From the NCBI GenBank assembly GCA_030528025.1, contig JAUMZP010000002.1, positions 62,001-126,000 on the forward strand: 64,000 nucleotides of DNA, written 5' to 3'. The DNA comes from Candidatus Saccharimonadota bacterium. Lineage in GTDB: Bacteria; Patescibacteriota; Saccharimonadia; Saccharimonadales; Saccharimonadaceae. Below are positions 1-64,000 of this stretch, in pieces (the first letter of the stretch is position 1; every line of letters begins with the position of its first letter). The notes beneath the pieces are model-generated. The model saw only the letters and a program-made list of their open reading frames with translations, did no database searches and was not told the DNA's origin. The translations under genes and the position numbers were made by a program.

Positions 1-2
1 CT

Positions 3-235
3 GGCCTAGTAGGGTATTATGCCGTGTGTAGCGCTCAGCCCGCTCCTGAGGCAGCTCAAGCAGTGCGGCGGCTCCAGGCCTATATGGCGGCCACAGCGTA
101 TGATATGCTGGGTAATAAATAGCTAACCAGGAGGCTGAACGCGCTATTACTCAGGCGTGTGCTATGATGGATGCCACTCAGCCGCAGTATACGTCTATTG
201 CTGCACTGGTTGCAGCGATTGATGCAGAATCGTGA
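3..235 (+). pseudogene. 3' remnant of an Ala-rich protein, frameshifted
   Basis: The window opens inside a reading frame (frame 3) rich in Ala, Gln and Arg that stops at TAG 120-122. Just past the stop, frame 2 continues with the same composition (Ala, Glu, Gln-rich, starting ANQEAERAI) to a TGA at 233-235, with no start codon or ribosome binding site of its own. This is what a single frameshift near 118-123 in one helical protein would give. The function is not recognisable. It is the first of several broken frames in the first 1.9 kb. Confidence 0.45.
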
Positions 236-702
236 CGTGAACCCTTTGATATGCTATGAGAAGACGACGATTCGTAGTGGCGCTAGAAGAGAAAGAGGCT
301 AGGCACGTAAGAGAGGCGATAACGTGTTTTGGTTATAGCGAATAGTGGAATACTGGAGTATGCCTTCTTTTTCTTCATCTTCTGGCGCAGTATATGGCCT
401 GGATAAACAAGTTCAGGTTAGTTGTTCATGAAACAAAATAATCACGTCAGAGTAGTACGGGTAAGGGGAATATCTACTAGTGATTTGGTTGCTTTGCTCG
501 CTCGTTTTGTACTTGTCCTGTCATGGGGAAAAGGATAGCTATGCAAGGAAAGAGTACGCGGTATAACCTATACGGGATGGCGTACCCGTGAGAATATGGG
601 TTGTTTTGTTATGTGTGGGGTATATTACAGATGATGAGAGTATCAGTTGTACCAGCTCAAGTTACCACGGTAGAGGATCGAATTATCGGTTGCCTTGGTT
701 TT
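236..702. other. decayed region with tiny coupled reading frames
   Basis: No intact gene is visible. A 23-codon frame (360-431) overlaps a 36-codon frame (428-538, starting MKQNNHVRV) by ATGA, the signature of translational coupling, and a 16-codon frame follows at 541-591. None has a convincing Shine-Dalgarno site. They may be leftovers of one or two genes broken by indels or very small proteins. I favour decay because the flanking frames on both sides are also frameshifted. Confidence 0.3.
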
Positions 703-1273
703 ATGAAGATCCTTATTTTAGTGAGTGCCATATTATGTGGGGCTGGCCTTGGAGTAGATGGTGTTACTAAGGCTGAGGTGTATGATAAAAGTGACCACAC
801 GATTCGATTTATGGTGAAGGGTTTTCCGGGTGACAGTCCGTACAGTAATAACTATTGGGATGGATACCCCGATATGATATGGGAAAAACACCTCAAAAAG
901 GATATTGATCCTATGATAAAAACGTATTTGGTGCCGACGCATCGCTCGCATCAATAGAAGTCTACAGTATACCTGCAGTGAACCAAAGGATAGGAAAAGA
1001 GATACCATTGTATCGTGATGCCTTCCAGCGATTTGGTAAAAATATACATGTCGCTGTACGTATAAAGAGTAGGGTTGTCCATAATGATGTAGCCGCACAG
1101 ATATACCAGATAATCGTCAAGCTGCGAGAGCTTGGTGTGTCGCTATCTATTAATTATGAGATTATGAGAACCCCATGGTATATGTTGCATTAGTCGAAGA
1201 AGCAAGTATACGCGGTATACACTCACCGCAGGATGTAAGGAAATATATAGAAATGAAGGAGAAAAAGCTATGA
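703..1273 (+). pseudogene. putative exported protein, broken by two frameshifts
   Basis: A plausible signal peptide starts at ATG 703 (MKILILVSAILCGAG). The frame holds until about 920, where an A5 run (ATAAAAACG) marks a shift: the frame starting after it reads on as a coherent protein (NVFGADASLASIEVYS) to 1193. A second shift near 1180 is needed to reach the C-terminus, which ends in KEKKL at TGA 1271-1273. That stop overlaps the next start by ATGA, so this and the following broken gene were once an operon. The family is not recognised. Sequencing indels at homopolymers are an alternative to true decay. Confidence 0.5.
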
Positions 1274-1791
1274 AAATAGAACAGTACTTGGCATTAAGCA
1301 TATTATCTTAACAGTAAAATCCCTAAGTAGTTTTGCCTCCAGTAGCGAGGAGCTATCTATTGAGGCGCTCATAAAACAGGGAAAAATTGACAATTATCGC
1401 CACAGTGATGGATCTATTTCTCTCGAACTTAAGTCTCTCTCCTCCCTCGCATCCTGGCACCTCATCAACACTATAACCACTTCATCTGGTATGTCAGCTA
1501 TTGCTGTGCAAGATCCAGCCACCAAGGACATTGTCTTTGCCTACCGCAGGACAGATATTGATAAAAATATCTGGGAAGCGATGAAAGATATTGAGTCGGA
1601 TCTTGCGATTGCATCGAGTGGAAATGTTTTTGTACAGGATGGGCTGAACCAATTCCACGATGCCTACACCTTCTACACCAAGACGATCAAGAAAGTTGGC
1701 GGTGGTTCATGTAGGCACCAAGAGCTTCACCGGTCATTCACTCGGTGGTAGGCTAGATGGTTTGGGCTACTTTTTCAATATTGGTGCTTAG
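1270..1791 (+). pseudogene. lipase-like alpha/beta hydrolase pseudogene
   Basis: ATG 1270 follows an AAGGAG-like site and gives MKIEQYLALSI before a stop at 1309. The neighbouring frame continues from about 1305 through a long coherent stretch (SSFASSSEELSIEAL, then DPATKDIVFAYR and DAYTFYTKTIKK). A second shift near 1700 brings in the nucleophile elbow GHSLGG (about 1729-1749), followed by LDGLGYFFNIGA and a TAG at 1789-1791. The elbow and the upstream layout resemble lipase class 3 / DUF2974-type hydrolases. With two frameshifts and a truncated end after the nucleophile (no Asp or His of the triad left) it cannot make an active enzyme. Confidence 0.6.
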
Positions 1792-1997
1792 GCAGCATAC
1801 TCGCTTTTATAATTTCCTAGAGGAAGAATAAGACAGCGAGAAATAATAAATGGGCTGATACGCGCACGTCGCTTCTCTAGGAGTCTCTTTAAGCTAGCTT
1901 TCATCTCCCTCCTGCACAATACCATACATGAAAACAGCAACCATGACCCAATCAGCCGCAGTGGTCGCTTAATCCGCGGACGCTCAGTATCGATATT

Positions 1998-4709
1998 GTG
2001 CTGCCGGTGCTTAATGAGGTGCATGTTATTGCGCGCTCGGTGAGCACTTTGCACGCGTATTTATCACAGCATGTGCCGCATCGCTGGCGCATCATCATTG
2101 CCGACAATGGCAGCACGGACGGCACAGCGGACGCGGCGCGCCAATTGGCGGTGCGTTATCCTGAGGTGCAGCTCATTCAGCTTGCCGAGAAAGGCCGTGG
2201 CCGGGCTCTCAAGCAAGCTTGGCTACAGAGCTCGGCCGATATTCTGGCCTATATGGATATCGACCTCTCTACCAACTTAGACAGCTTCGTCCCGATGATT
2301 ACCCCGCTGGTTATGGGTGAGGCAGCTGTGGCGACGGGCTCGCGCCTGATGAAGCAGTCGCGCACAACCCGCGGCTTCAAGCGCGACACTATCTCGCGCT
2401 GTTACAACTGGATTATTCGCCGGACGATGAAGACGAAATTTGTTGATGCTCAGTGCGGTTTCAAGGCGATTCGGCGCGATGCGGCACGCAAGATTCTACC
2501 TCGCATTAAGGATACTGGTTGGTTCTTTGATACCGAACTGCTCGTCAAGGCAGAGTACGCTGGCTATACCATCCACGAGGAGCCAGTTGAGTGGGTCGAA
2601 GACACCGACTCGCGCGTTCATATTATCAAGACTGCAACAGATGATCTCAAGGGCCTTTCGCGGGTGCGGCGCGAATATGGCAAGGCGAGCTTTGGTGAGC
2701 TAGCAGCTGTGGCTGGACTTTTGCTGCTAACGAGTGTGCTCTACTTCTGGAACTTGACCATCAACGGCATGGCCAATAGCTACTATGCTGCCGCTGCTCA
2801 GGCAGCAAGTACCGACTGGACGGCCTGGCTGTTTGGCAGCCTTGATGCAGCAAACTTTGTTAGTGTCGATAAACCGCCCATCAGTATGATGATCATGGGG
2901 CTTAGTGGTCGGCTCTTTGGCTTCTCGTCGTGGAGTATGCTCATGCCGCATGCGCTTGCGGGGGTCGCAACAGTTATGCTTATCTATGCAGTAGTTAAGC
3001 GGTGGTATGGTGCCAAGGCAGGGCTCATCGCTGGTGTGGTGATGGCGCTGACGCCAGCAGCTGCCTTGATGTTTCGCTTTAATAACCCCGATAGTTTCTT
3101 GACACTCTTCTTGACGGCCAGTGCCTACGCCTTCCTCCGCGCCTTTGAAAATAAGAAGCCAGTGCTGTGGCTGAGCCTTGCAGGGCTCTTTACTGGCCTG
3201 GCCTTTAATACAAAAATGCTGCAGGGGCTACTGGTGCTACCAGTGATGGCGCTGCTCTATCTAGTGTGCGCCCGACCAAAGCTCGTGACACGCCTCTGGC
3301 ATCTTGGCGTGGCCGGTGTGGTAGCGGCTGTCTCGACCTTTTGGTGGAGCGTGCTTGTGTGGCTTACTCCGGCGGCTCATCGCCCGTGGGTGGGCAGTAC
3401 CAATGATAATAACATTTGGAGTTTGATCTTTGGCTACAATGGCTTTGGGCGCTTGTTGGGCAGTGGCGGTGGCCCTGGCAAAGCGCCAGGTAGTGGGGTA
3501 GCGCAGATGGGCCAAGCAGCGGCAACCACAACCCAATCTGCCGTGCAGCCAGCTGGCCATACAGCGACGCAGGCAGCATCTATGACGCCACCAACCGGCG
3601 GCGGTATGGGTAGCCACGGTGGTGGCCCAGGAGGTGTTGGCTTTGGCGGCGAGACAGGGGTGCTGCGTATCTTTAACGAAAGTTTTGGCCCTAATATTGC
3701 CTGGTTGCTTGTGGCAGCCGTGATCGGTGGCGGGCTCGTGCTGTGGCTGCTGCACCGCGCGCCACGGCACAACAAAGAGCGTGTTGGTGTGCTGCTGTGG
3801 CTGGGCTGGCTGCTCATTCATATCATTATCTTTAGTATGACAAGCGGGACGATCCATCCATACTACGTCGTGGCGATGGTACCGAGTGTTGCTGCCCTGG
3901 TAGGGATTGGCACGCCGTATCTGTGGCAAGCTTACACGCGGCGCACGAAGCTGGCCTGGCTTGTGCCACTGACAATACTGCTCACGACGATCATTGGTGT
4001 TATTATGCTTGGCTATAGCAATACCTGGCCGTGGCTTACATGGCTTGTCATTATCACTGGTGGAGTAGCGGCTATGATGACGCTTGTGCCACTAATAACA
4101 CTCCCTCGGTGGTATGCGCGGACGGCTCTTGCTATGGCTGTGCTGGCTGGTATGGCTGCACCAGTAGCCTTTAGCTTGAGCACAATAGCGACAGCGCATA
4201 GTGGAAGCATTCCTACAGCGGGTCCGGGTGCGACGGCAATGAGCGGCACGAATAACGAATCAGCCCAGGCAGAAGCCGCTCTTGTCTCGTACCTTGTAGC
4301 GCACCAGCAGAATGCAATATGGCTTGCAGCAGTCAACAGCGCCAATGAGTCGGCACCAATCCAGCTCTCCACAGGCAAGGCGGTGATGGCAGTCGGTGGC
4401 TTTAACGGCAGCGACAGCACGCTCACGCTCGAGCAGTTCAAGCAGCTGGTACGTCAGGGTAGTGTGCGCTACTACGTGGTGGGCCAGCATGGGCCAGGTG
4501 GGCATGGCGGGCAGCAGTCGACGCAGGCAGGAACGAATTCATCGGCTGCATCGACTGCAAAATCCTCATCAGACCAAACACGAACCACCCATCATCATGG
4601 TGGGCCGGGTGGCAACTCTGCTATCGCTACCTGGGCGGCGAGTGCTGGCACTAAGGTTGACTACGGTGGCACGCAATACACCGTGTACGATCTCTCGCAG
4701 GCAGTTTAG
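1998..4709 (+). CDS. GT2 - GT39 fusion: polyprenyl-phosphate sugar synthase plus membrane mannosyltransferase (YkcC/YkcB-like)
   Basis: Residues 1-230 are a GT2 glycosyltransferase of the dolichyl-phosphate-mannose synthase type: ADNGSTDGT, DID at 87-89 for metal/nucleotide sugar, and QCGFKA. From about 235 on, multiple membrane segments carry the GT39/ArnT-like YkcB signature (VSVDKPPISMMIMGLSG, FNNPDSFLTLFL, FNTKMLQGLLVLP). A Gly/Ala/Gln-rich stretch lies at about 488-552 and a Gly/His/Ser-rich tail near the C-terminus. In Bacillus, YkcC and YkcB are separate neighbouring proteins; here one chain would both load the lipid carrier and transfer the sugar outside the membrane. The GTG start at 1998 cuts into the first beta strand: the codons just upstream (LSIDIV) belong to the domain but have no start codon, while ATG 1928 is in another frame, so the true start may be lost or frameshifted. 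Confidence 0.85.
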   Translation: MLPVLNEVHVIARSVSTLHAYLSQHVPHRWRIIIADNGSTDGTADAARQLAVRYPEVQLIQLAEKGRGRALKQAWLQSSADILAYMDIDLSTNLDSFVPMITPLVMGEAAVATGSRLMKQSRTTRGFKRDTISRCYNWIIRRTMKTKFVDAQCGFKAIRRDAARKILPRIKDTGWFFDTELLVKAEYAGYTIHEEPVEWVEDTDSRVHIIKTATDDLKGLSRVRREYGKASFGELAAVAGLLLLTSVLYFWNLTINGMANSYYAAAAQAASTDWTAWLFGSLDAANFVSVDKPPISMMIMGLSGRLFGFSSWSMLMPHALAGVATVMLIYAVVKRWYGAKAGLIAGVVMALTPAAALMFRFNNPDSFLTLFLTASAYAFLRAFENKKPVLWLSLAGLFTGLAFNTKMLQGLLVLPVMALLYLVCARPKLVTRLWHLGVAGVVAAVSTFWWSVLVWLTPAAHRPWVGSTNDNNIWSLIFGYNGFGRLLGSGGGPGKAPGSGVAQMGQAAATTTQSAVQPAGHTATQAASMTPPTGGGMGSHGGGPGGVGFGGETGVLRIFNESFGPNIAWLLVAAVIGGGLVLWLLHRAPRHNKERVGVLLWLGWLLIHIIIFSMTSGTIHPYYVVAMVPSVAALVGIGTPYLWQAYTRRTKLAWLVPLTILLTTIIGVIMLGYSNTWPWLTWLVIITGGVAAMMTLVPLITLPRWYARTALAMAVLAGMAAPVAFSLSTIATAHSGSIPTAGPGATAMSGTNNESAQAEAALVSYLVAHQQNAIWLAAVNSANESAPIQLSTGKAVMAVGGFNGSDSTLTLEQFKQLVRQGSVRYYVVGQHGPGGHGGQQSTQAGTNSSAASTAKSSSDQTRTTHHHGGPGGNSAIATWAASAGTKVDYGGTQYTVYDLSQAV

Positions 4710-4730
4710 ATCGTATCGTAACAGAGATAG

Positions 4731-4767
4731 AGAGCCAGTCTTTGGGTCTGGCTCTTTATTATTTTTT
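4731..4767 (+). terminator. Rho-independent terminator, probably bidirectional
   Basis: The arms AGAGCCAG and CTGGCTCT pair around an 8-nt loop and are followed by TTATTATTTTTT. It sits between the convergent GT fusion gene and the NUDIX gene. Confidence 0.8.
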
Positions 4768-4782
4768 CAATTAACGCAAAGC

Positions 4783-5283
4783 CTACTTGTGGCGCATTGC
4801 CAGGCCAGCGCGAAGTGTTTCATGATAAAACGGTAGCAGTGGCAGAGCATCGATCTCGGTGAGTGAATACCACGTCGCTGCGCTATTTTCGGTATTAAGC
4901 CGAGGTGTTATGCGCTGCGCACATTCAACGAGTACCGGATACACATACCACTGGCGGCTATGCGCTGCATCGATCTGCATCAGGGGCTGCTGTGCCACCA
5001 CGATAGTTGTCACTCGCGGGTCAATACCTAGTTCCTCGGCTAATTCTTGCCCGGCCAGTACCGTAATGCTCGTATCGGTTCGATTGATGAAGCCGGAGAC
5101 GCCATTGAGCATACGCGGCTGCTCCATCTCTTGCTGGCTACGCCGTGCCAGTAAAATCTCATCACCGTAACATACCACGCAGTTGAAGACAAAGCAGATG
5201 GGCTGGCTAGTGTAGTCGATCCTTCCATCGGGTAGGCGAGGATAGTCTTTGGTTTGGTAGGCAATCATCGCAAGCGGATTCAT
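4783..5283 (-). CDS. NUDIX-fold phosphoesterase-like protein
   Basis: A 166-residue protein that resembles predicted phosphoesterases of the NUDIX fold (DEILLARRSQQE, GVSGFINRTD, QELAEELGI). The NUDIX box is degenerate: Asp replaces the first Glu and Gln the Arg, so nucleotide pyrophosphatase activity is uncertain. I chose ATG 5283 (MNPLAMIAYQ) because a TATACT box lies 6 nt upstream (TATGCTATACTAATC), which fits a leaderless transcript, and because residues further upstream read as non-protein-like sequence. Confidence 0.7.
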   Translation of the reverse strand: MNPLAMIAYQTKDYPRLPDGRIDYTSQPICFVFNCVVCYGDEILLARRSQQEMEQPRMLNGVSGFINRTDTSITVLAGQELAEELGIDPRVTTIVVAQQPLMQIDAAHSRQWYVYPVLVECAQRITPRLNTENSAATWYSLTEIDALPLLPFYHETLRAGLAMRHK

Positions 5284-5483
5284 ATGATTAGTATAGCATA
5301 AGAGGAATGAACAGAGGTAGAAAATACTAATGCGTAAGTCATAATATACCTTGATATAGTTGCCTTTTTGTCTATACAAACCCTTGAGTAATGGTGTAAT
5401 GGAGTGAAAAATCAAATTTTAAGACTGCCCTAAGCCACGTCGTGCATACTACAGATACAACCATAAACAAGGAGTATACGACA

Positions 5484-5741
5484 ATGGCACAGCAACCAAC
5501 TCTCACCACAGATGAAGCTCTCGTTTTGCAGCAGATTAACGAGCACGGCGAAGATGATGTGATCGGCCTAGAGCAGAGTCTGCGCATGAGCCGCCCAAAG
5601 CTTATGGCACAACTCACTCACCTCAAGAACAAAGGACTTATTACGGTCAAGATGACGACTGGTGATTGGTGGATCACCGTCAGCCGCCGCGGCCAACAGA
5701 TGATGCGCCGCCTATGGCCCGAGGCAGCACTGGGGTACTAG
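5484..5741 (+). CDS. small winged-helix DNA-binding protein
   Basis: An 85-residue protein with a helix-turn-helix and wing layout: DEALVLQQINEHGED, then MSRPKLMAQLTHLKNKGLI as the recognition part, and a basic C-terminal helix (RRGQQMMRRL). It resembles MarR/PadR-type minimal regulators. Start ATG 5484 has AAGGAG about 9 nt upstream; an in-frame ATG at 5442 lacks a site. It lies just upstream of a two-component system and of the inverted repeat at 5834, so a regulatory link is possible but unproven. Confidence 0.7.
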   Translation: MAQQPTLTTDEALVLQQINEHGEDDVIGLEQSLRMSRPKLMAQLTHLKNKGLITVKMTTGDWWITVSRRGQQMMRRLWPEAALGY

Positions 5742-5833
5742 TCTGCAATACGAAGGACGAGTATCGCCACTATGACACTAAGAGGGTGAGACAATGTGAC
5801 TGACACAGCTTATGTAATATGTAATGATAAACT

Positions 5834-5856
5834 TGAATATTCTTGGGAAATATTCA
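5834..5856. promoter_or_regulatory. 23-nt inverted repeat TGAATAT-N9-ATATTCA (copy 1)
   Basis: A perfect 8-bp inverted repeat (TGAATATT and AATATTCA, 7-nt core) about 90 bp before the response regulator start. The same architecture and length recur at 18615, 19373, 47521 and 59004. A second palindrome, ATTCAT-AATG-ATGAAT (5911-5926), lies next to the TATAAT box (5934-5939) of the downstream gene. Both look like operator sites for a dimeric regulator. Confidence 0.5.
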
Positions 5857-5945
5857 TTTTAGCGCGCCATCGGATATCCGAAAAGAGAAGTCTAGGGCGG
5901 TGCAATAAAGATTCATAATGATGAATAACACGGTATAATAAGGAT

Positions 5946-6629
5946 ATGAAACTATTAGTTGTTGATGATGAGCGACGCATTGCCGAGTCGATAAAACAGG
6001 GGTTAGAGCAAGAAGGCTACGCCGTCGATGTTGCCTTTGATGGTGAGGATGGTTACAATGCTGCATGGGCCGATGAGTATGATGCGATTATTCTTGATGT
6101 AATGATGCCAGTGATGAATGGCTTCGAAGTGGTGCAGAAGCTTCGCAGCATGGGCAACCACACACCAGTGCTGATGCTCACAGCTAAGGACCAGACACAG
6201 GATATTGTGGCGGGGCTTGACCACGGCGCAGACGACTATTTACCCAAGCCTTTTTCCTTCGATGTGTTAGCGGCTCGCGTGCGTGCCCTGCTACGGCGTC
6301 CCCAAGAGGCGCTCGGGACCGTGCTGCGCGTGGCCGATATCGAGCTTGATACCGTCAAGCAGACCGTGACGCGAGCTGGTCAACCTATTGCGCTCTCGGC
6401 TAAAGAATTTGCCATCTTCGAGCACCTCCTGCGCAATAAGAACCAAATCTTAAGCAAAAATAACATAATGACTCACGTTTGGGACTTCGATGCTGATATC
6501 TTGCCAAATAATGTCGAGGTTTTTATCAACTACCTTCGGGGTAAACTCGAGAAGCCATTCCCAGATAGCCGTCCAATTATCGAGACAGTGCGGGGCTTTG
6601 GCTACATCGTCAAGGACGACCCAGCATGA
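5946..6629 (+). CDS. OmpR/PhoB-family response regulator
   Basis: 227 residues, normal for the family. The receiver domain has VVDDE near the start, the phosphoacceptor Asp51 in LDVMMPVMNG and Lys101 in LPKPFSF. The C-terminal winged helix (from about 130) contains LSAKEFAIFEHLLRN and ends with ETVRGFGYIVKDD. A TATAAT box at 5934-5939 lies 6 nt before ATG 5946, suggesting a leaderless mRNA. The sensor kinase starts 10 nt after the stop, so they form one operon. The stimulus is unknown. Confidence 0.95.
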   Translation: MKLLVVDDERRIAESIKQGLEQEGYAVDVAFDGEDGYNAAWADEYDAIILDVMMPVMNGFEVVQKLRSMGNHTPVLMLTAKDQTQDIVAGLDHGADDYLPKPFSFDVLAARVRALLRRPQEALGTVLRVADIELDTVKQTVTRAGQPIALSAKEFAIFEHLLRNKNQILSKNNIMTHVWDFDADILPNNVEVFINYLRGKLEKPFPDSRPIIETVRGFGYIVKDDPA

Positions 6630-6639
6630 GGCAGTACCA

Positions 6640-7653
6640 ATGAGCTTTCGCACCACAACACTCCGGCTAGCTGGTACCTATCTTGCGATTATTATGGTAA
6701 TGAGCCTCGGGTTTAGCCTGGTATTTTATCAGACGTCGGCTGCGCAATTGGAGCGGCAGCGCCCACCGAGTGAGGCTGGCAGAGAGCAAGAATTTCATTT
6801 TACCGATCATAGCGTAAATCGCTTCCTTGAGCGGCGAGCGGCTGAAGCGCGGCAAGAGCTGATCGCTCAGCTGGTGCTCGTGAATCTCGCGGCGCTGGCA
6901 ATCGGCAGTGTAGTGAGCTATCTCCTCGCGGAGCACACCCTGCGGCCGATCCGCGCCAATATGCACGCTCAGACGCAGTTCGTTAGTGATGCCAGTCATG
7001 AGCTGCGCACGCCGCTGACCGCGCTGCGCACTGCGAACGAAGTAGCACTGCGCAACCCTAAGCTCACCCTCGCTGAGGCTCGCGCCGTCATAGAAGCGAA
7101 TGTGACCGATGCGACGCGGTTGCAAACGCTGGCCAATACAATGCTTGGCTTGCTTCGGCACGACCGCTCGGTGGTGCAGCTGCAGCCAGTTGCTTTACAA
7201 ACTGTGGTGAGCGAAGCGATGAACTTAGTGGTGGCACCTGCCCAAGCGAAGTCGATTGCCATTGATGACACCACGCCATCTCTGATGGTGCGGGCTCATC
7301 AGCAGCGTCTTGTCCAGCTCCTTACCATTTTGCTCGACAATGCCATCAAGTACAGCCCGGAGCATACCACCATTACCATCACTGCTGAGAATACCAATCG
7401 CTGGGCTAGGGTTCGGATCATTGACCAAGGCATCGGAATGGACGCCGCCACGCAGCGTCAGATATTCCAGCGCTTCTACCGAGCCGACCAAGCTCGCACT
7501 GGTGGACAAGGCCAGGGCTATGGCCTTGGGCTGGCGATTGCCCAGCAGATTATCACCGAACATGGCGGCAAAATTACTGTCAACAGTACGCCTGGTAGTG
7601 GCACGACCTTTACGGTGGGCTTGCGCCTTGCTGGCAGGCAGAGTACGCAGTAG
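6640..7653 (+). CDS. sensor histidine kinase
   Basis: 337 residues. Two membrane segments (about 8-30 and 76-97) flank a short extracytoplasmic loop of about 45 residues. A HAMP-like linker follows, then the H-box with phosphoacceptor His120 (SDASHELRTPL), the N-box (LLDNAIKYSPE), the G1 box (DQGIGMD) and the G2 region (GYGLGLAIAQQI), as in EnvZ/PhoR-type kinases. ATG 6640 is 10 nt after the response regulator stop. The small sensor loop suggests sensing at or in the membrane, which is inference. Confidence 0.93.
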   Translation: MSFRTTTLRLAGTYLAIIMVMSLGFSLVFYQTSAAQLERQRPPSEAGREQEFHFTDHSVNRFLERRAAEARQELIAQLVLVNLAALAIGSVVSYLLAEHTLRPIRANMHAQTQFVSDASHELRTPLTALRTANEVALRNPKLTLAEARAVIEANVTDATRLQTLANTMLGLLRHDRSVVQLQPVALQTVVSEAMNLVVAPAQAKSIAIDDTTPSLMVRAHQQRLVQLLTILLDNAIKYSPEHTTITITAENTNRWARVRIIDQGIGMDAATQRQIFQRFYRADQARTGGQGQGYGLGLAIAQQIITEHGGKITVNSTPGSGTTFTVGLRLAGRQSTQ

Positions 7654-7754
7654 ATAGCATTTTGTAGAAATAAAGAGCGGATGCTTGATAAAAAAGTAAT
7701 GACGCGTATCAAACTAGGCTTGGACTAGCTGGTAGCAAGAGTATATGAGTTGTA

Positions 7755-8030
7755 TTACTTTTTGAGATCAGCTAAAAATTCTTCGGCAGAGTTAAACGGC
7801 TTGCTCAAGTTATTACCAGTTGCTAGCGATGGTTAAATTTCAGTAAGCAGTGCTTCGAGTTGCGGCGTCGTTAGCTCAGGGGTATACGGCTCAATATAGC
7901 GAGTTGCAACGACTTGCGTGAGGTAGCTGTTAATTAACACGCTCAATGTTAGGCCAGCGCTTTTTGCAACTTTCTGGGCTTGGCGCTTGATATTTTCATC
8001 TAATTTTATACGCGTTGTCACCATAATCAT
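7755..8030 (-). pseudogene. RelB/DinJ-like antitoxin interrupted by an in-frame TAA
   Basis: The N-terminal ribbon-helix-helix is clear (VTTRIKLDENIKRQAQKVA, then GLTLSVLINSYL), as in RelB/DinJ antitoxins. The frame stops at TAA 7833-7835 after LEALLTEI. Reading through in the same frame gives a typical antitoxin tail (NNLSKPFNSAEEFLADLKK) ending at TAA 7755-7757. One nonsense change therefore splits the toxin-binding tail from the DNA-binding part. No toxin gene adjoins it, so it is an orphan. The start could be ATG 8030 or 8024. A short DNA-binding product may still be made. Confidence 0.6.
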
Positions 8031-8247
8031 ACTACTGAGCATGTACAAAGTAATATACTGCGTCAAGAACAGTGTTCTTTTCTTGCATCCTATTAGATAG
8101 CACACTCGGACGAAGCTTATGCAAAAAATAGCGTGAACTGAGCACGAGAAAAGCGCGCGGCAATGCGATGGGTCTGCAAGATTTCACTTTAAGCTTCTTT
8201 TAACACCTACTCCCTATACTCGAACCATAATAACGAAAGGAGTATGT

Positions 8248-8631
8248 ATGAAAATAGAAGATGGCTTTGTAGCGGAGAAGCGTAGTGCGTCGCCAATACC
8301 CCCATCGTCCACACAAGTGCAGGCCAAAGGTACGGCCAACTCTGGTTTGATCGCGGCGGTGATCGGCGGTGTGATCGTGGCGGCAGCGCTCGGATTTCTT
8401 GGTGGTATGCAGGTCAATAGCCGCAGCACATCGAGCCAAAATGGCCCTGGTGGCCATGGTATGATGGGTAGTCAAACCAGCCAGGGGAACATGTCGCCAC
8501 CAGGCCAAGCAGGGCAGTCGACGGGCAGTAGTAACCAGCCAGGCGCACCGTCAAATGGAGCAAATACCACTACGCAAAACCAGCAAGGCACCACCCAACA
8601 AACCACGCAAGATACAACCAAGAATACCTAA
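8248..8631 (+). CDS. single-span membrane protein with low-complexity exterior
   Basis: 127 residues: a short cytoplasmic part, one membrane segment at about 32-53 (GLIAAVIGGVIVAAALGFLGG), then an exterior made mainly of Ser, Gln, Gly, Thr and Asn with GPGGHGMMG. AAAGGAG lies upstream of ATG 8248 and a TATACT box about 30 nt before it, so unlike many neighbours it has a leader. No family is recognised. It is probably a disordered cell-surface protein. Confidence 0.65.
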   Translation: MKIEDGFVAEKRSASPIPPSSTQVQAKGTANSGLIAAVIGGVIVAAALGFLGGMQVNSRSTSSQNGPGGHGMMGSQTSQGNMSPPGQAGQSTGSSNQPGAPSNGANTTTQNQQGTTQQTTQDTTKNT

Positions 8632-8641
8632 TACTGATAAT

Positions 8642-8671
8642 AAAACCACCTCTGATATGAGGTGGTTTTTT
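8642..8671. terminator. bidirectional terminator
   Basis: AAAACCACCTC pairs with GAGGTGGTTTT around a 6-nt loop, with T-runs on both sides. It lies between convergent genes. Confidence 0.85.
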
Positions 8672-8689
8672 GGCTTATTGGAGTAAGGA

Positions 8690-9457
8690 TTATTGTGGCA
8701 AGGAGACGCCCTTTTCTTTGAGGGCTGGCTCGATGACGAGCTTGCCAAAGGCGTCGGCATCGGCCCACACTTGGCGTGCATCTGAGCTGCCTGAGGTGGT
8801 GAGCTTGCCGTCCTTGACGTATTGATTGGTCACATTCTTGCCATTGACAAGAATAGCTGGTGTGGCGCTGGCGGCATTTTGAGCGCCAGCCAGGGATTTA
8901 TCGAAGGCGATCTTTTTCTTGATCCGGGCACCTGAGCGGTCGGCCTCGGCGAGGTCGGTCTTGAAGCGGTTGACATCAAGGCCAAGCCCCTGTGCAGTGG
9001 TGGCGAAGTAGTTGGTGCGCTCTGTGCCATCGAGTGACTGCCACGAATTTTGTTCGGTGTAGAGCTTATCGTGCATTTCCCAATATTTACCTTGGAAGCC
9101 AGCTGATTCGGCTGCCGCTGCTGCCGCGAGTGCGTTGGGGTGGATGGACGAGAGAGGGTTGTTGCGGAAGATGAGCTGCACGTGATCCTTGTATTTCTCA
9201 GTAACTGCCTTGAGTGCAGGCGAGGCCTGCGAACAGCCAGGACACTGGAAGTCTCCATATTCGATGATTGTTACCTTGGGTGATTTGCTCCCGTGGGTAT
9301 GGTCGGCGATGTCGCCATTTTGGCTACTGGCGCTTTGTATCTGCAATGGGTCGACGCCCGATAGATTGATCGACTCACCTTGGCGCGACAGCCATACGAG
9401 CCCACCTAAGATTGCGAGGCAGAGCACTGCAAAGATCAGCCATGATTTTTTTGTCAT
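8690..9457 (-). CDS. secreted DsbA-like thiol oxidoreductase
   Basis: 255 residues. An N-terminal membrane anchor or signal (about 5-23) is followed by a thioredoxin-fold domain of the DSBA/Thioredoxin_4 type. The active site is CPGC (Cys72, Cys75), with the cis-Pro segment SATPAILVNG. These proteins introduce or shuffle disulfides in exported proteins. AAGGAGG precedes ATG 9457. No VKOR or DsbB partner lies next to it in this window. Confidence 0.92.
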   Translation of the reverse strand: MTKKSWLIFAVLCLAILGGLVWLSRQGESINLSGVDPLQIQSASSQNGDIADHTHGSKSPKVTIIEYGDFQCPGCSQASPALKAVTEKYKDHVQLIFRNNPLSSIHPNALAAAAAAESAGFQGKYWEMHDKLYTEQNSWQSLDGTERTNYFATTAQGLGLDVNRFKTDLAEADRSGARIKKKIAFDKSLAGAQNAASATPAILVNGKNVTNQYVKDGKLTTSGSSDARQVWADADAFGKLVIEPALKEKGVSLPQ

Positions 9458-9580
9458 AAATGAAACATTCCTCCTTATTCTTGCATATTATATCGTGCCC
9501 GAGAGACCGAATCAAGCTGACAGAGGTGCTGCACAGGCCAAAGCATTGAGCTGATCAGGTGAGTGCGCTACAATGATGGC

Positions 9581-10603
9581 ATGGAAATGCTCATGATCAT
9601 CATCTTTGCTATCTTTGTGATTGCCCTCATCCTGGCTGGTAGTGTATGGCCTGATATACCACCGGTGAGCCAATACGAGCTTGAGCGGCGTCGCCAGCAG
9701 AATAATCGTACAGCGATCCACCAGTTGCGGCGCATTGCTGTCTATGATGATCTTGTTTCGCTCCAGCGCTGTGTGGTGGCGCTGTTGCTGGTACTGATGG
9801 TGATGGCGAGCATTGGCGCGTTTGACTTTGGTGGTGGTGTGCTGGTTGCGCTAGCGGTGGCACTGCTCTATGGTGGTGTGGGGCGGGTTGGCTGGGTGCA
9901 TGCGATTGCCCAGCGACTCTATAATGCAGTCGAGCCGAGCTTCGTTAGTTTTGCCGGGCAATTCCCGCGAGTGGTGCGCATTGTCCGTTCGTTTGTGCCA
10001 CCAGTAGAGACGAATCTTCGTCTGGGATCGCGGGCTGAGCTTGAACATCTGGTGCGTCACGCTCGGCCATCAGTCTTGCCACCAGTCGAGCGTGAGCAAG
10101 CGCTGGGGAGCTTGACCTTTGCGCGTAAGACGGTCGAGACAGTTATGGTGCCGCGCAATGCTATCAAGACAGTCGAGCAAGACGCTATGGTGGGGCCGCT
10201 GTTACTCGATGAATTGCACCGCACCGGGCATAGCCGCTTCCCAGTGGTGGATGGTGACATTGATCATATTATTGGCGTACTACACACCCGCGACTTTATG
10301 TCGCTTAAGGAGGCAGTGTCGGCTCAGGTGCAAACGGTGATGGACCCAAATGTATACTACATCGACGGGGCGCAGTCGCTCGAGCAAGCCTTGGGTGCAT
10401 TTATTAAAACGCGCCAACAGGTCTTCATTGTCGTCAATACGTATCGTGAGACGGTAGGGATGGTGACGTTGGACGATTGTATCGAAGCCTTGCTTGGCCA
10501 TGCTCCCACAGCGGATGATGACGAGGTGTATAGCCAGCCAGTGGCCTTGCCCGAACCCACGCAGCCGCGCGCTCTCCCCATGGGCGAGCAGAATGATGCC
10601 TGA
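9581..10603 (+). CDS. CNNM/CorC-like membrane protein with CBS pair
   Basis: 340 residues. There is an N-terminal membrane segment, a second hydrophobic region at about 60-95, and then a paired CBS module with the ELEHLVRHA, VMVPRNAIKTV, SRFPVVDGDIDHIIGVLHTRDF and VMDPNVYYI signature seen in CorC/HlyC/CNNM proteins, which handle Mg2+ or other cations. The DUF21 membrane domain is shorter than usual. A TACAAT box sits just before ATG 9581. aspS follows after 23 nt with its own -10 box. Confidence 0.75.
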   Translation: MEMLMIIIFAIFVIALILAGSVWPDIPPVSQYELERRRQQNNRTAIHQLRRIAVYDDLVSLQRCVVALLLVLMVMASIGAFDFGGGVLVALAVALLYGGVGRVGWVHAIAQRLYNAVEPSFVSFAGQFPRVVRIVRSFVPPVETNLRLGSRAELEHLVRHARPSVLPPVEREQALGSLTFARKTVETVMVPRNAIKTVEQDAMVGPLLLDELHRTGHSRFPVVDGDIDHIIGVLHTRDFMSLKEAVSAQVQTVMDPNVYYIDGAQSLEQALGAFIKTRQQVFIVVNTYRETVGMVTLDDCIEALLGHAPTADDDEVYSQPVALPEPTQPRALPMGEQNDA

Positions 10604-10626
10604 AATTGTGGTATAATCTAACAGAT

Positions 10627-12405
10627 ATGACACAACGAATACTTGCCAACCAAACGCCGGATTACACCGGTCAAACCATCACTGTGGCCGGCTGGGTACA
10701 CGCACGGCGTGACCATGGTGGCCTGATTTTTATCGACCTGCGCGACCATACTGGCCTAGTGCAACTGGTCGTCAGCCCTGAGCAAGCTGCGGCCTTTGCC
10801 CTAGCGGAGCATGCCCGCGACGAGTATGTCCTGCGAGTCCGCGGCGAGGTCCGCCAGCGTGGTGAGGGCCTAGCCAACCCCAATATTGCTAGCGGCAGCA
10901 TCGAGCTAGCCGTCAGTGAGCTAGAGGTGCTCAACAAAGCCAAGACACTGCCTATCCAGCCCTTTAGCGAGACTAACCAAGCGAATGAAGACCTGCGCTT
11001 TGCCTACCGCTACCTGGACCTGCGCCGCCCCAAGCTGCAAACGATGCTGCGCCACCGTGCCGATATGTACCGCCGTATGCGCCAGTATATGGACAAGCAT
11101 GATTTTATCGAAATCCAAACGCCAATCCTTGCGAATTCCAGTCCCGAGGGTGCGCGTGACTTCCTGATTCCCAGCCGCTTGCAAGAGGGTAAATTCTACG
11201 CCCTGCCACAAGCACCGCAGCAGTTTAAGCAGCTGCTGATGGTTGGTGGCGTGCCGCGCTACTACCAGCTGGCTGCTTGCTTCCGCGACGAAGACCCGCG
11301 CGCCGATCGTCTGTATGGTGAGTTTTACCAGCTGGATCTAGAGATGAGCTTTGTGGAGGATGGTGAGCAGGTCCGCCAAATGATGGAACCACTCATGCAG
11401 CAGCTGGTGACGGACTTTGCTGGCAAAACACTGCTAGACCTCAGCAACCTCCCAGCTGGCGATGGCCAGCCTATCCCGCGCATCCCGTACCAAATCGCCA
11501 TGGAAACCTATGGTAGCGACAAGCCAGACTTGCGCTTTGGTATGGAGCTGGTTGAGCTAACGGACGTGTTTGCCGGGACGAACTTTGGCGTCTTCCAGAA
11601 TGCAGCGTGTATTAAGGCAATCTGTGTCAAGAACGGCGCATCCCTGAGCCGCAAGCAGATCGATGGCTTTACCCACGTCGCCAAAGCTGAGGGTGCGGGT
11701 GGTCTTGCCTACATTACTTACCAAGATGGCGCGGCCAAGAGCCCAATTGCCAAGTTCCTGACCGAAGAAGAGCTGGCCGCTATCCAAGCCAAGACGGGGG
11801 CCAAGGACGGCGATGCAGTCTTCTTTGGGGCTGATACGCGCTCAGTGGTCAATGCAGTGCTAGGGCGGCTGCGTAGTGAGTTTGCCGAGCACTTTGGCCT
11901 AAAGGATCCGCAGGTGGTGGCGCTAGCCTGGATTATCGATTTCCCATTCTACGAGTGGGATGAGCATGCGCGTAAGCTTGATTTTGGTCACAATCCCTTT
12001 AGCATGCCAAAGGGTGGGCTCAGCACTTTGCAAGCCGCCCAGTCCGATGACGATAAGTTAGCTATTCTGGCCGACCAGTTCGATATGGTGATGAACGGCT
12101 ACGAAATCTGCAGCGGCGGTGTGCGTAACCATAATCCGGCCGTGCTGTATGAAGTATTTGGGTTGCTCGGCTATAGCCGGCAGTATGTGGAAGAGAAGTT
12201 TGGCGCTATGCTGCGGGCCTTTACCTACGGCGCGCCGCCACACGCGGGCTGCGCCTTTGGCATTGACCGCATCCTGATGGAGCTAATCGGCGAGCATAAC
12301 GTCCGCGAAACCCTGGCCTTCCCTAAAAACGGCAGCGGCGTCGACGTCATGATGGACTCACCCGCACAGGTAGAACCTGGGCAGCTGAAGGAATTGGGGT
12401 TATAA
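10627..12405 (+). CDS. aspS: aspartyl-tRNA synthetase, bacterial type
   Basis: 592 residues, the usual length for the bacterial enzyme with the GAD insertion. An N-terminal OB-fold anticodon-binding domain (VAGWVHARRDHGGLIFIDLRD) is followed by the class II catalytic core: motif 2 around ACFRDEDPRADRLYGEFYQLD and motif 3 in AFGIDRILMELIG. TATAAT at 10612-10617 is 9 nt before ATG 10627. Whether it also charges tRNA-Asn cannot be told here. Confidence 0.97.
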   Translation: MTQRILANQTPDYTGQTITVAGWVHARRDHGGLIFIDLRDHTGLVQLVVSPEQAAAFALAEHARDEYVLRVRGEVRQRGEGLANPNIASGSIELAVSELEVLNKAKTLPIQPFSETNQANEDLRFAYRYLDLRRPKLQTMLRHRADMYRRMRQYMDKHDFIEIQTPILANSSPEGARDFLIPSRLQEGKFYALPQAPQQFKQLLMVGGVPRYYQLAACFRDEDPRADRLYGEFYQLDLEMSFVEDGEQVRQMMEPLMQQLVTDFAGKTLLDLSNLPAGDGQPIPRIPYQIAMETYGSDKPDLRFGMELVELTDVFAGTNFGVFQNAACIKAICVKNGASLSRKQIDGFTHVAKAEGAGGLAYITYQDGAAKSPIAKFLTEEELAAIQAKTGAKDGDAVFFGADTRSVVNAVLGRLRSEFAEHFGLKDPQVVALAWIIDFPFYEWDEHARKLDFGHNPFSMPKGGLSTLQAAQSDDDKLAILADQFDMVMNGYEICSGGVRNHNPAVLYEVFGLLGYSRQYVEEKFGAMLRAFTYGAPPHAGCAFGIDRILMELIGEHNVRETLAFPKNGSGVDVMMDSPAQVEPGQLKELGL

Positions 12406-12481
12406 ACAAACGAGCGATGGCTCGCTATCGTTACGAATCTGGTGCAAGTGAAACAAACGTGCACAAGGAGACAATGACCCC

Positions 12482-12910
12482 ATGAGCTGGGATCTCACCG
12501 CAATCAAAACAAAACGTCATATCCAGTCGGTTAGTGACCTGACGGAGGAAGACTGCGCGCCGCTCGAGCGTCAGCAGATGATTGCCGAGCTAGAAAAGGC
12601 TGCCAAAACATGTGATGCACATCTAGACACAAGCGATCCGTCGTGGCTTGTTATGCAGAAGAGGGAATGGCTGATTGAATTTAGCTTGGGCAAACAGCCT
12701 AGAGAACGACTCATCACGATGGGGCTCCGCGTCAGAGGTAGCAAGGAGCCAACGGAAGTGTTTGCTTATCTCATTCAGGAGCTTGGCATACGGCTGGTGG
12801 AATGGAGCACTGGCGAGTTCCTGGATCTATCAAAGCAGAGCAGCTTCGGGCACTGGCAGGAGTGGAGTGAGCGGGTGCTGCGAGACCTTGTAAAGTCACG
12901 AAAATCATAA
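12482..12910 (+). CDS. hypothetical protein
   Basis: 142 residues, soluble, mainly helical at the N-terminus (ERQQMIAELEKAAKTCDAH), with no membrane segment and no motif I recognise. ACAAGGAG lies about 12 nt upstream of ATG 12482. It follows aspS by 76 nt. Codon use resembles its neighbours, so it is likely a real gene. Confidence 0.6.
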   Translation: MSWDLTAIKTKRHIQSVSDLTEEDCAPLERQQMIAELEKAAKTCDAHLDTSDPSWLVMQKREWLIEFSLGKQPRERLITMGLRVRGSKEPTEVFAYLIQELGIRLVEWSTGEFLDLSKQSSFGHWQEWSERVLRDLVKSRKS

Positions 12911-12954
12911 GCGTGTCGCGCGTGTGTAATAAGAATAAAATAGAGACTAGCTAG

Positions 12955-13617
12955 TTACGATAGCTCTATCGTTTCTATCCGCTGATACTTCACTCCAACC
13001 TCAGCTGTCGCTGCTGTGCAAAGTGTATCAATCAATCCCTTGCCAGCGTCACTCAAGATGGCGTCATGAACAGGGAAGACCAGGCGTGGCGCGATGGCCT
13101 GCAAGAAACTACGTACCTCGGAGAACTTGAGCCATGGCGCAGCCACAGGCAGGGCGAGGACGTCGATGGGGCGCTGAGGCAAAGCGAAGGAATCACCGGG
13201 GTAATAGATACGATTGTTGATCAGCACGGCAAGGTTATGAAGGCGTGGGATGTCTGGGCTTACTACAGCGTGCTTGCCGCCAAAAAACTCAAGCGTGAAT
13301 GGCCCGACCTGGTGTGTATCACCAGGCACCGCGGCTATTGCATGGCGGACAGAGAGTGTGCCTTCTGGCAAAGATATCGTTGTACTATCTACAATAATAT
13401 CATGAACACTTATAATCTCTGCTTCAGGAAATGCCTGTATAATCCGCTTGATGAGCGCAGGGCTACAATGGTCGGGATGCGCATGGGTAATGAGGACTGC
13501 CGCTACCTGCTGCGGCATAGCAAAGTCGTCGGTGTATACACCTGGGTCGACGACCAAGCTCTGGCCGTCAATTGTAATGGTAAAGCAAGAGTGGGCGAAT
13601 TTCGTCAGTGTTGTCAT
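12955..13617 (-). CDS. UlaG-like metallo-beta-lactamase-fold hydrolase
   Basis: 220 residues. The metal motif is THAHPDHCS (about 44-52), with LVVDPG upstream, GDTHQVGPF and the second metal-ligand region PGDSF. This is the pattern of the UPF0173/UlaG group of zinc-dependent hydrolases. The substrate is unknown. The start is near the 5' limit (MTTLTKFAHSCF). Confidence 0.85.
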   Translation of the reverse strand: MTTLTKFAHSCFTITIDGQSLVVDPGVYTDDFAMPQQVAAVLITHAHPDHCSPALIKRIIQAFPEAEIISVHDIIVDSTTISLPEGTLSVRHAIAAVPGDTHQVGPFTLEFFGGKHAVVSPDIPRLHNLAVLINNRIYYPGDSFALPQRPIDVLALPVAAPWLKFSEVRSFLQAIAPRLVFPVHDAILSDAGKGLIDTLCTAATAEVGVKYQRIETIELS

Positions 13618-13671
13618 ACATCTAGTATAGCAGAGAAGAGAAGAGGGCGAAGCGATACCATGGATTCGTTA

Positions 13672-14616
13672 TCATATGTGCTTTGTCTCTACATCCTGCC
13701 AGTCGCTGTTGTGCCGTAGCTCGGCGTTGTAGCCAGCGAAGACTGCTTTTGCTTCGGTATTGTCGCTCAGCGTCCAGAGGAACCAGGCGGTCATGTAGGC
13801 ATCACCATATTCCAGCACGTCTTTGTGACCAACGGTCTTGCGCCGCGCGATGACGCTCGGCTTGTCTGTGCTAAGAGCGCGGAAGTTCTGTTGCAAGTCG
13901 CCCAGTGGGCTAATGGCGAGGTTGTCGCTTGGGCCAGTGCCAGCCATCATATAGGTGGCTGTCTTGATCTTGCTAGTGTCGTAGTGCCAGTTGTTGCCGT
14001 TTGCAGTGTCATGGCCGACGGCGCTAGCAGTGTAGAGGGAGATATAGTGGTTACTATTGCCGTATTTTGTCGCGGCATTGATAGCACCGGCTCCGCCTTG
14101 GGAGTGTCCAGCAATACCGATCTTGCTCGTATTGATGAATCCCTTGATGGGGCTATCCTCTGCAGTATTGAGCTCTAGTGCAGCATCAAGCGTGGTCGAT
14201 GTCGTTGCACCAGTGCCTGTCCAGCCGTCCTCATTGCCAATGACAACAAAACCCCAGCTGGCCAAATGCTCGAAGATTGGTGTATAAGTAGACGCGTAGG
14301 TGGCGGTGCCATTGACCATCAGCACAAGCGGGAAGGTTTGGCCCGGAGTGGTGCGTTGCGGGGCATAGATATGATATTCTTTGATGGCTGTGCTATCGCT
14401 GTGATGAGTGTGGTGCGCAACGCGGTAGGGGCCTGGCTTAGTATAACGCTGCTCTAGCGTGCCACTGGGGCTCAATCTCGCAGCGTAACCCTTTGCCACG
14501 CCGTCATTGCCAGTGATACTTTGGTTGAGATAGTTCATATAAAGCACAAGCAGCACAAAGCACACGAAGAGTATTGCTATGATGATACCTAGAATTTTCA
14601 GAAGCTTTTTCGCCAT
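13672..14616 (-). CDS. membrane-anchored alpha/beta hydrolase
   Basis: 314 residues with one N-terminal membrane segment (KLLKILGIIIAILFVCFVLL) and an exported catalytic domain. FPLVLMVNGTA forms the oxyanion side, GIAGHSQGG holds the nucleophile Ser, and ALGYG-type residues follow. It resembles chlorophyllase/dienelactone/PET-hydrolase-like esterases that act on ester-linked substrates outside the cell. ATG 14616 (MAKKLLKIL) was chosen as the start of the anchor; codons further upstream are not protein-like. Confidence 0.8.
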   Translation of the reverse strand: MAKKLLKILGIIIAILFVCFVLLVLYMNYLNQSITGNDGVAKGYAARLSPSGTLEQRYTKPGPYRVAHHTHHSDSTAIKEYHIYAPQRTTPGQTFPLVLMVNGTATYASTYTPIFEHLASWGFVVIGNEDGWTGTGATTSTTLDAALELNTAEDSPIKGFINTSKIGIAGHSQGGAGAINAATKYGNSNHYISLYTASAVGHDTANGNNWHYDTSKIKTATYMMAGTGPSDNLAISPLGDLQQNFRALSTDKPSVIARRKTVGHKDVLEYGDAYMTAWFLWTLSDNTEAKAVFAGYNAELRHNSDWQDVETKHI

Positions 14617-14822
14617 CGGTATGTCCTTATTCGGTTCAATAATACTAGTAATATTATCTACTATACACCGGGTGTATAGTAATGGCAAGGGAGAGTGATT
14701 GCTTTTTTGCTCGGTATATTTTGGCTATGTTAGTAAGAGATCAAGTGGCTTTACATCTCAGCTATAGCAATGAAGCGCCTAAGCATTGCACTCACAAGAG
14801 CCAACGGTATATACTGATGAGC

Positions 14823-15596
14823 ATGTACGAACAAGAACTTCATACCGCGCAGCGGATTGCTCGCGAGGCGGGCGATATTATACGCCGCTATTTTGATGGC
14901 GACCAACAGCGTCAGACCAAGGCGGATGGCACGCCAGTGACAATTGCCGATACAACAATCAACTCGCTGGTGATCCAACGCCTCCACGAGACCTTCCCGG
15001 ACGATGGCGTCATTGGCGAAGAGGAGAGCACGACGGGCTATGGCCTCGGGCGGAAGTGGCTGTGCGATCCGGTCGATGGCACGAAGGCCTTTACCTGGGG
15101 TGTGCCCACAGCGATGTTTTCGCTCGCATTGGTAGTTGATGGTGTGCCAACCGTCGGTGTTGGCTATGAACCAATGACAGATCGGCTCTACTGGGCAGTG
15201 CGTGGCCATGGTGCCTTTTGCAACGGTATCCGGCTGCAGGTGAATCGCCAGACGCTTGCGGAGGGGATTTTTGCTGCGTCGTGTAGCTATGTAAATATTC
15301 GCCGCCATGAATACTATGATAAGCTGATCGAACGCAAGGTGAGCACAGCAAGCATTAGTGGTGCAGTGGCCAAGAGTGTTCGCGTGGCTGAGGGGCGCTT
15401 CGTTGGGTATTATGCCGAGAAGGTGAATGCGTATGATATGGCAGCAGTGCACGTTATTGTTGAGGAGGCTGGCGGTAAGATGACGAGTGTATCGGGCCAG
15501 CCGCTTAATTATGCGCAGCCATTTTGTGGTGCGCTTGTGTCTAATGGTGTCGTGCACGATGAGCTGATGGCAATAGTGCACGATGAGTACTCATAA
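14823..15596 (+). CDS. inositol-monophosphatase-family phosphatase
   Basis: 257 residues with the family's metal motifs: GEEES at the first site, WLCDPVDGTKAFTWGVP (DPxDGT) at the second, and AYDMAAVHVIVEEAGG near the C-terminus. It dephosphorylates small phosphorylated sugars or alcohols (IMPase, HisN or CysQ type; the exact substrate cannot be assigned). ATG 14823 lies 7 nt after TATACT (14810-14815), fitting a leaderless start. ATG 14817 is too close to that box. Confidence 0.9.
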   Translation: MYEQELHTAQRIAREAGDIIRRYFDGDQQRQTKADGTPVTIADTTINSLVIQRLHETFPDDGVIGEEESTTGYGLGRKWLCDPVDGTKAFTWGVPTAMFSLALVVDGVPTVGVGYEPMTDRLYWAVRGHGAFCNGIRLQVNRQTLAEGIFAASCSYVNIRRHEYYDKLIERKVSTASISGAVAKSVRVAEGRFVGYYAEKVNAYDMAAVHVIVEEAGGKMTSVSGQPLNYAQPFCGALVSNGVVHDELMAIVHDEYS

Positions 15597-16823
15597 ATAC
15601 CGCACGCTACCAAATGGTATTTTGCGTTTCATCTGCGTGGCAATGCCGAGAGTATCGGCTGGCTGGACGGTGTGTGGACCGTAGAATTGGTTGATCTCGT
15701 CGATTGCAACAGTGAGAGCGTGGCGAGCTGATAGGTCGTCGAAGAGTGTGAGCTGTGCGTCTGTCTCGCTCGTGAGAAGATAACACGACATGCCAATCTC
15801 ATAGGCGGGCAGTGGCATTGATTGGGTGAGTCGCTTGACGATATGAAAGAGCGTGGTGCCATCACATAGTGGATGCTCGCGGCGCTCGTGGTTGTGCCAG
15901 CGGCCTGTTTGATAACTTTTAGCATAGAGGCGCACACCACGGGCACGCACGTATTGCTGCCGGAGCGCAGCCGCGATGTCTTCGCACAGGACGTGAAAGC
16001 GGCGCAAGACTTGATTGTAATTGAGGTTTGGCTGATCAAGGACGAACTGTCGCCCGACTGTCTTAAGCGGGCGCTCATCACTATCTACCTCCCAACCGCG
16101 CAGCCGCTTATACCAGTCGCGCCCTGGCTTGCCATGAAACACCATGTGCTCGAGCGTTGCTTCGTCTGCAGCCAGAAAGTCGAGTGGTGTCTGGATACCA
16201 ACCTGGTGGAGGCGCTTGCTGTAGCCAGCAGCAATACCAGTGAGGTCTTCGAGCGATAGCGTAGCGAGTACTGAGTGAAGATTATCTGCAGTGATGCAAG
16301 TCAGGCCGTCAGGCTTATTGATACCGGCAGCAATCTTAGCTAGCCAGCGGTTGGTGCCAATGCCAACATTGCAGCGCATATAGTCGCCAACCTCGCTACG
16401 GAGGCGCTGCTTGATCTCCTGGCCAATCACCAGTGCGCCGCGTGCTCTGATGTCAGGTGGGCTTTGGCTTAGGTCGATCACTCCTTCATCAATGCTTTTC
16501 ATGGTGGCGCAGGGCGAGTAGTCGCTGAGGATGGTTGCAAGTCGGTGGTAGACATAGCGGTACTTTGGTGGGTCACTTTCTAGCGGAACAATATCGGGGC
16601 AAAGTAGCCGCGCTGCGGGTAAGCGCATACCGGTGTGTACGCCACGCGCTTTGGCTTCGTAGCTTGCAGTGACGATAGTCGCATGCTGGTTGCGTCGATT
16701 AACGATGACAACTGGTCGGTGGCGGAGCAACGGCCGAGATTGCTGCTCGATCGTGGCAAAGCAGCTATTGAGATCGATATGCATCATCAGTGGTGGGGTG
16801 GGATTGATATTGCTATGAGACAT
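15591..16823 (-). CDS. Y-family DNA polymerase (DinB/UmuC-like)
   Basis: 410 residues. Palm motifs are MMHIDLNSCFA and SIDEGVIDLS (catalytic Asp and Glu); the thumb has a helix-hairpin-helix (LEDLTGIAAGYSKRLHQVGI) and a little-finger domain follows. These polymerases copy past damaged bases. The gene is preceded by and overlaps a small gene (16813-17079) by 11 nt, so they are translated together. It overlaps the converging phosphatase gene end by 6 nt. Confidence 0.93.
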   Translation of the reverse strand: MSHSNINPTPPLMMHIDLNSCFATIEQQSRPLLRHRPVVIVNRRNQHATIVTASYEAKARGVHTGMRLPAARLLCPDIVPLESDPPKYRYVYHRLATILSDYSPCATMKSIDEGVIDLSQSPPDIRARGALVIGQEIKQRLRSEVGDYMRCNVGIGTNRWLAKIAAGINKPDGLTCITADNLHSVLATLSLEDLTGIAAGYSKRLHQVGIQTPLDFLAADEATLEHMVFHGKPGRDWYKRLRGWEVDSDERPLKTVGRQFVLDQPNLNYNQVLRRFHVLCEDIAAALRQQYVRARGVRLYAKSYQTGRWHNHERREHPLCDGTTLFHIVKRLTQSMPLPAYEIGMSCYLLTSETDAQLTLFDDLSARHALTVAIDEINQFYGPHTVQPADTLGIATQMKRKIPFGSVRYL

Positions 16824-17079
16824 GATCGGCCTCTCGTGTGAGCCGCCATACCAGTGTAATACTGTCAAACTCGAGGCGGTAATCAGCCTGCTCATCTGTC
16901 ACATCGAAAATATGCACCGTACGTGCACCGCGCTGATGCTCGAAGCCCAGGCCGATTCGCCTGATCGTCACTTCCTGGCCATTGCCGCGCCGAAATTTGA
17001 CTGGCTGACATGGCTGGTGCCCACACCGAAAAATCGCTACCACCTCCACGACTTCATCAAGATATAGTTCATCATCCAT
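16813..17079 (-). CDS. small protein co-encoded with Y-family polymerase
   Basis: 88 residues, beta-rich, with FRCGHQPCQPVKFRR, VTIRRIGLGFEHQRGA and a C-terminal VWRLTREADHVS. TATACT is 7 nt before ATG 17079 (leaderless type). The gene overlaps the polymerase start, which suggests a functional pair, much as YolD-like proteins accompany UvrX. No homology to YolD is claimed. The Cys/His pair (CGHQPC) might bind metal. Confidence 0.65.
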   Translation of the reverse strand: MDDELYLDEVVEVVAIFRCGHQPCQPVKFRRGNGQEVTIRRIGLGFEHQRGARTVHIFDVTDEQADYRLEFDSITLVWRLTREADHVS

Positions 17080-17283
17080 TGTTCTTAGTATAGCGCATGA
17101 GCTAGGCACGGTCGACGAGTGAAAACATAGTAACAGAGGTAGAGCGTGCGTATACATCAAGTGATGTATTGCTATGCTAATACCTCATACTACTCTCGCT
17201 TTACAAGAAAACACCCTATGGAAGTGAGATAAAACCAAACCTTTTACATAGGGCTAAGGGAAAATTACGCGCAGCTCAGAAAA

Positions 17284-17457
17284 TTATTTCTGCTTGCGGC
17301 TCTCGATAAACATCATAATAAGCCAGATAATGACGACGATTGCTGCGAGCGAGAGTAGTCCGTTGATGATCCATGCGGCTAACTTCAGCACGGCACCAAA
17401 TAGCCACGCAGCAATAATGACGATAGCGATTGTGAGAATAAGTCGAGATAGTTTCAT
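17284..17457 (-). CDS. 57-residue two-span membrane protein
   Basis: Short frame that looks real: it starts MKLSRLILTIAIVIIAAW and ends FIESRKQK, with two hydrophobic segments. It resembles the small lmo0937/DUF5670-type membrane proteins. AGAAGG directly precedes the ATG, and a TATACT box lies just upstream in a promoter shared with the divergent mutY gene. A long stem (CCCTATG ... CATAGGG, about 17213-17255) downstream may act as its terminator. Confidence 0.65.
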   Translation of the reverse strand: MKLSRLILTIAIVIIAAWLFGAVLKLAAWIINGLLSLAAIVVIIWLIMMFIESRKQK

Positions 17458-17478
17458 CCTTCTAGTATACTATACTCT
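17458..17478. promoter_or_regulatory. overlapping divergent promoters
   Basis: The near-palindromic AGTATACTATACT provides a TATACT box in each direction: one for the small membrane protein to the left and one (17466-17471) 7 nt before the mutY start. The two genes probably compete for polymerase. Confidence 0.5.
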
Positions 17479-18234
17479 ATGGATACAGCACAATTCCAGG
17501 CCATGATATGGCACAAAGCCAAGCAACTCTACCGCCCCATGCCGTGGCGCAGCCAGCCAACGCTGTACTATGTGCTAGTGAGTGAGCTGATGCTGCAGCA
17601 GACGCAGGTAGCGCGGGTACTACCTAAGTTTGCCGAGTTTACCACCCGCTTCCCGGCTATCGAGGCCTTGGCGGCCGCCCAGCTACCGGCGGTGCTGCAG
17701 GCATGGCAGGGTTTGGGGTATAATCGCCGAGCAAAGTATCTACACAGCGCGGCACAGGTGATTGCTGCTGGTACACCTATTGCGACGCAGGCCGACCTTG
17801 TGGCATTGCCTGGTGTTGGTGTCAATACCGCTGGAGCCATCATGAATTACGTGCATCAAATCCCAACCGCCTTTGTAGAGACCAATATCCGCACGGTGTA
17901 TTTTAATCACTTTTTTGCTGGGCAAGAAGGCGTGACGGATAAGGATGTGTTGGCGCTGGTGACGCAGACGATGGATACAGCTCGCCCACGTCAGTGGTTT
18001 TGGGCGCTGATGGACTACGGCGCTAAGCTGAAGGCGGCAGGTAAGGGTCAGCTCGGCACCAGCCGGCACTACACGCGGCAGTCGCGCTTTGCTGGCAGCC
18101 TGCGTCAGATGCGGGGTGAAATTGTGCGGCGCATGGCGCAGGGGCAACCACTGAGTGTCATTACCCAGGAGCTGCAGGGTGACCCGCGTTTTGCTGCTGC
18201 ACTGAATGGATTACGGAAGGATGGGTTGATATGA
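17479..18234 (+). CDS. mutY: A/G-specific adenine glycosylase-like protein lacking the Fe-S cluster
   Basis: 251 residues of the endonuclease III/MutY superfamily. SELMLQQTQV holds the catalytic Glu36, and the helix-hairpin-helix is LVALPGVGVNTAGAI. Where MutY usually has the catalytic Asp (LDGNV) this protein has VETNI with Glu134. The four cysteines of the C-terminal [4Fe-4S] loop are absent: the region after MDYGAKLKA is basic and Cys-free. The MutT-like C-terminal domain is missing too. It therefore belongs to the cluster-less branch. It overlaps the next gene by ATGA. Confidence 0.82.
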   Translation: MDTAQFQAMIWHKAKQLYRPMPWRSQPTLYYVLVSELMLQQTQVARVLPKFAEFTTRFPAIEALAAAQLPAVLQAWQGLGYNRRAKYLHSAAQVIAAGTPIATQADLVALPGVGVNTAGAIMNYVHQIPTAFVETNIRTVYFNHFFAGQEGVTDKDVLALVTQTMDTARPRQWFWALMDYGAKLKAAGKGQLGTSRHYTRQSRFAGSLRQMRGEIVRRMAQGQPLSVITQELQGDPRFAAALNGLRKDGLI

Positions 18235-18527
18235 GTGAGTTAGCTCTCACGCGAGCAGAGGCTATCGCGCTATGTCACACGTGGGCGCGGATGCTCCGCC
18301 GAGAGTATACGATTGACACGCTGGTGAATGACTATGGCGATGGGGTGCTTATGTCTGACCAGCTTGCCTATCCGCTCGAGATGCAGCCATGGATCACGCC
18401 AGAGGCCGAGCCGCTCCTCTGTGCGATTCGCGACCATGCAGTAGACGTCGATATTGACCACACCCGGCGAGCTGATTGGGAGAAGTTACTGGAGCTGATT
18501 GATCAGTTACCAAAGAGTAAGTCATAA
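18231..18527 (+). CDS. hypothetical protein coupled to mutY
   Basis: 98 residues, soluble, with an N-terminal helix (LTRAEAIALCHTWARMLRR) and a short acidic core. The start overlaps the mutY stop by 4 nt (ATGA), so it is translated from the same message. No family is recognised. Confidence 0.6.
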   Translation: MSELALTRAEAIALCHTWARMLRREYTIDTLVNDYGDGVLMSDQLAYPLEMQPWITPEAEPLLCAIRDHAVDVDIDHTRRADWEKLLELIDQLPKSKS

Positions 18528-18614
18528 GATATGTGGAGACATTAGCGCCAGATAGTGCGTGACAATAGCAGCCTTTTTAACCTATGACTTGCACCTAGCT
18601 TCCTATGCAGACAA

Positions 18615-18637
18615 TGAATATCTAATAGGTATATTCA
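18615..18637. promoter_or_regulatory. 23-nt inverted repeat TGAATAT-N9-ATATTCA (copy 2)
   Basis: Both 7-nt half-sites are exact. It lies in the 190-bp gap between two converging genes, so it is not an obvious promoter operator here. The rest of the gap holds no gene. Confidence 0.45.
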
Positions 18638-18717
18638 TTTTTATGAAAGGTAAGGAAGTCATGGTGAGACAATAGCCACATAACGAAGATTCAAGGCAAT
18701 AAGACTCTTGACCACTC

Positions 18718-19260
18718 CTACAGCTGCACGCCAAGCCACCCAGCGAGCACTGTTCCAGCGCCATAGGCCAGAGCAGCGGCGATAGCACCGAGGGCGAGCG
18801 TTTGCAGGGCAGCAACGAGTGGATTCTCACCACCAACTTTGCCCTTGATATAGCCAATTGCTACAAAGGTGAGCGCCGTAGCTCCCGAGCTGATATAAAA
18901 CAGCAGAGGATGAGCCGCGCTCGAGCCACGTGCCAGCACATGGGCGAGATAGGGGATGACAGGCACACTACCAACAACGACGAAGGCAGCAAACGTCATG
19001 AAGCCGATGATTTTTGGTGAGGCGCGTTTACTTGTACTCCGCGCCGACTCATCGTGCTCAGCACTGGCCGCGAGGTAGGCGCTAGCACCCATCGAGAAGC
19101 CATCGGCAATAAGGTTAGCTGCGCCTAGCACCAAGATAATTGCACTCGAGATACCCGCGCCAGCACTGGCTGCCACCACAGCAAAGGTTGTGACAGTACC
19201 ATCGACTGCACCATAGACAAATTCAGAAATATAACGTTTGAGGACAGGTTTCATATTCAT
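18718..19260 (-). CDS. VIT/CCC1-family membrane transporter
   Basis: 180 residues with five predicted membrane segments. EFVYGAVDGTVTTFAVVAASAG and IADGFSMGASAYLA match the VIT1/CCC1 family of iron/manganese transporters; the cytoplasmic metal-binding loop is short (SAEHDESARS). TATACT is 9 nt before ATG 19260. A copy of the 23-nt inverted repeat lies 113 bp upstream, so metal-responsive control is conceivable. Confidence 0.85.
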   Translation of the reverse strand: MNMKPVLKRYISEFVYGAVDGTVTTFAVVAASAGAGISSAIILVLGAANLIADGFSMGASAYLAASAEHDESARSTSKRASPKIIGFMTFAAFVVVGSVPVIPYLAHVLARGSSAAHPLLFYISSGATALTFVAIGYIKGKVGGENPLVAALQTLALGAIAAALAYGAGTVLAGWLGVQL

Positions 19261-19372
19261 AACTTGATTAGTATAACACAGTGTGGTACAAACGCAAAAG
19301 CGAGCAGCCAGTGGAGGTATGATGAAGGTCACAAGATGGAGGCAATGGCCGTCTCACCACTAAAAGGATTAA

Positions 19373-19395
19373 CGAATACCTGAACAGAATGTTCA
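19373..19395. promoter_or_regulatory. 23-nt inverted repeat, variant CGAATAC-N9-ATGTTCA (copy 3)
   Basis: Same spacing as the other copies with one mismatch to the consensus in each half. It lies upstream of the VIT-family gene and downstream of the metalloprotease gene; both are on the minus strand. An overlapping shorter palindrome TGAACagaaTGTTCA is also present. Confidence 0.35.
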
Positions 19396-19453
19396 TTGTA
19401 ACAGTGTGCAAGATAGGTATAGGGTAATAGATAAGCACAGACCTAGCTTACGA

Positions 19454-20926
19454 CTAGTTTGATTGCTTAGGCTTGAGGAGGAGCTGGTTGCGCTCGGCAG
19501 TGCGCGTCCGCGCCTCATCTAGCAGAGTGCTACCTTCTTGCGAGCTAAGGCTAACGATCCGCACATACTCACCATCGGTCTTGTCGTAGCCCGAGACAGC
19601 AACAAAGCCGAGTTGTTCGTCGGCATAAATGACGTTCTCTTTCTCGCCGCTGTAGTCGATTTTGTTAAAGAGGCTTACATCTAGCAGCGCCGTACCGCGG
19701 CCATTGTCCCACGTGGCAAAGACACCAATGCGGCGCTGGGCTGCATCTGGATCAGTTGAGTCAAATGGCGTATCTTTATCGATATACTCGATGATTGGCG
19801 CAAAAATCAGTGTATCAGCCTTGGGGAGGATCGTCTTGAGTGCGTGGTCAGCGGGTAGTGAGTATGCTAGAGCAAAACGTTTGCGAAAGTCATACGAGAG
19901 CGGGTAGCGTCCATCGGTCGACGTGGTACACTCGACCTGGAGGCGCGGATCAAGGAAGGTGAGCTCGGCGGGCGAGTAGATTGGTTTGTGCTCCTCTGTT
20001 GCGGTAACCTCATTCGTTACTTGGCTCACTTTTGTATCTGCATCGGTGTAGACCATGGAGTTACCCATAACAGTGACGGGGGAAGCGTATTCATTCACGG
20101 CATCAGACTTATCACGCTTGCTGAGGCCGCAGCCCATAGCAAGCAGCTGCTGGATAGTATCGACTGCACAATACTGCATTACATTGCCTTCGGCGTCGGT
20201 GATGTGGCAGTCCATCACCATCTCGTGCCCCATGCCTTTGCCAAACTGCTTTTCCTTGCTGGAGTCGCTGTTTTTCTCATCATCTTTCGAGAGTATATGC
20301 CCAATCTCATGGCTGTATACGTTGCCACCAGTCTTGTTGCTCAGCACAAGCACCATCGGGCCGTTGCCGCCCTTGGCTTTGTCTTCGTCGGTGCTTTGGA
20401 AGGCGAGACCGAGTACGTTATTTTCCACGCCTGCTGTATTAACGGCCATCAGCATGAGTGAATGCTCACCATCCTGCACGTCTAGCTGCTCGCGGTATTC
20501 TTCGGCGATTTTTTTGATTTGGTCGTTGGAGTAATAGTATTCGGTTGTGCCATCTTCCTTGGTGCGAGTGCTGTCTAGTGCAGTATTGCAGACAAACTCG
20601 GTTATGTGAAACTGATATGCGTCGCGAGTTGTGTGAGTGATGCGGCCAGTGTGGACGCGCACTTCTTCGTATATTTCTTCGTTGGTCTTGCCGGGCTCGA
20701 AGCCAGCGGCATTAAGTGCCACAACGCCAAGCCGGACAACGACCGGCTGGAATGAATCATTCTCGTGGTCTTGGCACCGCTCTACAGAAGGCTGAGAGGT
20801 GTCGCCGCTGGGGAGTAGTGTACTAAACACTCCCAGGCCAGCCATCATCAATACCTTGCGGCGTGGTAAACCTTCTGGTGCTTGGGCTGAGCCATCTAGC
20901 ATAACTTCAGGTTTTGAGTGATTCAT
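19454..20926 (-). CDS. secreted zinc metalloprotease-like protein
   Basis: 490 residues. The N-terminus has a twin-arginine-like signal (LPRRKVLMMAGLGVFSTLLP). The zinc site is HEIGH at 206-210, in YSHEIGHILSKDD, as in reprolysin-like/metzincin proteases. Several Cys residues (near 113, 249, 262, 275, 345) could form disulfides, fitting an exported protein and the DsbA at 8690. No clear third ligand beyond HExxH is seen. Substrate unknown; attack on host surface proteins would be speculation. Confidence 0.75.
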   Translation of the reverse strand: MNHSKPEVMLDGSAQAPEGLPRRKVLMMAGLGVFSTLLPSGDTSQPSVERCQDHENDSFQPVVVRLGVVALNAAGFEPGKTNEEIYEEVRVHTGRITHTTRDAYQFHITEFVCNTALDSTRTKEDGTTEYYYSNDQIKKIAEEYREQLDVQDGEHSLMLMAVNTAGVENNVLGLAFQSTDEDKAKGGNGPMVLVLSNKTGGNVYSHEIGHILSKDDEKNSDSSKEKQFGKGMGHEMVMDCHITDAEGNVMQYCAVDTIQQLLAMGCGLSKRDKSDAVNEYASPVTVMGNSMVYTDADTKVSQVTNEVTATEEHKPIYSPAELTFLDPRLQVECTTSTDGRYPLSYDFRKRFALAYSLPADHALKTILPKADTLIFAPIIEYIDKDTPFDSTDPDAAQRRIGVFATWDNGRGTALLDVSLFNKIDYSGEKENVIYADEQLGFVAVSGYDKTDGEYVRIVSLSSQEGSTLLDEARTRTAERNQLLLKPKQSN

Positions 20927-21127
20927 ACTAGCTATATTATATCACTAAAGAGTCAAAAATGTCAAACTTTGTAGACCTGCGCTGCGTGATTCTAGCTATC
21001 TGCCGCTTAAGAGCTTACTTCTCATTCTCTTGTTTTGCTATTTTCTCTTTTGTAAGCATAAATAACGCTAGGCATCTCTCGAAAATATTCAGCTGTCCTA
21101 CAGAAGTAGAAGCAGATTAGTAGAAAG

Positions 21128-21161
21128 CTAAAACTCGCTTATTACTTAAAGCGAGTTTTAG
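21128..21161 (-). terminator. terminator of the 21183-22140 operon
   Basis: CTAAAACTCGCTT and AAGCGAGTTTTAG form a 13-bp inverted repeat about 20 nt past the stop of the leftward gene. The stem itself ends in T4 on the minus strand. Confidence 0.65.
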
Positions 21162-21182
21162 GAGCACTGCCAGCATGAGGTG

Positions 21183-21608
21183 CTATTGCTGCTCGGCCGG
21201 TGCTTGTGTTTGTTGCTGGTTCTCGGTGTCGCTATTGGTAGAGAAGAGCTGGAGGGATTCATCGCTCAGCACGTTAGGGTCAAAGGTACCATCGGCGATC
21301 TTGCTGCGGCGCTGTTGATACATTTTTTTGAACTCGTCGAGCGATTCCTTCGTAACGCTACCTTCGGTTTTGTATGTTTCGGGCTCGGCATCGCGAGCGG
21401 CTTGCTTGCGCACCTCCTGGAAGCCAGGCCGACTGAGATCAACCTGTGCTGCGCCACTGGTATTGTACATATCCATAGCGATCCACACCATGATGCCTGC
21501 AATAGCAATCACCCCGCAGATCATCACCAAAAAACGGTGCTCGCGCATGGTGGTTAGCTGGTGCTCGAAGTCGATCTTATTGGGCTGGTTGGGCTGGCTG
21601 CTGGGCAC
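21183..21608 (-). CDS. single-span membrane protein, unknown
   Basis: 141 residues: a cytoplasmic N-terminus, one membrane segment (FLVMICGVIAIAGIMVWIAM), then a charged helical exterior ending in a Gln-rich tail. I chose GTG 21608 because AAGGAGG lies 6 nt upstream. It overlaps the end of the preceding gene by 32 nt, so the two are co-translated. Not recognised. Confidence 0.6.
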   Translation of the reverse strand: MPSSQPNQPNKIDFEHQLTTMREHRFLVMICGVIAIAGIMVWIAMDMYNTSGAAQVDLSRPGFQEVRKQAARDAEPETYKTEGSVTKESLDEFKKMYQQRRSKIADGTFDPNVLSDESLQLFSTNSDTENQQQTQAPAEQQ

Positions 21609-22140
21609 TCGGTACCTCCTTTTTGGCAGGGAATTGCTTGCTATAAAATACGTCGAACTGTGAACCATATTGGCTCAGTAGCTGGTTGAGCCGCAAGGCG
21701 ACATCGGCCACTCGTTTGCGTTGCTCGCGCACGGGCTTGATGTGGTAGTAGAACTCGACTGGTTGGTCGGTGCAGTCGATGCGTAGTAGCTCGGATAACT
21801 TCTCTTCGTATTGGCGGTATTCGCTGCGGAAAGCGGTAAGCTGGGTATTGTATTCTACCGTCGTCTTGGCAAGTTCCACGCCATCGAGTCGGTTGAGAGC
21901 GATGCGGCTGTTGAGTGGTGCCATCAGGCGGGTGGCAATTACCTCGTACTGCTGCCCTTGGTTGACCCGGACGAGCCCATCATTCGCGTGGATGCGCCGC
22001 AGGTTAGACTTGACGCGGACGCAGTTTTGTTTTATTTGAGTGAGTTGATCGTTGCTGAGTGGTGCAGCAGGCTCAGCATAGGCCGGAGAGCCAAGTGCAG
22101 CAGTAGCAATCATAACAACAGCAAGAAAAGTGCGCTTCAT
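21577..22140 (-). CDS. secreted coiled-coil-like protein, unknown
   Basis: 187 residues with a clean signal peptide (MKRTFLAVVMIATAALGSPAYA, AYA cleavage). The mature part is helical with alternating charges (TTVEYNTQLTAFRSEYRQY, REQRKRVADVALRLNQLL) and ends in a Gln/Pro/Ala tail. Two cysteines may pair. It is the first gene of a two-gene operon with the membrane protein at 21183; the pair may form an envelope complex. Confidence 0.62.
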   Translation of the reverse strand: MKRTFLAVVMIATAALGSPAYAEPAAPLSNDQLTQIKQNCVRVKSNLRRIHANDGLVRVNQGQQYEVIATRLMAPLNSRIALNRLDGVELAKTTVEYNTQLTAFRSEYRQYEEKLSELLRIDCTDQPVEFYYHIKPVREQRKRVADVALRLNQLLSQYGSQFDVFYSKQFPAKKEVPSAQQPAQPAQ

Positions 22141-22198
22141 AGCTCCCCATTATGACGCATCAGAGGAGATTGGTCAAATGATTTGCTCTTAAAAATAA

Positions 22199-22978
22199 TT
22201 ACGTAATTACTGCTGCAATAAAAGCAATCAGTACTAACAAGATTGGTAGCCCAAGACCCAGGATGAGGGCAATGTTGACACCATTGTTGATAATGATACT
22301 GTCGCGCTCGAGGCCATTGACGAGCTTGGCGAAGGGTGCGTAGGCTTGGATGGCGGCCCACCACCAGTCGTAGTCGTTGTCGAGGGCATGCTCAGTGGTG
22401 TGATCATAAAGAACACCGCCAGTACCAGGCGACACCGCGGTACCAAGGCTAATCAACAATTGAGTGTTTACTCCGGCAAAGTCGAACTGGATGCGTTGGC
22501 CATTGACCCACATAATGATAAAACTTGCTTCGGCTGCTGCTTTGGTAATCTGTTGTGGATCAACATCGAGCGCCACGCCAACTATTTGGTTTGTTTGGGG
22601 GTTACAATCAATGGCGCGGATGCGGTTGGTCGTCGTCCATTCGAGAATGCAAGGAACTTGGCTCAAGATGGTGCGGTTGTGGTAGTGCGAGATGGGTGTT
22701 GCCATAACGAGTGGTGTGTCGTCGAAAACACTGCTGTAGTTGGCGTCCATCGCTGCTGGTGCAGGCTGTGGCGCTGGCTGCATAACAAGAGGAACAGGCT
22801 GCTGAGCGGGTGATTGCTCGGCTGGTTGGGTGAGGCTATCCTGGAGTGTTGGCTCTGATGACTGCTGTGGCTGTGTTTGTGCTGACTGCTGTGGATAATA
22901 TGGTGGTGGCGCAGGCTGAGTCTGGGGTAGAGCCGCCAGCTGTGATCGATTAGGATAAGAAGGAAATTGCTGATTCAT
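22199..22978 (-). CDS. C-terminally anchored membrane protein with Pro/Gln-rich N-terminus
   Basis: 259 residues. The first 75 are Gln/Pro-rich and probably disordered. A folded domain follows, with two Cys (VPCILEW and AIDCNP) and the segment DNDYDWWWAAIQAYAPF. A hydrophobic tail (ILGLGLPILLVLIAFIAAVIT) anchors it. TATAAT lies 7 nt before ATG 22978. Not recognised. Confidence 0.6.
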   Translation of the reverse strand: MNQQFPSYPNRSQLAALPQTQPAPPPYYPQQSAQTQPQQSSEPTLQDSLTQPAEQSPAQQPVPLVMQPAPQPAPAAMDANYSSVFDDTPLVMATPISHYHNRTILSQVPCILEWTTTNRIRAIDCNPQTNQIVGVALDVDPQQITKAAAEASFIIMWVNGQRIQFDFAGVNTQLLISLGTAVSPGTGGVLYDHTTEHALDNDYDWWWAAIQAYAPFAKLVNGLERDSIIINNGVNIALILGLGLPILLVLIAFIAAVIT

Positions 22979-23135
22979 GAGCGTATTATACTATACTGGT
23001 AAATACGCGATGTGTCTTAACAGAGGTCATATACCTTGAGATCAGGGCTTCATTAAAGCATAATAGCTCAGCAGGATTATTCGCTATGCAGAATGAATTT
23101 TGGTTGTGGCGGGAGCGATACATACGCAATAGAGG

Positions 23136-23969
23136 TTATTTGTGCTTGCCTGGCGAGGCTGCACCGAGCTCGATGTGCTCCTTCTCAAACTCACGCAAGA
23201 TCCGCCGCCGCATCTCGGCCGTGAGGGCCCACTGGTCGGATGGTTGGGTTTTGCCGGAGACAACAAGGCTAATCGACGAGGCATTGAAGTCACCAAGGAT
23301 GTCGAAGTGCGGTGGCTCGATTACCTTGTGCTGCCATTTTTCCTCGCCAGAGATTTCCTCCCCGATCCGATTGATAATATCGCTGGCGGTACTAATATTG
23401 GTGTCAGGCGCAACGGTAATGGTGAAGTATACTTTGCTATAGCCCATCGTCTTGTTGATGACGTGCTGCACCACACCATTAGGAAAGAAGTGGACATTGC
23501 CTTCGACGTCGCGGATTACTGTGGAGCGTACACCGATCCGCTCGACCGTCCCGCCAAAGCCATCAATCTCGATAATATCTCCCACCCGATACTGGTTTTC
23601 GCTAATAATAAATACCCCGGAGAGAAAATCCTTAACGAGTGACTGCGCTCCAAAACCAAAGGCGACACCAATAATCCCTGCGCTCGCAAACAGCGGCGCA
23701 AGAGCTGCGTCATTGAAAAAATGAGTGAAGATAGCATAGCCCGCAATCACCACCACAATGATGCGCCATACATTAGCAAAGAGCCCACCTAGCGTCTTGT
23801 GACGCTTCTCTAGGTCCTTCTTGGGCAGTGTCCGCTGATATGTAGTAACGAAGGCATGCCGCGTCAGCCACATTACCACGCGCGGCCCCAACCAATACAG
23901 TGCAATCGCCACAATAATAATGATAATAATCTCTAGTGCAGTAATCTCAGGTGAGGTAATCGGCTTCAT
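23136..23969 (-). CDS. small-conductance mechanosensitive channel (MscS family)
   Basis: 277 residues, typical size. Two or three membrane helices are followed by the pore-lining region (APLFASAGIIGVAFGFGAQSLVKDF) and the beta domain (YRVGDIIEIDGFGGTVERIG, FPNGVV). It releases solutes on osmotic downshock. TATACT is 8 nt before ATG 23969, in a divergent intergenic region of 20 bp shared with the tsaC-like gene. Confidence 0.93.
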   Translation of the reverse strand: MKPITSPEITALEIIIIIIVAIALYWLGPRVVMWLTRHAFVTTYQRTLPKKDLEKRHKTLGGLFANVWRIIVVVIAGYAIFTHFFNDAALAPLFASAGIIGVAFGFGAQSLVKDFLSGVFIISENQYRVGDIIEIDGFGGTVERIGVRSTVIRDVEGNVHFFPNGVVQHVINKTMGYSKVYFTITVAPDTNISTASDIINRIGEEISGEEKWQHKVIEPPHFDILGDFNASSISLVVSGKTQPSDQWALTAEMRRRILREFEKEHIELGAASPGKHK

Positions 23970-23989
23970 AATATGGTAGTATAACAGAT

Positions 23990-24523
23990 GTGAATGATGA
24001 ATTAAACCAGCTTGTGCTTGCCTTGCAGCGTGGTGGTGTGGCAGTACTACGGACTGATACCCTGTATGGCATTGTTGCCCGGGCAGATGACGAAGCAGCA
24101 GTGGCGCGGGTGTATCGTCTTAAGCAGCGTGACAGCAATAAATCACCCATTATCCTCGTGGTCGATGCCAGCCAAACCTATACCAATGTGCTCGCTTTGC
24201 CGTCGCTTAATACCTCCTGGCCAACAAGTATCTTGCTGGACTCACCCCATGCTCCGCGGTGGTTACGCCGCGCTAATGATATGTTAGCCTACCGCCAGCC
24301 GCAGCTGCCATGGCTCCAGGCGGTCTTGCGTCAGACTGGCCCGTTGATCGCTCCCAGTGCTAATCTCGAAGGGCAGTCGCCCGCCCGCACTATTGCTGAA
24401 GCTCGTGCTTACTTTGGTAGTGATGTCGATTACTATTATGATGGCGGCACTGTGCCGGCTGATACGCCACCATCACGCTTGGTGCGGGTGTTGCCGGGTG
24501 GGGGAGTGGAGCGGCTCAGGTAG
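23990..24523 (+). CDS. TsaC/Sua5/YrdC-family threonylcarbamoyl-AMP synthase
   Basis: 177 residues. The YrdC fold motifs are visible: GGVAVLRTDTLYGIVARAD, VYRLKQRD and GPLIAPSANLEGQSPA. The enzyme makes threonylcarbamoyl-AMP for t6A at position 37 of ANN-decoding tRNAs. The start is GTG 23990, right after a TATAAC box. It lacks the C-terminal Sua5 domain, so it is the short TsaC type. Confidence 0.88.
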   Translation: MNDELNQLVLALQRGGVAVLRTDTLYGIVARADDEAAVARVYRLKQRDSNKSPIILVVDASQTYTNVLALPSLNTSWPTSILLDSPHAPRWLRRANDMLAYRQPQLPWLQAVLRQTGPLIAPSANLEGQSPARTIAEARAYFGSDVDYYYDGGTVPADTPPSRLVRVLPGGGVERLR

Positions 24524-24652
24524 GTTATAATAATCAAAGTTAAAATCTTAAAAGCTTGTTAGATTAATAGCGAATTCTCACACCTCACCCGAATAACGTG
24601 GAGCGTGGGGTTGCCCACGAAAGAGGCCGTGTGATTCAGGTATAATAGACTC

Positions 24653-25321
24653 ATGACGTATCTTGATCCTCAGCAATTTATCATCACTCGCAAACGCAAG
24701 AAATATCGCTTTGCTAAGTTCCATAACGCCACCAACTGCTACGAGTATGACGAATGGTGCCATGCAACACCAGAGGTGTGGCAGAGTGCGACGGTGCTCG
24801 AGGTTGGCGCTGGCACCGGGGTGTTTAGTGTGGAGCTAGCGGCGCAGTACCCGGACGAGGTATTTGTGGCACTGGACGTTAAGGGTGATCGCTTGCAAAA
24901 AGGTGCATACACGGCGCTCGAGCGTGGCATCACCAATGTGCTGTTTGTGCGGGCTCGGGCCGATCAGATTGGCGAGCTCTTTGCTGCTCACTCACTCAAG
25001 CAGTTGTGGGTAACCTTTCCCGATCCACTCCCCAAGCGGCGCAGCGCTGGCCGGCGTCTTACTCACTCAACATTCTTGCGCCAGTACGCGCAGCTGTTGC
25101 AGCCTGGTGGTTCACTTTTGCTCAAGCATGACGATCGCGATTTCTTTTGCTGGAGCCTGGAGCAGCTCGTCACTCAAGAGTGGTCGATTTGTGAATTATC
25201 TTTCGATCTCCACGAGTCGTCACTGCCTGATGAATACAAGACGCTCACCGCCTACGAACAACGCTGGATGAGTGAGGGGAAAGCGATTGGCTGTGTGCGA
25301 GCGACACCTCACTGCTCGTAA
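24653..25321 (+). CDS. trmB: tRNA (guanine-N7-)-methyltransferase
   Basis: 222 residues. SAM-binding motif LEVGAGTGVFSVELA, then FVALDVKGDRLQKGA and the family signature WVTFPDPLPKRR. It makes m7G46 in tRNA variable loops. TATAAT (24641-24646) is 6 nt before ATG 24653. The 3' end overlaps the converging CYTH pseudogene by 13 nt. Confidence 0.93.
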   Translation: MTYLDPQQFIITRKRKKYRFAKFHNATNCYEYDEWCHATPEVWQSATVLEVGAGTGVFSVELAAQYPDEVFVALDVKGDRLQKGAYTALERGITNVLFVRARADQIGELFAAHSLKQLWVTFPDPLPKRRSAGRRLTHSTFLRQYAQLLQPGGSLLLKHDDRDFFCWSLEQLVTQEWSICELSFDLHESSLPDEYKTLTAYEQRWMSEGKAIGCVRATPHCS

Positions 25322-25984
25322 AAAACCGGTATTGCACTACTAGTAGCCAGTCGCTTGTTTTTGAAGCGCCCATCTGCAGTGACATCGTGCTGAGCCCAGG
25401 CAGGAGTACCAAATGCGTCTGCTGCAGCTCGTGCTGCTGTTTCATCTTCGCCAGAAAATTCAACCTCGCCGACACACAAACCAGCAAGTTGGCCATGATA
25501 GATATCAAGCTCAAGTACAACTCCTTGATAAGGAATTTGATAGCACTCGTGCTCCTGCAGTGCGAGGCCACTGTGCTGCGAAATCCTCGCGGCTAAGAGG
25601 GGTGTTTTCCTCATCGCGGACGAGATCGCCACCAGATTCCATTGTGTGCTCAAAATACATATCACCAAAGCTTCGGGTGCGTTCTTCGCTCCCATCATCG
25701 CGAATTGCCAGATAACCTTGACGGAGAGTAGTATGGTCAAAATCATTAAGACTCTTTCCGGCCAAGACTTCTCTTGCGAAGGTGCTTGATGTTTGGTTGA
25801 TAATGAACTTGCGTTCGATCTCTTTTGGAGGCTTTGCGTACTCTTGCTGCTGCGGTGGGGTGCCTTCACTTTGCACTCGTGCGGTGTATCCGATAGATTC
25901 TACAGTGGTAGGATAAGGTGAGCTGCTGGTTTCTGCCGCGTTGTTATATCCTCTATGCTCGCTACTTTGTTGACATTGTGGCAT
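25309..25984 (-). pseudogene. CYTH-domain (triphosphate-tunnel) protein, frameshifted
   Basis: AGGAGAG precedes ATG 25984 (MPQCQQSSE). After a disordered N-terminus comes the CYTH signature KEIERKFII (ExExK), then LRQGYLAIRDDG, TRSFGDMYFEHT and LSREDFAAQWPRTAGAR. Near 25550 the frame breaks; the other frame carries the rest of the domain (YQIPYQGVVLELDIYHGQL, VGEVEF) to TGA 25309. The two parts align as one triphosphatase-like protein with a small deletion at the junction. As read, it cannot make the full beta tunnel. Confidence 0.75.
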
Positions 25985-26067
25985 ATTTCTCTCCTGGCTA
26001 AAGGTTGACCCAGCTCTAGTATAGCGTGCTACACTAGATGTGTCAGTTATAGTGATTTGAGTCAAAC

Positions 26068-26745
26068 ATGTTTGAGCAAGATATGATTAACCACCACATC
26101 CAAAGGCGTATTCTCAGTGTGCTGTGCTATCGTAAGATGGCTCGCTTTCGTGATCTGCGCCCGCCACGGGTGGATACCAATCTCTTTAGCTATCATCTCA
26201 AGGTGCTGATTCGTCACCAGCTTGTCCAAAAAGTGCCAGGTGGCTATAGCCTGGCACCACGTGGTTTGGCGTATGTCGATCGGGTTAGCACAGACACTAT
26301 GCTGGTTCGAACCCAACCTAAAATCGTAACCATGCTAGTAGTGCAAAATAGTAATGGTGAGGTCTTACTCCAACAGCGCACCAAGCAGCCCTACATTGAT
26401 ACCTGGACGCTCCCCTACGGCAAACTCCACATTGATGACAGATCTATCCAAGCAGCAGCTCAGCGCGAAGCGGCGGAAAAACTTGGCGCTGTGGATCTAG
26501 TACTGCAGCATGCGGGCGAATGCTATATTCGTGTTTGGGCAGACAAGGCAATTCTCTCAACCACGCTTGCTCATGTATTTTATGGGACGACTGATGATAT
26601 CACTCCGCACGAACGGCTCATTTGGGCACGCCCACACAAAATGGCGCAGTACACGCTTGCACCAGCAGTGGAGCAGATTATCGCGCGGGCATTCTTTCGC
26701 GATCCGTACTTTTTTGAGGAGTTTGACGACGTTTTAGATCAATAA
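26068..26745 (+). CDS. winged-helix + NUDIX hydrolase
   Basis: 225 residues. The first 75 form a winged helix (HHIQRRILSVLCYRKMARF, NLFSYHLKVLIRHQLV). From about 85 there is a NUDIX fold: EVLLQQRTKQPYIDTWTLP and the box GKLHIDDRSIQAAAQREAAEKLG, with Asp in place of the first Glu. The arrangement recalls NrtR-like regulators, though there the order is reversed. It may act on nucleotides or sense them. mazG-like follows after 12 nt. Confidence 0.8.
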   Translation: MFEQDMINHHIQRRILSVLCYRKMARFRDLRPPRVDTNLFSYHLKVLIRHQLVQKVPGGYSLAPRGLAYVDRVSTDTMLVRTQPKIVTMLVVQNSNGEVLLQQRTKQPYIDTWTLPYGKLHIDDRSIQAAAQREAAEKLGAVDLVLQHAGECYIRVWADKAILSTTLAHVFYGTTDDITPHERLIWARPHKMAQYTLAPAVEQIIARAFFRDPYFFEEFDDVLDQ

Positions 26746-26757
26746 CAAGGAGGATAT

Positions 26758-27099
26758 ATGAAGATCGACGACTACGCACAGCAAGCACTCACTACCCTGA
26801 GCAGTGACTATGCCTACGGTGATGCTAATGCCCAACTAATGGGTATGGTGCTAGGTCTGGGCGGTGAATCGGGTGAGGTACTTGAGAAGTTCAAGAAGCT
26901 ACTGCGTGATCAACAGGGCACAATAACCGAGGCAGATAAGCAGGCAATCATTAAGGAGCTGGGTGATATCTTGTGGTATGTAACGGCAGTGGCACACTTG
27001 CTTGGTTCGAGTCTTGAGGAGGTTGCTCAGCGCAATAACGCCAAGCTCGCCAGCCGCCAACAGCGTGGTCAGCTACGGGGTAGTGGGGATGACCGGTAG
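26758..27099 (+). CDS. MazG-like nucleotide pyrophosphohydrolase
   Basis: 113 residues, a single all-alpha NTP-PPase domain. Metal-binding acidic motifs: LGLGGESGEVLEKFKK (ExxE) and IKELGDILWYVTAVAH (ExxD). Such enzymes hydrolyse (d)NTPs to monophosphates, often for pool cleaning. AAGGAGG precedes ATG 26758, and it lies in an operon with the NUDIX gene upstream, a second nucleotide-cleansing protein. Confidence 0.88.
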   Translation: MKIDDYAQQALTTLSSDYAYGDANAQLMGMVLGLGGESGEVLEKFKKLLRDQQGTITEADKQAIIKELGDILWYVTAVAHLLGSSLEEVAQRNNAKLASRQQRGQLRGSGDDR

Positions 27100-27120
27100 G
27101 TTGTGTATGGTTTGAGGATG

Positions 27121-27136
27121 CTGTAATCTATTACAG
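27121..27136. repeat. perfect palindrome CTGTAAT-CT-ATTACAG
   Basis: A 7-bp inverted repeat with 2-nt centre in the gap between converging genes (mazG-like and murC). It lacks a T-run, so it is not a standard terminator. It may be a protein-binding site. Confidence 0.3.
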
Positions 27137-27216
27137 TTATCACACAGGAACTAACAGTAGGCGAATACTTGTCAATGATTCAGCTGCGACGGGTGTAGAT
27201 AGCTTGAGGTAGGCAC

Positions 27217-28479
27217 TTACCCCTCTTGTGCGATCTGCTGTCGTACCCAGCCATCAATCGTGCCTGCTCCCATGCAGAGCACAAGCTTGCCCTCAGCGCG
27301 GGCAGTTTGGATGGCGTGCCACAAGGCGTCATCGAGCTCGGCATAGTGAACACTACTACGGTTTGTTAGTTGCTCAGTAAGTTGCTGCGGGGTGAGGATG
27401 GATAGAGCTGGGTCTTCGCGGCTGAGGTAGGTTGGCAACCAATAGATTTGCTCGGCGCGCTCCATACAGTCGGTGTATTGCTGACGGATCTCATGCTGAC
27501 GGACGTTTTGATGTGGCTGATATACCAGCACAACGTGGTCGGACAATTCTCGTGCCATTTGCAATGTTGCGGTGATTTCTACCGGGTGGTGGCCATAATC
27601 GCTATACAGCCCAGGCCCAAGCCGCTCAAAGCGTCGCTGCACTCCCGGGAAGGTATTGATAGCCGCTCGAATGTGCTCGGGTGAGCCAAGCCTGAGCTGT
27701 TTACATGCTGTTGCCACCAGTGTTGCGTTTGCTCGGTTGTGGGCCCCTGCGAGTGCAAATTGCTGCACATCCTCATCCTCCAAGACACGCGCCCGCCGCC
27801 GTGGTGGCACAACGCCTGCATCGGCATCACGCTGCCACATGATAGTATATTCACTCTGCTCAAGGAAGCGGCTAAAGGCATCAGTGTAATCCTGCTTGGT
27901 AGGATAGGTATCGGGGTGATCGTAGTCAACAGAGGTCAGCAGCGTGAGATGAGGATGGAATTGCAAAAAGTTGCGGTCAAACTCATCACACTCATACACA
28001 AAGTAGCGGCTGCCTGGCACATAGTGGCCACTGGGACCAAAACTCAATGTTGTGCCCACCGAGTAACTCACTGGCTCACCCAGCTGACGCAGCGCCCACA
28101 CCATCAGGCCAGTTGTTGTTGTCTTGCCGTGGGTACCCGCGATGGCAATGAGCTGGAGGTCTTTTTCGTTGATGAGATAAGTGAGGAGCTCATCACGCTT
28201 AGCGGTATAGATGCCAAGTCGGCGTGCCAAGACGAGCTCGGGGTGATCGGGCGGCAAAGCTGCTGTATAGATAAACCAATCGATGGGGGTTTGCTTGTGG
28301 CGGTAGGCCAGATATTCGCCTGTTTGGTCTTGTGAGACAGAGATGCCACGCTGCTCGAGTTCTTGTGTCTCGAGTCCAATGTGACTATCTGAGCCAAGCA
28401 CATGGTGCCCTGCATCGTGCGCCAACTCAGCCAATGGCCCCAGGCCCACGCCGCCGATTCCAGAGAAGTAGATATTCAT
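27217..28479 (-). CDS. murC: UDP-N-acetylmuramate--alanine ligase (MurC/Mpl family)
   Basis: 420 residues. The N-terminal Rossmann domain has YFSGIGGVGLGPLAELA, the ATP loop is AIAGTHGKTTTTGL, then YECDEFDRNFLQF, the SVDYDHPDTYPT segment and YGHHPVEI. It is on the short side for MurC but contains all three Mur ligase domains. It adds the first amino acid of the peptidoglycan stem. TACAAT is 8 nt before ATG 28479. Mpl (murein tripeptide ligase) is the alternative. Confidence 0.88.
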   Translation of the reverse strand: MNIYFSGIGGVGLGPLAELAHDAGHHVLGSDSHIGLETQELEQRGISVSQDQTGEYLAYRHKQTPIDWFIYTAALPPDHPELVLARRLGIYTAKRDELLTYLINEKDLQLIAIAGTHGKTTTTGLMVWALRQLGEPVSYSVGTTLSFGPSGHYVPGSRYFVYECDEFDRNFLQFHPHLTLLTSVDYDHPDTYPTKQDYTDAFSRFLEQSEYTIMWQRDADAGVVPPRRRARVLEDEDVQQFALAGAHNRANATLVATACKQLRLGSPEHIRAAINTFPGVQRRFERLGPGLYSDYGHHPVEITATLQMARELSDHVVLVYQPHQNVRQHEIRQQYTDCMERAEQIYWLPTYLSREDPALSILTPQQLTEQLTNRSSVHYAELDDALWHAIQTARAEGKLVLCMGAGTIDGWVRQQIAQEG

Positions 28480-28622
28480 ACCTTCCATTGTACCGCCTCT
28501 GGCATAAAACCACCAGAGGTAGCTAAGGAGCGTGATCGCTCCACCTCGCGTTACTGGGTTCAATATTGAGGTTATGCTATACTAGAGCCAAAGCATAAGT
28601 GGGCATACGTAGGGTACATAGC

Positions 28623-29258
28623 ATGGCAAACAAACAGCAAGTCAAGCGGTCGATGAAGCGGCTCCGGCGCATTAAGATGTGGCACTTGGTGCTACTGCTT
28701 ATGGTGCTGCTCGTGCTGTCGGCAACCTTTTTGCGGCTCAATAATGTGGGAATGACTGAGCGGCGACGAGCAGTTCTCTCGGCTGACAAGGCAGGTAATA
28801 TGGAGCAGATTCGCCAGCGCATCGCCGACCTTCAGCAGTATTCCTCTGCCCATATGAATACCGATACTGGCCCAATTTACCTGCAAGAGCAGTACAATCG
28901 CGACGTCAAAGCTGCGCTAAACGCCTCAATGAGCACTGCCAATCGCGCTGGCCAAACCGCCAATGCCAAGGCTGATGCAGTGTGTAAGCCACGGTTCCGC
29001 AGCTGGTCGATAGACTATGTGCGCTGTGTCTACGAGGAGCTTGGCAAGCTCAGTAGTGCCAATGCTGGCCTTCAGACTGCCAAAATGCCCGACACTAGCC
29101 TCTACCACTACAACTTCAGCGCACCACTATGGTCGCCCGACTTTGCTGGCTGGACGATTCTCCTCACTGGCGTGGTCATCTCGGCCATTCTTGGGCGTAT
29201 CGTGGGGGTGATTATTTTGCGGATTATGCTGCGCATTCAGTATCGAGCGGCGAAATAA
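28623..29258 (+). CDS. two-span membrane protein, unknown
   Basis: 211 residues. A basic N-terminus, membrane segment at about 19-38 (LVLLLMVLLVLSATFL), an exterior helical domain with two Cys (AVCKPRF, YVRCVYEELGKLSS), and a second membrane segment near the end (GWTILLTGVVISAILGRIVG) with a basic tail. TATACT lies about 40 nt upstream. Both ends would be cytoplasmic. Not recognised. Confidence 0.65.
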   Translation: MANKQQVKRSMKRLRRIKMWHLVLLLMVLLVLSATFLRLNNVGMTERRRAVLSADKAGNMEQIRQRIADLQQYSSAHMNTDTGPIYLQEQYNRDVKAALNASMSTANRAGQTANAKADAVCKPRFRSWSIDYVRCVYEELGKLSSANAGLQTAKMPDTSLYHYNFSAPLWSPDFAGWTILLTGVVISAILGRIVGVIILRIMLRIQYRAAK

Positions 29259-29537
29259 ATCACCGAAAAAATAAAAAATTACAACATAATTTACAACACG
29301 TACAACACGCAAGATGGCCGTGAGCGAGCGTTCGCTAGACGCTCCATAAAATTTATGCTTGACCCCTGTTTATCGTACAAAAATAGTACCAACATCTATC
29401 ATACACAATAACCATAAGCAAAAAACAAAATTGCTTACCCTTGGCCGTCATCTCTGTAAAAAATCGCTGCCAAAGTGTTGACATCCATTTTATGAGCATG
29501 TAGGCTAGGTTTTGTAAGATCAAATAGGAGGAGCACT
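29259..29537. other. AT-rich intergenic region with a strong promoter
   Basis: No gene seen. Three TACAACA repeats lie at about 29279-29310. A standard promoter, TTGACA (29478-29483) with TAGGCT (29501-29506) and a 17-nt spacer, drives the small basic protein downstream with a leader of about 30 nt. Confidence 0.5.
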
Positions 29538-29786
29538 ATGGCTTACGAATATACTAGTTCGAATGGTACTACATACTACTTGCACACGCAAAAAGATGCG
29601 GTATTGCGCGGTGGCGTAAAGCGGACGATTTACTACTTTTGCAAATCACCAAACAACGGCAAGGGTGAGCCGTGTGACATGCCTGAGGGTTACTACGTGA
29701 AGGAGCACTCACGCAACAAATTCCCCTTTGCTGCCAAGAAAGACGCGGCAAAGCCCGCCAAGAAGGCTGCTAAAGCAACCAAATAA
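29538..29786 (+). CDS. small basic protein, possibly nucleic-acid binding
   Basis: 82 residues. The N-terminal 60 form a compact domain (YEYTSSNGTTYYLHTQ, RTIYYFCKSPNNGKG, CDMPEGYYVKEHSRN), and the tail is a Lys/Ala repeat (KKDAAKPAKKAAKATK) like histone-H1-type or ribosome-associated tails. It has an optimal TAGGAGGAG site and a strong promoter, and a terminator right after, so it is likely highly expressed. Two Cys could pair. Function not assigned. Confidence 0.7.
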   Translation: MAYEYTSSNGTTYYLHTQKDAVLRGGVKRTIYYFCKSPNNGKGEPCDMPEGYYVKEHSRNKFPFAAKKDAAKPAKKAAKATK

Positions 29787-29805
29787 CCCGGACACTTGTA
29801 TATGA

Positions 29806-29843
29806 GAAAAAAGGCCTTTCTGTAACAGAAGGGTCTTTTTTTG
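29806..29843 (+). terminator. Rho-independent terminator
   Basis: The stem AAAGGCCTTTCTG / AGAAGGGTCTTT with a TAAC loop runs into T7, directly after the small basic protein gene. Confidence 0.8.
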
Positions 29844-30052
29844 TTGGACTTAGTGCAAGAGAGGGTTACACAGCAAGTAGAGTATGAGATGAAGTAAGCC
29901 GCGAGCCTATACCGCGTGACGATAACTAAGTTTGTACAGAGAAGGACGCTCTCGCACCACTCAGAGCACCAGAGAGCGGCGCTCAGTGTGAGCTGTGGTT
30001 TTCTCTTGTTTTGCGCCGTTCGCAGCGAGAGGAGGTGTGAGCGCATAAGCTG

Positions 30053-30502
30053 CTAGCGATGAGACATATCCACGACTGCCATACCTGGTACGAGATTGCG
30101 CTTGTCTTCTACAATTTCCACCCAGTTGCTGTCTGGGTCTTTGATGAAGCAGTAGCGAAAGCCAGTTCGTCCCATGACAATGTCAGTTGGCTCACTCCAG
30201 CTGAGGGCTGCTGCGCGAAACTCATCGAGATTATCAACACTGAGGCCAATGTGCTTGACGCCGACTGTTTCGAGATTATTGCCAATTGCTGGCTGTGCTT
30301 GTGGTTGGTGCGTATTGTGGGCATAGGCAAAGAGCTCGAGGATTACACCACTGGAGTTCATCAGCTGATGAACACTCAATGTGTCATCTGGTGCATGCCA
30401 CACAACTGCCTCAGTGAAGCCAAGGCGCTTGTAGAACTGGATGCTTGCAGCAGCGCTGCGTACTGAGAGTGCGATGTGATGGAGAATGGGTATGGTGGTT
30501 AT
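30053..30502 (-). CDS. VOC (glyoxalase-fold) protein with no standard start codon
   Basis: 149 residues if translation begins at ATA 30502. The protein has two beta-alpha-beta-beta-beta units: HHIALSVRSAAASIQFYKRLG at the start, GVKHIGLSVDNLDEFRAAA in the middle and FIKDPDSNWVEIVE near the end, typical of the VOC superfamily. The frame is open back to TAG at 30511 with no ATG, GTG or TTG before GTG 30403, which would lose the first strand. ATA 30502-30500 overlaps the upstream stop TAA (30501-30499), just where an ATGA overlap would normally sit. Confidence 0.7.
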   Translation of the reverse strand: MTTIPILHHIALSVRSAAASIQFYKRLGFTEAVVWHAPDDTLSVHQLMNSSGVILELFAYAHNTHQPQAQPAIGNNLETVGVKHIGLSVDNLDEFRAAALSWSEPTDIVMGRTGFRYCFIKDPDSNWVEIVEDKRNLVPGMAVVDMSHR

Positions 30503-30684
30503 TTCTGCCTACTCTTTTGATTAAGCTGCACCTGAAGGTCAAACACTTGCTTGCCAAACGAGTCGACTGCACTGTGATAGCTGTTTTGCAAGGCTACGGC
30601 CCAGCCGATAAGTGATAGAAGACCGATGGTAAGCACCGCCAGCCATGCGATAATGATTTTATCGGATAATTTTTTACTCTTCAT
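30499..30684 (-). CDS. single-span small membrane protein
   Basis: 61 residues: basic N-terminus (MKSKKLSDK), one membrane helix (IIIAWLAVLTIGLLSLIGWAV), then a helical tail (FGKQVFDLQVQLNQKSRQK). TATACT is 6 nt before ATG 30684. It overlaps the VOC gene start, so the two share a message. Not recognised. Confidence 0.6.
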   Translation of the reverse strand: MKSKKLSDKIIIAWLAVLTIGLLSLIGWAVALQNSYHSAVDSFGKQVFDLQVQLNQKSRQK

Positions 30685-30780
30685 AGCCGTAGTATAGCAG
30701 AAGCTAACAATTATATGTAATGAAGTTTTGCAATAAGCAATAATATAATGTTGCTAATATAATCGTAAGATTCCTGGCGA

Positions 30781-30901
30781 TTACTCCAACCAAGCTGTAA
30801 GGGTATTGCCTGCTGGGTCTTGAAGATAAAAGCGCTTTTGCTGTAGCCAACTCCATAGCATCTCGGGCTAGAAACTCGATATAGCTAGCTGCGTTGCTCA
30901 T
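30781..30901 (-). pseudogene. internally deleted VOC protein remnant
   Basis: It starts MSNAASYIEFLARDAMELATAK, a typical VOC N-terminus. After the next few codons, a different frame ends with KRFYLQDPAGNTLTAWLE and TAA 30781-30783, a typical VOC C-terminus. The middle of about 75 residues is missing. This is a second VOC-family locus within 300 bp of the intact one, possibly a decayed duplicate. Confidence 0.6.
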
Positions 30902-30926
30902 AGTCCTATTAATACCGTTTGCGCAT

Positions 30927-30955
30927 ACTAAAAACACGCCACTATGGGCGTGCTA
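30927..30955 (-). terminator. terminator after tRNA-Ile2
   Basis: On the minus strand GCACGCC and GGCGTG pair and are followed by TTTTT, about 17 nt after the tRNA 3' end. Confidence 0.7.
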
Positions 30956-30971
30956 TGACTAAGCTTTGCAA

Positions 30972-31047
30972 TGGTGGGGGCGGCTGGACTTGAACCAGCG
31001 GCCAACAGGTTATGAGCCCGCTGCTCTGACCACTGAGCTACGCCCCC
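30972..31047 (-). tRNA. tRNA-Ile2 (anticodon CAT, lysidine type)
   Basis: 76 nt with encoded CCA and a 7-bp acceptor stem GGGGGCG/CGCCCCC. The anticodon stem GCGGG/CCTGT surrounds loop CTCATAA. The D-arm and T-arm closely follow the bacterial Ile2 pattern (CAGTGGT, TTGG, GCTGGTTCAAGTCCAGC). A CAU anticodon becomes k2CAU after modification by TilS, encoded about 4 kb downstream at 35204. Elongator Met is the less likely identity. Confidence 0.75.
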
Positions 31048-31091
31048 AGATCCACTTGCCACATTATACCGTATTGTTGGCGTATATGCTA

Positions 31092-31706
31092 CTAGTAGTC
31101 GAGTTTACTGAGACTCCGGACGCCTTCACCGGCAGCAGCGGAGCGCGAGTCAATCTTTTCCTTTGACTCATTGCGTCGTGGCCTGTTGCTGTGCTGAGCA
31201 GTGGCTTGAGAAGGGTGAGTGGCTTTAGTAGCATCACGCACTTTTCGGCGGTATGCAACGATTGTATAGAATTGCTCCGTCGCCTCAGTGCGGCACTTTT
31301 CATATTCTTGTGGTGACATGCCAAAGAGATGGTTGGCAATGGCGTGATCGAGCTCTTGCCAAGCATTGATAAGTTCGGGGGTAGGATGACGAGTGCGTTT
31401 GCGCTCAAGCACATTAACAGAGCGTTGTTGGGCAAGGAGATCATCAAATGTAGGCCGCTTTGGCTGCGTTTCAGAGGTAGAATCATCTGTGGTATGAGTG
31501 TTGGGGTGTATTGCGGGTATAGGTTCGGTTGGTTCATGATTGGCCGAATGAGGAATAGTGTTGTCATCAAATAACTTGTCCTGTATCGCTAGTTGGCCTA
31601 CTCGTACTGCTGCATATGTTACAGCACCAAATACCGTTTTTGGTGGCGTTGAAGATTCTGAGCTGCGTCGTTGAGCAGCCTCTTGAGAAGGTTGTTTGTA
31701 TGTCAT
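31092..31706 (-). CDS. hypothetical charged protein
   Basis: 204 residues. Disordered, Pro/Thr/Ser-rich segments surround a helical core (FDDLLAQQRSVNVLERKRT, LINAWQELDHAIANHLFGM, YEKCRTEATEQFYTIVAYRR) and a very basic tail. TATAAC lies 9 nt before ATG 31706. No membrane segment. Not recognised; a nucleic-acid or scaffold role is possible from charge only. Confidence 0.55.
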   Translation of the reverse strand: MTYKQPSQEAAQRRSSESSTPPKTVFGAVTYAAVRVGQLAIQDKLFDDNTIPHSANHEPTEPIPAIHPNTHTTDDSTSETQPKRPTFDDLLAQQRSVNVLERKRTRHPTPELINAWQELDHAIANHLFGMSPQEYEKCRTEATEQFYTIVAYRRKVRDATKATHPSQATAQHSNRPRRNESKEKIDSRSAAAGEGVRSLSKLDY

Positions 31707-31844
31707 CTTGCATTGGTTATAGCACAGAGGTCGACACCTGGCAAGTCTATGAGCGATTTTTAACCAAAATTGTGGTACGCAGCGTGTTTTTGCTGGCCCG
31801 CAGCTTTTGCAGCAACTGCGCAGTCTACGGTATAATAGAAGCCT

Positions 31845-32303
31845 ATGAAGTTTGCGTTCAGCGACACTACCAAGCGCCACATCATCTATAAGATCAAGCA
31901 TGATTATCTCCAGCTCAATACCATTGTGCTGGTGCTTGCACTCGTGATTGCGACATACCTTGCCTGGCAGTCGGTGGCACGTCTCCAGCAGAACTACACG
32001 CAACAGCGTGAGCTAGAGACGAAACGGCGGCAGCTTGTCCTCACCGAGCTTGAGACGCAAACGCTGCAATACCAAAAGAACTTCCGCGAGAGTGATGAAT
32101 ACAAAGAGCTTGCTGCTCGTGAGAAACTTGGCCTAGTGACACCTGGCGAGAAGGTGATTGTGCTACCTAAGAATAGTGCTGAGGCACACGATCCGCCAAC
32201 CAACAAGCCCACTAACCCCGATACGCAGAGTAGTAACTTCGAGCAGTGGGTGACCTTCCTCTTTGGTGGTGCAGCCGAGCAGGCTCAGCAAAAGGATAAA
32301 TAA
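31845..32303 (+). CDS. FtsL/DivIC-like septum formation initiator
   Basis: 152 residues with the classic layout: short cytoplasmic N-terminus, one membrane helix (NTIVLVLALVIATYLAWQSV), a coiled coil (ARLQQNYTQQRELETKRRQL) and the C-terminal AREKLGLVTPGEKVIVLP motif seen in DivIC/FtsB. These link FtsQ/DivIB to the septal peptidoglycan machinery. TATAAT at 31831-31836 lies 8 nt before ATG 31845. Confidence 0.85.
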   Translation: MKFAFSDTTKRHIIYKIKHDYLQLNTIVLVLALVIATYLAWQSVARLQQNYTQQRELETKRRQLVLTELETQTLQYQKNFRESDEYKELAAREKLGLVTPGEKVIVLPKNSAEAHDPPTNKPTNPDTQSSNFEQWVTFLFGGAAEQAQQKDK

Positions 32304-32345
32304 CAAGCGAGGGAGCGGAAATATTGACATTCAGGTGGTAAATCC

Positions 32346-32375
32346 TTGACAATCGGCATTCATCACTGGTAAAAT
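32346..32375 (+). promoter_or_regulatory. promoter of tRNA-fMet
   Basis: TTGACA (32346-32351), an 18-nt spacer and TAAAAT (32370-32375), ending 11 nt before the mature tRNA 5' end. Confidence 0.6.
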
Positions 32376-32386
32376 AAGAACCGTAA

Positions 32387-32503
<117 letters not shown>

Positions 32504-32905
32504 ATTATCTTGGGAGGGTAGAGATGGAATGAGGTTAGTATTAACCTCAAAACTATTCTTGGTGCCTTCACCGCTGGCGTCTAGTAGAGTGCAGTTTTTC
32601 GTTCAAATGAGTGGAGATTCATTACTGGCGCATGGGCTGGTAGGTACTGCTTACGCCTTCAATACAGTCAGCGGCTATTGTCTCTACTATGAAGACCGAA
32701 AAACAAAGAGGGTGTAATGTAAGTAGTGGCAGAGCTTCAGAGGTGACGCACAAAGTACGATACACATAGTTTCTTAGAATAAATAGTAAATAACGGGGGT
32801 AAATAAGGTAAAAAATAAGTTAAGAAACAATTTGTTTGTATTTCGTTCGTATATATGCTAGGATCGAGGTAGGTCGATAATGACAACACAAAAAAGAGGG
32901 TAGAT
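32504..32905. other. intergenic region with palindrome, no gene seen
   Basis: About 400 bp without a convincing gene. It contains the palindrome GAGGTTAgtatTAACCTC (32531-32548) and a promoter-like AT-rich stretch near 32840-32875. A 62-codon frame at 32529 has no ribosome site and no protein-like pattern. Confidence 0.4.
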
Positions 32906-33022
32906 ATGCGAAAAAAGACGAAAGAAACCATACTCGCCACCTGGAATCGGTCGCGTAGTATGGCAGAGCTGCGGGCATTCATTGCCGCGCGCCACAGCAA
33001 ATTAGCAGAGGTAGAGCTCTAA
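32906..33022 (+). CDS. 38-residue basic small protein
   Basis: ATG 32906 follows AGAGGG and encodes a short helical basic protein (MRKKTKETILATWNRSRSM, then AELRAFIAARHSKL). A stem AAAGCACCT/AGGTGCTTT (about 33029-33061) follows the stop, like a terminator without a strong T-run. The compact promoter/site/stem arrangement favours a real small gene, but there is no homology to support it. Confidence 0.4.
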   Translation: MRKKTKETILATWNRSRSMAELRAFIAARHSKLAEVEL

Positions 33023-33061
33023 ACGATCGAAAGCACCTTGGGTGATGCGCCTGAGGTGCTT

Positions 33062-33085
33062 TGAATATATCTCTATTATTATTCA
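33062..33085. promoter_or_regulatory. 24-nt variant of the TGAATAT/ATATTCA repeat
   Basis: TGAATA and TATTCA separated by 12 nt, one more than in the five 23-nt copies. It lies between a small gene and tRNA-Met. It may be an imperfect site or chance. Confidence 0.25.
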
Positions 33086-33163
33086 TCCCCGCACATCAGA
33101 AATAGGCTATAGCCTTGGATAAAAAACAAAACGGCGCACTCATCGTACGCCGCCTATCATATC

Positions 33164-33240
33164 TGGTAGCACCGACTGGGATCGAACCAGTGACCTCAGG
33201 CTTATGAGTCCTGCGCTCTAACCGGCTGAGCTACGGTGCC
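33164..33240 (-). tRNA. tRNA-Met elongator (CAT)
   Basis: 77 nt with encoded CCA. Acceptor GGCACCG/CGGTGCT with a terminal G-T pair, and D-stem GCTC/GAGC with the elongator C11-G24 pair. The anticodon loop CTCATAA sits on CAGGA/GCCTG, whose top pair A31-G39 is a mismatch. The overall pattern matches bacterial elongator Met (TAGAGC, AGGTC variable loop). Confidence 0.85.
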
Positions 33241-33371
33241 AAACATGACGCATTATAGCAGAGAATTGGTAAGAAGGCTAGAGCTCAGACGAGTGTTTTG
33301 GCGTTCTTTTTTGCCCAGGCCAGTGGTATAATAGAGAAAACGCCCAATCAGGAGTTAAGGAGAACCACCAC

Positions 33372-34760
33372 ATGATACGACGACCACGCTACGATTATGA
33401 TTTGTTGGTGCTGGGTAGTGGTGCAGCTGGCAGTACTGCAGCTTTGGTGGCGGCCCGGGCAGATAAGAAGGTGGGGCTGATTGAAGCAGACACCTTTGGT
33501 GGTAGTGCACCTAATTGGGGTGATATCCCGATTAAGACGCTGCTGGGTGTGGCACAGCTCTATAACCGCATCCAACAGGGTCACCAGTTTGGGCTCGATA
33601 CATCGCGAGTGGATTTTGACTACCCAGCCATCCAGCATTGGAAAAATACAGTGGTAGAGCGGACTGGTGCGGGCGATAACGAGCACTATTATAACCAACA
33701 AGGGATTGATACATTCTACAGCAAAGGCGTCTTACGTGACCAGCACACTGTAACAATTGGTGATCATGAAGTAACGGCAGGGCATATTTTGATCGCAACA
33801 GGGGCACACGTGACCCAGCCAGCGATTGCGGGTATCGAGACAATTGACTGGCTGACACCACGCACCGCCCTCAAACTGAGCCACCCGCCTCGCAGCCTGT
33901 TAATCATTGGTGCGACGACGGTGGCGATTGAGCTAGCGCATTTCTTTGCGACCTTTGGTAGCACGGTGTCGGTGGCAGAGCAGTCATCGCGCATTTTGCC
34001 GACTGAGGATGAAGAGGTAAGTGAGGCAGTGAGCAGCCTCCTGCAGCGCGACCAACCACTGTCGGTCCTAACGCAAACGACGATTCGCTCCCTCATGCGT
34101 GGCCCAAGTGGTAATGTGATCGTCCAATATATCCGTGGTGGTATTGAGCGGACGATGGAAGTAGAGCGTGTTTTGGTAGCAACCAAGCCAGAGCCAACCA
34201 TTGATATTGGGCTTGATAATGCTGAGGTAACGTATTCGCCCGATGGTGGTGTTGAAGTTAATCAATTCTTCCAAACCAACGTGCGGCATATCTATGCGGC
34301 GGGCCACGTGCTGGGTAATGATGTGCCAACCCACACCGTCTTGAGCGAGGGCCGGCTAACAGCACACAACATCCTTCACCCCAAATCGCAAATGACGCTT
34401 GACTACGAGCTAGTGCCACGCGCTACCTTCATCTATCCAGAAGTGGCTAGCGTGGGCTTTAATGAAGATGACTGTATTAAGCGCGATCTCAAGATTAATA
34501 AAGTGTTGGTGCCGCTCGGGATGATTGCTCGCAGCAATACAAGTGACTTCCGTGAGGGGTTCGTTAAGCTGATTAGCGACAAGCAAGGGGTATTGCTCGG
34601 TGGGACGATCGTCGCTCCGCGCGCTAGTGAGCTCATCCAAGAGGTCACTCTCGCCATCAAGCACGACCTTACTGCTGAGCAGCTGGCCGAGCTCCCACAT
34701 GTTTTCTTAACGTGGAGCGAAGCAGTGCGAACGGCGGCAAGTAAGCTGTCGCGTAAGTAG
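33372..34760 (+). CDS. dihydrolipoamide-dehydrogenase-like flavoprotein lacking the redox disulfide
   Basis: 462 residues, full family length. FAD motif LLVLGSGAAGSTAALVAARA, NAD(P)H-binding LLIIGATTVAIELAHFF, second FAD segment HIYAAGHVLG and the dimerisation domain from about 345. Class I disulfide oxidoreductases have two Cys in GGTCxNxGCIP. Here the site reads GGSAPNWGDIPIK, with Ala46 and Asp51 in their place, and the C-terminal HxHPTxxE is HVFLTWSE. It probably binds FAD and NAD(P)H but cannot do dithiol chemistry. AAGGAG precedes ATG 33372; TATAAT lies about 40 nt upstream. Confidence 0.88.
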   Translation: MIRRPRYDYDLLVLGSGAAGSTAALVAARADKKVGLIEADTFGGSAPNWGDIPIKTLLGVAQLYNRIQQGHQFGLDTSRVDFDYPAIQHWKNTVVERTGAGDNEHYYNQQGIDTFYSKGVLRDQHTVTIGDHEVTAGHILIATGAHVTQPAIAGIETIDWLTPRTALKLSHPPRSLLIIGATTVAIELAHFFATFGSTVSVAEQSSRILPTEDEEVSEAVSSLLQRDQPLSVLTQTTIRSLMRGPSGNVIVQYIRGGIERTMEVERVLVATKPEPTIDIGLDNAEVTYSPDGGVEVNQFFQTNVRHIYAAGHVLGNDVPTHTVLSEGRLTAHNILHPKSQMTLDYELVPRATFIYPEVASVGFNEDDCIKRDLKINKVLVPLGMIARSNTSDFREGFVKLISDKQGVLLGGTIVAPRASELIQEVTLAIKHDLTAEQLAELPHVFLTWSEAVRTAASKLSRK

Positions 34761-34894
34761 AGAGATCTGTTCTGTAGCTGAGGCATTTTCACCTTCTTAG
34801 TTTTGACTGCTTAACAATCTAGGAGTTTGAGCTTTTAGCTCGACACCATCGGATTAGTTTTTTATTCTCTGCTACTGGTACAAATTGTATAGAG

Positions 34895-35128
34895 CGTGGC
34901 CTATTGCTTTGCAGTGTATTACGAAGAAGTTTGCGAGACTCTAGAGCTTACAAGAAGCTCACTGGTGAAGACTCTGCCATGCCGGCTTGCATCAGCGTAT
35001 TTAAAATAGCAAAGAGTATCCACTTTCAGCTCCATTTAAGTAAGACGGGGCATACTACCCGTAGTAGCACACGCTACCTCCTCCTCTATTATGCAAGCCG
35101 CCGTTCTTCCTCCCGGGCGGCTTGTTTT
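34895..35128 (+). ncRNA. candidate structured RNA ending in a terminator
   Basis: The 443-bp gap 34761-35203 holds no gene. Its end has three hairpins in a row: ACGGG/CCCGT (35045-35062), GTAGC/GCTAC (35064-35077) and a terminator CAAGCCGCC/GGCGGCTTG with T4 (35094-35128). A terminator far from any upstream stop (330 bp) and before tilS suggests either a small RNA or an attenuated leader. The 5' end is not defined; I see no match to tmRNA, RNase P or SRP RNA. Confidence 0.3.
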
Positions 35129-35203
35129 ATGTCTTACGCCTAGCATATTACACATAATAAAACTAGTATTTACTCCTCTTGGCAAAATGAATATACTATT
35201 GCC

Positions 35204-36052
35204 ATGGCATATCTTGTTGCAGTGTCTGGTGGTGTGGATAGTGTAGTACTCTTGGATGTGATGGTGGCGCAGGCGACGGAGCCGTTGATTGTGGCGCATG
35301 TCGATCATGGGATCCGGGGTGAAGCATCGGCGGCGGATGCGCGCTTTGTGGCAGCACTGGCGGCGCGCTATGGACTACCCTTTGTGTCTACTCAGCTTAA
35401 GCTTGGGCCGAATGCGAGCGAAGCAGCAGCGCGAGAGGCTCGGTATGATTTTTTGCTCGATACAGCAGCGCAGTACCAGGCACCAGTGGTAACAGCACAT
35501 CACTTGGACGATTTGGTAGAAACAGTGGCGCTTAACTTGGTGCGTGGGACGGGCTGGCGTGGGTTAGCCGTGCTGAATCGCCCCGGGGTTGAGCGGCCAC
35601 TACTGGGCTGGCGCAAGGCAGATATCCGCGCCTATGCATTGGCTCATCGCCTGGAATGGGTAGAAGATGAGACAAATGCAAGTGACCGCTACACACGCAA
35701 TCGGCTGCGGCGCTGCATTCAGCGGTTCCTCACGGCAGAGCAGGCGGCGCAGATTACCTCGCTGCGGGATCGGCAACTTGCGCTACGCCATACGATTAAT
35801 GATGAAGTGCAACACCTCTTGCCGCAGTTTGCGGCTGAGCGCTATGGATTTATTATGATCGACGAAGCAAGCGCTCAGGAACTATTGGGTGCGATGATCA
35901 TGTGGGCGGGTGCACCGCGCCCAACCCATCCGCGGCTTGAGCGTGCGGTGCTAGCCATCAAGACTGCTCGTCCAGGCAGCCGCCATGTGGTGGGCGATGG
36001 AGTGTATTTACAGTTTGGCCCTCGGCAATTCACTGTAGAAGTGGTACAATAG
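35204..36052 (+). CDS. tilS: tRNA(Ile)-lysidine synthase
   Basis: 282 residues. The PP-loop SGGVDS lies at residues 8-13, followed by HVDHGIRG, EAAAREARYDFLL, TAHHLDDLVET and RGTGWRGLAVL, all TilS family marks. It converts C34 of tRNA-Ile2 (CAU) to lysidine so that it reads AUA. The short form lacks most of the C-terminal domains. TATACT is 6 nt before ATG 35204. Its substrate tRNA gene is at 30972. Confidence 0.93.
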   Translation: MAYLVAVSGGVDSVVLLDVMVAQATEPLIVAHVDHGIRGEASAADARFVAALAARYGLPFVSTQLKLGPNASEAAAREARYDFLLDTAAQYQAPVVTAHHLDDLVETVALNLVRGTGWRGLAVLNRPGVERPLLGWRKADIRAYALAHRLEWVEDETNASDRYTRNRLRRCIQRFLTAEQAAQITSLRDRQLALRHTINDEVQHLLPQFAAERYGFIMIDEASAQELLGAMIMWAGAPRPTHPRLERAVLAIKTARPGSRHVVGDGVYLQFGPRQFTVEVVQ

Positions 36053-36102
36053 ATCAGATTACTGTGTGAGAATGCAAGCGAACGAAAGGAGTGAGTTCCC
36101 TG

Positions 36103-37947
36103 ATGAATAAAAAACCGTCGAAAGCGACCAATGCCCTGCGTCTAGGGCTGTTTTGGGCGATTGTGGTGCTGGGTGTGCTGGCATTTTGGGCAATTAATTC
36201 GCCACAGGCCAACCTTAAGGAGGTGCCGCTCTCGGACGTGGTGAACCGAGCAAATAATGGCAAAATTGCCAAGATCGAGATTCAAGGCAATGACCTGACT
36301 GTTACGCCTAAAGGCCAGTCCAAGCCGACCGAGCGCAGCCTCAAAGAGAATGGCACTATCTATACCCAAGGACTCAAGCACGACAAAACAGAGGTAAAGG
36401 TGCAAAATGAATCACAGACGGGCCTGTTGTTTTGGAATCTCGCACCAATTGTCCTGTCGGTTGTATTGTTTGGCGTTCTCTTTATGTTTATGATGCGCCA
36501 AGCCCAGGGGCAGAATAGCCAAGCGATGGGCTTTGGCAAGAGTAAGGCCAAGCTGTATGGCCTTGATAAAGAGCGGGTAGTATTCGATGACATTGCGGGT
36601 AATGAAAACGCCAAGCAAGATTTGCAAGAGGTGGTGGACTTCCTCAAGCACCCTAAGAAATATCAGAGCCTCGGCGCTAAGATTCCCAAAGGGATTCTCC
36701 TTGTTGGTAACCCTGGTACTGGTAAAACAATGTTGGCGCGAGCGGTTGCAGGCGAGGCTAACGTGCCGTTCTTTTCCATCAGCGGCTCAGAGTTTGTGGA
36801 GATGTTTGTTGGTGTGGGGGCAAGCCGGGTACGCGACCTCTTTGCTAAGGCCAAGAAGAATGCGCCAGCCATTATCTTCATTGATGAGATCGATGCCGTG
36901 GGACGTAAACGTGGCTCTGGCATGGGCGGTGGCCACGATGAGCGCGAGCAGACGTTGAACCAGATTTTGGTAGAGATGGATGGCTTTGAGGCTGATACAA
37001 ACGTGATTATCTTAGCGGCAACCAACCGGGCTGATGTGCTCGACCCAGCACTGTTGCGTCCAGGCCGCTTTGATCGCCATACGACGATTAGCCTGCCCGA
37101 GCGCAAAGACCGTGAGGCAATCCTCAAGGTGCACTTCAAGAACAAACCAACCGATGCATCGGTCGACCTCGACAAGCTTGCTGCCAAGACGGCTGGTAGC
37201 AGTGGTGCCGACCTCGCGAACATGGCCAACGAAGCAGCGATTATTGCAGCGCGCCGCGGCAAGAAAACGATCACTAACCAAGACCTGACCGAAGCCTTTG
37301 AGAAGGTGGCGATTGGTCCCGAGCGCAAAGCTAAGGTAATGACCGACCATGAGAAAGAACTCACGGCGTACCACGAGGCAGGTCATGCTATTGTGGGGCA
37401 CGTCTTGCCGGATAGCGATCCAGTACATAAGGTAACCATCATCCCGCGTGGTGGCACGGGCGGCGTGACATGGTTCTTACCCCCAGAAGACAAAAGCTAT
37501 ACCAATGTATACGAGTTTAAGGATATCCTGGCCCGAGCGATGGGTGGGCGCATTGCTGAGAAATTGATCTATGGCGATGACGGCATTACGACCGGGGCAG
37601 GCAGTGATCTACGCAAAGCGACGGAGATTGCCCGTGATATGGTGATTGAGCAGGGTATGGGCGCAAAGCTCCGCGACCAAGTCTTCCATGAAGATAACGG
37701 TGGTATGGTATTCGATAAGATCACTCACGAGCGGCCATATAGCGATGCGACTGCTGAGGCGATTGACCACGAGGTAGAGGCGCTTATTAAAGAGGCTTCT
37801 CGCCGTGCTGAGATTGTCCTCTCGCACAACCGTCCAGCGCTTGAGAAACTCAAAGATGAGCTGCTTGCTCACGAAACGCTAGAAGAAGACGAAGCTAAGG
37901 CTGCGATGGCAGATGCCACTTTGCCAACGGAGGCCAAGCTCCATTAG
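36103..37947 (+). CDS. ftsH: ATP-dependent zinc metalloprotease FtsH
   Basis: 614 residues. Two membrane segments (about 14-32 and 108-128) flank a small exterior domain. The AAA+ module has GNPGTGKT (about 202, Asn replacing the usual second-position Pro), [11 protein letters not shown] and the SRH arginines ([10 protein letters not shown]). The protease domain has HEAGH (about 424). It degrades membrane and regulatory proteins. I chose ATG 36103 since AAAGGAG is 11 nt upstream and abuts an in-frame GTG at 36091. The tilS-ftsH order is common in bacteria. Confidence 0.96.
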
Positions 37948-37963
37948 GAGCAGGGAGGTACCA

Positions 37964-39634
37964 GTGGCACATGGAGCAAATCGTCGGCGTGTCCGCTCAG
38001 TCGTCGCCAAAGCAAATAGCAAACTAAACATCAAGAATGCTGCTGCCCTACTAGCAGGCTCAACGTTACTATCGAGCGTTTTAGGAATGTATCGTGAGCG
38101 GCTCATCAATGGTATGTATTACGACACCTACAAAGTGGGTGCTGATGCCTATACCGTAGCTTTTACTATCCCCGACTTCATGTTCTTTGTGCTGGTGTCT
38201 GGGGCGCTGAGTGTGTCCTTTATACCGGTGTTTAACCAGCGCTTAGCATCAGGCAACAAGCAGTCGGCGTGGGATTTGAGCTCGAGCTTGATCAATTTCT
38301 TGGCGCTCACAACCTTAGCGGCGAGTATTTTGATTATGATCTTTGCTGAGCCGCTTGTGAATGTTGTGGTGGGGCCGGGGCTCAGCGAGTCAGGGCGGAG
38401 CCTGGCAGTGAGTATGATGCGCGTGATTGCGGTCAATCCATTCCTCTTCTCTATTTCTACCGTTATTGCTAGTATGCAGCAGGCGATTGGGCGCTTTACC
38501 TTCTATGCGTTGGCGCCAACGATCTACAACATCGGTATTATCATCGGTGCGACCTTCTTTACCAACGGCATCAATATCTTTGGCTGGCAGGTGTTTGATG
38601 GTGGCATTATGGGTGTGGCACTGGGTGTGGTGCTGGGCTCGGTGCTGCAGCTGATCGTTAGCTCGGTCGGCTTGCTGGGGCTAGGCTTCGACTATCGCTT
38701 TATGATCAAGCGCAAGAACAAGAGCTTTCGCCAGGTGCTGCGTCTGCTACGAACGCGCTCACTCGACCAAGGAATCGATTATCTCAATGGCCTTGTGGAG
38801 ACAAACCTCGCTTCGCGCATGGCTGATGGGACGGTACGGGCTTACCAACAGGCCTCGGCGTTATCATTGATGCCAGTGAACTTGATTGGTGTGGCAATTA
38901 GCAATGCCGCCTTCCCACAAATGACGGAACACCTCGGGGCGGGGCGCGAGGATCTCTTCCGCAAAGAACTGCAGGTGATGATCAGGGTGATTATTTGGTT
39001 GGCATTGCCAGTGGCGGTTATTACCTACTTTGCACGGGGCTATGTGGTGAGCTTTATCCATAACGGGGGTGACCCAGTGATATCTGGTTTTCTTGGAGTG
39101 CTTGTTTTGACGATATTTTTCCGCACGATTTATCATATTGCAGCACGTAGCTTCTATGCACAGCAAGATACCAAGACCCCGCTTTATATCTCGTTCTTTG
39201 CAATCGGGTTTAACATTATCCTGGCGATTATCCTGGTAAATCTCTGGTCCAAGAACCAGAATCCAGGCTATGGCTTGGCTTGGGCGCAGTCTATTACTGC
39301 CGTGGTGGAGGTGATTGTCCTCTTCTTCTTCATGGGGCGGCGTATGCCGAAGCTGTTTGACCGCAGCTTCGTTAATAGCATCTACAAGATGGTTATCGCT
39401 GCGGTGCCAACTGGTTTGGCTGCTTACCTGAGCGTGGTAATGATCCCCTTTGGCACGAACGACAAGAGTTTTTTTCTCGCTTTCCCGAAATTTATTATGA
39501 TCACAGTTGTGAGCTTTGCGGTTTATATATGGTTCAGCCGGCGGCTGAGGCTTAAAGAGGCCGAGCCAGTGCTTAATCGGCTGCGGCAGATCTTCTTTGG
39601 ACGAATTAACCTTGGCTGGAACTGGAAACGCTAG
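37964..39634 (+). CDS. murJ: lipid II flippase MurJ (MviN)
   Basis: 556 residues with about 14 membrane segments of the MOP/MviN type; LSSVLGMYRERLINGMYYDT, IPDFMFFVLVSGALSVSFIPVF and NPFLFSISTVIASMQQAIGRF are typical. It flips lipid-linked cell-wall precursor. GTG 37964 has GGGAGG about 6 nt upstream. The downstream lepA 5' half begins 3 nt after its stop, so they are one transcript. Confidence 0.92.
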   Translation: MAHGANRRRVRSVVAKANSKLNIKNAAALLAGSTLLSSVLGMYRERLINGMYYDTYKVGADAYTVAFTIPDFMFFVLVSGALSVSFIPVFNQRLASGNKQSAWDLSSSLINFLALTTLAASILIMIFAEPLVNVVVGPGLSESGRSLAVSMMRVIAVNPFLFSISTVIASMQQAIGRFTFYALAPTIYNIGIIIGATFFTNGINIFGWQVFDGGIMGVALGVVLGSVLQLIVSSVGLLGLGFDYRFMIKRKNKSFRQVLRLLRTRSLDQGIDYLNGLVETNLASRMADGTVRAYQQASALSLMPVNLIGVAISNAAFPQMTEHLGAGREDLFRKELQVMIRVIIWLALPVAVITYFARGYVVSFIHNGGDPVISGFLGVLVLTIFFRTIYHIAARSFYAQQDTKTPLYISFFAIGFNIILAIILVNLWSKNQNPGYGLAWAQSITAVVEVIVLFFFMGRRMPKLFDRSFVNSIYKMVIAAVPTGLAAYLSVVMIPFGTNDKSFFLAFPKFIMITVVSFAVYIWFSRRLRLKEAEPVLNRLRQIFFGRINLGWNWKR

Positions 39635-39637
39635 CGT

Positions 39638-40735
39638 ATGGAACATATCCGTAATTTCTGCATCATTGCCCATATCGACCACGGCAAGAGTACCCTGGCC
39701 GATCGCATGATGGAGCTGACAGGCACCGTTACTAAGCGGGATATGAAGCAGCAATTGCTGGATAGTATGGATCTGGAGCGTGAGAAAGGAATTACGATCA
39801 AGCTAGCCCCAGTGCGGATGAAGTATGAGTATAAATCGGAAGCGAGCAGTATATCATCGCTCCCATCGTCGAAGATCCCCATGGAATCTTCACGTCGGTC
39901 GCTGGACGCGGGTCCTGTCAGTCGATCTGCCCCTTCTTCTGAAAAATCGGAGATTTCTTCAGAAGCGGGTGCTGCCCCGTCGACTGCCACCCGCTTAGTA
40001 TCGCCTGCTGATTCAATTGATGGGGGCAAAAACACCGCACCCCAGCCTGGCACCTACGACCTCAACCTGATCGATACCCCCGGCCACGTGGATTTCAGCT
40101 ACGAAGTATCACGTAGCTTGCAGGCCTGCGAAGGTGCGGTGCTGGTGGTGGATGCCAGCCAGGGGATTCAGGCGCAGACGCTTGCCAATGTGTATCTCGC
40201 GATGGAGCAGGACCTCACGATCATTCCGGTGCTCAATAAAGTCGATCTGCCAGCAGCCGATGTGCCACGCGTCTCCAAGCAGGTGATTAATCTACTCGGC
40301 TGTGATGAGAGCGATATTATTCATATCTCAGCCAAGACTGGGCAGAATGTACCGCAAGTGCTCCGGGCTATCGTCGAGCGTATCCCGGCACCAGTGTCGC
40401 CATTAGCGGTGCAGGCTGAAAGCATGGCCGCGCAGGGGGGCGATAGGCCAGCCGTACCAACGCGTGCCCTGATTTTTGATAGCTACTATGACGACTACCG
40501 CGGGGTCATCCTCTACGTGCGCGTGGTAGATGGCACGATACCGAAAGGTGCGGACATCACCATGATGGCTACCGGAGCCCGCGGCCTCGCCCTGGAAGTG
40601 GGATATCTCAGCCCAACTATGCAGTCTGATCCACTGCTTGGTACAGGCGAAATCGGCTACATTGTCACTAACCTGAAAACCACGCGTGAAGCGCGGGTAG
40701 GTGATACGGTGACACTCAAGAAATACTTTGAGTAG
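39638..40735 (+). CDS. lepA: elongation factor 4 (LepA), N-terminal half: G domain and domain II
   Basis: 365 residues. The G domain has AHIDHGKST (11-19), [14 protein letters not shown] (switch I), DTPGHVD (146-152) and NKVD, followed by beta-barrel domain II ending [11 protein letters not shown] and a TAG. In other bacteria LepA continues directly into LPGF.KVKP, found here at 43697. Residues about 67-138 are a Ser-rich, probably disordered insertion in the hairpin between switch I and DTPGH. The gene has no promoter of its own and rides on the murJ transcript. All motifs for GTP binding look intact. With the 3' half it would make a complete LepA in two chains. Confidence 0.9.
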
Positions 40736-40761
40736 CTATAACATGTGCTATAGTTTACTGT

Positions 40762-41379
40762 ATGATGGCTGCGATAAAAAAGTACGACAAATTCATCGCC
40801 ATCTTGTTTGCTGGCCTGATTATACTATTCATCGCCGTGGCATTTACTACTCCGAGTTTTTGGGATTGGCTGTGGCAGCGGCATCACAACCAGCTTAGTT
40901 GGTATATCCGGCCGTTATTCTTGATACCGTTTTGCTGGTTTGCCTATCGGCAGAGCTGGGCGGGGATAATGATGGTGATATTACTTACCTTGACTAGTAT
41001 GGGATGGTTTGCCCCGCCCGATGAAACGAATTTACAGGTGTAACAGTTTTTGCAAGTTGAGCAGCAGTATCTGCAGAGTGAATGGACATTTGGTAAGATT
41101 TTCTTCACATTGCTTATACCATTATCCTTTGTTTCTTTAGCAGCGGCATTGTGGTGGCGAAATATCTGGCTAGGTGTGGTAGTCATGGCGTTAATGGCTG
41201 CTGGTAAATTGTTGTGGAGTATAACTTTTTCTGGTGAAGCTGGTCTAGCGGTGATTGCTCCTGCGACAATTGGATTTGTCCTATGTAGTGGCTGTTTGTG
41301 GCTGATTACAGTGTTGTCTCGTCGTCGTATCCCTAAGGTTAAGAAAGTGAATTTTATTAAGAAAGGGTCAAATAGGTAA
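40762..41379 (+). pseudogene. membrane protein interrupted by an in-frame TAA
   Basis: A four-to-five-span hydrophobic protein. The first part (93 codons, ending DETNLQV) stops at TAA 41041-41043; the same frame continues at once with QFLQVEQQYLQSEWTFG and two more membrane segments to a TAA at 41379. One substitution thus splits an otherwise uninterrupted 205-codon frame. TATAGT lies 8 nt before ATG 40762. It is the first gene in the lepA gap. Not recognised. Confidence 0.65.
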
Positions 41380-41402
41380 AGCTTATCCATATCTTACCAA
41401 CA

Positions 41403-41981
41403 ATGTCATCACACCACCTGCAAAAATGGCGTATGCTATCGTCGCGGACGCTCTTCGAGCACCCTCGGCTTACCGTCGCAGAAGATACGGTAGAGCTACC
41501 AAATGGAAAGACCATCCAATATATCCATTATCCCTACCATGGGCAGGGTGGGGTAATCGTGGTGTGTCGCCGAGGTAATAATATCTTGGTACAGCAAGAA
41601 TATTCGTATCCAGTGGATGAGGTGTTGTATCAGTTCCCGGGCGGGAAGATTGAGGCGGGTGAGGATGTGTGCGCGGCAGCGCAGCGAGAGCTGGCTGAGG
41701 AGTCGGGCATTGCCATGACAGGTGTACGAGCGTGTGGCTGACTCTATGCCGACAATCGTCGCACCAGCGCGAAGCTCCACGTGGTTTACGGCGAATATGC
41801 TGGGACAAACCATCAACACCGGCCGGATGACACCGAGCAAATCATTTCGGAGTGGCTGCCAATTGCCACCATCCACCGCATGGTCGCTACTGGTGTAATC
41901 ACCAACTACGCCATGCTCGCTGCCTGGGCCTTGCTCGCCAGTACCCTCCAGCAAGCAGGAGATTCTCGTGCGGACGAGTAG
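41403..41981 (+). pseudogene. ADP-ribose-pyrophosphatase-like NUDIX gene with in-frame TGA
   Basis: The NUDIX box is perfect (GGKIEAGEDVCAAAQRELAEESGI, box at about 75-97). The frame stops at TGA 41739-41741 after VRACG and continues in frame with LYADNRRTSAKLHVVYGEY and DDTEQIISEWLPI to TAG 41979-41981, giving a full family-length protein. The stop may derive from TGG. The 3' end overlaps the GTG start of the ydcF-like gene, an operon sign. Readthrough would restore the enzyme; a truncated version lacks the last helices. Confidence 0.75.
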
Positions 41982-42810
41982 TGTAGAATTGCCATCGGCC
42001 AGTGAACTGCGCACAATGATGCGCCAAGAATCGCTACGGTTAGCTCGGCACCAGGATTATCTTGACGCACGGCCGTGGTTGTTTGCGGAGCTGAAACGGA
42101 TTGCACATAACGCTGGTATCGATACAGCTGTTTTTGATCATTATACAATGTACGATTTTGATGATACTATATCGAAGCTTCATCGGTTCACAGTGCAATT
42201 TGCTGATTACTTGGCTCAACATGCTCATCATAGCGAAGCTGCTACACTCTATGAGGTGCTCGCGAAGGGTAACCCACCAAGGCCGTCGGATGCCATACTG
42301 GTGTTTGGCTCGGCAGAGAATCGGCGAATTGCCACTGCAGTGGAGTTGTATCATGCTGGTGTTGCTCCCAAAATAACGATTGCTGGTGCTTCGCCGCGCT
42401 GGGCAGTTGCCTACGGCAAAGATACCCCTATGGCCGAAGCTTGGCGCATGGCGGAGTATGCTCTAACTCATGGTGTCCCGGCAAGAGATATCATCATCGA
42501 AGATCAATCAATATCCATCCCAGACAATGTGAAGCGTAGTATTGACTGCTGGGAAGCGATGCTGTGGTGTCCACGACGCATTATATTGGTGACGAGCGAA
42601 TTTAATGTTCGCTGTGCAGAGATGAATATGTATAAGTTTGCGCCGTGGCCAGTCGAGATCTTTACCGCAAGCCCTGAGCCAAGCCCATCCTTGAGAGTGA
42701 ACACGTGGATAGCAACCGACCATGGCCGCCGCCTCATCCTCAACGAATATGCTAAAATCATAATAGAAAGTACCATTGATCATCTGCTGGCGGCAGAGAA
42801 GGGAGTGTGA
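41968..42810 (+). CDS. YdcF-family (DUF218) protein
   Basis: 280 residues; the only clearly intact gene between the lepA halves. The DUF218 core begins DAILVFGSAENRRIATAVEL, then PKITIAGASPRW, the AEAWRMAEYALTHGVP helix and IIIEDQSISIPDNVKRSI, with VTSEFNVRCAEM near the end. YdcF proteins bind SAM or act in envelope sugar metabolism; the function is unsettled. GTG 41968 overlaps the upstream gene by 14 nt. It lacks an N-terminal membrane anchor. Confidence 0.82.
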   Translation: MRTSSVELPSASELRTMMRQESLRLARHQDYLDARPWLFAELKRIAHNAGIDTAVFDHYTMYDFDDTISKLHRFTVQFADYLAQHAHHSEAATLYEVLAKGNPPRPSDAILVFGSAENRRIATAVELYHAGVAPKITIAGASPRWAVAYGKDTPMAEAWRMAEYALTHGVPARDIIIEDQSISIPDNVKRSIDCWEAMLWCPRRIILVTSEFNVRCAEMNMYKFAPWPVEIFTASPEPSPSLRVNTWIATDHGRRLILNEYAKIIIESTIDHLLAAEKGV

Positions 42811-42812
42811 AT

Positions 42813-43316
42813 ATGGGGTACGTTGGCTCGTATGTGTAGCAGTTGCGCCAGAAGGTTGGGAATAAGAAATTACTCACGACAACTGTTGATGTCTTGCCTG
42901 TTGATGAAACAGGGCGCGTCAAGCTCATCTACGCTAAAGCCTTTGATCGCTGGAGTACAGTGGGCGGCCACGTCGAGGAAGGTGATAGTTATGCCAGCGC
43001 GGCACTACATGAGCTGCATAAAGAAGCAGGAATCATTGCGCACGCCAGCGACCTTGAGCTCTTTGCAACGCAGTCTGGCCCAGGACGGGTGTATCATTAT
43101 CCTGATGGTGACACACAAGCCTTTACTGTAGTGTTTTGCCTCAAGCAATGGCAAAGCGAGGCATCGCACACTGACACTGAGGAAGTAGTGACAGGCCAGT
43201 GGTTCTCGCTATACGAAGCACTGCAACTCAATACGAATGACGCCACACGCCAAATTCTCACTGCCTACCAGAGGTATAGCGAGACGGGTGTGGTGCAGAT
43301 GATAGAGGAACGGTAA
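42813..43316 (+). pseudogene. NUDIX gene with in-frame TAG
   Basis: ATG 42813, 3 nt after ydcF, encodes MGYVGSYV and then TAG 42837-42839, continuing in frame QLRQKVGNKKLL. Related NUDIX proteins have Trp at that place (YVWxLRQKxG), so TGG to TAG is the simplest cause. The box GGHVEEGDSYASAALHELHKEAG has Asp, His and Lys in place of conserved Glu, Arg and Glu, a sign of catalytic decay. Internal starts would lose the first strand. Confidence 0.7.
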
Positions 43317-43331
43317 TACTCTGCCTAGTAG

Positions 43332-43505
43332 ATGACGCAAGAAAGGACCCCTACGACATATATCCTCTGCGGTGGCGCAGAGCGTTGGGTGGGTAACTTT
43401 GGTAGCTATTTGCAAAATTTCTTTGCGGATCGGCAGGATGAGCTTAGGATTCTTGATGTGTTCTTTGCTAGCCTCCATGAAGAATGGCAACTTCAGGCCA
43501 GATAG
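43332..43505 (+). pseudogene. peptidase-E-like (S51) N-terminal fragment
   Basis: Starts MTQERTPTTYILCGGAERW and reads YLQNFFADRQDELRILDVFFA, matching the opening of peptidase E/type 1 glutamine-amidotransferase-like proteins (YILCGG, then ILDVFFA). TAG at 43503-43505 ends it after 57 residues; three further stops follow. The catalytic Ser/His region is missing. Confidence 0.5.
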
Positions 43506-43528
43506 ACCAAATCCTTAACCAACCACTG

Positions 43529-43660
43529 ATGATGAGTACGATCGATGGCTATAGGCCAATGTTTTGCCTCTCGCCCGAGCAGTTCTCGCAGATTCAGCAC
43601 TACCACGAAAAGCATCTTAATCCATCTGCAGAGCATAAGGGCTCCTCGCAAGAAGGATAA
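43529..43660 (+). CDS. 43-residue frame, doubtful
   Basis: ATG ATG start without a ribosome site; reads MMSTIDGYRPMFCLSPEQFS and a polar tail. It could be a remnant of the peptidase-E-like gene's successor or chance. Confidence 0.2.
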   Translation: MMSTIDGYRPMFCLSPEQFSQIQHYHEKHLNPSAEHKGSSQEG

Positions 43661-43683
43661 TTCTCCTCTGTCGCAAAACTTGC

Positions 43684-43696
43684 TATAATATCAAAT
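43684..43696 (+). promoter_or_regulatory. extended -10 promoter of the lepA 3' half
   Basis: TTGCTATAAT (TGnTATAAT type; TATAAT at 43684-43689) ends 7 nt before ATG 43697. Transcription would begin at or next to the A of the start codon, giving a leaderless message. This makes the lepA 3' half independently expressed. Confidence 0.65.
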
Positions 43697-44656
43697 ATGA
43701 CAGTGATAACCGTCCAGCCTCTCCCTGGCTACAAAGAAGTCAAGCCCTTCGTCTACGCAGGGTTTTTCCCGGTGTCTAATGAAGATTATAATGACCTGAA
43801 GGAAGCGATTGAGCGGCTGAGCCTGAGCGATAGTGCGCTGCAGTTCGAGCCAGAGAATTCGCCGGTGTTGGGTTATGGCGTGCGGATTGGCTTCCTTGGC
43901 CTCTTGCATATGGATATCATTCGTGAGCGGCTTGAGCGCGAGTATAATCTGGATCTCATCGTCACCAACCCAAGTACCGACTACCAAGTGAGCTTGACCA
44001 ATGGTGATGAGTTAGATATCAAGTCTGCCAGCGAATTGCCTGACCCAGCCCAGATCAAGGAGATTCGCGAGCCGTGGATTGATGGTGAGATCGTCGTGCC
44101 CCAAGATTATATCGGCGCGGTGATCCAGCTCATCGTTAGCAAGCGTGGGCGGCAAAAGAACCTCAGTTACATCGACGAGCGTGCCCTCATCTCCTTTGCG
44201 GCACCACTGGCCAATCTCCTGACGGATTTTTATGACCAACTCAAGTCAGTCACCAGTGGCTATGGCTCATTTAATTATGAACTGCGGGGCTACCAAGCGG
44301 AGGATTTGGTGCGCGTGGATTTCTACGTGGCGGGTGAGATGGTCGATGCGCTCAGCGTCATGTGTCACCGCTCGGAGTCGCAGCGGCTGGGGCGCGAGGT
44401 GGTGAAGAAGCTCAAGGATGTCGTGCCGCGCCAGAGCTTTGAGGTGGCACTGCAGGCGGCGATTGGCGGCAAATTCATTGCCCGCGAAAATATTGGTGCC
44501 TACCGCAAAGATGTCACGGGCTATCTCTACGGTGGTGATGTGAGCCGCAAGAAGAAACTCCTTGCCAAGCAAGCTCGCGGCAAGAAGCGTATGAAACGCT
44601 TTGGCAAGGTCGATATTCCCAGCGAAGCCTTTACGGTGATGCTCAAGCGAGACTAA
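43697..44656 (+). CDS. lepA: elongation factor 4 (LepA), C-terminal half: domains III, IV/V and CTD
   Basis: 319 residues. It begins MTVITVQPLPGYKEVKPF, exactly the linker after domain II, then YAGFFPVSNEDYNDLKEAI, GFLGLLHMDIIRERLERE, the G'/EF-G-V-like region, the unique LepA CTD (GGDVSRKKKLLAKQARGKKR, MKRFGKVDIPSEAF). No conserved residue between the halves is lost. It has its own promoter and probably a leaderless start. Codon pattern matches the rest of the genome, and there is no frameshift, so it is under selection as a protein. It is followed by a hypothetical gene after 17 nt. Confidence 0.92.
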   Translation: MTVITVQPLPGYKEVKPFVYAGFFPVSNEDYNDLKEAIERLSLSDSALQFEPENSPVLGYGVRIGFLGLLHMDIIRERLEREYNLDLIVTNPSTDYQVSLTNGDELDIKSASELPDPAQIKEIREPWIDGEIVVPQDYIGAVIQLIVSKRGRQKNLSYIDERALISFAAPLANLLTDFYDQLKSVTSGYGSFNYELRGYQAEDLVRVDFYVAGEMVDALSVMCHRSESQRLGREVVKKLKDVVPRQSFEVALQAAIGGKFIARENIGAYRKDVTGYLYGGDVSRKKKLLAKQARGKKRMKRFGKVDIPSEAFTVMLKRD

Positions 44657-44673
44657 CAACTAACAGGAGCTGT

Positions 44674-45171
44674 GTGCGAGTGCAGATACGTTATGATCGA
44701 TTGGTGGCCGATATAGACAGAGCACTAGTGTATGACAATGTGCCACCTGCAGAGAGCGCGCGCGATTATCGGTATTGGCGAGCAGTGAGCTTAGCGCGGC
44801 TTGCGCTAGAACTGAGCAATGGTAACGATGCGCTTACTCTTGATGGTATGCCAGTGCATTTTACTCGTCACTATGCAGACGCATGGCGCACGGCGCAGTC
44901 AATTGCCCGTGGCCTGTGGACATACCAAACGCGCGGTAGAGAAGAGGAGATTGTAGCAACGATTAATCATGAGTTTCGACCTGAGCAGCAGCTCCAATCA
45001 GTATTGATTATTGCACATTGGCAGTATCACGCTGTAATAAAACCAGATTATATGGGAATGCCTGATTGTGCGCGTATCGGAGGACATATGACAGATATCG
45101 ATCGGTACTCCCAAGAGTTCCTGGAAGACTACTTTCAGATAAATCTAGACAATATCAAGAATAATAGCTAG
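44674..45171 (+). CDS. hypothetical protein
   Basis: 165 residues, soluble. Segments DYRYWRAVSLARLALELSN, HYADAWRTAQSIARGLWTY and LIIAHWQYHAVIKPDY suggest a helical fold. AGGAG lies 6 nt before GTG 44674 (GTG 44680 is an alternative). It follows the lepA 3' half by 17 nt. Not recognised. Confidence 0.55.
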   Translation: MRVQIRYDRLVADIDRALVYDNVPPAESARDYRYWRAVSLARLALELSNGNDALTLDGMPVHFTRHYADAWRTAQSIARGLWTYQTRGREEEIVATINHEFRPEQQLQSVLIIAHWQYHAVIKPDYMGMPDCARIGGHMTDIDRYSQEFLEDYFQINLDNIKNNS

Positions 45172-45227
45172 CTTCTTACGCCACGGGTGAGAAACCACTC
45201 TCCGCGATGTGCTATCATAAATATGAT

Positions 45228-45959
45228 ATGACTATGACGAATCTTCAATCACTTATCGAACAGTATCAGCCAACTGAAGCAGTGCGCCACCTTGTATGTG
45301 ACACAAGGATAGTGTTGCTCGTTGGTATCTCTGGGGCCGGCAAGGATACGACTAAGCAGCGGTTGCTCGCGAGCACCGAGTTTGCCGATATTGTCTCGTA
45401 CACCACCCGTCAGCCTCGCCAAAACAAAGGTGTATGGGAGCAAAAGGGAGTCGACTATCATTACATCGACGAAGCAACTGCCGCAGAACTGTTGCAGAGC
45501 CGTGCCTTCGTCGAGGCGAAGTTTGTCCATGGAACGCTCTATGGTACAGGGGTCAGGCAGATTCAGGATATTCGCGATGCGGGTAAGATTGCTGTGACGG
45601 ATATTGATGTGCAGGGCGTTGATGAGTATAAAAAGCTCTCCCCAGGTGTGGTCGCGATATTCCTCTTGCCGCCAAACTTTCAAGAGTGGCAGCGACGCCT
45701 CAGTGTACGCTATACCTCGCAGGCGGAGTTTGATCGTGAGTGGCCTAAGCGCTATACTAGTGCAATTCGCGAGATCACTCACGCACTCGAAGTTCCATAC
45801 TACCACTTTGTCATCAACGATGATATCGACGAGACGGCGCGCATTGTGCGAGCGATTGCCTCCAAGCCAGATGTGTATAACCGCAAGGACGACGAGGCTC
45901 GCTTAGCGGCGCGAGATTTGCTCGATAGCCTCTTGCGCGAGCACCCGGAGCATGTATGA
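45228..45959 (+). CDS. gmk: guanylate kinase-like protein
   Basis: 243 residues. P-loop LLVGISGAGKDTTKQRLL, the GMP-binding region VSYTTRQPRQNKGVWEQKGVD (S/T-T-R-x-x-R), and AVTDIDVQGVDEYKKL. It would convert GMP to GDP. The N- and C-termini are longer than in E. coli, and the P-loop has Asp after Lys, so a broader nucleotide-kinase role cannot be excluded. The stop overlaps the next start by ATGA. Confidence 0.82.
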   Translation: MTMTNLQSLIEQYQPTEAVRHLVCDTRIVLLVGISGAGKDTTKQRLLASTEFADIVSYTTRQPRQNKGVWEQKGVDYHYIDEATAAELLQSRAFVEAKFVHGTLYGTGVRQIQDIRDAGKIAVTDIDVQGVDEYKKLSPGVVAIFLLPPNFQEWQRRLSVRYTSQAEFDREWPKRYTSAIREITHALEVPYYHFVINDDIDETARIVRAIASKPDVYNRKDDEARLAARDLLDSLLREHPEHV

Positions 45960-47386
45960 GTAAGCCAGCCACGCATGCTGCCGCTGAGCTAGGTGATGCA
46001 GAGCATAAGCAACGTTCATCTCTGGCGCTGCGTCGACCAGTGTGGTCACCCACGGCGTTGGTCGATCAAGGGTTCTTTATTTTTGCGGGGGTGGCGTCAT
46101 TTTGGTTTGTTTGGCTGGTGTGGCGCGAGGGCTGGCACACTGGTGGCTGGTGGCTGGTAGGGTTCTTTGCTGTGGTGTGGGTGATTACGGCATATTTTGC
46201 ATTGCCGCGCCTGCACCGTATCTTAAGTAGTATTTATGTGCCCAATTATTTCATTGGCCGGACACGCACTACAGATGGCCTCCTCGGAGATCCGGTTAAT
46301 CTTGCCTTTCGTAGTAGTGAAGCCCAGTTGCACCGCGCTATGACGGCCGCTGGCTGGGCGCTGGCTGATGACGTGACGGTACGCTCGTCGTGGCGGATTA
46401 TCCTCGCCACACTAACCCGCCGCAGCTATCCTAATGCACCAGTCTCGCCCCTAGTGCTGTTTGGCAGGCAGCAGGATTTTGCCTACCAGCAGGAGATCGA
46501 TGGCAACCCAGGCAAGCGCCACCACGTGCGCTTTTGGCGCTGCCCCCAGGGGTGGTTGTTGCCTGGCGGGCATCAGGTGGACTGGCTGGCGGCTGGTACG
46601 TACGACAAGAGTGTGGGGTTATCAATCTTTACGTTGCAAGTGACACACAAGATTGACGAGAACACCGACATCGAGCGCGACTATGTCGTCAAAACGGTTA
46701 CGCGCGCCCTTCGTTCGATTGAACTCACGGTGCTGGAGGATTTCTCGACGGGCTACCACTCGCGCAACGGGGGTGGGGATAATATTATTACCGATGGCGA
46801 CCTGCCCGTTATTGAGCTTGGCCGTGTTCGCGCCAAAGCAAGTGAAGACGAGGACGTGCCTTCCGATCTGATTCTCGACGCAACGACGCACGAGACTATG
46901 CCTGATGAACACGCTACTCTCATGTCGCAATTTTTGAGCCGCCGCCCACCACAGATCGCCCTTGGGATTATTATGATTGGCCTTGCGATTGCTGTAGCCA
47001 CGATGAGCACCTTCTTCGAGATTCTCAACTTTAGCCACTTGCGCATGGAAGTTGTACGGATTTTTCACGAGAGTGGCCTGCCGCTGCAGAGTATTGAGAG
47101 TGCGACGCATATCGTGGCGACTATCTCGGCCATTGTATCGACAACGTGGATTGGTATCGTGATTTTTCTTGCGGGGCTAACCTTCCGCGGTAGTGATCGC
47201 TCGCGTATTTTACTGATGAGCATTGCCAGCCTTGCAGCGGTGATTAGTTCATTTGGGTTGACGATCGGCAGGGTCACATGGTCGGCGGCTGGCACACTGC
47301 TCTTCATTGGTATCAACATCGTCATCGTGCTCATGTTCTCCACCGATGCTGCTCGGCGCTTCACGCGGGCACGCAGTGGGAAATGA
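45956..47386 (+). CDS. LssY_C-domain membrane protein
   Basis: 476 residues. Two N-terminal membrane spans (about 37-80), then the LssY C-terminal domain: GDPVNLAFRSSEAQLHRAMT, AAGWALADDVTVRSSWR, APVSPLVLFGRQQDFAYQQE, KRHHVRFWRCPQGWLLPGG and LAAGTYDKSVGLSIFTLQ. Four more membrane spans follow at the C-terminus. LssY proteins are linked to type I secretion loci in Legionella; the biochemical role is unknown. Coupled to gmk by a 4-nt overlap. Confidence 0.82.
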   Translation: MSKPATHAAAELGDAEHKQRSSLALRRPVWSPTALVDQGFFIFAGVASFWFVWLVWREGWHTGGWWLVGFFAVVWVITAYFALPRLHRILSSIYVPNYFIGRTRTTDGLLGDPVNLAFRSSEAQLHRAMTAAGWALADDVTVRSSWRIILATLTRRSYPNAPVSPLVLFGRQQDFAYQQEIDGNPGKRHHVRFWRCPQGWLLPGGHQVDWLAAGTYDKSVGLSIFTLQVTHKIDENTDIERDYVVKTVTRALRSIELTVLEDFSTGYHSRNGGGDNIITDGDLPVIELGRVRAKASEDEDVPSDLILDATTHETMPDEHATLMSQFLSRRPPQIALGIIMIGLAIAVATMSTFFEILNFSHLRMEVVRIFHESGLPLQSIESATHIVATISAIVSTTWIGIVIFLAGLTFRGSDRSRILLMSIASLAAVISSFGLTIGRVTWSAAGTLLFIGINIVIVLMFSTDAARRFTRARSGK

Positions 47387-47520
47387 TAGCCCGGATTCAT
47401 AGATTGTACTTGTTATTATTGTGCTGTTTCTACTCTGATGCGGGCGAGAAGGGTAGTTTATTGTATCTGATAAAGCTACTATCGATCGTAACAATTAACC
47501 CCAGCCTCAGGGATAAGAGC

Positions 47521-47543
47521 TGAATCCTCACGAATAATATTCA
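47521..47543. promoter_or_regulatory. 23-nt inverted repeat, TGAATCC-N9-ATATTCA (copy 4)
   Basis: Right half exact, left half with two mismatches, same 23-nt length. It ends 19 nt before the start of the Cys-motif gene at 47563, where an operator would overlap the promoter. Confidence 0.4.
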
Positions 47544-47562
47544 TCCCTATCAATCCCTATTA

Positions 47563-48195
47563 ATGTTCCAAGGAAAGGGTGATAACAACGAGAGGCGTGA
47601 GAGCTGCCAGAGTTTTGACAGCTCAAATTTACTCAGATTGACAACAGGGCAAAAAATCGCTACACTACCTGATATTGTGAAAGAGCGGTTTGATGATTTT
47701 GACGATATTGTCGGTGAACTTAGGACTGGCTCTGACCCTGATAGCTATATTCCTGAACAATGTCGAAAGTGCCCGCTCCTGGCAGGAATAATAGAAGCGC
47801 TCAAAATGGCATTAGCGCAGAAGGAAGCGCTGAAACGTACAGCGCTGGAAACGGCGGATAATATTACAACATGGCTACGAGCACAAGGCACACCCGAGGA
47901 AGAAATAGAGCAGATCCTAGAAGACCCAGAGCGGCTAGAAAAAGCACGAGCTGAGTATAGGAAAATCGTAGAGATGAAGCTTGCTATAGGAGACGCCGCG
48001 TTCAATCAGCTGCTACCAGGCATAGAAAGGCAAACAGCAGGCTGCCCTGGAATTATAAAATGCATAAGTCTAGATGAAAGAACAGTTGCAAAGGTGTGCG
48101 GCTCACCCACTATGTCTGACAGAGAGAGTAACGAGAGTAACGAAGTAGCGATAGTCCATCGTACTGGCGGAGATGAGCAGGACTCATCCGAATGA
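47563..48195 (+). CDS. hypothetical protein with SYIPxQCxxCP motif (paralog A)
   Basis: 210 residues, soluble, acidic and mainly helical. The motif SYIPEQCRKCP lies at about 64-74, followed by a long helix (LLAGIIEALKMALAQKEAL) and a second Cys pair (AGCPGIIKC). The next gene shares the motif. CxxC pairs could bind zinc or iron, or pair in a disulfide. No promoter-strength ribosome site is seen. Not recognised. Confidence 0.6.
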   Translation: MFQGKGDNNERRESCQSFDSSNLLRLTTGQKIATLPDIVKERFDDFDDIVGELRTGSDPDSYIPEQCRKCPLLAGIIEALKMALAQKEALKRTALETADNITTWLRAQGTPEEEIEQILEDPERLEKARAEYRKIVEMKLAIGDAAFNQLLPGIERQTAGCPGIIKCISLDERTVAKVCGSPTMSDRESNESNEVAIVHRTGGDEQDSSE

Positions 48196-48261
48196 GACGC
48201 CTCCGACCAATAGCAGCCTATTTTGCCAATAAATAACGACAGAGGAATATACAAAACACCG

Positions 48262-48564
48262 ATGGCATCAGATAAAGAACGAGAATTTTATGGCATTGTG
48301 GAGGGGCTTGATGAGCCAGATATATCTGCAGCTTCTTATATCCCCAAGCAGTGCTATGGCTGTCCACGAGCAGCCGAGCTGCGCCGCAGGATAGCGATGA
48401 TGGCCTGGACATATAGTGAGCTCTGGAAAAATTGCTTTGACATTGTAGATGGTGACCCTGACCTAGGCAAGGCCATCGTGCGTGCTATGGATCGGCTCAA
48501 GCAGCAGAATCTGCAGGCAAGAAATGAACTGAGCCAGCTCGTTGCTCAGTGTGAGGAGCGCTAG
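48262..48564 (+). CDS. hypothetical protein with SYIPxQCxxCP motif (paralog B)
   Basis: 100 residues from ATG 48262 (TTG 48223 is an alternative with AGAGGA between). SYIPKQCYGCP at about 26-36 matches paralog A (SYIPEQCRKCP), with similar upstream spacing to an acidic FxxIV segment and a following helix (LRRRIAMMAWTYSEL). It is shorter and lacks the second Cys pair of A. The two genes look like a tandem duplication that diverged. Confidence 0.55.
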   Translation: MASDKEREFYGIVEGLDEPDISAASYIPKQCYGCPRAAELRRRIAMMAWTYSELWKNCFDIVDGDPDLGKAIVRAMDRLKQQNLQARNELSQLVAQCEER

Positions 48565-48685
48565 TTGTGATAGGTAAAATAGTAAGAAGAAATAGCAAGG
48601 CAGTAGAGATAAAGATCACTGCATGTATGTCGCCATCGCTCCTGCATCGCGATCTCGACGACCAAGAAGCGGAGGGTAACTTGCT

Positions 48686-49570
48686 GTGACACGCCGCTGG
48701 CATACTGGACCACAATCGATCCAAGAGTGGTATAGCTCCACCCAAGAGCGGGGGTATGGCTATACGCTTGCTCGTGATGGGCTGGAGCTAGCACACGAAA
48801 TTGCCGATCTCCCGAGAGTACAAGAGGCGCTGGGAAACGTCTGCATGCTTGCAACAACGCTGGACACGCTCCATGCCTGTCGTGTGACTCGCCGTGGTAT
48901 ACTCTCACCACCACGCGACTATCCGCACGGACAATGGCAAGAGCGCGATGTATATCCGCTCATTGCTGTACCTGCAAATGACTATGTACGATCGCCTATG
49001 CGCTATCCCGCGCCAACTCAGCGCCGTAATGTAGCAAGAGCAGCACAATATCCAGAAGCTATGGCAGACCTCTCCACACCACAGGCTTGGCCACTTGACG
49101 AAATACCGCCTGTCCAAGACGGGCAACACGCCATTGCCTATGCTGAGTCAATAGCCATTACGCCAGACTATCGCGCGTATTGTGGCCGCCCACACATTAG
49201 CCTCCGCAAGAAGCAGCCTGGTCGGCCTGATAGGTCGCAGATGCTTATGGCTGCACATGAGGTTATTCATGAGGTAGTCCACCTAAGCCATTTTGTTCAT
49301 TATCCGATATATCATGAGGAAGAGAGGGCCCGATACCGCGCCATCACCGAGATTGTCGCTTTTAGCGTTAATGCGGCAGTGAGCCGAGCAATTGCACAGG
49401 GGTCACCGGCGATGCGTGAGCGATATCTTGCAGCAATGTCGACAGCGATGCGGGTTGATGCAGCCCGTCATTCTATCAATGGTCCGATCTCAAGTAACCA
49501 CGCCTTTGCTAATATCGAGCAGGTTATCACAGCAGTCAAGCAGCAAGGAATAGGCTACATCTTTCACTAG
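48686..49570 (+). CDS. putative HExxH metallopeptidase-like protein
   Basis: 294 residues, soluble. HEVIHEVVHL (191-200) gives an HExxH helix with a third His four residues on, and EERARYRAITEIVAF follows with a candidate Glu ligand (Glu217 region). This resembles zincin-type domains, but no family is recognised, and there is no signal peptide. GTG 48686 is the start, 120 nt after paralog B. HrcA and a CIRCE site follow. Confidence 0.55.
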   Translation: MTRRWHTGPQSIQEWYSSTQERGYGYTLARDGLELAHEIADLPRVQEALGNVCMLATTLDTLHACRVTRRGILSPPRDYPHGQWQERDVYPLIAVPANDYVRSPMRYPAPTQRRNVARAAQYPEAMADLSTPQAWPLDEIPPVQDGQHAIAYAESIAITPDYRAYCGRPHISLRKKQPGRPDRSQMLMAAHEVIHEVVHLSHFVHYPIYHEEERARYRAITEIVAFSVNAAVSRAIAQGSPAMRERYLAAMSTAMRVDAARHSINGPISSNHAFANIEQVITAVKQQGIGYIFH

Positions 49571-49574
49571 CTCA

Positions 49575-49601
49575 TTAGCACTCTATTGACGAGAGTGCCA
49601 A
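49575..49601 (+). promoter_or_regulatory. CIRCE operator upstream of hrcA
   Basis: TTAGCACTC-N9-GAGTGCCAA, one mismatch to the consensus TTAGCACTC-N9-GAGTGCTAA. It lies immediately upstream of the TATAAT box (49610-49615) of hrcA, giving autorepression. Confidence 0.9.
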
Positions 49602-49621
49602 CTCTACGCTATAATGCGACT

Positions 49622-50332
49622 ATGACCGAACGGCAACAAGCGATTCTTTCTGCCATCATCGAGCAATACGCCGAGATTGCTGCCCCTGTGGGGAGTGTAA
49701 CGCTGGCGAAGCTATTTGGGGTGTCTAGTGCAACTATCCGTAGCGAGATGGCTAAGCTCGAAGAGATGGGCTTCGTCAAGGCGCCGCACACTAGTGCTGG
49801 GCGTATCCCCACCAGTAAGGGCTATCGCTTCTATGTCAATGGCATCACTAACGCCCAGATGAGCGAGCTCCCTAGCGGGATTGACCGCAGCACCAAGGCT
49901 ATTGAAGCGCATGTTAACTCACATCTTGATGCGGCTGATCGAGCCATTCGCAGTGCGGTAGATAGCCTCGTCGAGCTTACGGGCAACCTGGGCTTTGCTA
50001 CCATTGGAAGTGAGCTCTATATGAATGGCATTAGCCGGCTCTTTAGTCAGCCAGAATTTCTTGAGGGCAAGCATGTCCAATCAGTGGCGCATTTGATTGA
50101 CAATATCGAGCCGTGGCTGCGCGAAGCTCGGCCCAACGAGCCACTCAATGTCTTCATCGGCAGCGAGAACCCCATTGGCAAGAGCAGCGATGCGACGCTC
50201 ATTATTAGCAAATTTCGCTCGCCCTATAGCGACCGCAGCTACATTGGTGTAATTGGTCCTATGCGTCAGCACTACCGCCGTACTATCGAGCTGGTCAAGC
50301 GCACTGGGGTGATGCTGGAGGAGATATTATAA
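49622..50332 (+). CDS. hrcA: heat-inducible transcription repressor HrcA, short form
   Basis: 236 residues against about 340 in Bacillus. The N-terminal winged helix is complete (ILSAIIEQYAEIAAPVGSV, SSATIRSEMAKLEEMGFV, SAGRIPTSKGYRFYV) and the C-terminal FIGSENP and YIGVIGPMRQHY motifs are present. The missing ~100 residues correspond to the inserted dimerising domain and part of the GAF-like domain. It binds CIRCE and is released on heat stress through chaperone titration. TATAAT is 6 nt before ATG 49622. Confidence 0.92.
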   Translation: MTERQQAILSAIIEQYAEIAAPVGSVTLAKLFGVSSATIRSEMAKLEEMGFVKAPHTSAGRIPTSKGYRFYVNGITNAQMSELPSGIDRSTKAIEAHVNSHLDAADRAIRSAVDSLVELTGNLGFATIGSELYMNGISRLFSQPEFLEGKHVQSVAHLIDNIEPWLREARPNEPLNVFIGSENPIGKSSDATLIISKFRSPYSDRSYIGVIGPMRQHYRRTIELVKRTGVMLEEIL

Positions 50333-50367
50333 TGACACGACCACTGTTATTTGCGCCGCAGCCGTGC

Positions 50368-50407
50368 TATACTATGAAGGATAATGACGACTGAGCAGCC
50401 TGCTCAG
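50368..50407 (+). promoter_or_regulatory. grpE promoter and leader palindrome
   Basis: TGCTATACT extended -10 (TATACT 50368-50373) is followed in the leader by the perfect palindrome CTGAGCAG-C-CTGCTCAG (50391-50407). It is not a CIRCE. It may be an operator or an RNA hairpin ahead of the GGAGG site. Confidence 0.45.
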
Positions 50408-50446
50408 TACCACAGGCAAAACCACTAGGCAGGAGGAATGATATCG

Positions 50447-50923
50447 ATGACAAAACACAAGAAAGCGCCAAATACAACGGAGCTTGAGCAGCAGATTGGC
50501 GAGCTTACACAAGATTTGCAGCGCACTAGAGCAGACTTTGAGAATTATCGCAAACGCGTTGACGCCGAAAAATCCCACGCCAAGGCAGCGGGTGCTCAGC
50601 AAGCAATTCGCAAGCTCCTGCCTGTAATTGATACGATCGAGCGCGCCACTGCCAATGTCCCCAAGAAACTTCAGAATGATACCTGGGCGAGTGGAGTAGT
50701 AGCGATGTCGAAAAAGCTCGATGGCTTGATGGCAGAATTCAAGCTTGAGCCGATCGTGGTTGAGCTTGGCACGACCGAGTTTGATCCAGACCTCCACGAA
50801 GCCGTTTCGATGGATGATGAAGGTGGCGACAAAGAAATTATTAGCGAAGAGCTGCAGCGCGGCTATAAGCTTGATGGCCACGTCCTGCGCCATGCTATGG
50901 TGCGGGTCAGCCGGCAGCCGTAG
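50447..50923 (+). CDS. grpE: nucleotide exchange factor GrpE
   Basis: 158 residues. Long N-terminal coiled coil (LEQQIGELTQDLQRTRADF, ENYRKRVDAEK) and the beta domain with AVSMDDEGGDKEI-like and LQRGYKLDGHVLRHAMVRV. It is the exchange factor for DnaK. ATG 50447 has AGGAGGA 9 nt upstream; the ATG at 50438 is too close to it. Confidence 0.93.
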   Translation: MTKHKKAPNTTELEQQIGELTQDLQRTRADFENYRKRVDAEKSHAKAAGAQQAIRKLLPVIDTIERATANVPKKLQNDTWASGVVAMSKKLDGLMAEFKLEPIVVELGTTEFDPDLHEAVSMDDEGGDKEIISEELQRGYKLDGHVLRHAMVRVSRQP

Positions 50924-50934
50924 GAGTGAGTGGG

Positions 50935-51735
50935 ATGAGGCGTTGGCTGCTTGCAGGAACACTCATCATCATAGCAACACTTAGTGTTGGCAGTGCTCAG
51001 ACTCATGCAACGCCACTGGCCAACCAAGCCGATATTACCGTGGTTAAGAGAGCGAGCACAGCCTATCAAGCCTTTACACGTGAGCTTTATGCCACTCAGC
51101 CCAAGAAGGACTCTATTGATGAACAAGCCAAGCAGGCCGCAGCAGCCTTTGCGGTAGTAGCAGGGCATTCATTTTCGGCACAGCTTGGCGATGAGTACAG
51201 CCGTCATGCGGCAGCTGTGAAGGAAAAAGCCTCAGCCGTCAAGACGCTTCTTGGGCGTGCTCCGCAAACCTTTGCTAGCAAAGATACGCAGGCTGCAGCA
51301 GTCTATTTGACAGATGTAGAAACAGCAGTGAGTCAGTATGACTCAGCCGTTGGTGTGCTTAATACAACAGTAGACGATGCTAACCAAGCGACGAATCGCC
51401 TCTACTTGTTTATGGTGATTAGTGCTGGGCTCGTGGCGGCACTTGCTGCAGTCTGGACCTGGCGCCAGCATACCCGGACATTTGCTAGTAAGCGTGTAGT
51501 GCGGGCACGCTGGGCGGTGGTTGCAGCAGCGGCTGCACCACTGGTGGGTGCGGTTTCGCTCTATGTGATATTTATCCAGGGGAGCGACACGCGAGTTGTG
51601 CGCGGCGTGGGCTACGCAGTGCTGACCGGTGGTGTGGCAGTTCTTATCTATGCAGTGATGGTGTATTGGCGTCTCCGGCGAGCTGAAACGCTCGCTGCGG
51701 CAATTACTGCGGGTGATGAAATCTATCAGTGGTGA
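50935..51735 (+). CDS. exported three-span membrane protein in the chaperone cluster
   Basis: 266 residues. A signal peptide (LLAGTLIIIATLSVGSAQTHA) is followed by a helical exterior domain (about 30-150) and three membrane segments at the C-terminus. It sits between grpE and dnaK, where dnaJ might be expected; it has no J-domain (no HPD). It is translated from the grpE message (12 nt gap, overlapping ribosome site). Not recognised; a role in envelope stress is only suggested by position. Confidence 0.62.
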   Translation: MRRWLLAGTLIIIATLSVGSAQTHATPLANQADITVVKRASTAYQAFTRELYATQPKKDSIDEQAKQAAAAFAVVAGHSFSAQLGDEYSRHAAAVKEKASAVKTLLGRAPQTFASKDTQAAAVYLTDVETAVSQYDSAVGVLNTTVDDANQATNRLYLFMVISAGLVAALAAVWTWRQHTRTFASKRVVRARWAVVAAAAAPLVGAVSLYVIFIQGSDTRVVRGVGYAVLTGGVAVLIYAVMVYWRLRRAETLAAAITAGDEIYQW

Positions 51736-51745
51736 GCAAAATCTA

Positions 51746-51772
51746 TTAGCACTCTTGACAGCCGAGTGCTAG
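51746..51772 (+). promoter_or_regulatory. CIRCE operator 1 of dnaK
   Basis: TTAGCACTC-N9-GAGTGCTAG. Its 9-nt spacer contains the -35 box TTGACA (51755-51760), so bound HrcA blocks polymerase. Confidence 0.93.
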
Positions 51773-51783
51773 CTCGCTATACT
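51755..51783 (+). promoter_or_regulatory. dnaK promoter
   Basis: TTGACA (51755-51760), a 17-nt spacer and TATACT (51778-51783): an almost perfect housekeeping promoter placed between two CIRCE boxes. Confidence 0.85.
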
Positions 51784-51790
51784 AAACCTA

Positions 51791-51817
51791 TTGGCACTCA
51801 CCTCCAAAGAGTGCTAG
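51791..51817 (+). promoter_or_regulatory. CIRCE operator 2 of dnaK
   Basis: TTGGCACTC-N9-GAGTGCTAG with one mismatch in the left arm. It covers the transcription start region, 45 bp from operator 1. Confidence 0.9.
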
Positions 51818-51900
51818 AATAAACAAGATGTTAATAACCGAAACAATAAACTAACAATGTTGCGTCGCTGCCAGCAGGGCAGGCGCACAGGAGGAAACAT

Positions 51901-53823
51901 ATGGGTAAAACTATCGGTATCGACCTCGGTACAACCAACAGTGCCTTTGCGTACTTAATCGCGGGTAAGCCAGAAGTTATCACTAATGCTGAGGGTAACC
52001 GCACCACACCATCCGTGGTAGCAATCAACAAAAAAGGTGAGCGCCTTGTGGGGCAGGTGGCGCAGCGCCAGCGTGTGACCAACCCAAAAAACACAATCTA
52101 TGGCGTCAAGCGCTTGATTGGCCGCAAATTCACTGACAAAGAAGTCCAGAAAGATCTCGATATCATGCCATACGAGATTGTCAAGAAAGGCAATGCCGTT
52201 GCCGTTAAGCTGGGTGATAAAGAATATACACCAGAAGAAGTGAGCGCTATGATCCTCAGCAAGATCAAGGCTGACGCCGAAGCCTTCTTGGGCGAGAAGG
52301 TAACGAAGGCGGTCATTACCGTGCCAGCTTACTTCGACGACTCGCAGCGCCAAGCTACCAAGGATGCCGGTAAGATTGCTGGCCTAGAAGTCGAGCGTAT
52401 CATCAATGAGCCAACGGCGGCTGCTCTCGCCTATGGTCTTAATAAAGGTAAAGAAGAGAACATCGTTGTCTTTGACCTTGGTGGTGGTACCTTCGACGTT
52501 TCGGTGCTGGAGATTGCTGATGAGATCTTCCAAGTGAAGTCGACTAATGGTGATACTCACCTTGGTGGTGAGGACTTCGACAACGCTATCGTCAACTACT
52601 TCCTCGATGACTTCAAGGCCAAAGAAGGTATTGATCTACACAAAGACAACGCTGCCATGCAGCGCCTCAAGGACGAAGCCGAGAAGGCAAAGAAAGAACT
52701 CTCGACTGTTACTGAGTATGATGTCAACATTCCATTCATCACAGCTGATGCCGATGGGCCAAAGCACTTTGAGATGAGCCTGACGCGTGCTAAGCTCGAG
52801 GATCTGGTAAAGGATCTGCTCGACCGCCTCGATGGGCCAGTAGAAAAAGCGCTCAAAGACGCCAAGCTGAGCAAGTCTGATATCAACAACATCGTTATGG
52901 TTGGTGGTATGACTCGTATGCCAGCAGTGGTTGAGCGGGTGAAGAAGCTGTTTGACAAAGACCCAATGCAGGGCGTCAACCCAGACGAAGTAGTGGCCGT
53001 TGGTGCGGCCATCCAGGGTGGTGTGCTTGCTGGTGATGTCAAGGATGTGCTGCTGCTGGATGTGACACCGCTAAGCCTCGGCATTGAGACAATGGGCGGC
53101 GTATCAACCAAGCTAATTGAGCGCAACACCACTGTGCCAACCAGCAAGAGTGAAGTATTCTCAACCGCAGCAGACAACCAGCCACAAGTGGAGATTCATG
53201 TTTTGCAGGGTGAGCGCGAGTTTGCCAACGACAACAAAAGCCTGGGCCGTTTCGTGCTTGATGGTATTGCGCCAGCACCACGCGGTGTGCCACAGATTGA
53301 AGTGACCTTTAACATTGACGCTAATGGTATCCTCAGTGTTACCGCTAAGGACAAAGGCACAGGTAAAGAGCAGTCGATCACCATCCAAAACTCTGGCAAC
53401 ATGAGCAAAGAAGACATCGAGAAGGCACAGAAGGAAGCTGAGCTTCACGCCGACGAAGACAAGAAAAAGCGTGAAGTAATTGACGCCAAGAACCACCTCG
53501 AGAACGCCATCTACCAGGCAAAGAAAATGCCCGATGAGTTTAAGGACAAGATCTCAAGCGACGACAAGAAGACGCTGGAAGATGCCATTGCCGAAGCCGA
53601 GAAGCACAAGAACGCAGAAGACAAAGACGAACTCGAGGCTGCCACCAAGGCACTGGGCGACGTGACGATGTCTATCGGTGCTAAGCTCTATCAACAGCAA
53701 GCTGAGGACAAAAAAGCCGAAGAAGAAGCTGATGCTAAGGCGAAAGCTACCGACAAAAAGCCTGGCAAAGACGAACCCGTCGAAGGCGAAGTTGTCGACG
53801 ACAAAAGCAACGACAAGAAGTAG
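51901..53823 (+). CDS. dnaK: chaperone protein DnaK (Hsp70)
   Basis: 640 residues, full length. ATPase domain with [56 protein letters not shown] and [11 protein letters not shown]; substrate domain with [16 protein letters not shown] and [19 protein letters not shown]; then a lid and a Lys/Glu/Asp-rich tail ending in NDKK. AGGAGG precedes ATG 51901. dnaJ is not next to it in this window. Confidence 0.98.
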
Positions 53824-53849
53824 TATAACGCTATAGTTACAGCTGCATT

Positions 53850-53882
53850 GCAAATAGCCATCTGGAAAGGGTGGCTATTTGC
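53850..53882 (+). terminator. hairpin after dnaK
   Basis: GCAAATAGCCA and TGGCTATTTGC pair around a 10-nt loop 27 nt after the dnaK stop. The T-run is within the stem rather than after it. Confidence 0.6.
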
Positions 53883-53945
53883 TTAGTGTTATGAGTGCCC
53901 ATAATGACAAATATCAAACGCCTCAAGCGAATCTACAAAGAAAAC

Positions 53946-53972
53946 AAGAAGCTCACCTAGTATGAGCTTCTT
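53946..53972 (-). terminator. terminator of the FKBP gene
   Basis: AAGAAGCTCA/TGAGCTTCTT with a 7-nt loop; on the minus strand it is followed by a T-rich tract (TTGTTTTC), just past the FKBP stop. Confidence 0.7.
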
Positions 53973-53990
53973 ATTGCGCGCTAACCCCTG

Positions 53991-54365
53991 TTATTTAATA
54001 TCCATCAACTCAATGTCGAACACGAGATCGCTATTGGGCGGAATGTTAGCAGCAGCGCGAACGGAGCCGTAGGCCATCTCACTTGGGATGATGAGTCGGC
54101 GCATACCGCCGACCTTCATGCCAGGCACGCCCTCTGTCCAGCCGCGGATGACTTGGTCAAGGCCGAAGGTGACAGGCTGACCAAAGTCATGGCTGCTCTG
54201 GAAGATGATACCATTCTTACATAGTGCACCAGTATAGTGTGCGGTGATAGTCGCGCCAGCTGGTACCTCGGTACCAGTGCCGGGGATAATGTCGATAATC
54301 TGCAATGCGTCAACTTTGGCTATAGGTGTAAAGTCGGCAAGTTTGGTTCCTTCGTATTGTGTCAT
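53991..54365 (-). CDS. FKBP-type peptidyl-prolyl isomerase
   Basis: 124 residues, single FKBP domain: ITAHYTGALCKNGIIFQSS, VIRGWTEGVPGMKVGGMRR and RRLIIPSEMAYGSV, ending LVFDIELMDIK. No signal peptide, so it acts in the cytoplasm. A TATAAT box is 6 nt before ATG 54365, and the start also overlaps the stop of the preceding gene (ATGA). Confidence 0.93.
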   Translation of the reverse strand: MTQYEGTKLADFTPIAKVDALQIIDIIPGTGTEVPAGATITAHYTGALCKNGIIFQSSHDFGQPVTFGLDQVIRGWTEGVPGMKVGGMRRLIIPSEMAYGSVRAAANIPPNSDLVFDIELMDIK

Positions 54366-55153
54366 GACTCTATTATACCATTATGCGCATTCCGCTGCGC
54401 CACGCAGTTGAGCGGTGGGATGGCTGTGCTTGATGGGGTGCGATCGACAACCATGATCTGCTGCAGCTGTGGATAGTGCGTGAAGAGATGGCCAAGCGTG
54501 TGCGTCATAGCGCTGGTGTAGCGTTCTTCATCTGGCGCTGCAGCATAGCGAGCTCCCTCCTCGCGCGGTGTCGCCCAGCAGCAACTGGCGTGGATGGCAC
54601 GAGTGTCTTGGGGGAGTTTGGGGTATTGGGGGTATTGCATGCCATAACCTACTAGATCGGCACACACAGCAGATAATGTGCGAGTATACCGTTGCTGCAA
54701 TGTGTTGCTTGCGGTGAATGTCCCTCGCTCGGCTGAGCTAAAAATCGTGCGTTTGCGCTCAAGCACATAGCGTATACCATTGGTAATAATCATCAGTGAA
54801 TTGTAGGTGCTGTGTGGTTGATACTCTGGTGTGCCTACCACTAGCTCCGCTGCGGGCATAGAGGTAGAGAGTTCCTGTAGCTCAGCGAGGCGATCATTTA
54901 CCACTGCATGTTGATCTGGGATTTCAGCCAGCTCCATGTCTGCCGTCGTCATAAGTTCGGGGCTGATGAAGCGATGGGCGGGGTTATCGGCAGCTGCTTG
55001 GCGTATCAGATTTATGTACTCGCGCCAGGTATTAGCAGAAACACCAACTGTTGGTGTTTCTGATGATAGTTGCTCAGGGTGAAACACACCTGTTTGGCGG
55101 TACCACTGGATGTCATAATGGCGGGCTTGTTCGCGTGGCGGTTTATTATACAT
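54362..55153 (-). CDS. hypothetical protein upstream of FKBP
   Basis: 263 residues, soluble. MYNKPPREQARHYDIQWY at the start, RYVLERKRTIFSSAERGTF in the middle, and AIHASCCWATPREEGAR near the end. Not recognised. ATG 55153 lies 6-13 nt after TATGATATAG. The codons for SETPTVGVS contain a 27-bp near-perfect palindrome (55036-55062). It is coupled to FKBP by ATGA. Confidence 0.55.
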   Translation of the reverse strand: MYNKPPREQARHYDIQWYRQTGVFHPEQLSSETPTVGVSANTWREYINLIRQAAADNPAHRFISPELMTTADMELAEIPDQHAVVNDRLAELQELSTSMPAAELVVGTPEYQPHSTYNSLMIITNGIRYVLERKRTIFSSAERGTFTASNTLQQRYTRTLSAVCADLVGYGMQYPQYPKLPQDTRAIHASCCWATPREEGARYAAAPDEERYTSAMTHTLGHLFTHYPQLQQIMVVDRTPSSTAIPPLNCVAQRNAHNGIIES

Positions 55154-55366
55154 AACTATATCATACGATATACCAATCTGCAGAGCAAACATACGCAAAA
55201 TACCCCAATAGCATAGAAGAGTTGGTAGGTGTTGATGGGTAAAGCAAGGAATGTGACAGCTCTGACGGGTTAGTTTTTAGCCAGGCTATATACCCGCAAA
55301 TAACGAATTATGATTACAGATTGATTCTAGGGAAGAGCTAGGCCCTCCACGGAGGAGCGTTCTTTA

Positions 55367-56914
55367 TTAATACCGCCACTGCGCCATATCACGATTATAG
55401 ACGTCGATGATTCGCGGTGTCAGTAGGGTAGAGATGCCGGCTGGGGGTAGGCTAGCGGGGCGCTGGCGCAAGGCGTAGTCGAGCAGTTTGGTATCGGTGT
55501 AGCTGAGCCCAGGCGGCAGCGGCTGGCTCAGCAGGCTAGCTTTATCTTTTGTCGACAGCACAAAGCCCCACTCGCCAAAGGAAGGCACATTAATACTAAA
55601 AGGCGTGATACGCCGCTGGGGTTGGGCAGATGTGATAGTACTGGCTACCGTTGCGAAGGCGTTTGGCGAAAAGTACGACGATGTTGCTTGGGTAATCATC
55701 ACGCCAGTGGGGCTGAGAATACGCTCAGCCTGGCGGTAGAATTGCTGCGAGTAGAGCTTGGCTAAGCGGTCGTTAGACGGGTCGACGAGGTCGATTAGAA
55801 TGGCATCATACGCCTGGTGTGTATTGAAGGCAAATAAAAACGCGTCCTCGTTGACGACGCGCACCTTGGAGCTAGCAAGCGAGCGCTTGTTTTGCTCGAC
55901 TAGCAGGGGATTCGTGCGCGCCAGCTGCGTCATAGCTGGGTCGATATCCACCAGGGTGATGTGCTCTACGCTCGGGTACTTAAGGATCTCGCGCGCGAGT
56001 AGCCCGTCACCACCGCCCATAATCAATACGTTTTTGGGCCGCTTGACCGCTGTCATCGCCGCACCAGCCAGCGTTTCGTGGTAGCGGGCTTCGTCTAGGC
56101 TAGAGAACTGGAGATTGTTATTCAGATACAGGCGTAAGTCCTGCTTGTACTTGGTGAGGACAATCTTTTGGTAAGCCGACTGCTGGTAGAGAATGACTGG
56201 GTCTTTATAGGCCTTGGTATCAATGCGATGCTCCAGCCAGCTGGCACCAAAGAATAGCCCCAGCAGCAGAATGGTTGCTACCACACTGGCAGTTAGAAGC
56301 TTGCGCGAAGTCTTGAGCTGTAATAGAATCAGCACTGCCACGGCGATGTTAAGCGTGGCAATCAAGTAGGTGCTGCGCATTAGACCAAGACTTGGTAATA
56401 GGAAGAGCGGGAAGATCAGCGAAGCCACCAGCGCGCCAAAGTAGTCGATCGCCAGCACCTTACTGAGGAGCTCCACCGAAGACGGTCGGCCGTAGCGTGT
56501 AAACATCTTGACGAGTAGCGGAATCTCCAGGCCAATCAGCACACCAATCACCAGGCTAATCAGCGCAAAGACTGGCCAGTGTAGCCTGCTTAAGCTAAAG
56601 GCGCTGTAGAGCAGCAGCACCGAATTACCACCCACCAGCCCGAGCAGGATTTCATTCACGGCGAAGCTTGTGGCGGGGTGCCAGCGAATATGTCGCACCA
56701 GCAGCGACCCCACCCCCATGCCAAAGAGGGTTATACCAGTTGCCAGGCTAAAGCTCAGGATTGAATCACCCACTAGGTATGAGGCAGCCGTACCCAAGAT
56801 GAGCTCGTAGATGAGTCCGCCAATTGCCACGAGGAGCGCTGCCGCAAACAGCGCGATATTTTCCTTGCTGGTGATGTGCTTAGCGCCTGGTGGCGTGACG
56901 CGAGTATGTGCCAT
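55367..56914 (-). CDS. spermidine-synthase-like protein with N-terminal membrane domain
   Basis: 515 residues. About seven membrane segments occupy residues 18-225. The C-terminal half is a Rossmann methyltransferase fold of the spermidine synthase family: VLIMGGGDGLLAREILKY (SAM/dcSAM loop), ITLVDIDPAMTQLA and AILIDLVDPSNDRLAKLYS with the catalytic-region Asp, then FYRQAERILSPTGVMITQ. It would transfer aminopropyl groups at the membrane, but the acceptor is unknown. Third gene of the speD-DUF4178-speE-like operon. Confidence 0.85.
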   Translation of the reverse strand: MAHTRVTPPGAKHITSKENIALFAAALLVAIGGLIYELILGTAASYLVGDSILSFSLATGITLFGMGVGSLLVRHIRWHPATSFAVNEILLGLVGGNSVLLLYSAFSLSRLHWPVFALISLVIGVLIGLEIPLLVKMFTRYGRPSSVELLSKVLAIDYFGALVASLIFPLFLLPSLGLMRSTYLIATLNIAVAVLILLQLKTSRKLLTASVVATILLLGLFFGASWLEHRIDTKAYKDPVILYQQSAYQKIVLTKYKQDLRLYLNNNLQFSSLDEARYHETLAGAAMTAVKRPKNVLIMGGGDGLLAREILKYPSVEHITLVDIDPAMTQLARTNPLLVEQNKRSLASSKVRVVNEDAFLFAFNTHQAYDAILIDLVDPSNDRLAKLYSQQFYRQAERILSPTGVMITQATSSYFSPNAFATVASTITSAQPQRRITPFSINVPSFGEWGFVLSTKDKASLLSQPLPPGLSYTDTKLLDYALRQRPASLPPAGISTLLTPRIIDVYNRDMAQWRY

Positions 56915-56944
56915 AGTGTCTTTCGTCTACCTTTCGCGCCCAGG

Positions 56945-57649
56945 TTATTTGCCTACGCCGCCACTGCCGCCGCCATAGACGCTGCGCCCGTGGTAGGTGC
57001 CGCTGCCGTGCGAATCATCATGGCCAAAGAACTCATCGTAAATGGCAAATAGCAGTGCACCAACAAAGCTGATGATCATCACCCAGCGCCAAAATAGCGG
57101 CCAGTTGCGCGGGCGAATAAGCCGGCCAAATAGTTCCTTTTGCTGCGCATCGGACAAGGGTGTTTTGCGGTAAACGTCGTACTCACGCCGGTTGTATTTT
57201 TCTACCGTGTAGGTGGTGGTAGCGCCAGTCTCGGTGTCGGTGTAGTGCAGGCTAGCGTAGGCCATTGGTTCACCCTCGAAGACCTGGTAGGCGTTCTTAC
57301 CGTGGATGGCCATAATGGTGCCTTCGCCGGCCTCTGCAACGGTAATCATCTGCGTGGTGCCGTCCTCGAGCGTAATGGTAAACTCATTGCCGGCAGCGAG
57401 GTGCTCTGGCTCAAGCCGCTGGGCAAACCGCACCGGCTCATAGAGCGACACAACCTTGCTATCGTGGTCGTACTCCACCCAGCTATCGTAATTTTCGAGG
57501 CCCGTCAGCTCCCATTCTTCCCAGTAGGAGGTTTGCTTGGTTTCGGGGTTTTCTTCTTTAAACAATAGGCAACCCACTGCACGGAAGTTGGTTCGCGTGC
57601 CGCGCAGGACATCGTTGATTTTGAGACGAGCTTTGGTGCGTTTGGTCAT
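56945..57649 (-). CDS. DUF4178-like membrane-anchored protein
   Basis: 234 residues. A beta-rich domain (LKINDVLRGTRTNFRAVG, EEWELTGLENYDSWVEYD, VYEKYNRREYDVYR-like) resembling DUF4178, then one membrane segment (WPLFWRWVMIISFVGALLFAIY) and a Gly/Ser-rich tail. Its start overlaps the speD stop by 4 nt, and the speE-like gene follows after 30 nt. DUF4178 genes are known to accompany speD and speE-like genes in many bacteria. Confidence 0.72.
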   Translation of the reverse strand: MTKRTKARLKINDVLRGTRTNFRAVGCLLFKEENPETKQTSYWEEWELTGLENYDSWVEYDHDSKVVSLYEPVRFAQRLEPEHLAAGNEFTITLEDGTTQMITVAEAGEGTIMAIHGKNAYQVFEGEPMAYASLHYTDTETGATTTYTVEKYNRREYDVYRKTPLSDAQQKELFGRLIRPRNWPLFWRWVMIISFVGALLFAIYDEFFGHDDSHGSGTYHGRSVYGGGSGGVGK

Positions 57650-57993
57650 AATACAGCGCTTTCGATCGTTATAGTGTTGGTATAAAATGCGTCTGCAATG
57701 GCTTGGCGGAGAGTCTCAATTGTATCCTCGCTCAGTGGTCGGCATGTGGCAATACTGAGGTACGCTCCACGGCTCTCGGGCCAGGTGTGGATGGTGGCGT
57801 GCGACTCAGCAAGCAGCAGCGACACACTCACGCCTTGCGGCGAGAACTGATGTGAGACAGACTCCAATGCGTGCAGGCCAGCTACCTTGGCAAGCATGCG
57901 CACCGTTTTCTCGGCATATGCGAGATCATTGAGCCGCATGGCATCCGTCTGGCGAATCGTAAAAATCAGTGCTTGCACCTGCTCCATTTGCAT
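57646..57993 (-). CDS. speD: S-adenosylmethionine decarboxylase proenzyme
   Basis: 115 residues, the small bacterial/archaeal class 1B type. The processing site is ESH (Glu63-Ser64-His65) in LAESHATIHTWPE; Ser64 becomes the pyruvoyl group. It makes decarboxylated SAM, the aminopropyl donor for the downstream speE-like protein. TATAAT lies 10 nt before ATG 57993. Confidence 0.93.
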   Translation of the reverse strand: MQMEQVQALIFTIRQTDAMRLNDLAYAEKTVRMLAKVAGLHALESVSHQFSPQGVSVSLLLAESHATIHTWPESRGAYLSIATCRPLSEDTIETLRQAIADAFYTNTITIESAVL

Positions 57994-58050
57994 CGTATAC
58001 GCTATTATACCACTCTTGATGCGAGAGAGCGAACTAGCTATGCTCATACC

Positions 58051-58083
58051 AAAAAACCAGCCAGGTTGGCTGGCTGGTTTATT
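58051..58083 (-). terminator. Rho-independent terminator
   Basis: AAACCAGCCAG/CTGGCTGGTTT with a 5-nt loop and T6 on the minus strand, 16 nt after the gene at 58099. Confidence 0.85.
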
Positions 58084-58098
58084 ACAGCGCATGAATAG

Positions 58099-58776
58099 TT
58101 ATGGCTCGAGAGTGTGCCGTGGCACGCCGGAGCTTGGCTCGTGTGGGTTGACTGTCAGTGGTATAACAAAACCCTGGTATTGCGCGAGTGTCACGATGTC
58201 GCCAGGCTGTAGCTCGTGGCGCGTGTTGCCATCGGTCAGATAGAGCTCAGCAACGCGGGCCGACGTAGCATTAGTCACGCCATCTTGCTCGGGCTTAGCA
58301 TGAAATGCATCTGCTTCGGCAAGTGCGGCGATGTGCTGATCTACCACACTACCGATGCTGTCGCCAGCCTCGACGGCTAGAGTAGCAATACCATCTAGGT
58401 TGGCTGGTAGTTGAGGTTCTTCTGTGGTTTTGCCTGTCTCGTAGGCTTCGCGCTGGCTGAGGTAAGCGCTATACGCATCGACTAGCTGAGTAGCTTGCTC
58501 TTCAGGGGTGGGTTGATGCTCAGCGGCAGATGGACGCTGATCGTAGTTATCTTTTGATCGTGAAGCGATGAATCCCGCTGTTAGTCCTAGCACTGCAGCG
58601 GCTCCAAGAAGGCCTCGTCGTGAGATGCCATTATTCTTTGAGTGCTGTGACTCAGGCTGTGTAGCAGGATCTTCTACCGAGTAAGGATAGTTGCTGCCAC
58701 CATATTTTTCATAATCGGGTGTTGATGAAGAATGTGGGGCTTTTCGACCCCTGTTTGGTTTCTGTTGTGTATGCAT
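58099..58776 (-). CDS. membrane-anchored protein, unknown, twin-Arg before membrane helix
   Basis: 225 residues. A disordered N-terminus (about 50), then SRRGLLGAAAVLGLTAGFIASR as a twin-arginine-like signal anchor, then an acidic exterior domain with an LELQPGDIVTL-like segment (RHELQPGDIVTLAQYQGF). TATAGT lies 9 nt before ATG 58776. Not recognised. Confidence 0.6.
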   Translation of the reverse strand: MHTQQKPNRGRKAPHSSSTPDYEKYGGSNYPYSVEDPATQPESQHSKNNGISRRGLLGAAAVLGLTAGFIASRSKDNYDQRPSAAEHQPTPEEQATQLVDAYSAYLSQREAYETGKTTEEPQLPANLDGIATLAVEAGDSIGSVVDQHIAALAEADAFHAKPEQDGVTNATSARVAELYLTDGNTRHELQPGDIVTLAQYQGFVIPLTVNPHEPSSGVPRHTLEP

Positions 58777-59204
58777 AGTCCATTCACTATACAACAGAGG
58801 TCGCAAAAAGGGAAGAGGAAAATGGCAAAATAACGCACAATATTGCATAATGTGCCCAAAAACAGGGGTAATAACATATAATACACAATATTATACATAA
58901 TGATGCAATAATATAATCTTGTTACACATACGCAAACGCCAATATCTTACAGCCCGGTGGCTTACTTAACGCTCTTTCTGGAGGTAGCTTGGCTACATAA
59001 AAATGAATGCCTTTCTAGAATATTCACCCCTTTAGTGCGAGAGCGCGGCGCTTAGTATAGAGACGAATCATCATACTTCATTAAATAAAGCTGCAGGCAG
59101 AGATGAGAGTATACCAGAGTTCATGAGCTAAAAATAGAACAAATACCATAAATTTGCCGTTTTTGAGGTATTTCTGCCGCGGATGCCATGCTACAATAGG
59201 GTGT
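58777..59204. other. AT-rich divergent intergenic region with repeats
   Basis: No gene seen in 428 bp. It has two imperfect direct repeats, CACAATATTGCATAATG (58837-58853) and CACAATATTATACATAATG (58884-58902), within a very AT-rich stretch. GCACA and TGTGC also flank the first. A 23-nt inverted repeat (59004-59026) and the TACAAT box of the P-loop gene follow. Confidence 0.4.
59004..59026. promoter_or_regulatory. 23-nt inverted repeat, TGAATGC-N9-ATATTCA (copy 5)
   Basis: Right half exact, left half with two mismatches, same length as the other copies. It lies in a divergent intergenic region. Confidence 0.4.
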
Positions 59205-59813
59205 ATGAGATCTACTCGAACCATCCAAATTGTGAATATTACTGGGCGAGAACTCGCCGGCAAATCATCAACAATTCGTGAGCTAATGCCGCGGCTGGGT
59301 GCCGGGGTTATTTTGTTTCGCCCGAGCGATGTCTTGCGCGAATATGCCGCGAGCCATCATATTACACTGCGCAAGCGGAGCGATTATTTGCGCGTCCTGC
59401 AGATCATGACGGAGTCTGCGCCGAGCTTACTGGCCGACCGGGCACTGGAGCTGCTTGAGCGGCCTGGTGTGGAGCTAGTGGTGCTCGATGGCCTGCGTGA
59501 TTACCGCAGTGCTTGCCGCCTCAAGGAACGGCTGGGTGATCGCTACCGCACAGTGGTGCTCACAGCGCCAGATGAACTCCGCTACGAGCGCTTTAAGGGA
59601 GTGGCCGAGGCGAGGCGGCGTGCTGGGCGCGATGCAGCGGTGATTCAGAGCTTCGAAGAATTTATGCGTGATGGCGAAGACGACATGGATAGCATGCAGC
59701 AATTCCCAGCGGTGCTGGCTAGCCACGATCTAACGCCTGGTGGCCCGATTGACACGAGCACCTATCCATCGGCTATCGCAGTGGCAGATGAGATTATCAG
59801 CTACTTGGTGTAA
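59205..59813 (+). CDS. P-loop nucleotide kinase-like protein
   Basis: 202 residues. P-loop ITGRELAGKSSTIRELM, then GVILFRPSDVLREYA, VVLDGLRDYRSACRL and RYRTVVLTAPDELRYERF: the order seen in dephospho-CoA kinase and adenylate-kinase-like NMP kinases. The substrate cannot be assigned. TACAAT lies 7 nt before ATG 59205. Confidence 0.72.
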   Translation: MRSTRTIQIVNITGRELAGKSSTIRELMPRLGAGVILFRPSDVLREYAASHHITLRKRSDYLRVLQIMTESAPSLLADRALELLERPGVELVVLDGLRDYRSACRLKERLGDRYRTVVLTAPDELRYERFKGVAEARRRAGRDAAVIQSFEEFMRDGEDDMDSMQQFPAVLASHDLTPGGPIDTSTYPSAIAVADEIISYLV

Positions 59814-59928
59814 AACGCTCCAGAGAGTAGATAGTGAGTACACCATGGGGTTTGGTGGGCGTGTGTTTGTTTGTGCACCACAGCAGTACCATCTGTACTC
59901 TCCAAGACGCTTATGTTATGATGAAGGC

Positions 59929-60405
59929 ATGAATAAGCGAGGGTTTACGCTGGTTGAGATTTTGACGGTGGTGGCGATACTAGCGATCTTGGTGTCGGCG
60001 TCAATCGTGGGGTATGGTGCGTGGCGTCAGCGTGCAGCCCAGACGGAGCTCGTGAGTGATCTGCGAGCTGCTGCCGCGGCAATGACAGCCTACAGGACAT
60101 TTTATAATGGCTACCCAACATCGCTCCCAGCCGATTATAACAAGAGTGAGAATGTGACGGCAACACTCAAATACGTCGCATCGGCAACCTACTGCATAGA
60201 GGCAACGACGCGCACCACTCGGGGGCTTGTTTATCATATGAAGGGCTCAGAGAGCGAACCCAAAGAGGGTGGGTGTGATGCCTACCAGGCGCAATCTGGC
60301 GAGAATGAGACGCGAGCGACCGATGGTGTACTGCGCTACTGTCATGTGATCCGCGTGGTTGAGCCGACCCAGCCAGCGGCGTGCGAGCCAGAGCTTCAAA
60401 GATAA
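59929..60405 (+). CDS. type IV pilin-like protein (pseudopilin)
   Basis: 158 residues. The prepilin signature KRGFTLVEILTVVAILAILV has the cleavage Gly, then Phe1, Thr2 and Glu5, followed by the hydrophobic helix. The C-terminal domain has four Cys (YCIEA, GGCDAY, RYCHV, AACEPE) that could form disulfides, possibly through the DsbA at 8690. TATGAT is 6 nt before ATG 59929. No other pilus gene is in the window. Confidence 0.9.
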   Translation: MNKRGFTLVEILTVVAILAILVSASIVGYGAWRQRAAQTELVSDLRAAAAAMTAYRTFYNGYPTSLPADYNKSENVTATLKYVASATYCIEATTRTTRGLVYHMKGSESEPKEGGCDAYQAQSGENETRATDGVLRYCHVIRVVEPTQPAACEPELQR

Positions 60406-60692
60406 AATTCTGTATCAATAAAAAGCTAAACTGGAAGTTGATTCTCCATGAGTTGTATATCCTGTTAGTCAAGATAACAATAAATAAGACGGACCTAAGG
60501 AAAATTGAAGCCTAGCCCTGTTTTCTCTGTGCTAGTCTCACTCTCTCGCTGCTTCATAAAATTTGGCTATAATAACTGGTTCTTGGCTCTAGTGCTAGGG
60601 TATCGGTATTCTTGAAAGGCGCTAACTTTTACAGTATTGAAGAAGTGTGTGAAAACTGAGAAAATTTTGGAATTTAGCTATTGTATTTTATA
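60406..60692. other. intergenic region with an unassigned promoter
   Basis: 287 bp with no gene. A TATAAT box (in TTGGCTATAATAAC, about 60561-60574) points right, but no start codon with a good frame follows; the next gene is on the other strand. It may drive a small RNA. Confidence 0.3.
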
Positions 60693-61301
60693 CTACAGAT
60701 CAATCACTTCACTCCGGTCGATAGGCTTATGAACTGTGCGATGCCCGCGCATACGACGGCCCACCGTGCGGCGCAACTCAACGGCATTGGTAAGGAGAAT
60801 GATGCCATTAACCAGTGCATAGCCACCAACGATTTGGACGAAAAGCTGAGCACTGCCAACAGGGAAGAGCCAGAGGACGAAGCTCACGATCACACCGATC
60901 ACGCCAGACATTAGCCAGAGCGCTCGCGTTCGGCTCCCGGCAGGGAAGATGCGGCTGAGTATAAGGTCGATGAGGCTGCGTAGCATCACTACCCAGCCAA
61001 GCACAAAGCTGAGTGTTGCTACACTGACCCGAGGGTTGGCGAGCATCACTATACCAAGCAGAATAAGTAGCGCACCTGCCACCACGAGAAACGTCTTCGC
61101 CTGGCCATTCGCTACCTGCAGCCCACGCGCCAACTGCGACAGACCCCAGATGATGATCAAAATAGCGAGGAGTGTCATCAAAACAGTGAGAGTCACTGCT
61201 GGCATCACAAGCGATACTCCACCAAAGATAATCAATGACAGGCTCATGATAACAATCACCCACCATGCACCAATAAGCTGTCTTTTGAGTTGTTCGATCA
61301 T
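60693..61301 (-). CDS. HdeD-like (DUF308) membrane protein
   Basis: 202 residues with six membrane segments, the DUF308/HdeD layout: GAWWVIVIMSLSLIIFGGV, ILLGIVMLANPRVSVATLS and LWLMSGVIGVIVSFVLWLFP. HdeD is tied to acid resistance in E. coli; the role here is unknown. GGAGG precedes ATG 61301. Confidence 0.82.
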   Translation of the reverse strand: MIEQLKRQLIGAWWVIVIMSLSLIIFGGVSLVMPAVTLTVLMTLLAILIIIWGLSQLARGLQVANGQAKTFLVVAGALLILLGIVMLANPRVSVATLSFVLGWVVMLRSLIDLILSRIFPAGSRTRALWLMSGVIGVIVSFVLWLFPVGSAQLFVQIVGGYALVNGIILLTNAVELRRTVGRRMRGHRTVHKPIDRSEVIDL

Positions 61302-61405
61302 ATATGCCTCCTTGTCTTTCTAGTGTAGATGATGGCGGGGTAATCTGCAATTAATAGGTGAGGCTATGAACTATCCACTACTAGAGATGGTATAGTGCCC
61401 AGGCA

Positions 61406-63010
61406 CTAGTCACGGGCAAACTGCATTAGCACGAGTGGGTCACCAGTGACGGAGCGCAGAGTGTAAACGCTGGGTAGTGTTGGAGTGGTGGTTGCGGTCG
61501 AGCTGCTATAGTAGAGAACGTTAATTTTTTTGGCATTGGTAAAGGGCTGAGTGGTGTCAGCTACCTTGCGGTATGTGGCACTCCCTTCGAGCGGTGCGTA
61601 GCCGCCCATCAGTGGGCCACCTACATAGGCCATGTAGATGGGGCAATGTGACTGCGCTTGCTCGAGATAATAGCTTATCTCTATAGCGATGTACGGGTCG
61701 GCCGCAAGGATGACACTCCCATCGCGGCAGGTGGTGTCGAGCTGGGTGGCAATTTGCTTTACGTTGGGTCGCTCATCGCGCTGGAAGTTGAAGTTGCCCT
61801 GCAGTGATAACTGTACCATGCCATAAGACATAACTACTGGCAGAAGTACCAAGAGAGCGGTTGATACGGCCTTGTGCCAGTGCAATGGCGAACGATGTAG
61901 GGCTACGCAGGCTGTATAGAGGATGACGCTTGCAATAGCAACACCACTGATTGCTACGTGAGCAAGGTAGCGCTCGACATACATTGGAGCAGATAGTGAC
62001 ACAACGATCAGTGCTGCAGCTGGCACACCCACATGAGCAAGCAATAGCCAAGCAAGCTCAGGGTGTGGCAACGAACGCATTGCACGAGGCCACGCCCACG
62101 CAACGGCACAGATAATAATAAGGACAAGTTGCGACGACACAACGCCTAGCAACCAAGATGGCTTATAAATCATGTTGAAGGATGCGATGCCAAGCAAATT
62201 TTGCAAGTTCATCGGCTGGCCAATCTCGGCTAAAGCACCATTGCCAATTTGCCCCAAGAAGGTTGGCAGCCACGGTAAGAATAGCATGAAACTCGTTACA
62301 TACGCCCAGAGCCACGGCAGTTTCCACCACTGTTGTAGACCTTGGCGACGGTAGGTCATAACCATGAGCCAGAGCAGCTGGGCTAGCCAGAGTAAGGCGC
62401 TATAATACAGCGTCCCCATACCGAAAGCGACAAGCACCGCATAGAGCATCCAGTCGCGCCAGTGGTCGTTGTGCCAAGCGCGTGCCAGTACGGCGGTTGC
62501 ACTTACACCAATCAACGACCCCAACGCATACATTCGTATCTCGAAGCCGTAGCGCATTAGTAGGGGTGTGCCAATCAGTGTGAGGAGTGTATACCCCGCG
62601 GTGCGCTTACCAAACCAGCGCCGCACGAAACACCCCATACCAACCATCGCACCGCCATAGCAGAGGATACTAAAGGCACGCAGGGCTGGCTCACTATAAC
62701 CCCACACGCTGGTCCAGAGCTTGAGAATGAGGTAGTAGAGCGGTGGGTGTGTATCGATACTGGTGAGGCGAATGAGCTCACTGATTGGCTGCTTGGCGAG
62801 CCACACCGAATACGCCTCATCAAACCACACACTTTGCTGGCTGCCAATCCACCAGCACAGCGCCATTGCCATCAGTGGTGCTAACACAATGGCGATGTGA
62901 AACCAATGGCGTCGCATCTTGCAGACAAGGGGAAATAGTCGATTAGCGAGAATAAAGGCGGGATTCTTGACCCAAGCGGCAGATTGTTGCCGCGCTAGTT
63001 GCTTACTCAT
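61406..63010 (-). CDS. GT39/ArnT-like membrane glycosyltransferase
   Basis: 534 residues with about ten membrane segments. The first exterior loop holds the catalytic-type acidic motif VWFDEAYSVWL, then DTHPPLYYLILKLW, both typical of the PMT_2/ArnT-type (GT-C) family that uses polyprenyl-phosphate sugars outside the membrane. A soluble domain forms the C-terminus. It may use the lipid-linked sugar made by a GT2 such as the one at 1998. Confidence 0.85.
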   Translation of the reverse strand: MSKQLARQQSAAWVKNPAFILANRLFPLVCKMRRHWFHIAIVLAPLMAMALCWWIGSQQSVWFDEAYSVWLAKQPISELIRLTSIDTHPPLYYLILKLWTSVWGYSEPALRAFSILCYGGAMVGMGCFVRRWFGKRTAGYTLLTLIGTPLLMRYGFEIRMYALGSLIGVSATAVLARAWHNDHWRDWMLYAVLVAFGMGTLYYSALLWLAQLLWLMVMTYRRQGLQQWWKLPWLWAYVTSFMLFLPWLPTFLGQIGNGALAEIGQPMNLQNLLGIASFNMIYKPSWLLGVVSSQLVLIIICAVAWAWPRAMRSLPHPELAWLLLAHVGVPAAALIVVSLSAPMYVERYLAHVAISGVAIASVILYTACVALHRSPLHWHKAVSTALLVLLPVVMSYGMVQLSLQGNFNFQRDERPNVKQIATQLDTTCRDGSVILAADPYIAIEISYYLEQAQSHCPIYMAYVGGPLMGGYAPLEGSATYRKVADTTQPFTNAKKINVLYYSSSTATTTPTLPSVYTLRSVTGDPLVLMQFARD

Positions 63011-63087
63011 ATCTTTTATAGTACCGATTTGTTGGCAAAAAATCCACTAGCAAAGCCATAATCATCCGTGGTACAATACCACTATAC

Positions 63088-63164
63088 GTACCCGTAGCTC
63101 AGCTGGATAGAGCGTTGGTTTCCGGAACCAAAGGTCGCAGGTTCGAACCCTGCCGGGTATACCA
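63088..63164 (+). tRNA. tRNA-Arg (anticodon CCG)
   Basis: 77 nt with encoded CCA. Acceptor GTACCCG/CGGGTAT (terminal G-T), D-stem GCTC/GAGC, anticodon stem TTGGT/ACCAA around TTCCGGA and T-arm GCAGG/CCTGC. It reads CGG. Confidence 0.93.
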
Positions 63165-63173
63165 TAGATAATT

Positions 63174-63197
63174 GAGGCTCGCGCGGCCTCTGTTTTT
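63174..63197 (+). terminator. terminator of tRNA-Arg
   Basis: GAGGC/GCCTC stem with a 7-nt loop, followed by TGTTTTTT, 9 nt after the tRNA. Confidence 0.8.
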
Positions 63198-63283
63198 TGT
63201 GGGAGATGTACGGTAAAGACGTACTAATTGATAAGACAGATCAATGAAACAAAAGCAGGTCTAATCTCTCTAGCTGACCCCTA

Positions 63284-64000
63284 TTAGCGTGGAATAATCT
63301 TCATCAAAAACTTTGTCTTGACAGCAAGGTAGATAAGCGCAAGTGCACTGACAGATAAGGCGAAGTTGGCCGGGATCTCGTAGAAACGATCGACCGACGT
63401 AAAATAAAAATCGCTAATATAATAATCTGGTGCCACAAAGAGATGCATGACGAGAATAACGAACGCATGCACCGTATACACATAGAGTGAATTATGGCCA
63501 AATGGCAGCAAAATCCAGCCGAGCCACCGCTTGATGCGGTCCTCGAATCGCCGAAACAGCATAAAGAACCCAGCAAACCAGAGCCACGATAGGGTAAGGC
63601 GAGGCAGTGGTAGGTCGAGCTTGAGGAACTGATTGTCGAGTGCGGTATCGGCCGCGGCAAGCGCTTGATGAAAGCTGTCACCCAGCCCATGTGCCACAAA
63701 AGTAACGTATGCGTCGGTAAAGAGTGTGAGGGCGAAGAGCGTTGCAATACTGCGCTTGATGATGCGTCGACGGCGCAGCGGCCACGATTGCCAGCGTGCA
63801 GTAATCTCTGGTAGGTGGTAGCCTAGGGCAAAGGCCATAAAGAACAGCACCTGCCAGGTGAGCGGCTGGTATAGTTCACTGACTGGCCGTGGTGTTAGCG
63901 CCCACACCAGTAGGCTGAGCCCTAGTACGATATACCACTTGCCGCGCCGCAGTAGCCAGAGTGCGCCTGGTGCTACCGCAATAAACAGTGCATACAGGCG
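63284..64000 (-). CDS. OpgC/acyltransferase-3-like membrane protein, 5' end outside the window
   Basis: 239 codons are visible; the frame is open to the window edge, so the N-terminal part is missing. At least six membrane segments; WQVLFFMAFALGYHLPEI, LPFGHNSLYVYTVHAFVILV and the layout resemble OpgC-type acyltransferases that modify exported glucans. Substrate unknown. Confidence 0.75.
   Translation of the reverse strand, partial: RLYALFIAVAPGALWLLRRGKWYIVLGLSLLVWALTPRPVSELYQPLTWQVLFFMAFALGYHLPEITARWQSWPLRRRRIIKRSIATLFALTLFTDAYVTFVAHGLGDSFHQALAAADTALDNQFLKLDLPLPRLTLSWLWFAGFFMLFRRFEDRIKRWLGWILLPFGHNSLYVYTVHAFVILVMHLFVAPDYYISDFYFTSVDRFYEIPANFALSVSALALIYLAVKTKFLMKIIPR

Follow-up and report, generated by a model that had tools for sequence, protein, structure and literature searches.

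A cysteine-less flavoprotein of the disulfide reductase fold in Saccharibacteria and its proposed origin in a thiol relay

The window analysed here, a stretch of 64,000 nucleotides from the saccharibacterial genome G000 (1.03 Mb, 98.6% complete), encodes a flavoprotein, P0001, that has the fold of the disulfide reductases and lacks their redox-active cysteines. We consider the chances somewhat better than even that the ancestor of P0001 was the flavin reductase in a thiol relay across the membrane and that P0001 is now an FAD-binding, NADH-reduced, thiol-free diaphorase or oxidase, or a redox sensor. Of the readings, that of a thiol-free diaphorase or redox sensor derived from the relay was ranked first, and a non-catalytic FAD-binding dimer, its main rival, was ranked second.

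Results

P0001 is a disulfide reductase relative without the cysteine pair

P0001 was encoded by one intact open reading frame of 462 amino acids. The following features were located in it.

33372..34760, plus strand: cysteine-less flavoprotein of the disulfide reductase fold, P0001 (open reading frame, Pfam domains, and Foldseek with a low-confidence model)
33414..33431, plus strand: N-terminal FAD motif GSGAAG, residues 15-20, intact, with G15, G17 and G20 invariant
33498..33530, plus strand: former CxxxxC, now GGSAPNWGDIP, residues 43-53, with Ala46 and Asp51 (alignment; 96 ingroup rows)
33909..33926, plus strand: NAD motif, now GATTVA, residues 180-185, with Thr182 in place of the second Gly (row alignment)
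34179..34190, plus strand: second ATG motif, now ATKP, residues 270-273 (row alignment)
34302..34307, plus strand: FAD 'GD' motif, now GH, residues 311-312 (row alignment)
34698..34721, plus strand: HVFLTWSE, residues 443-450, with Phe445 for the catalytic His and Glu450 kept (alignment)

Pfam matches above the cut-off were obtained with PF07992 (142 bits), PF02852 (79.1 bits) and PF00070 (49.8 bits). P0001 thus has the double-Rossmann FAD/NAD and dimerisation domains of the flavoprotein disulfide reductases (class I pyridine nucleotide-disulfide oxidoreductases), and it departs from them at the redox-active CxxxxC and at the C-terminal His-Glu dyad. The active-site positions were aligned to mercuric reductase (5x1y) and to M. 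tuberculosis lipoamide dehydrogenase (3ii4). The original prediction that Ala46 and Asp51 replace the two cysteines was borne out by the translation and by this alignment. It had also described the His-Glu dyad as altered. The C-terminal His-x-His-Pro-Thr...Glu motif did read HVFLTWSE in P0001, with the His replaced, but Glu450 was retained, so only half of the dyad was lost.

Among the 49 NCBIfam models matched, P0001 was under the cut-off in each of the best 25. It scored 315.3 bits with the dihydrolipoyl dehydrogenase model TIGR01350 (cut-off 408.8), 311 bits with the mercuric reductase (MerA) model TIGR02053 (cut-off 454.45), and 208.7 bits with NF005883, the NAD(P)H-quinone dehydrogenase model of the LpdA type (cut-off 479). 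A Cys pair was present at neither mercuric reductase Cys site. The window genome gave a single match to the lipoyl domain PF00364, which was sub-cut-off (19.3 bits) and lay in a 1296-aa open frame. In Saccharibacteria, the flavoprotein accompanies a CcdA-like or CcdA-derived membrane protein, not 2-oxoacid dehydrogenases. The earlier label 'lipoamide-dehydrogenase-like' was therefore misleading, given the missed cut-offs, the genome without a lipoyl domain over the cut-off, and the CcdA-type partner. A lipoamide dehydrogenase role was rejected on the first two of these grounds.

The predicted structure of P0001 had a pLDDT of 62, with residues 43-102 below 50, so active-site geometry was not read from the model. 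Foldseek with this low-confidence model gave dihydrolipoyl dehydrogenase and mercuric reductase as the best matches. The genome also encodes a second relative outside the window (L002, G000:C3:21745-23040), which keeps GGTCINIACIP and HPTVSEA and which we take to resemble RclA-type reductases.

The FAD motif is intact and other cofactor motifs are eroded

The residues of the N-terminal FAD motif, G15, G17 and G20, were invariant in 24/24 rows with both cysteines (Cys-type) and in 70/70 rows with neither (Cys-less), and P0001 retained Glu38 at this site. The earlier proposal that the dithiol chemistry was lost while the FAD motif was kept is supported by these residues together with Ala46 and Asp51. 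As aligned, P0001 has no dithiol path, and it likely binds FAD.

The same prediction held that both nucleotide-binding folds were well preserved. This was true of the N-terminal FAD motif; the GATTVA, ATK and GH motifs were eroded. Gly182, Gly272 and Asp312, which are all lost in P0001, were each kept in 24/24 Cys-type rows. In the 70 Cys-less rows, they were kept in 62, 57 and 60 and lost in 8, 13 and 10, respectively. Gly180 was intact in all 70 Cys-less rows, P0001 included. Residue 203 was Glu or Asp in the same 70 rows and Glu203 in P0001; an acidic residue at this position is the usual mark of NADH use. Judged from the alignment, the NAD and FAD sites of P0001 are more eroded than had been thought, and its reduction by NADH is plausible but weakened.

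The catalytic His was also absent from all 24 Cys-type rows, which had Phe (17) or Tyr (7) in its place. Since the Cys-bearing relatives lack it too, the loss of the His is older than that of the cysteines, and the ancestor already differed from canonical lipoamide and glutathione reductases.

These losses bear on the main rival, in which P0001 is a non-catalytic relic, that is, a pseudoenzyme serving as an FAD-binding dimer or scaffold. The Cys pair, the His, Gly182, Gly272 and Asp312 are gone from P0001 and both operon partners described below from its genome, and yet the gene is under purifying selection. Against it, the N-terminal FAD motif, Glu38, Gly180 and Glu203 are intact in P0001, and the NAD site is mostly conserved across the wider family. 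We regard the pseudoenzyme as unlikely, and as the best surviving of the alternatives to the relay-derived diaphorase or redox sensor.

The cysteine loss is old and shared

Flavoprotein matches of any kind at E<=1e-3 were found in 284/392 genomes of the class, and the ortholog was present in 228/241 sampled genomes of the window's family. Among the 96 ingroup rows, 24 had both cysteines, 70 had neither and 2 had one. The first orthologs read (L003-L036) had neither Cys and mostly read GG[DE]SPNW[SG]DVP or the same ending in IP. Cys-bearing relatives in Saccharibacteria read GGECPNWGCIP, and five of them (L051, L057, L073, L077 and L130) belong to the window's own family. Those in other CPR had GGECPN or GGHCPN forms. 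It had been proposed that close homologs with the cysteines would mark the change as recent and confined to this genome; relatives at 73% and about 50% identity proved to be Cys-less as well.

A tree of the 96 rows was built by a quick method with SH-aLRT support only, after excluding the two trait columns. The Cys-pair state needed 5 changes on it. One deep loss covered the clade of P0001 (65 rows, support 100), with L132 as its sister (support 94). Full losses were separate in L066/L101 and in L129/L133, as were partial losses in L053 and L075. On this SH-aLRT tree, the position of P0001 within the Cys-less clade was poorly supported. The fixation of the substitution in a 65-row clade and the presence of the ortholog in nearly all family genomes indicate more than chance. 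A recent inactivation of P0001 was rejected, as the Cys loss is common to 70 rows and deep in the tree and the gene is under purifying selection.

Two further observations concern the relatives. The operon copies L149 (G109) and L150 (G262) have a short flavoprotein frame of about 285 aa that reads GGAEITTYELP, which suggests that the gene is decaying further in some relatives. Six CPR sequences (L111, L113, L114, L116, L117 and L119) read GGTCVNVGCVP and have SCC near the C-terminus; these are probably true mercuric reductases. Upstream of such mercuric reductase-like genes lies FAM11, a possible ArsR-like regulator as read by eye.

The flavoprotein belongs to a three-gene operon

In the usual operon, a membrane protein (FAM1) comes first, a stand-alone ATP-cone (FAM2) second and the flavoprotein third, all on the same strand. 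FAM1 (235 aa) was present in 39/64 loci and FAM2 (90 aa) in 32/64; these counts are lower bounds, as open reading frames were picked simply and some of the 64 loci are CPR outgroups that lack the operon. FAM2 matched the ATP-cone PF03477 over the cut-off in 2/3 members scanned (E 1.3e-8 and 1.7e-7), and the third gave no match.

In Cys-type loci, FAM1 contains the motifs NPC and ELPCTG, with the two membrane Cys found in 10 loci. FAM1 of the Cys-type locus L065 passed the cut-off of PF02683, DsbD_TM (33.4 vs 27.1 bits). In that of L052, also Cys-type, the Pfam scan matched only SfLAP, below the cut-off, and DsbD_TM was not listed. Both proteins matched the NCBIfam DsbD model NF001419, far under its cut-off, and that of L052 weakly matched an ArsG-family permease. 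None of the three Cys-less FAM1 proteins scanned (L039, L051 and L005) matched a DsbD model. The two types were nevertheless homologous by hhalign (probability 99.2, E 1e-19, 219 columns). No PDB homolog of FAM1 was found by sequence. A model of Cys-less FAM1, built from 4 sequences, had a pLDDT of 78.9; Foldseek returned nothing at E<=0.001, and the VIA-align matches were to transporters of a generic kind (Z up to 8.4), with no CcdA chain among the listed fold matches. By this model, the fold search favours neither side on the CcdA assignment. The weak SfLAP and ArsG-permease matches suggest that the ancestral FAM1 could be a transporter.

Both proteins were aligned at 82 loci. Both Cys pairs were present at 10, neither at 65, the flavoprotein pair only at 5, the membrane pair only at none, and 2 loci were partial. 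The five flavoprotein-only loci were the five Cys-bearing relatives of the window's family listed above. Beside a Cys-less flavoprotein, the two membrane Cys were absent in 65/65 scorable FAM1 proteins. Of the partial loci, L075 had lost one Cys from each protein; in L053, a single Cys remained in the flavoprotein, and the diverged FAM1 aligned with a gap at its second Cys site. Independent phylogenetic pairs agreed in 2 cases, were opposite in 0 and showed no difference in 2 (p 0.5, an underpowered comparison). The membrane Cys pair required 3 changes by unordered parsimony, and more if regain was barred. The link between the flavoprotein and the membrane protein was observed inside Saccharibacteria only: in L063 and in 8 Cys-type loci of other CPR (L102-L109), neither FAM1 nor FAM10 (see below) was found in the stretch at the locus, which counts against the relay; the genome of L063 (G057) carries FAM1 elsewhere.

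At the genome level, the FAM1 profile matched in 240/392 genomes of the class. In the 241 genomes of the window's family, the ortholog occurred with FAM1 in 224 and alone in 4 (G000, G130, G196 and G325, the last at a contig end); FAM1 occurred alone in none, and 13 had neither. A threshold of E<1e-20 cannot separate the ortholog from a Cys-bearing paralog, and nine family genomes with matches of E 1e-20 to 1e-60 were searched again. The ortholog adjoined FAM1 in 8 of these, and G327 had the paralog type only (GGTCINIACIP). G196 stands for a second such lineage: its flavoprotein (L131) is Cys-less and its genome gave no FAM1 match, but the NAD and GD motifs of L131 are intact.

These counts bear on the possibility that P0001 is simply a soluble enzyme like Irc15p or LpdA (a diaphorase, NADH oxidase or quinone reductase), with the operon partners incidental. 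In its favour are the intact FAD motif in every Cys-less row and the example of Irc15p, which lacks both cysteines and, according to PMC6296175, reduces ferricyanide, DCPIP and menadione and gives H2O2 with NADH. However, FAM1 accompanies 224 of the 228 family orthologs and is never alone, which argues that the partners are generally not incidental. P0001 also falls far below the LpdA-type cut-off and has lost Gly182, Gly272 and Asp312. In addition, no heme-copper oxidase (PF00115) was found in the window genome by a search in which controls matched in 8/14, and coupling to a respiratory oxidase was rejected on this basis. We consider a plain soluble enzyme with incidental partners unlikely, and place it below the pseudoenzyme.

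A further, speculative proposal is that, across most of the family, a conduit for thiol electrons through the membrane lost the thiols of both proteins and was retained as a machine of membrane, ATP-cone and flavoprotein parts that works without disulfide chemistry. It would be a transporter or channel whose gating responds both to the NADH/FAD redox state and to ATP or dATP, with P0001 as a flavin sensor that has come away from the membrane part. We hold this only tentatively and rate it lower than the plain soluble enzyme.

A putative exported client accompanies the intact cysteine pairs

A Cys-bearing protein, FAM10, was encoded upstream of the operon; its hydrophobic N-terminal part, as read by eye, makes it look exported. 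FAM10 was present in 10/10 intact loci and in the partial loci L053 and L075; its presence in L053, which has no intact Cys pair, counts against the relay. It was found in 0/5 flavoprotein-only loci and beside 0/70 Cys-less rows, where the short loci extend only about 0.5 kb past FAM1. Together with the co-distribution of the Cys pairs, this pattern fits a relay running from NAD(P)H through FAD, CxxxxC and the membrane Cys pair to an exported client. Motifs resembling HWHAD and HEH occur in most FAM10 proteins and might bind metal. A large P-type-ATPase-like gene, FAM6 (read by eye), lies near the operon, mostly in Cys-type or partial loci: it is upstream in L052, L056, L062, L063, L064, L065 and L075, and also in L072.

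Strong matches to thioredoxin PF00085 (E<=1e-15) were found in 0/10 intact-relay genomes vs 100/241 window-family genomes; the window genome has one clear thioredoxin match. The pattern fits a flavoprotein that feeds CcdA directly, but it carries little weight, as the genomes are related and 141/241 window-family genomes also lack a strong match.

The ancestral system might instead have served metal or metalloid detoxification, with a MerA-like reductase and a permease. The sub-cut-off 311 bits of P0001 with the MerA model and the ArsG-permease match of one ancestral-type FAM1 (L052) point this way. However, the six MerA-like CPR sequences with SCC near the end have a C-terminal Cys pair that is missing from the Cys-type members, FAM1 of L065 passes DsbD_TM, and FAM10 is Cys-bearing and exported-looking. 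A detoxification origin thus appears improbable beside the thiol relay.

P0001 stands alone at the old address and is under selection

The address of P0001 is defined by two markers; the names FtsB, TilS, FtsH and MurJ were given by reading the sequences and are presumed.

31845..32303, plus strand: left marker, FtsB/DivIC-like gene (FAM3), a recurring neighbour in 23/64 loci
35204..36052, plus strand: right marker, TilS-like gene, then FtsH- and MurJ-like genes, in the same order as in L134

In the same-genus locus L134, the order, with further genes interspersed, was FtsB, the operon (reversed), TilS, FtsH and MurJ. In the window, it was FtsB, P0001 (forward), TilS, FtsH and MurJ. This shared synteny indicates that P0001 is the positional ortholog, inverted and with its partners gone. 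FAM1 was not found by profile in G000 or in its sister G130, and all eight other same-genus genomes with the ortholog have it. FAM2 was likewise not found in these two genomes (controls matched 4/4), and no other DsbD_TM protein was found in the window genome (controls matched in 11/14). As L003, L008 and L038 apparently come from one genome, G130, two genomes are known to carry the P0001 type.

Between P0001 and L003, pS was 0.80, which is saturated, and pN was 0.17, similar to pairs of operon-borne orthologs. These values indicate that P0001 is under purifying selection. A decaying pseudogene or a recent inactivation in this genome only is very improbable: the stem branch of P0001 and L003 is long (0.64 and 0.73 changes per site), but these selection values, the intact frame in two genomes and the Cys loss common to 70 rows all speak against it.

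Other features of the window were also noted. Three tRNA genes with anticodon CAT lie within 2.3 kb (30972-31047, 32387-32464 and 33164-33240); the last two fall between the FtsB-like gene and P0001. A long terminator-like hairpin of 19 pairs (32462-32503) follows directly after the tRNA at 32387-32464. The open reading frame at 39638-40735 reads by eye as the start of a LepA-like GTPase in which a Ser-rich insertion, roughly 70 residues long, separates the nucleotide-binding motifs; at only 365 aa, it is possibly truncated or frameshifted.

Discussion

From the observed losses, operon, co-occurrence, synteny and purifying selection, we infer an electron path, a client and a present function for P0001. 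In the ancestral system, NAD(P)H would have reduced FAD, from which electrons would have passed through the CxxxxC and the two Cys of a CcdA/DsbD-like membrane protein to the FAM10 client, and the ATP-cone subunit probably sensed ATP or dATP. On the line to most genomes of the family, the first losses would have been those of the client gene and the membrane cysteines, followed by that of the flavoprotein pair, with the membrane / ATP-cone / flavoprotein operon retained through the thiol loss. In the window lineage, both partners would then have been lost, leaving the flavoprotein gene alone at its old address in inverted orientation. P0001 most likely still binds FAD and is reduced, perhaps weakly, by NADH; its eroded NAD and GD motifs argue against strong NADH oxidation. 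It would either donate electrons to a non-disulfide acceptor, as a diaphorase or oxidase like Irc15p, or report the NADH/FAD redox state by a change of shape.

To our knowledge, cysteine-less or half-cysteine relatives of the disulfide reductases are scattered cases. Here, the steps stand side by side in one lineage: an intact relay, loss of the membrane Cys and the client, loss of the flavoprotein Cys, and loss of the partners in the window genome, with the gene still selected. This is a natural series for asking what a flavoprotein does after thiol loss. The retention of the genes after the enzyme and its membrane partner lost the relay cysteines in most relatives points to a putative new, thiol-free job. 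The system also suggests a CcdA-type conduit that was fed by a flavoprotein instead of thioredoxin, and it names a conserved, uncharacterised three-gene unit in bacteria of poorly known physiology. Literature searches on Saccharibacteria with dihydrolipoamide dehydrogenase, mercuric reductase or CcdA, and on the ATP-cone with CcdA or CcdA with lipoamide dehydrogenase, listed no paper that appears to describe this system.

Comparison with known systems

Dihydrolipoyl dehydrogenase and mercuric reductase are the best sequence and fold matches of P0001. Unlike them, P0001 scores under both cut-offs and has no CxxxxC, catalytic His or C-terminal Cys pair. Irc15p of Saccharomyces cerevisiae is like P0001 in having the lipoamide dehydrogenase fold and FAD, in having lost both redox cysteines and in lacking disulfide reduction. 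It has Tyr and Ala at the Cys sites, whereas P0001 has Ala and Asp. Irc15p retains the His-Glu dyad, while P0001 lacks the His and has eroded NAD and GD motifs; Irc15p is also a microtubule-associated protein, unlike P0001. PMC6296175 describes Irc15p as a cysteine-less lipoamide dehydrogenase relative with diaphorase, quinone-reductase and peroxide-forming activity, which changes shape.

M. tuberculosis LpdA, described as a quinone reductase in PMC6296175, likewise has the disulfide reductase fold with no working dithiol. LpdA lacks one Cys and both dyad residues, whereas P0001 lacks both Cys and keeps the Glu. The likeness to the CcdA/DsbD pathway lies in the one scanned ancestral-type partner that passes DsbD_TM and in the two Cys motifs in 10 loci. 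In the DsbD pathway, electrons come from NADPH through thioredoxin reductase and thioredoxin (PMC8945050). The saccharibacterial system differs in that the flavoprotein lies within the operon and in that all such thiols are gone in most loci.
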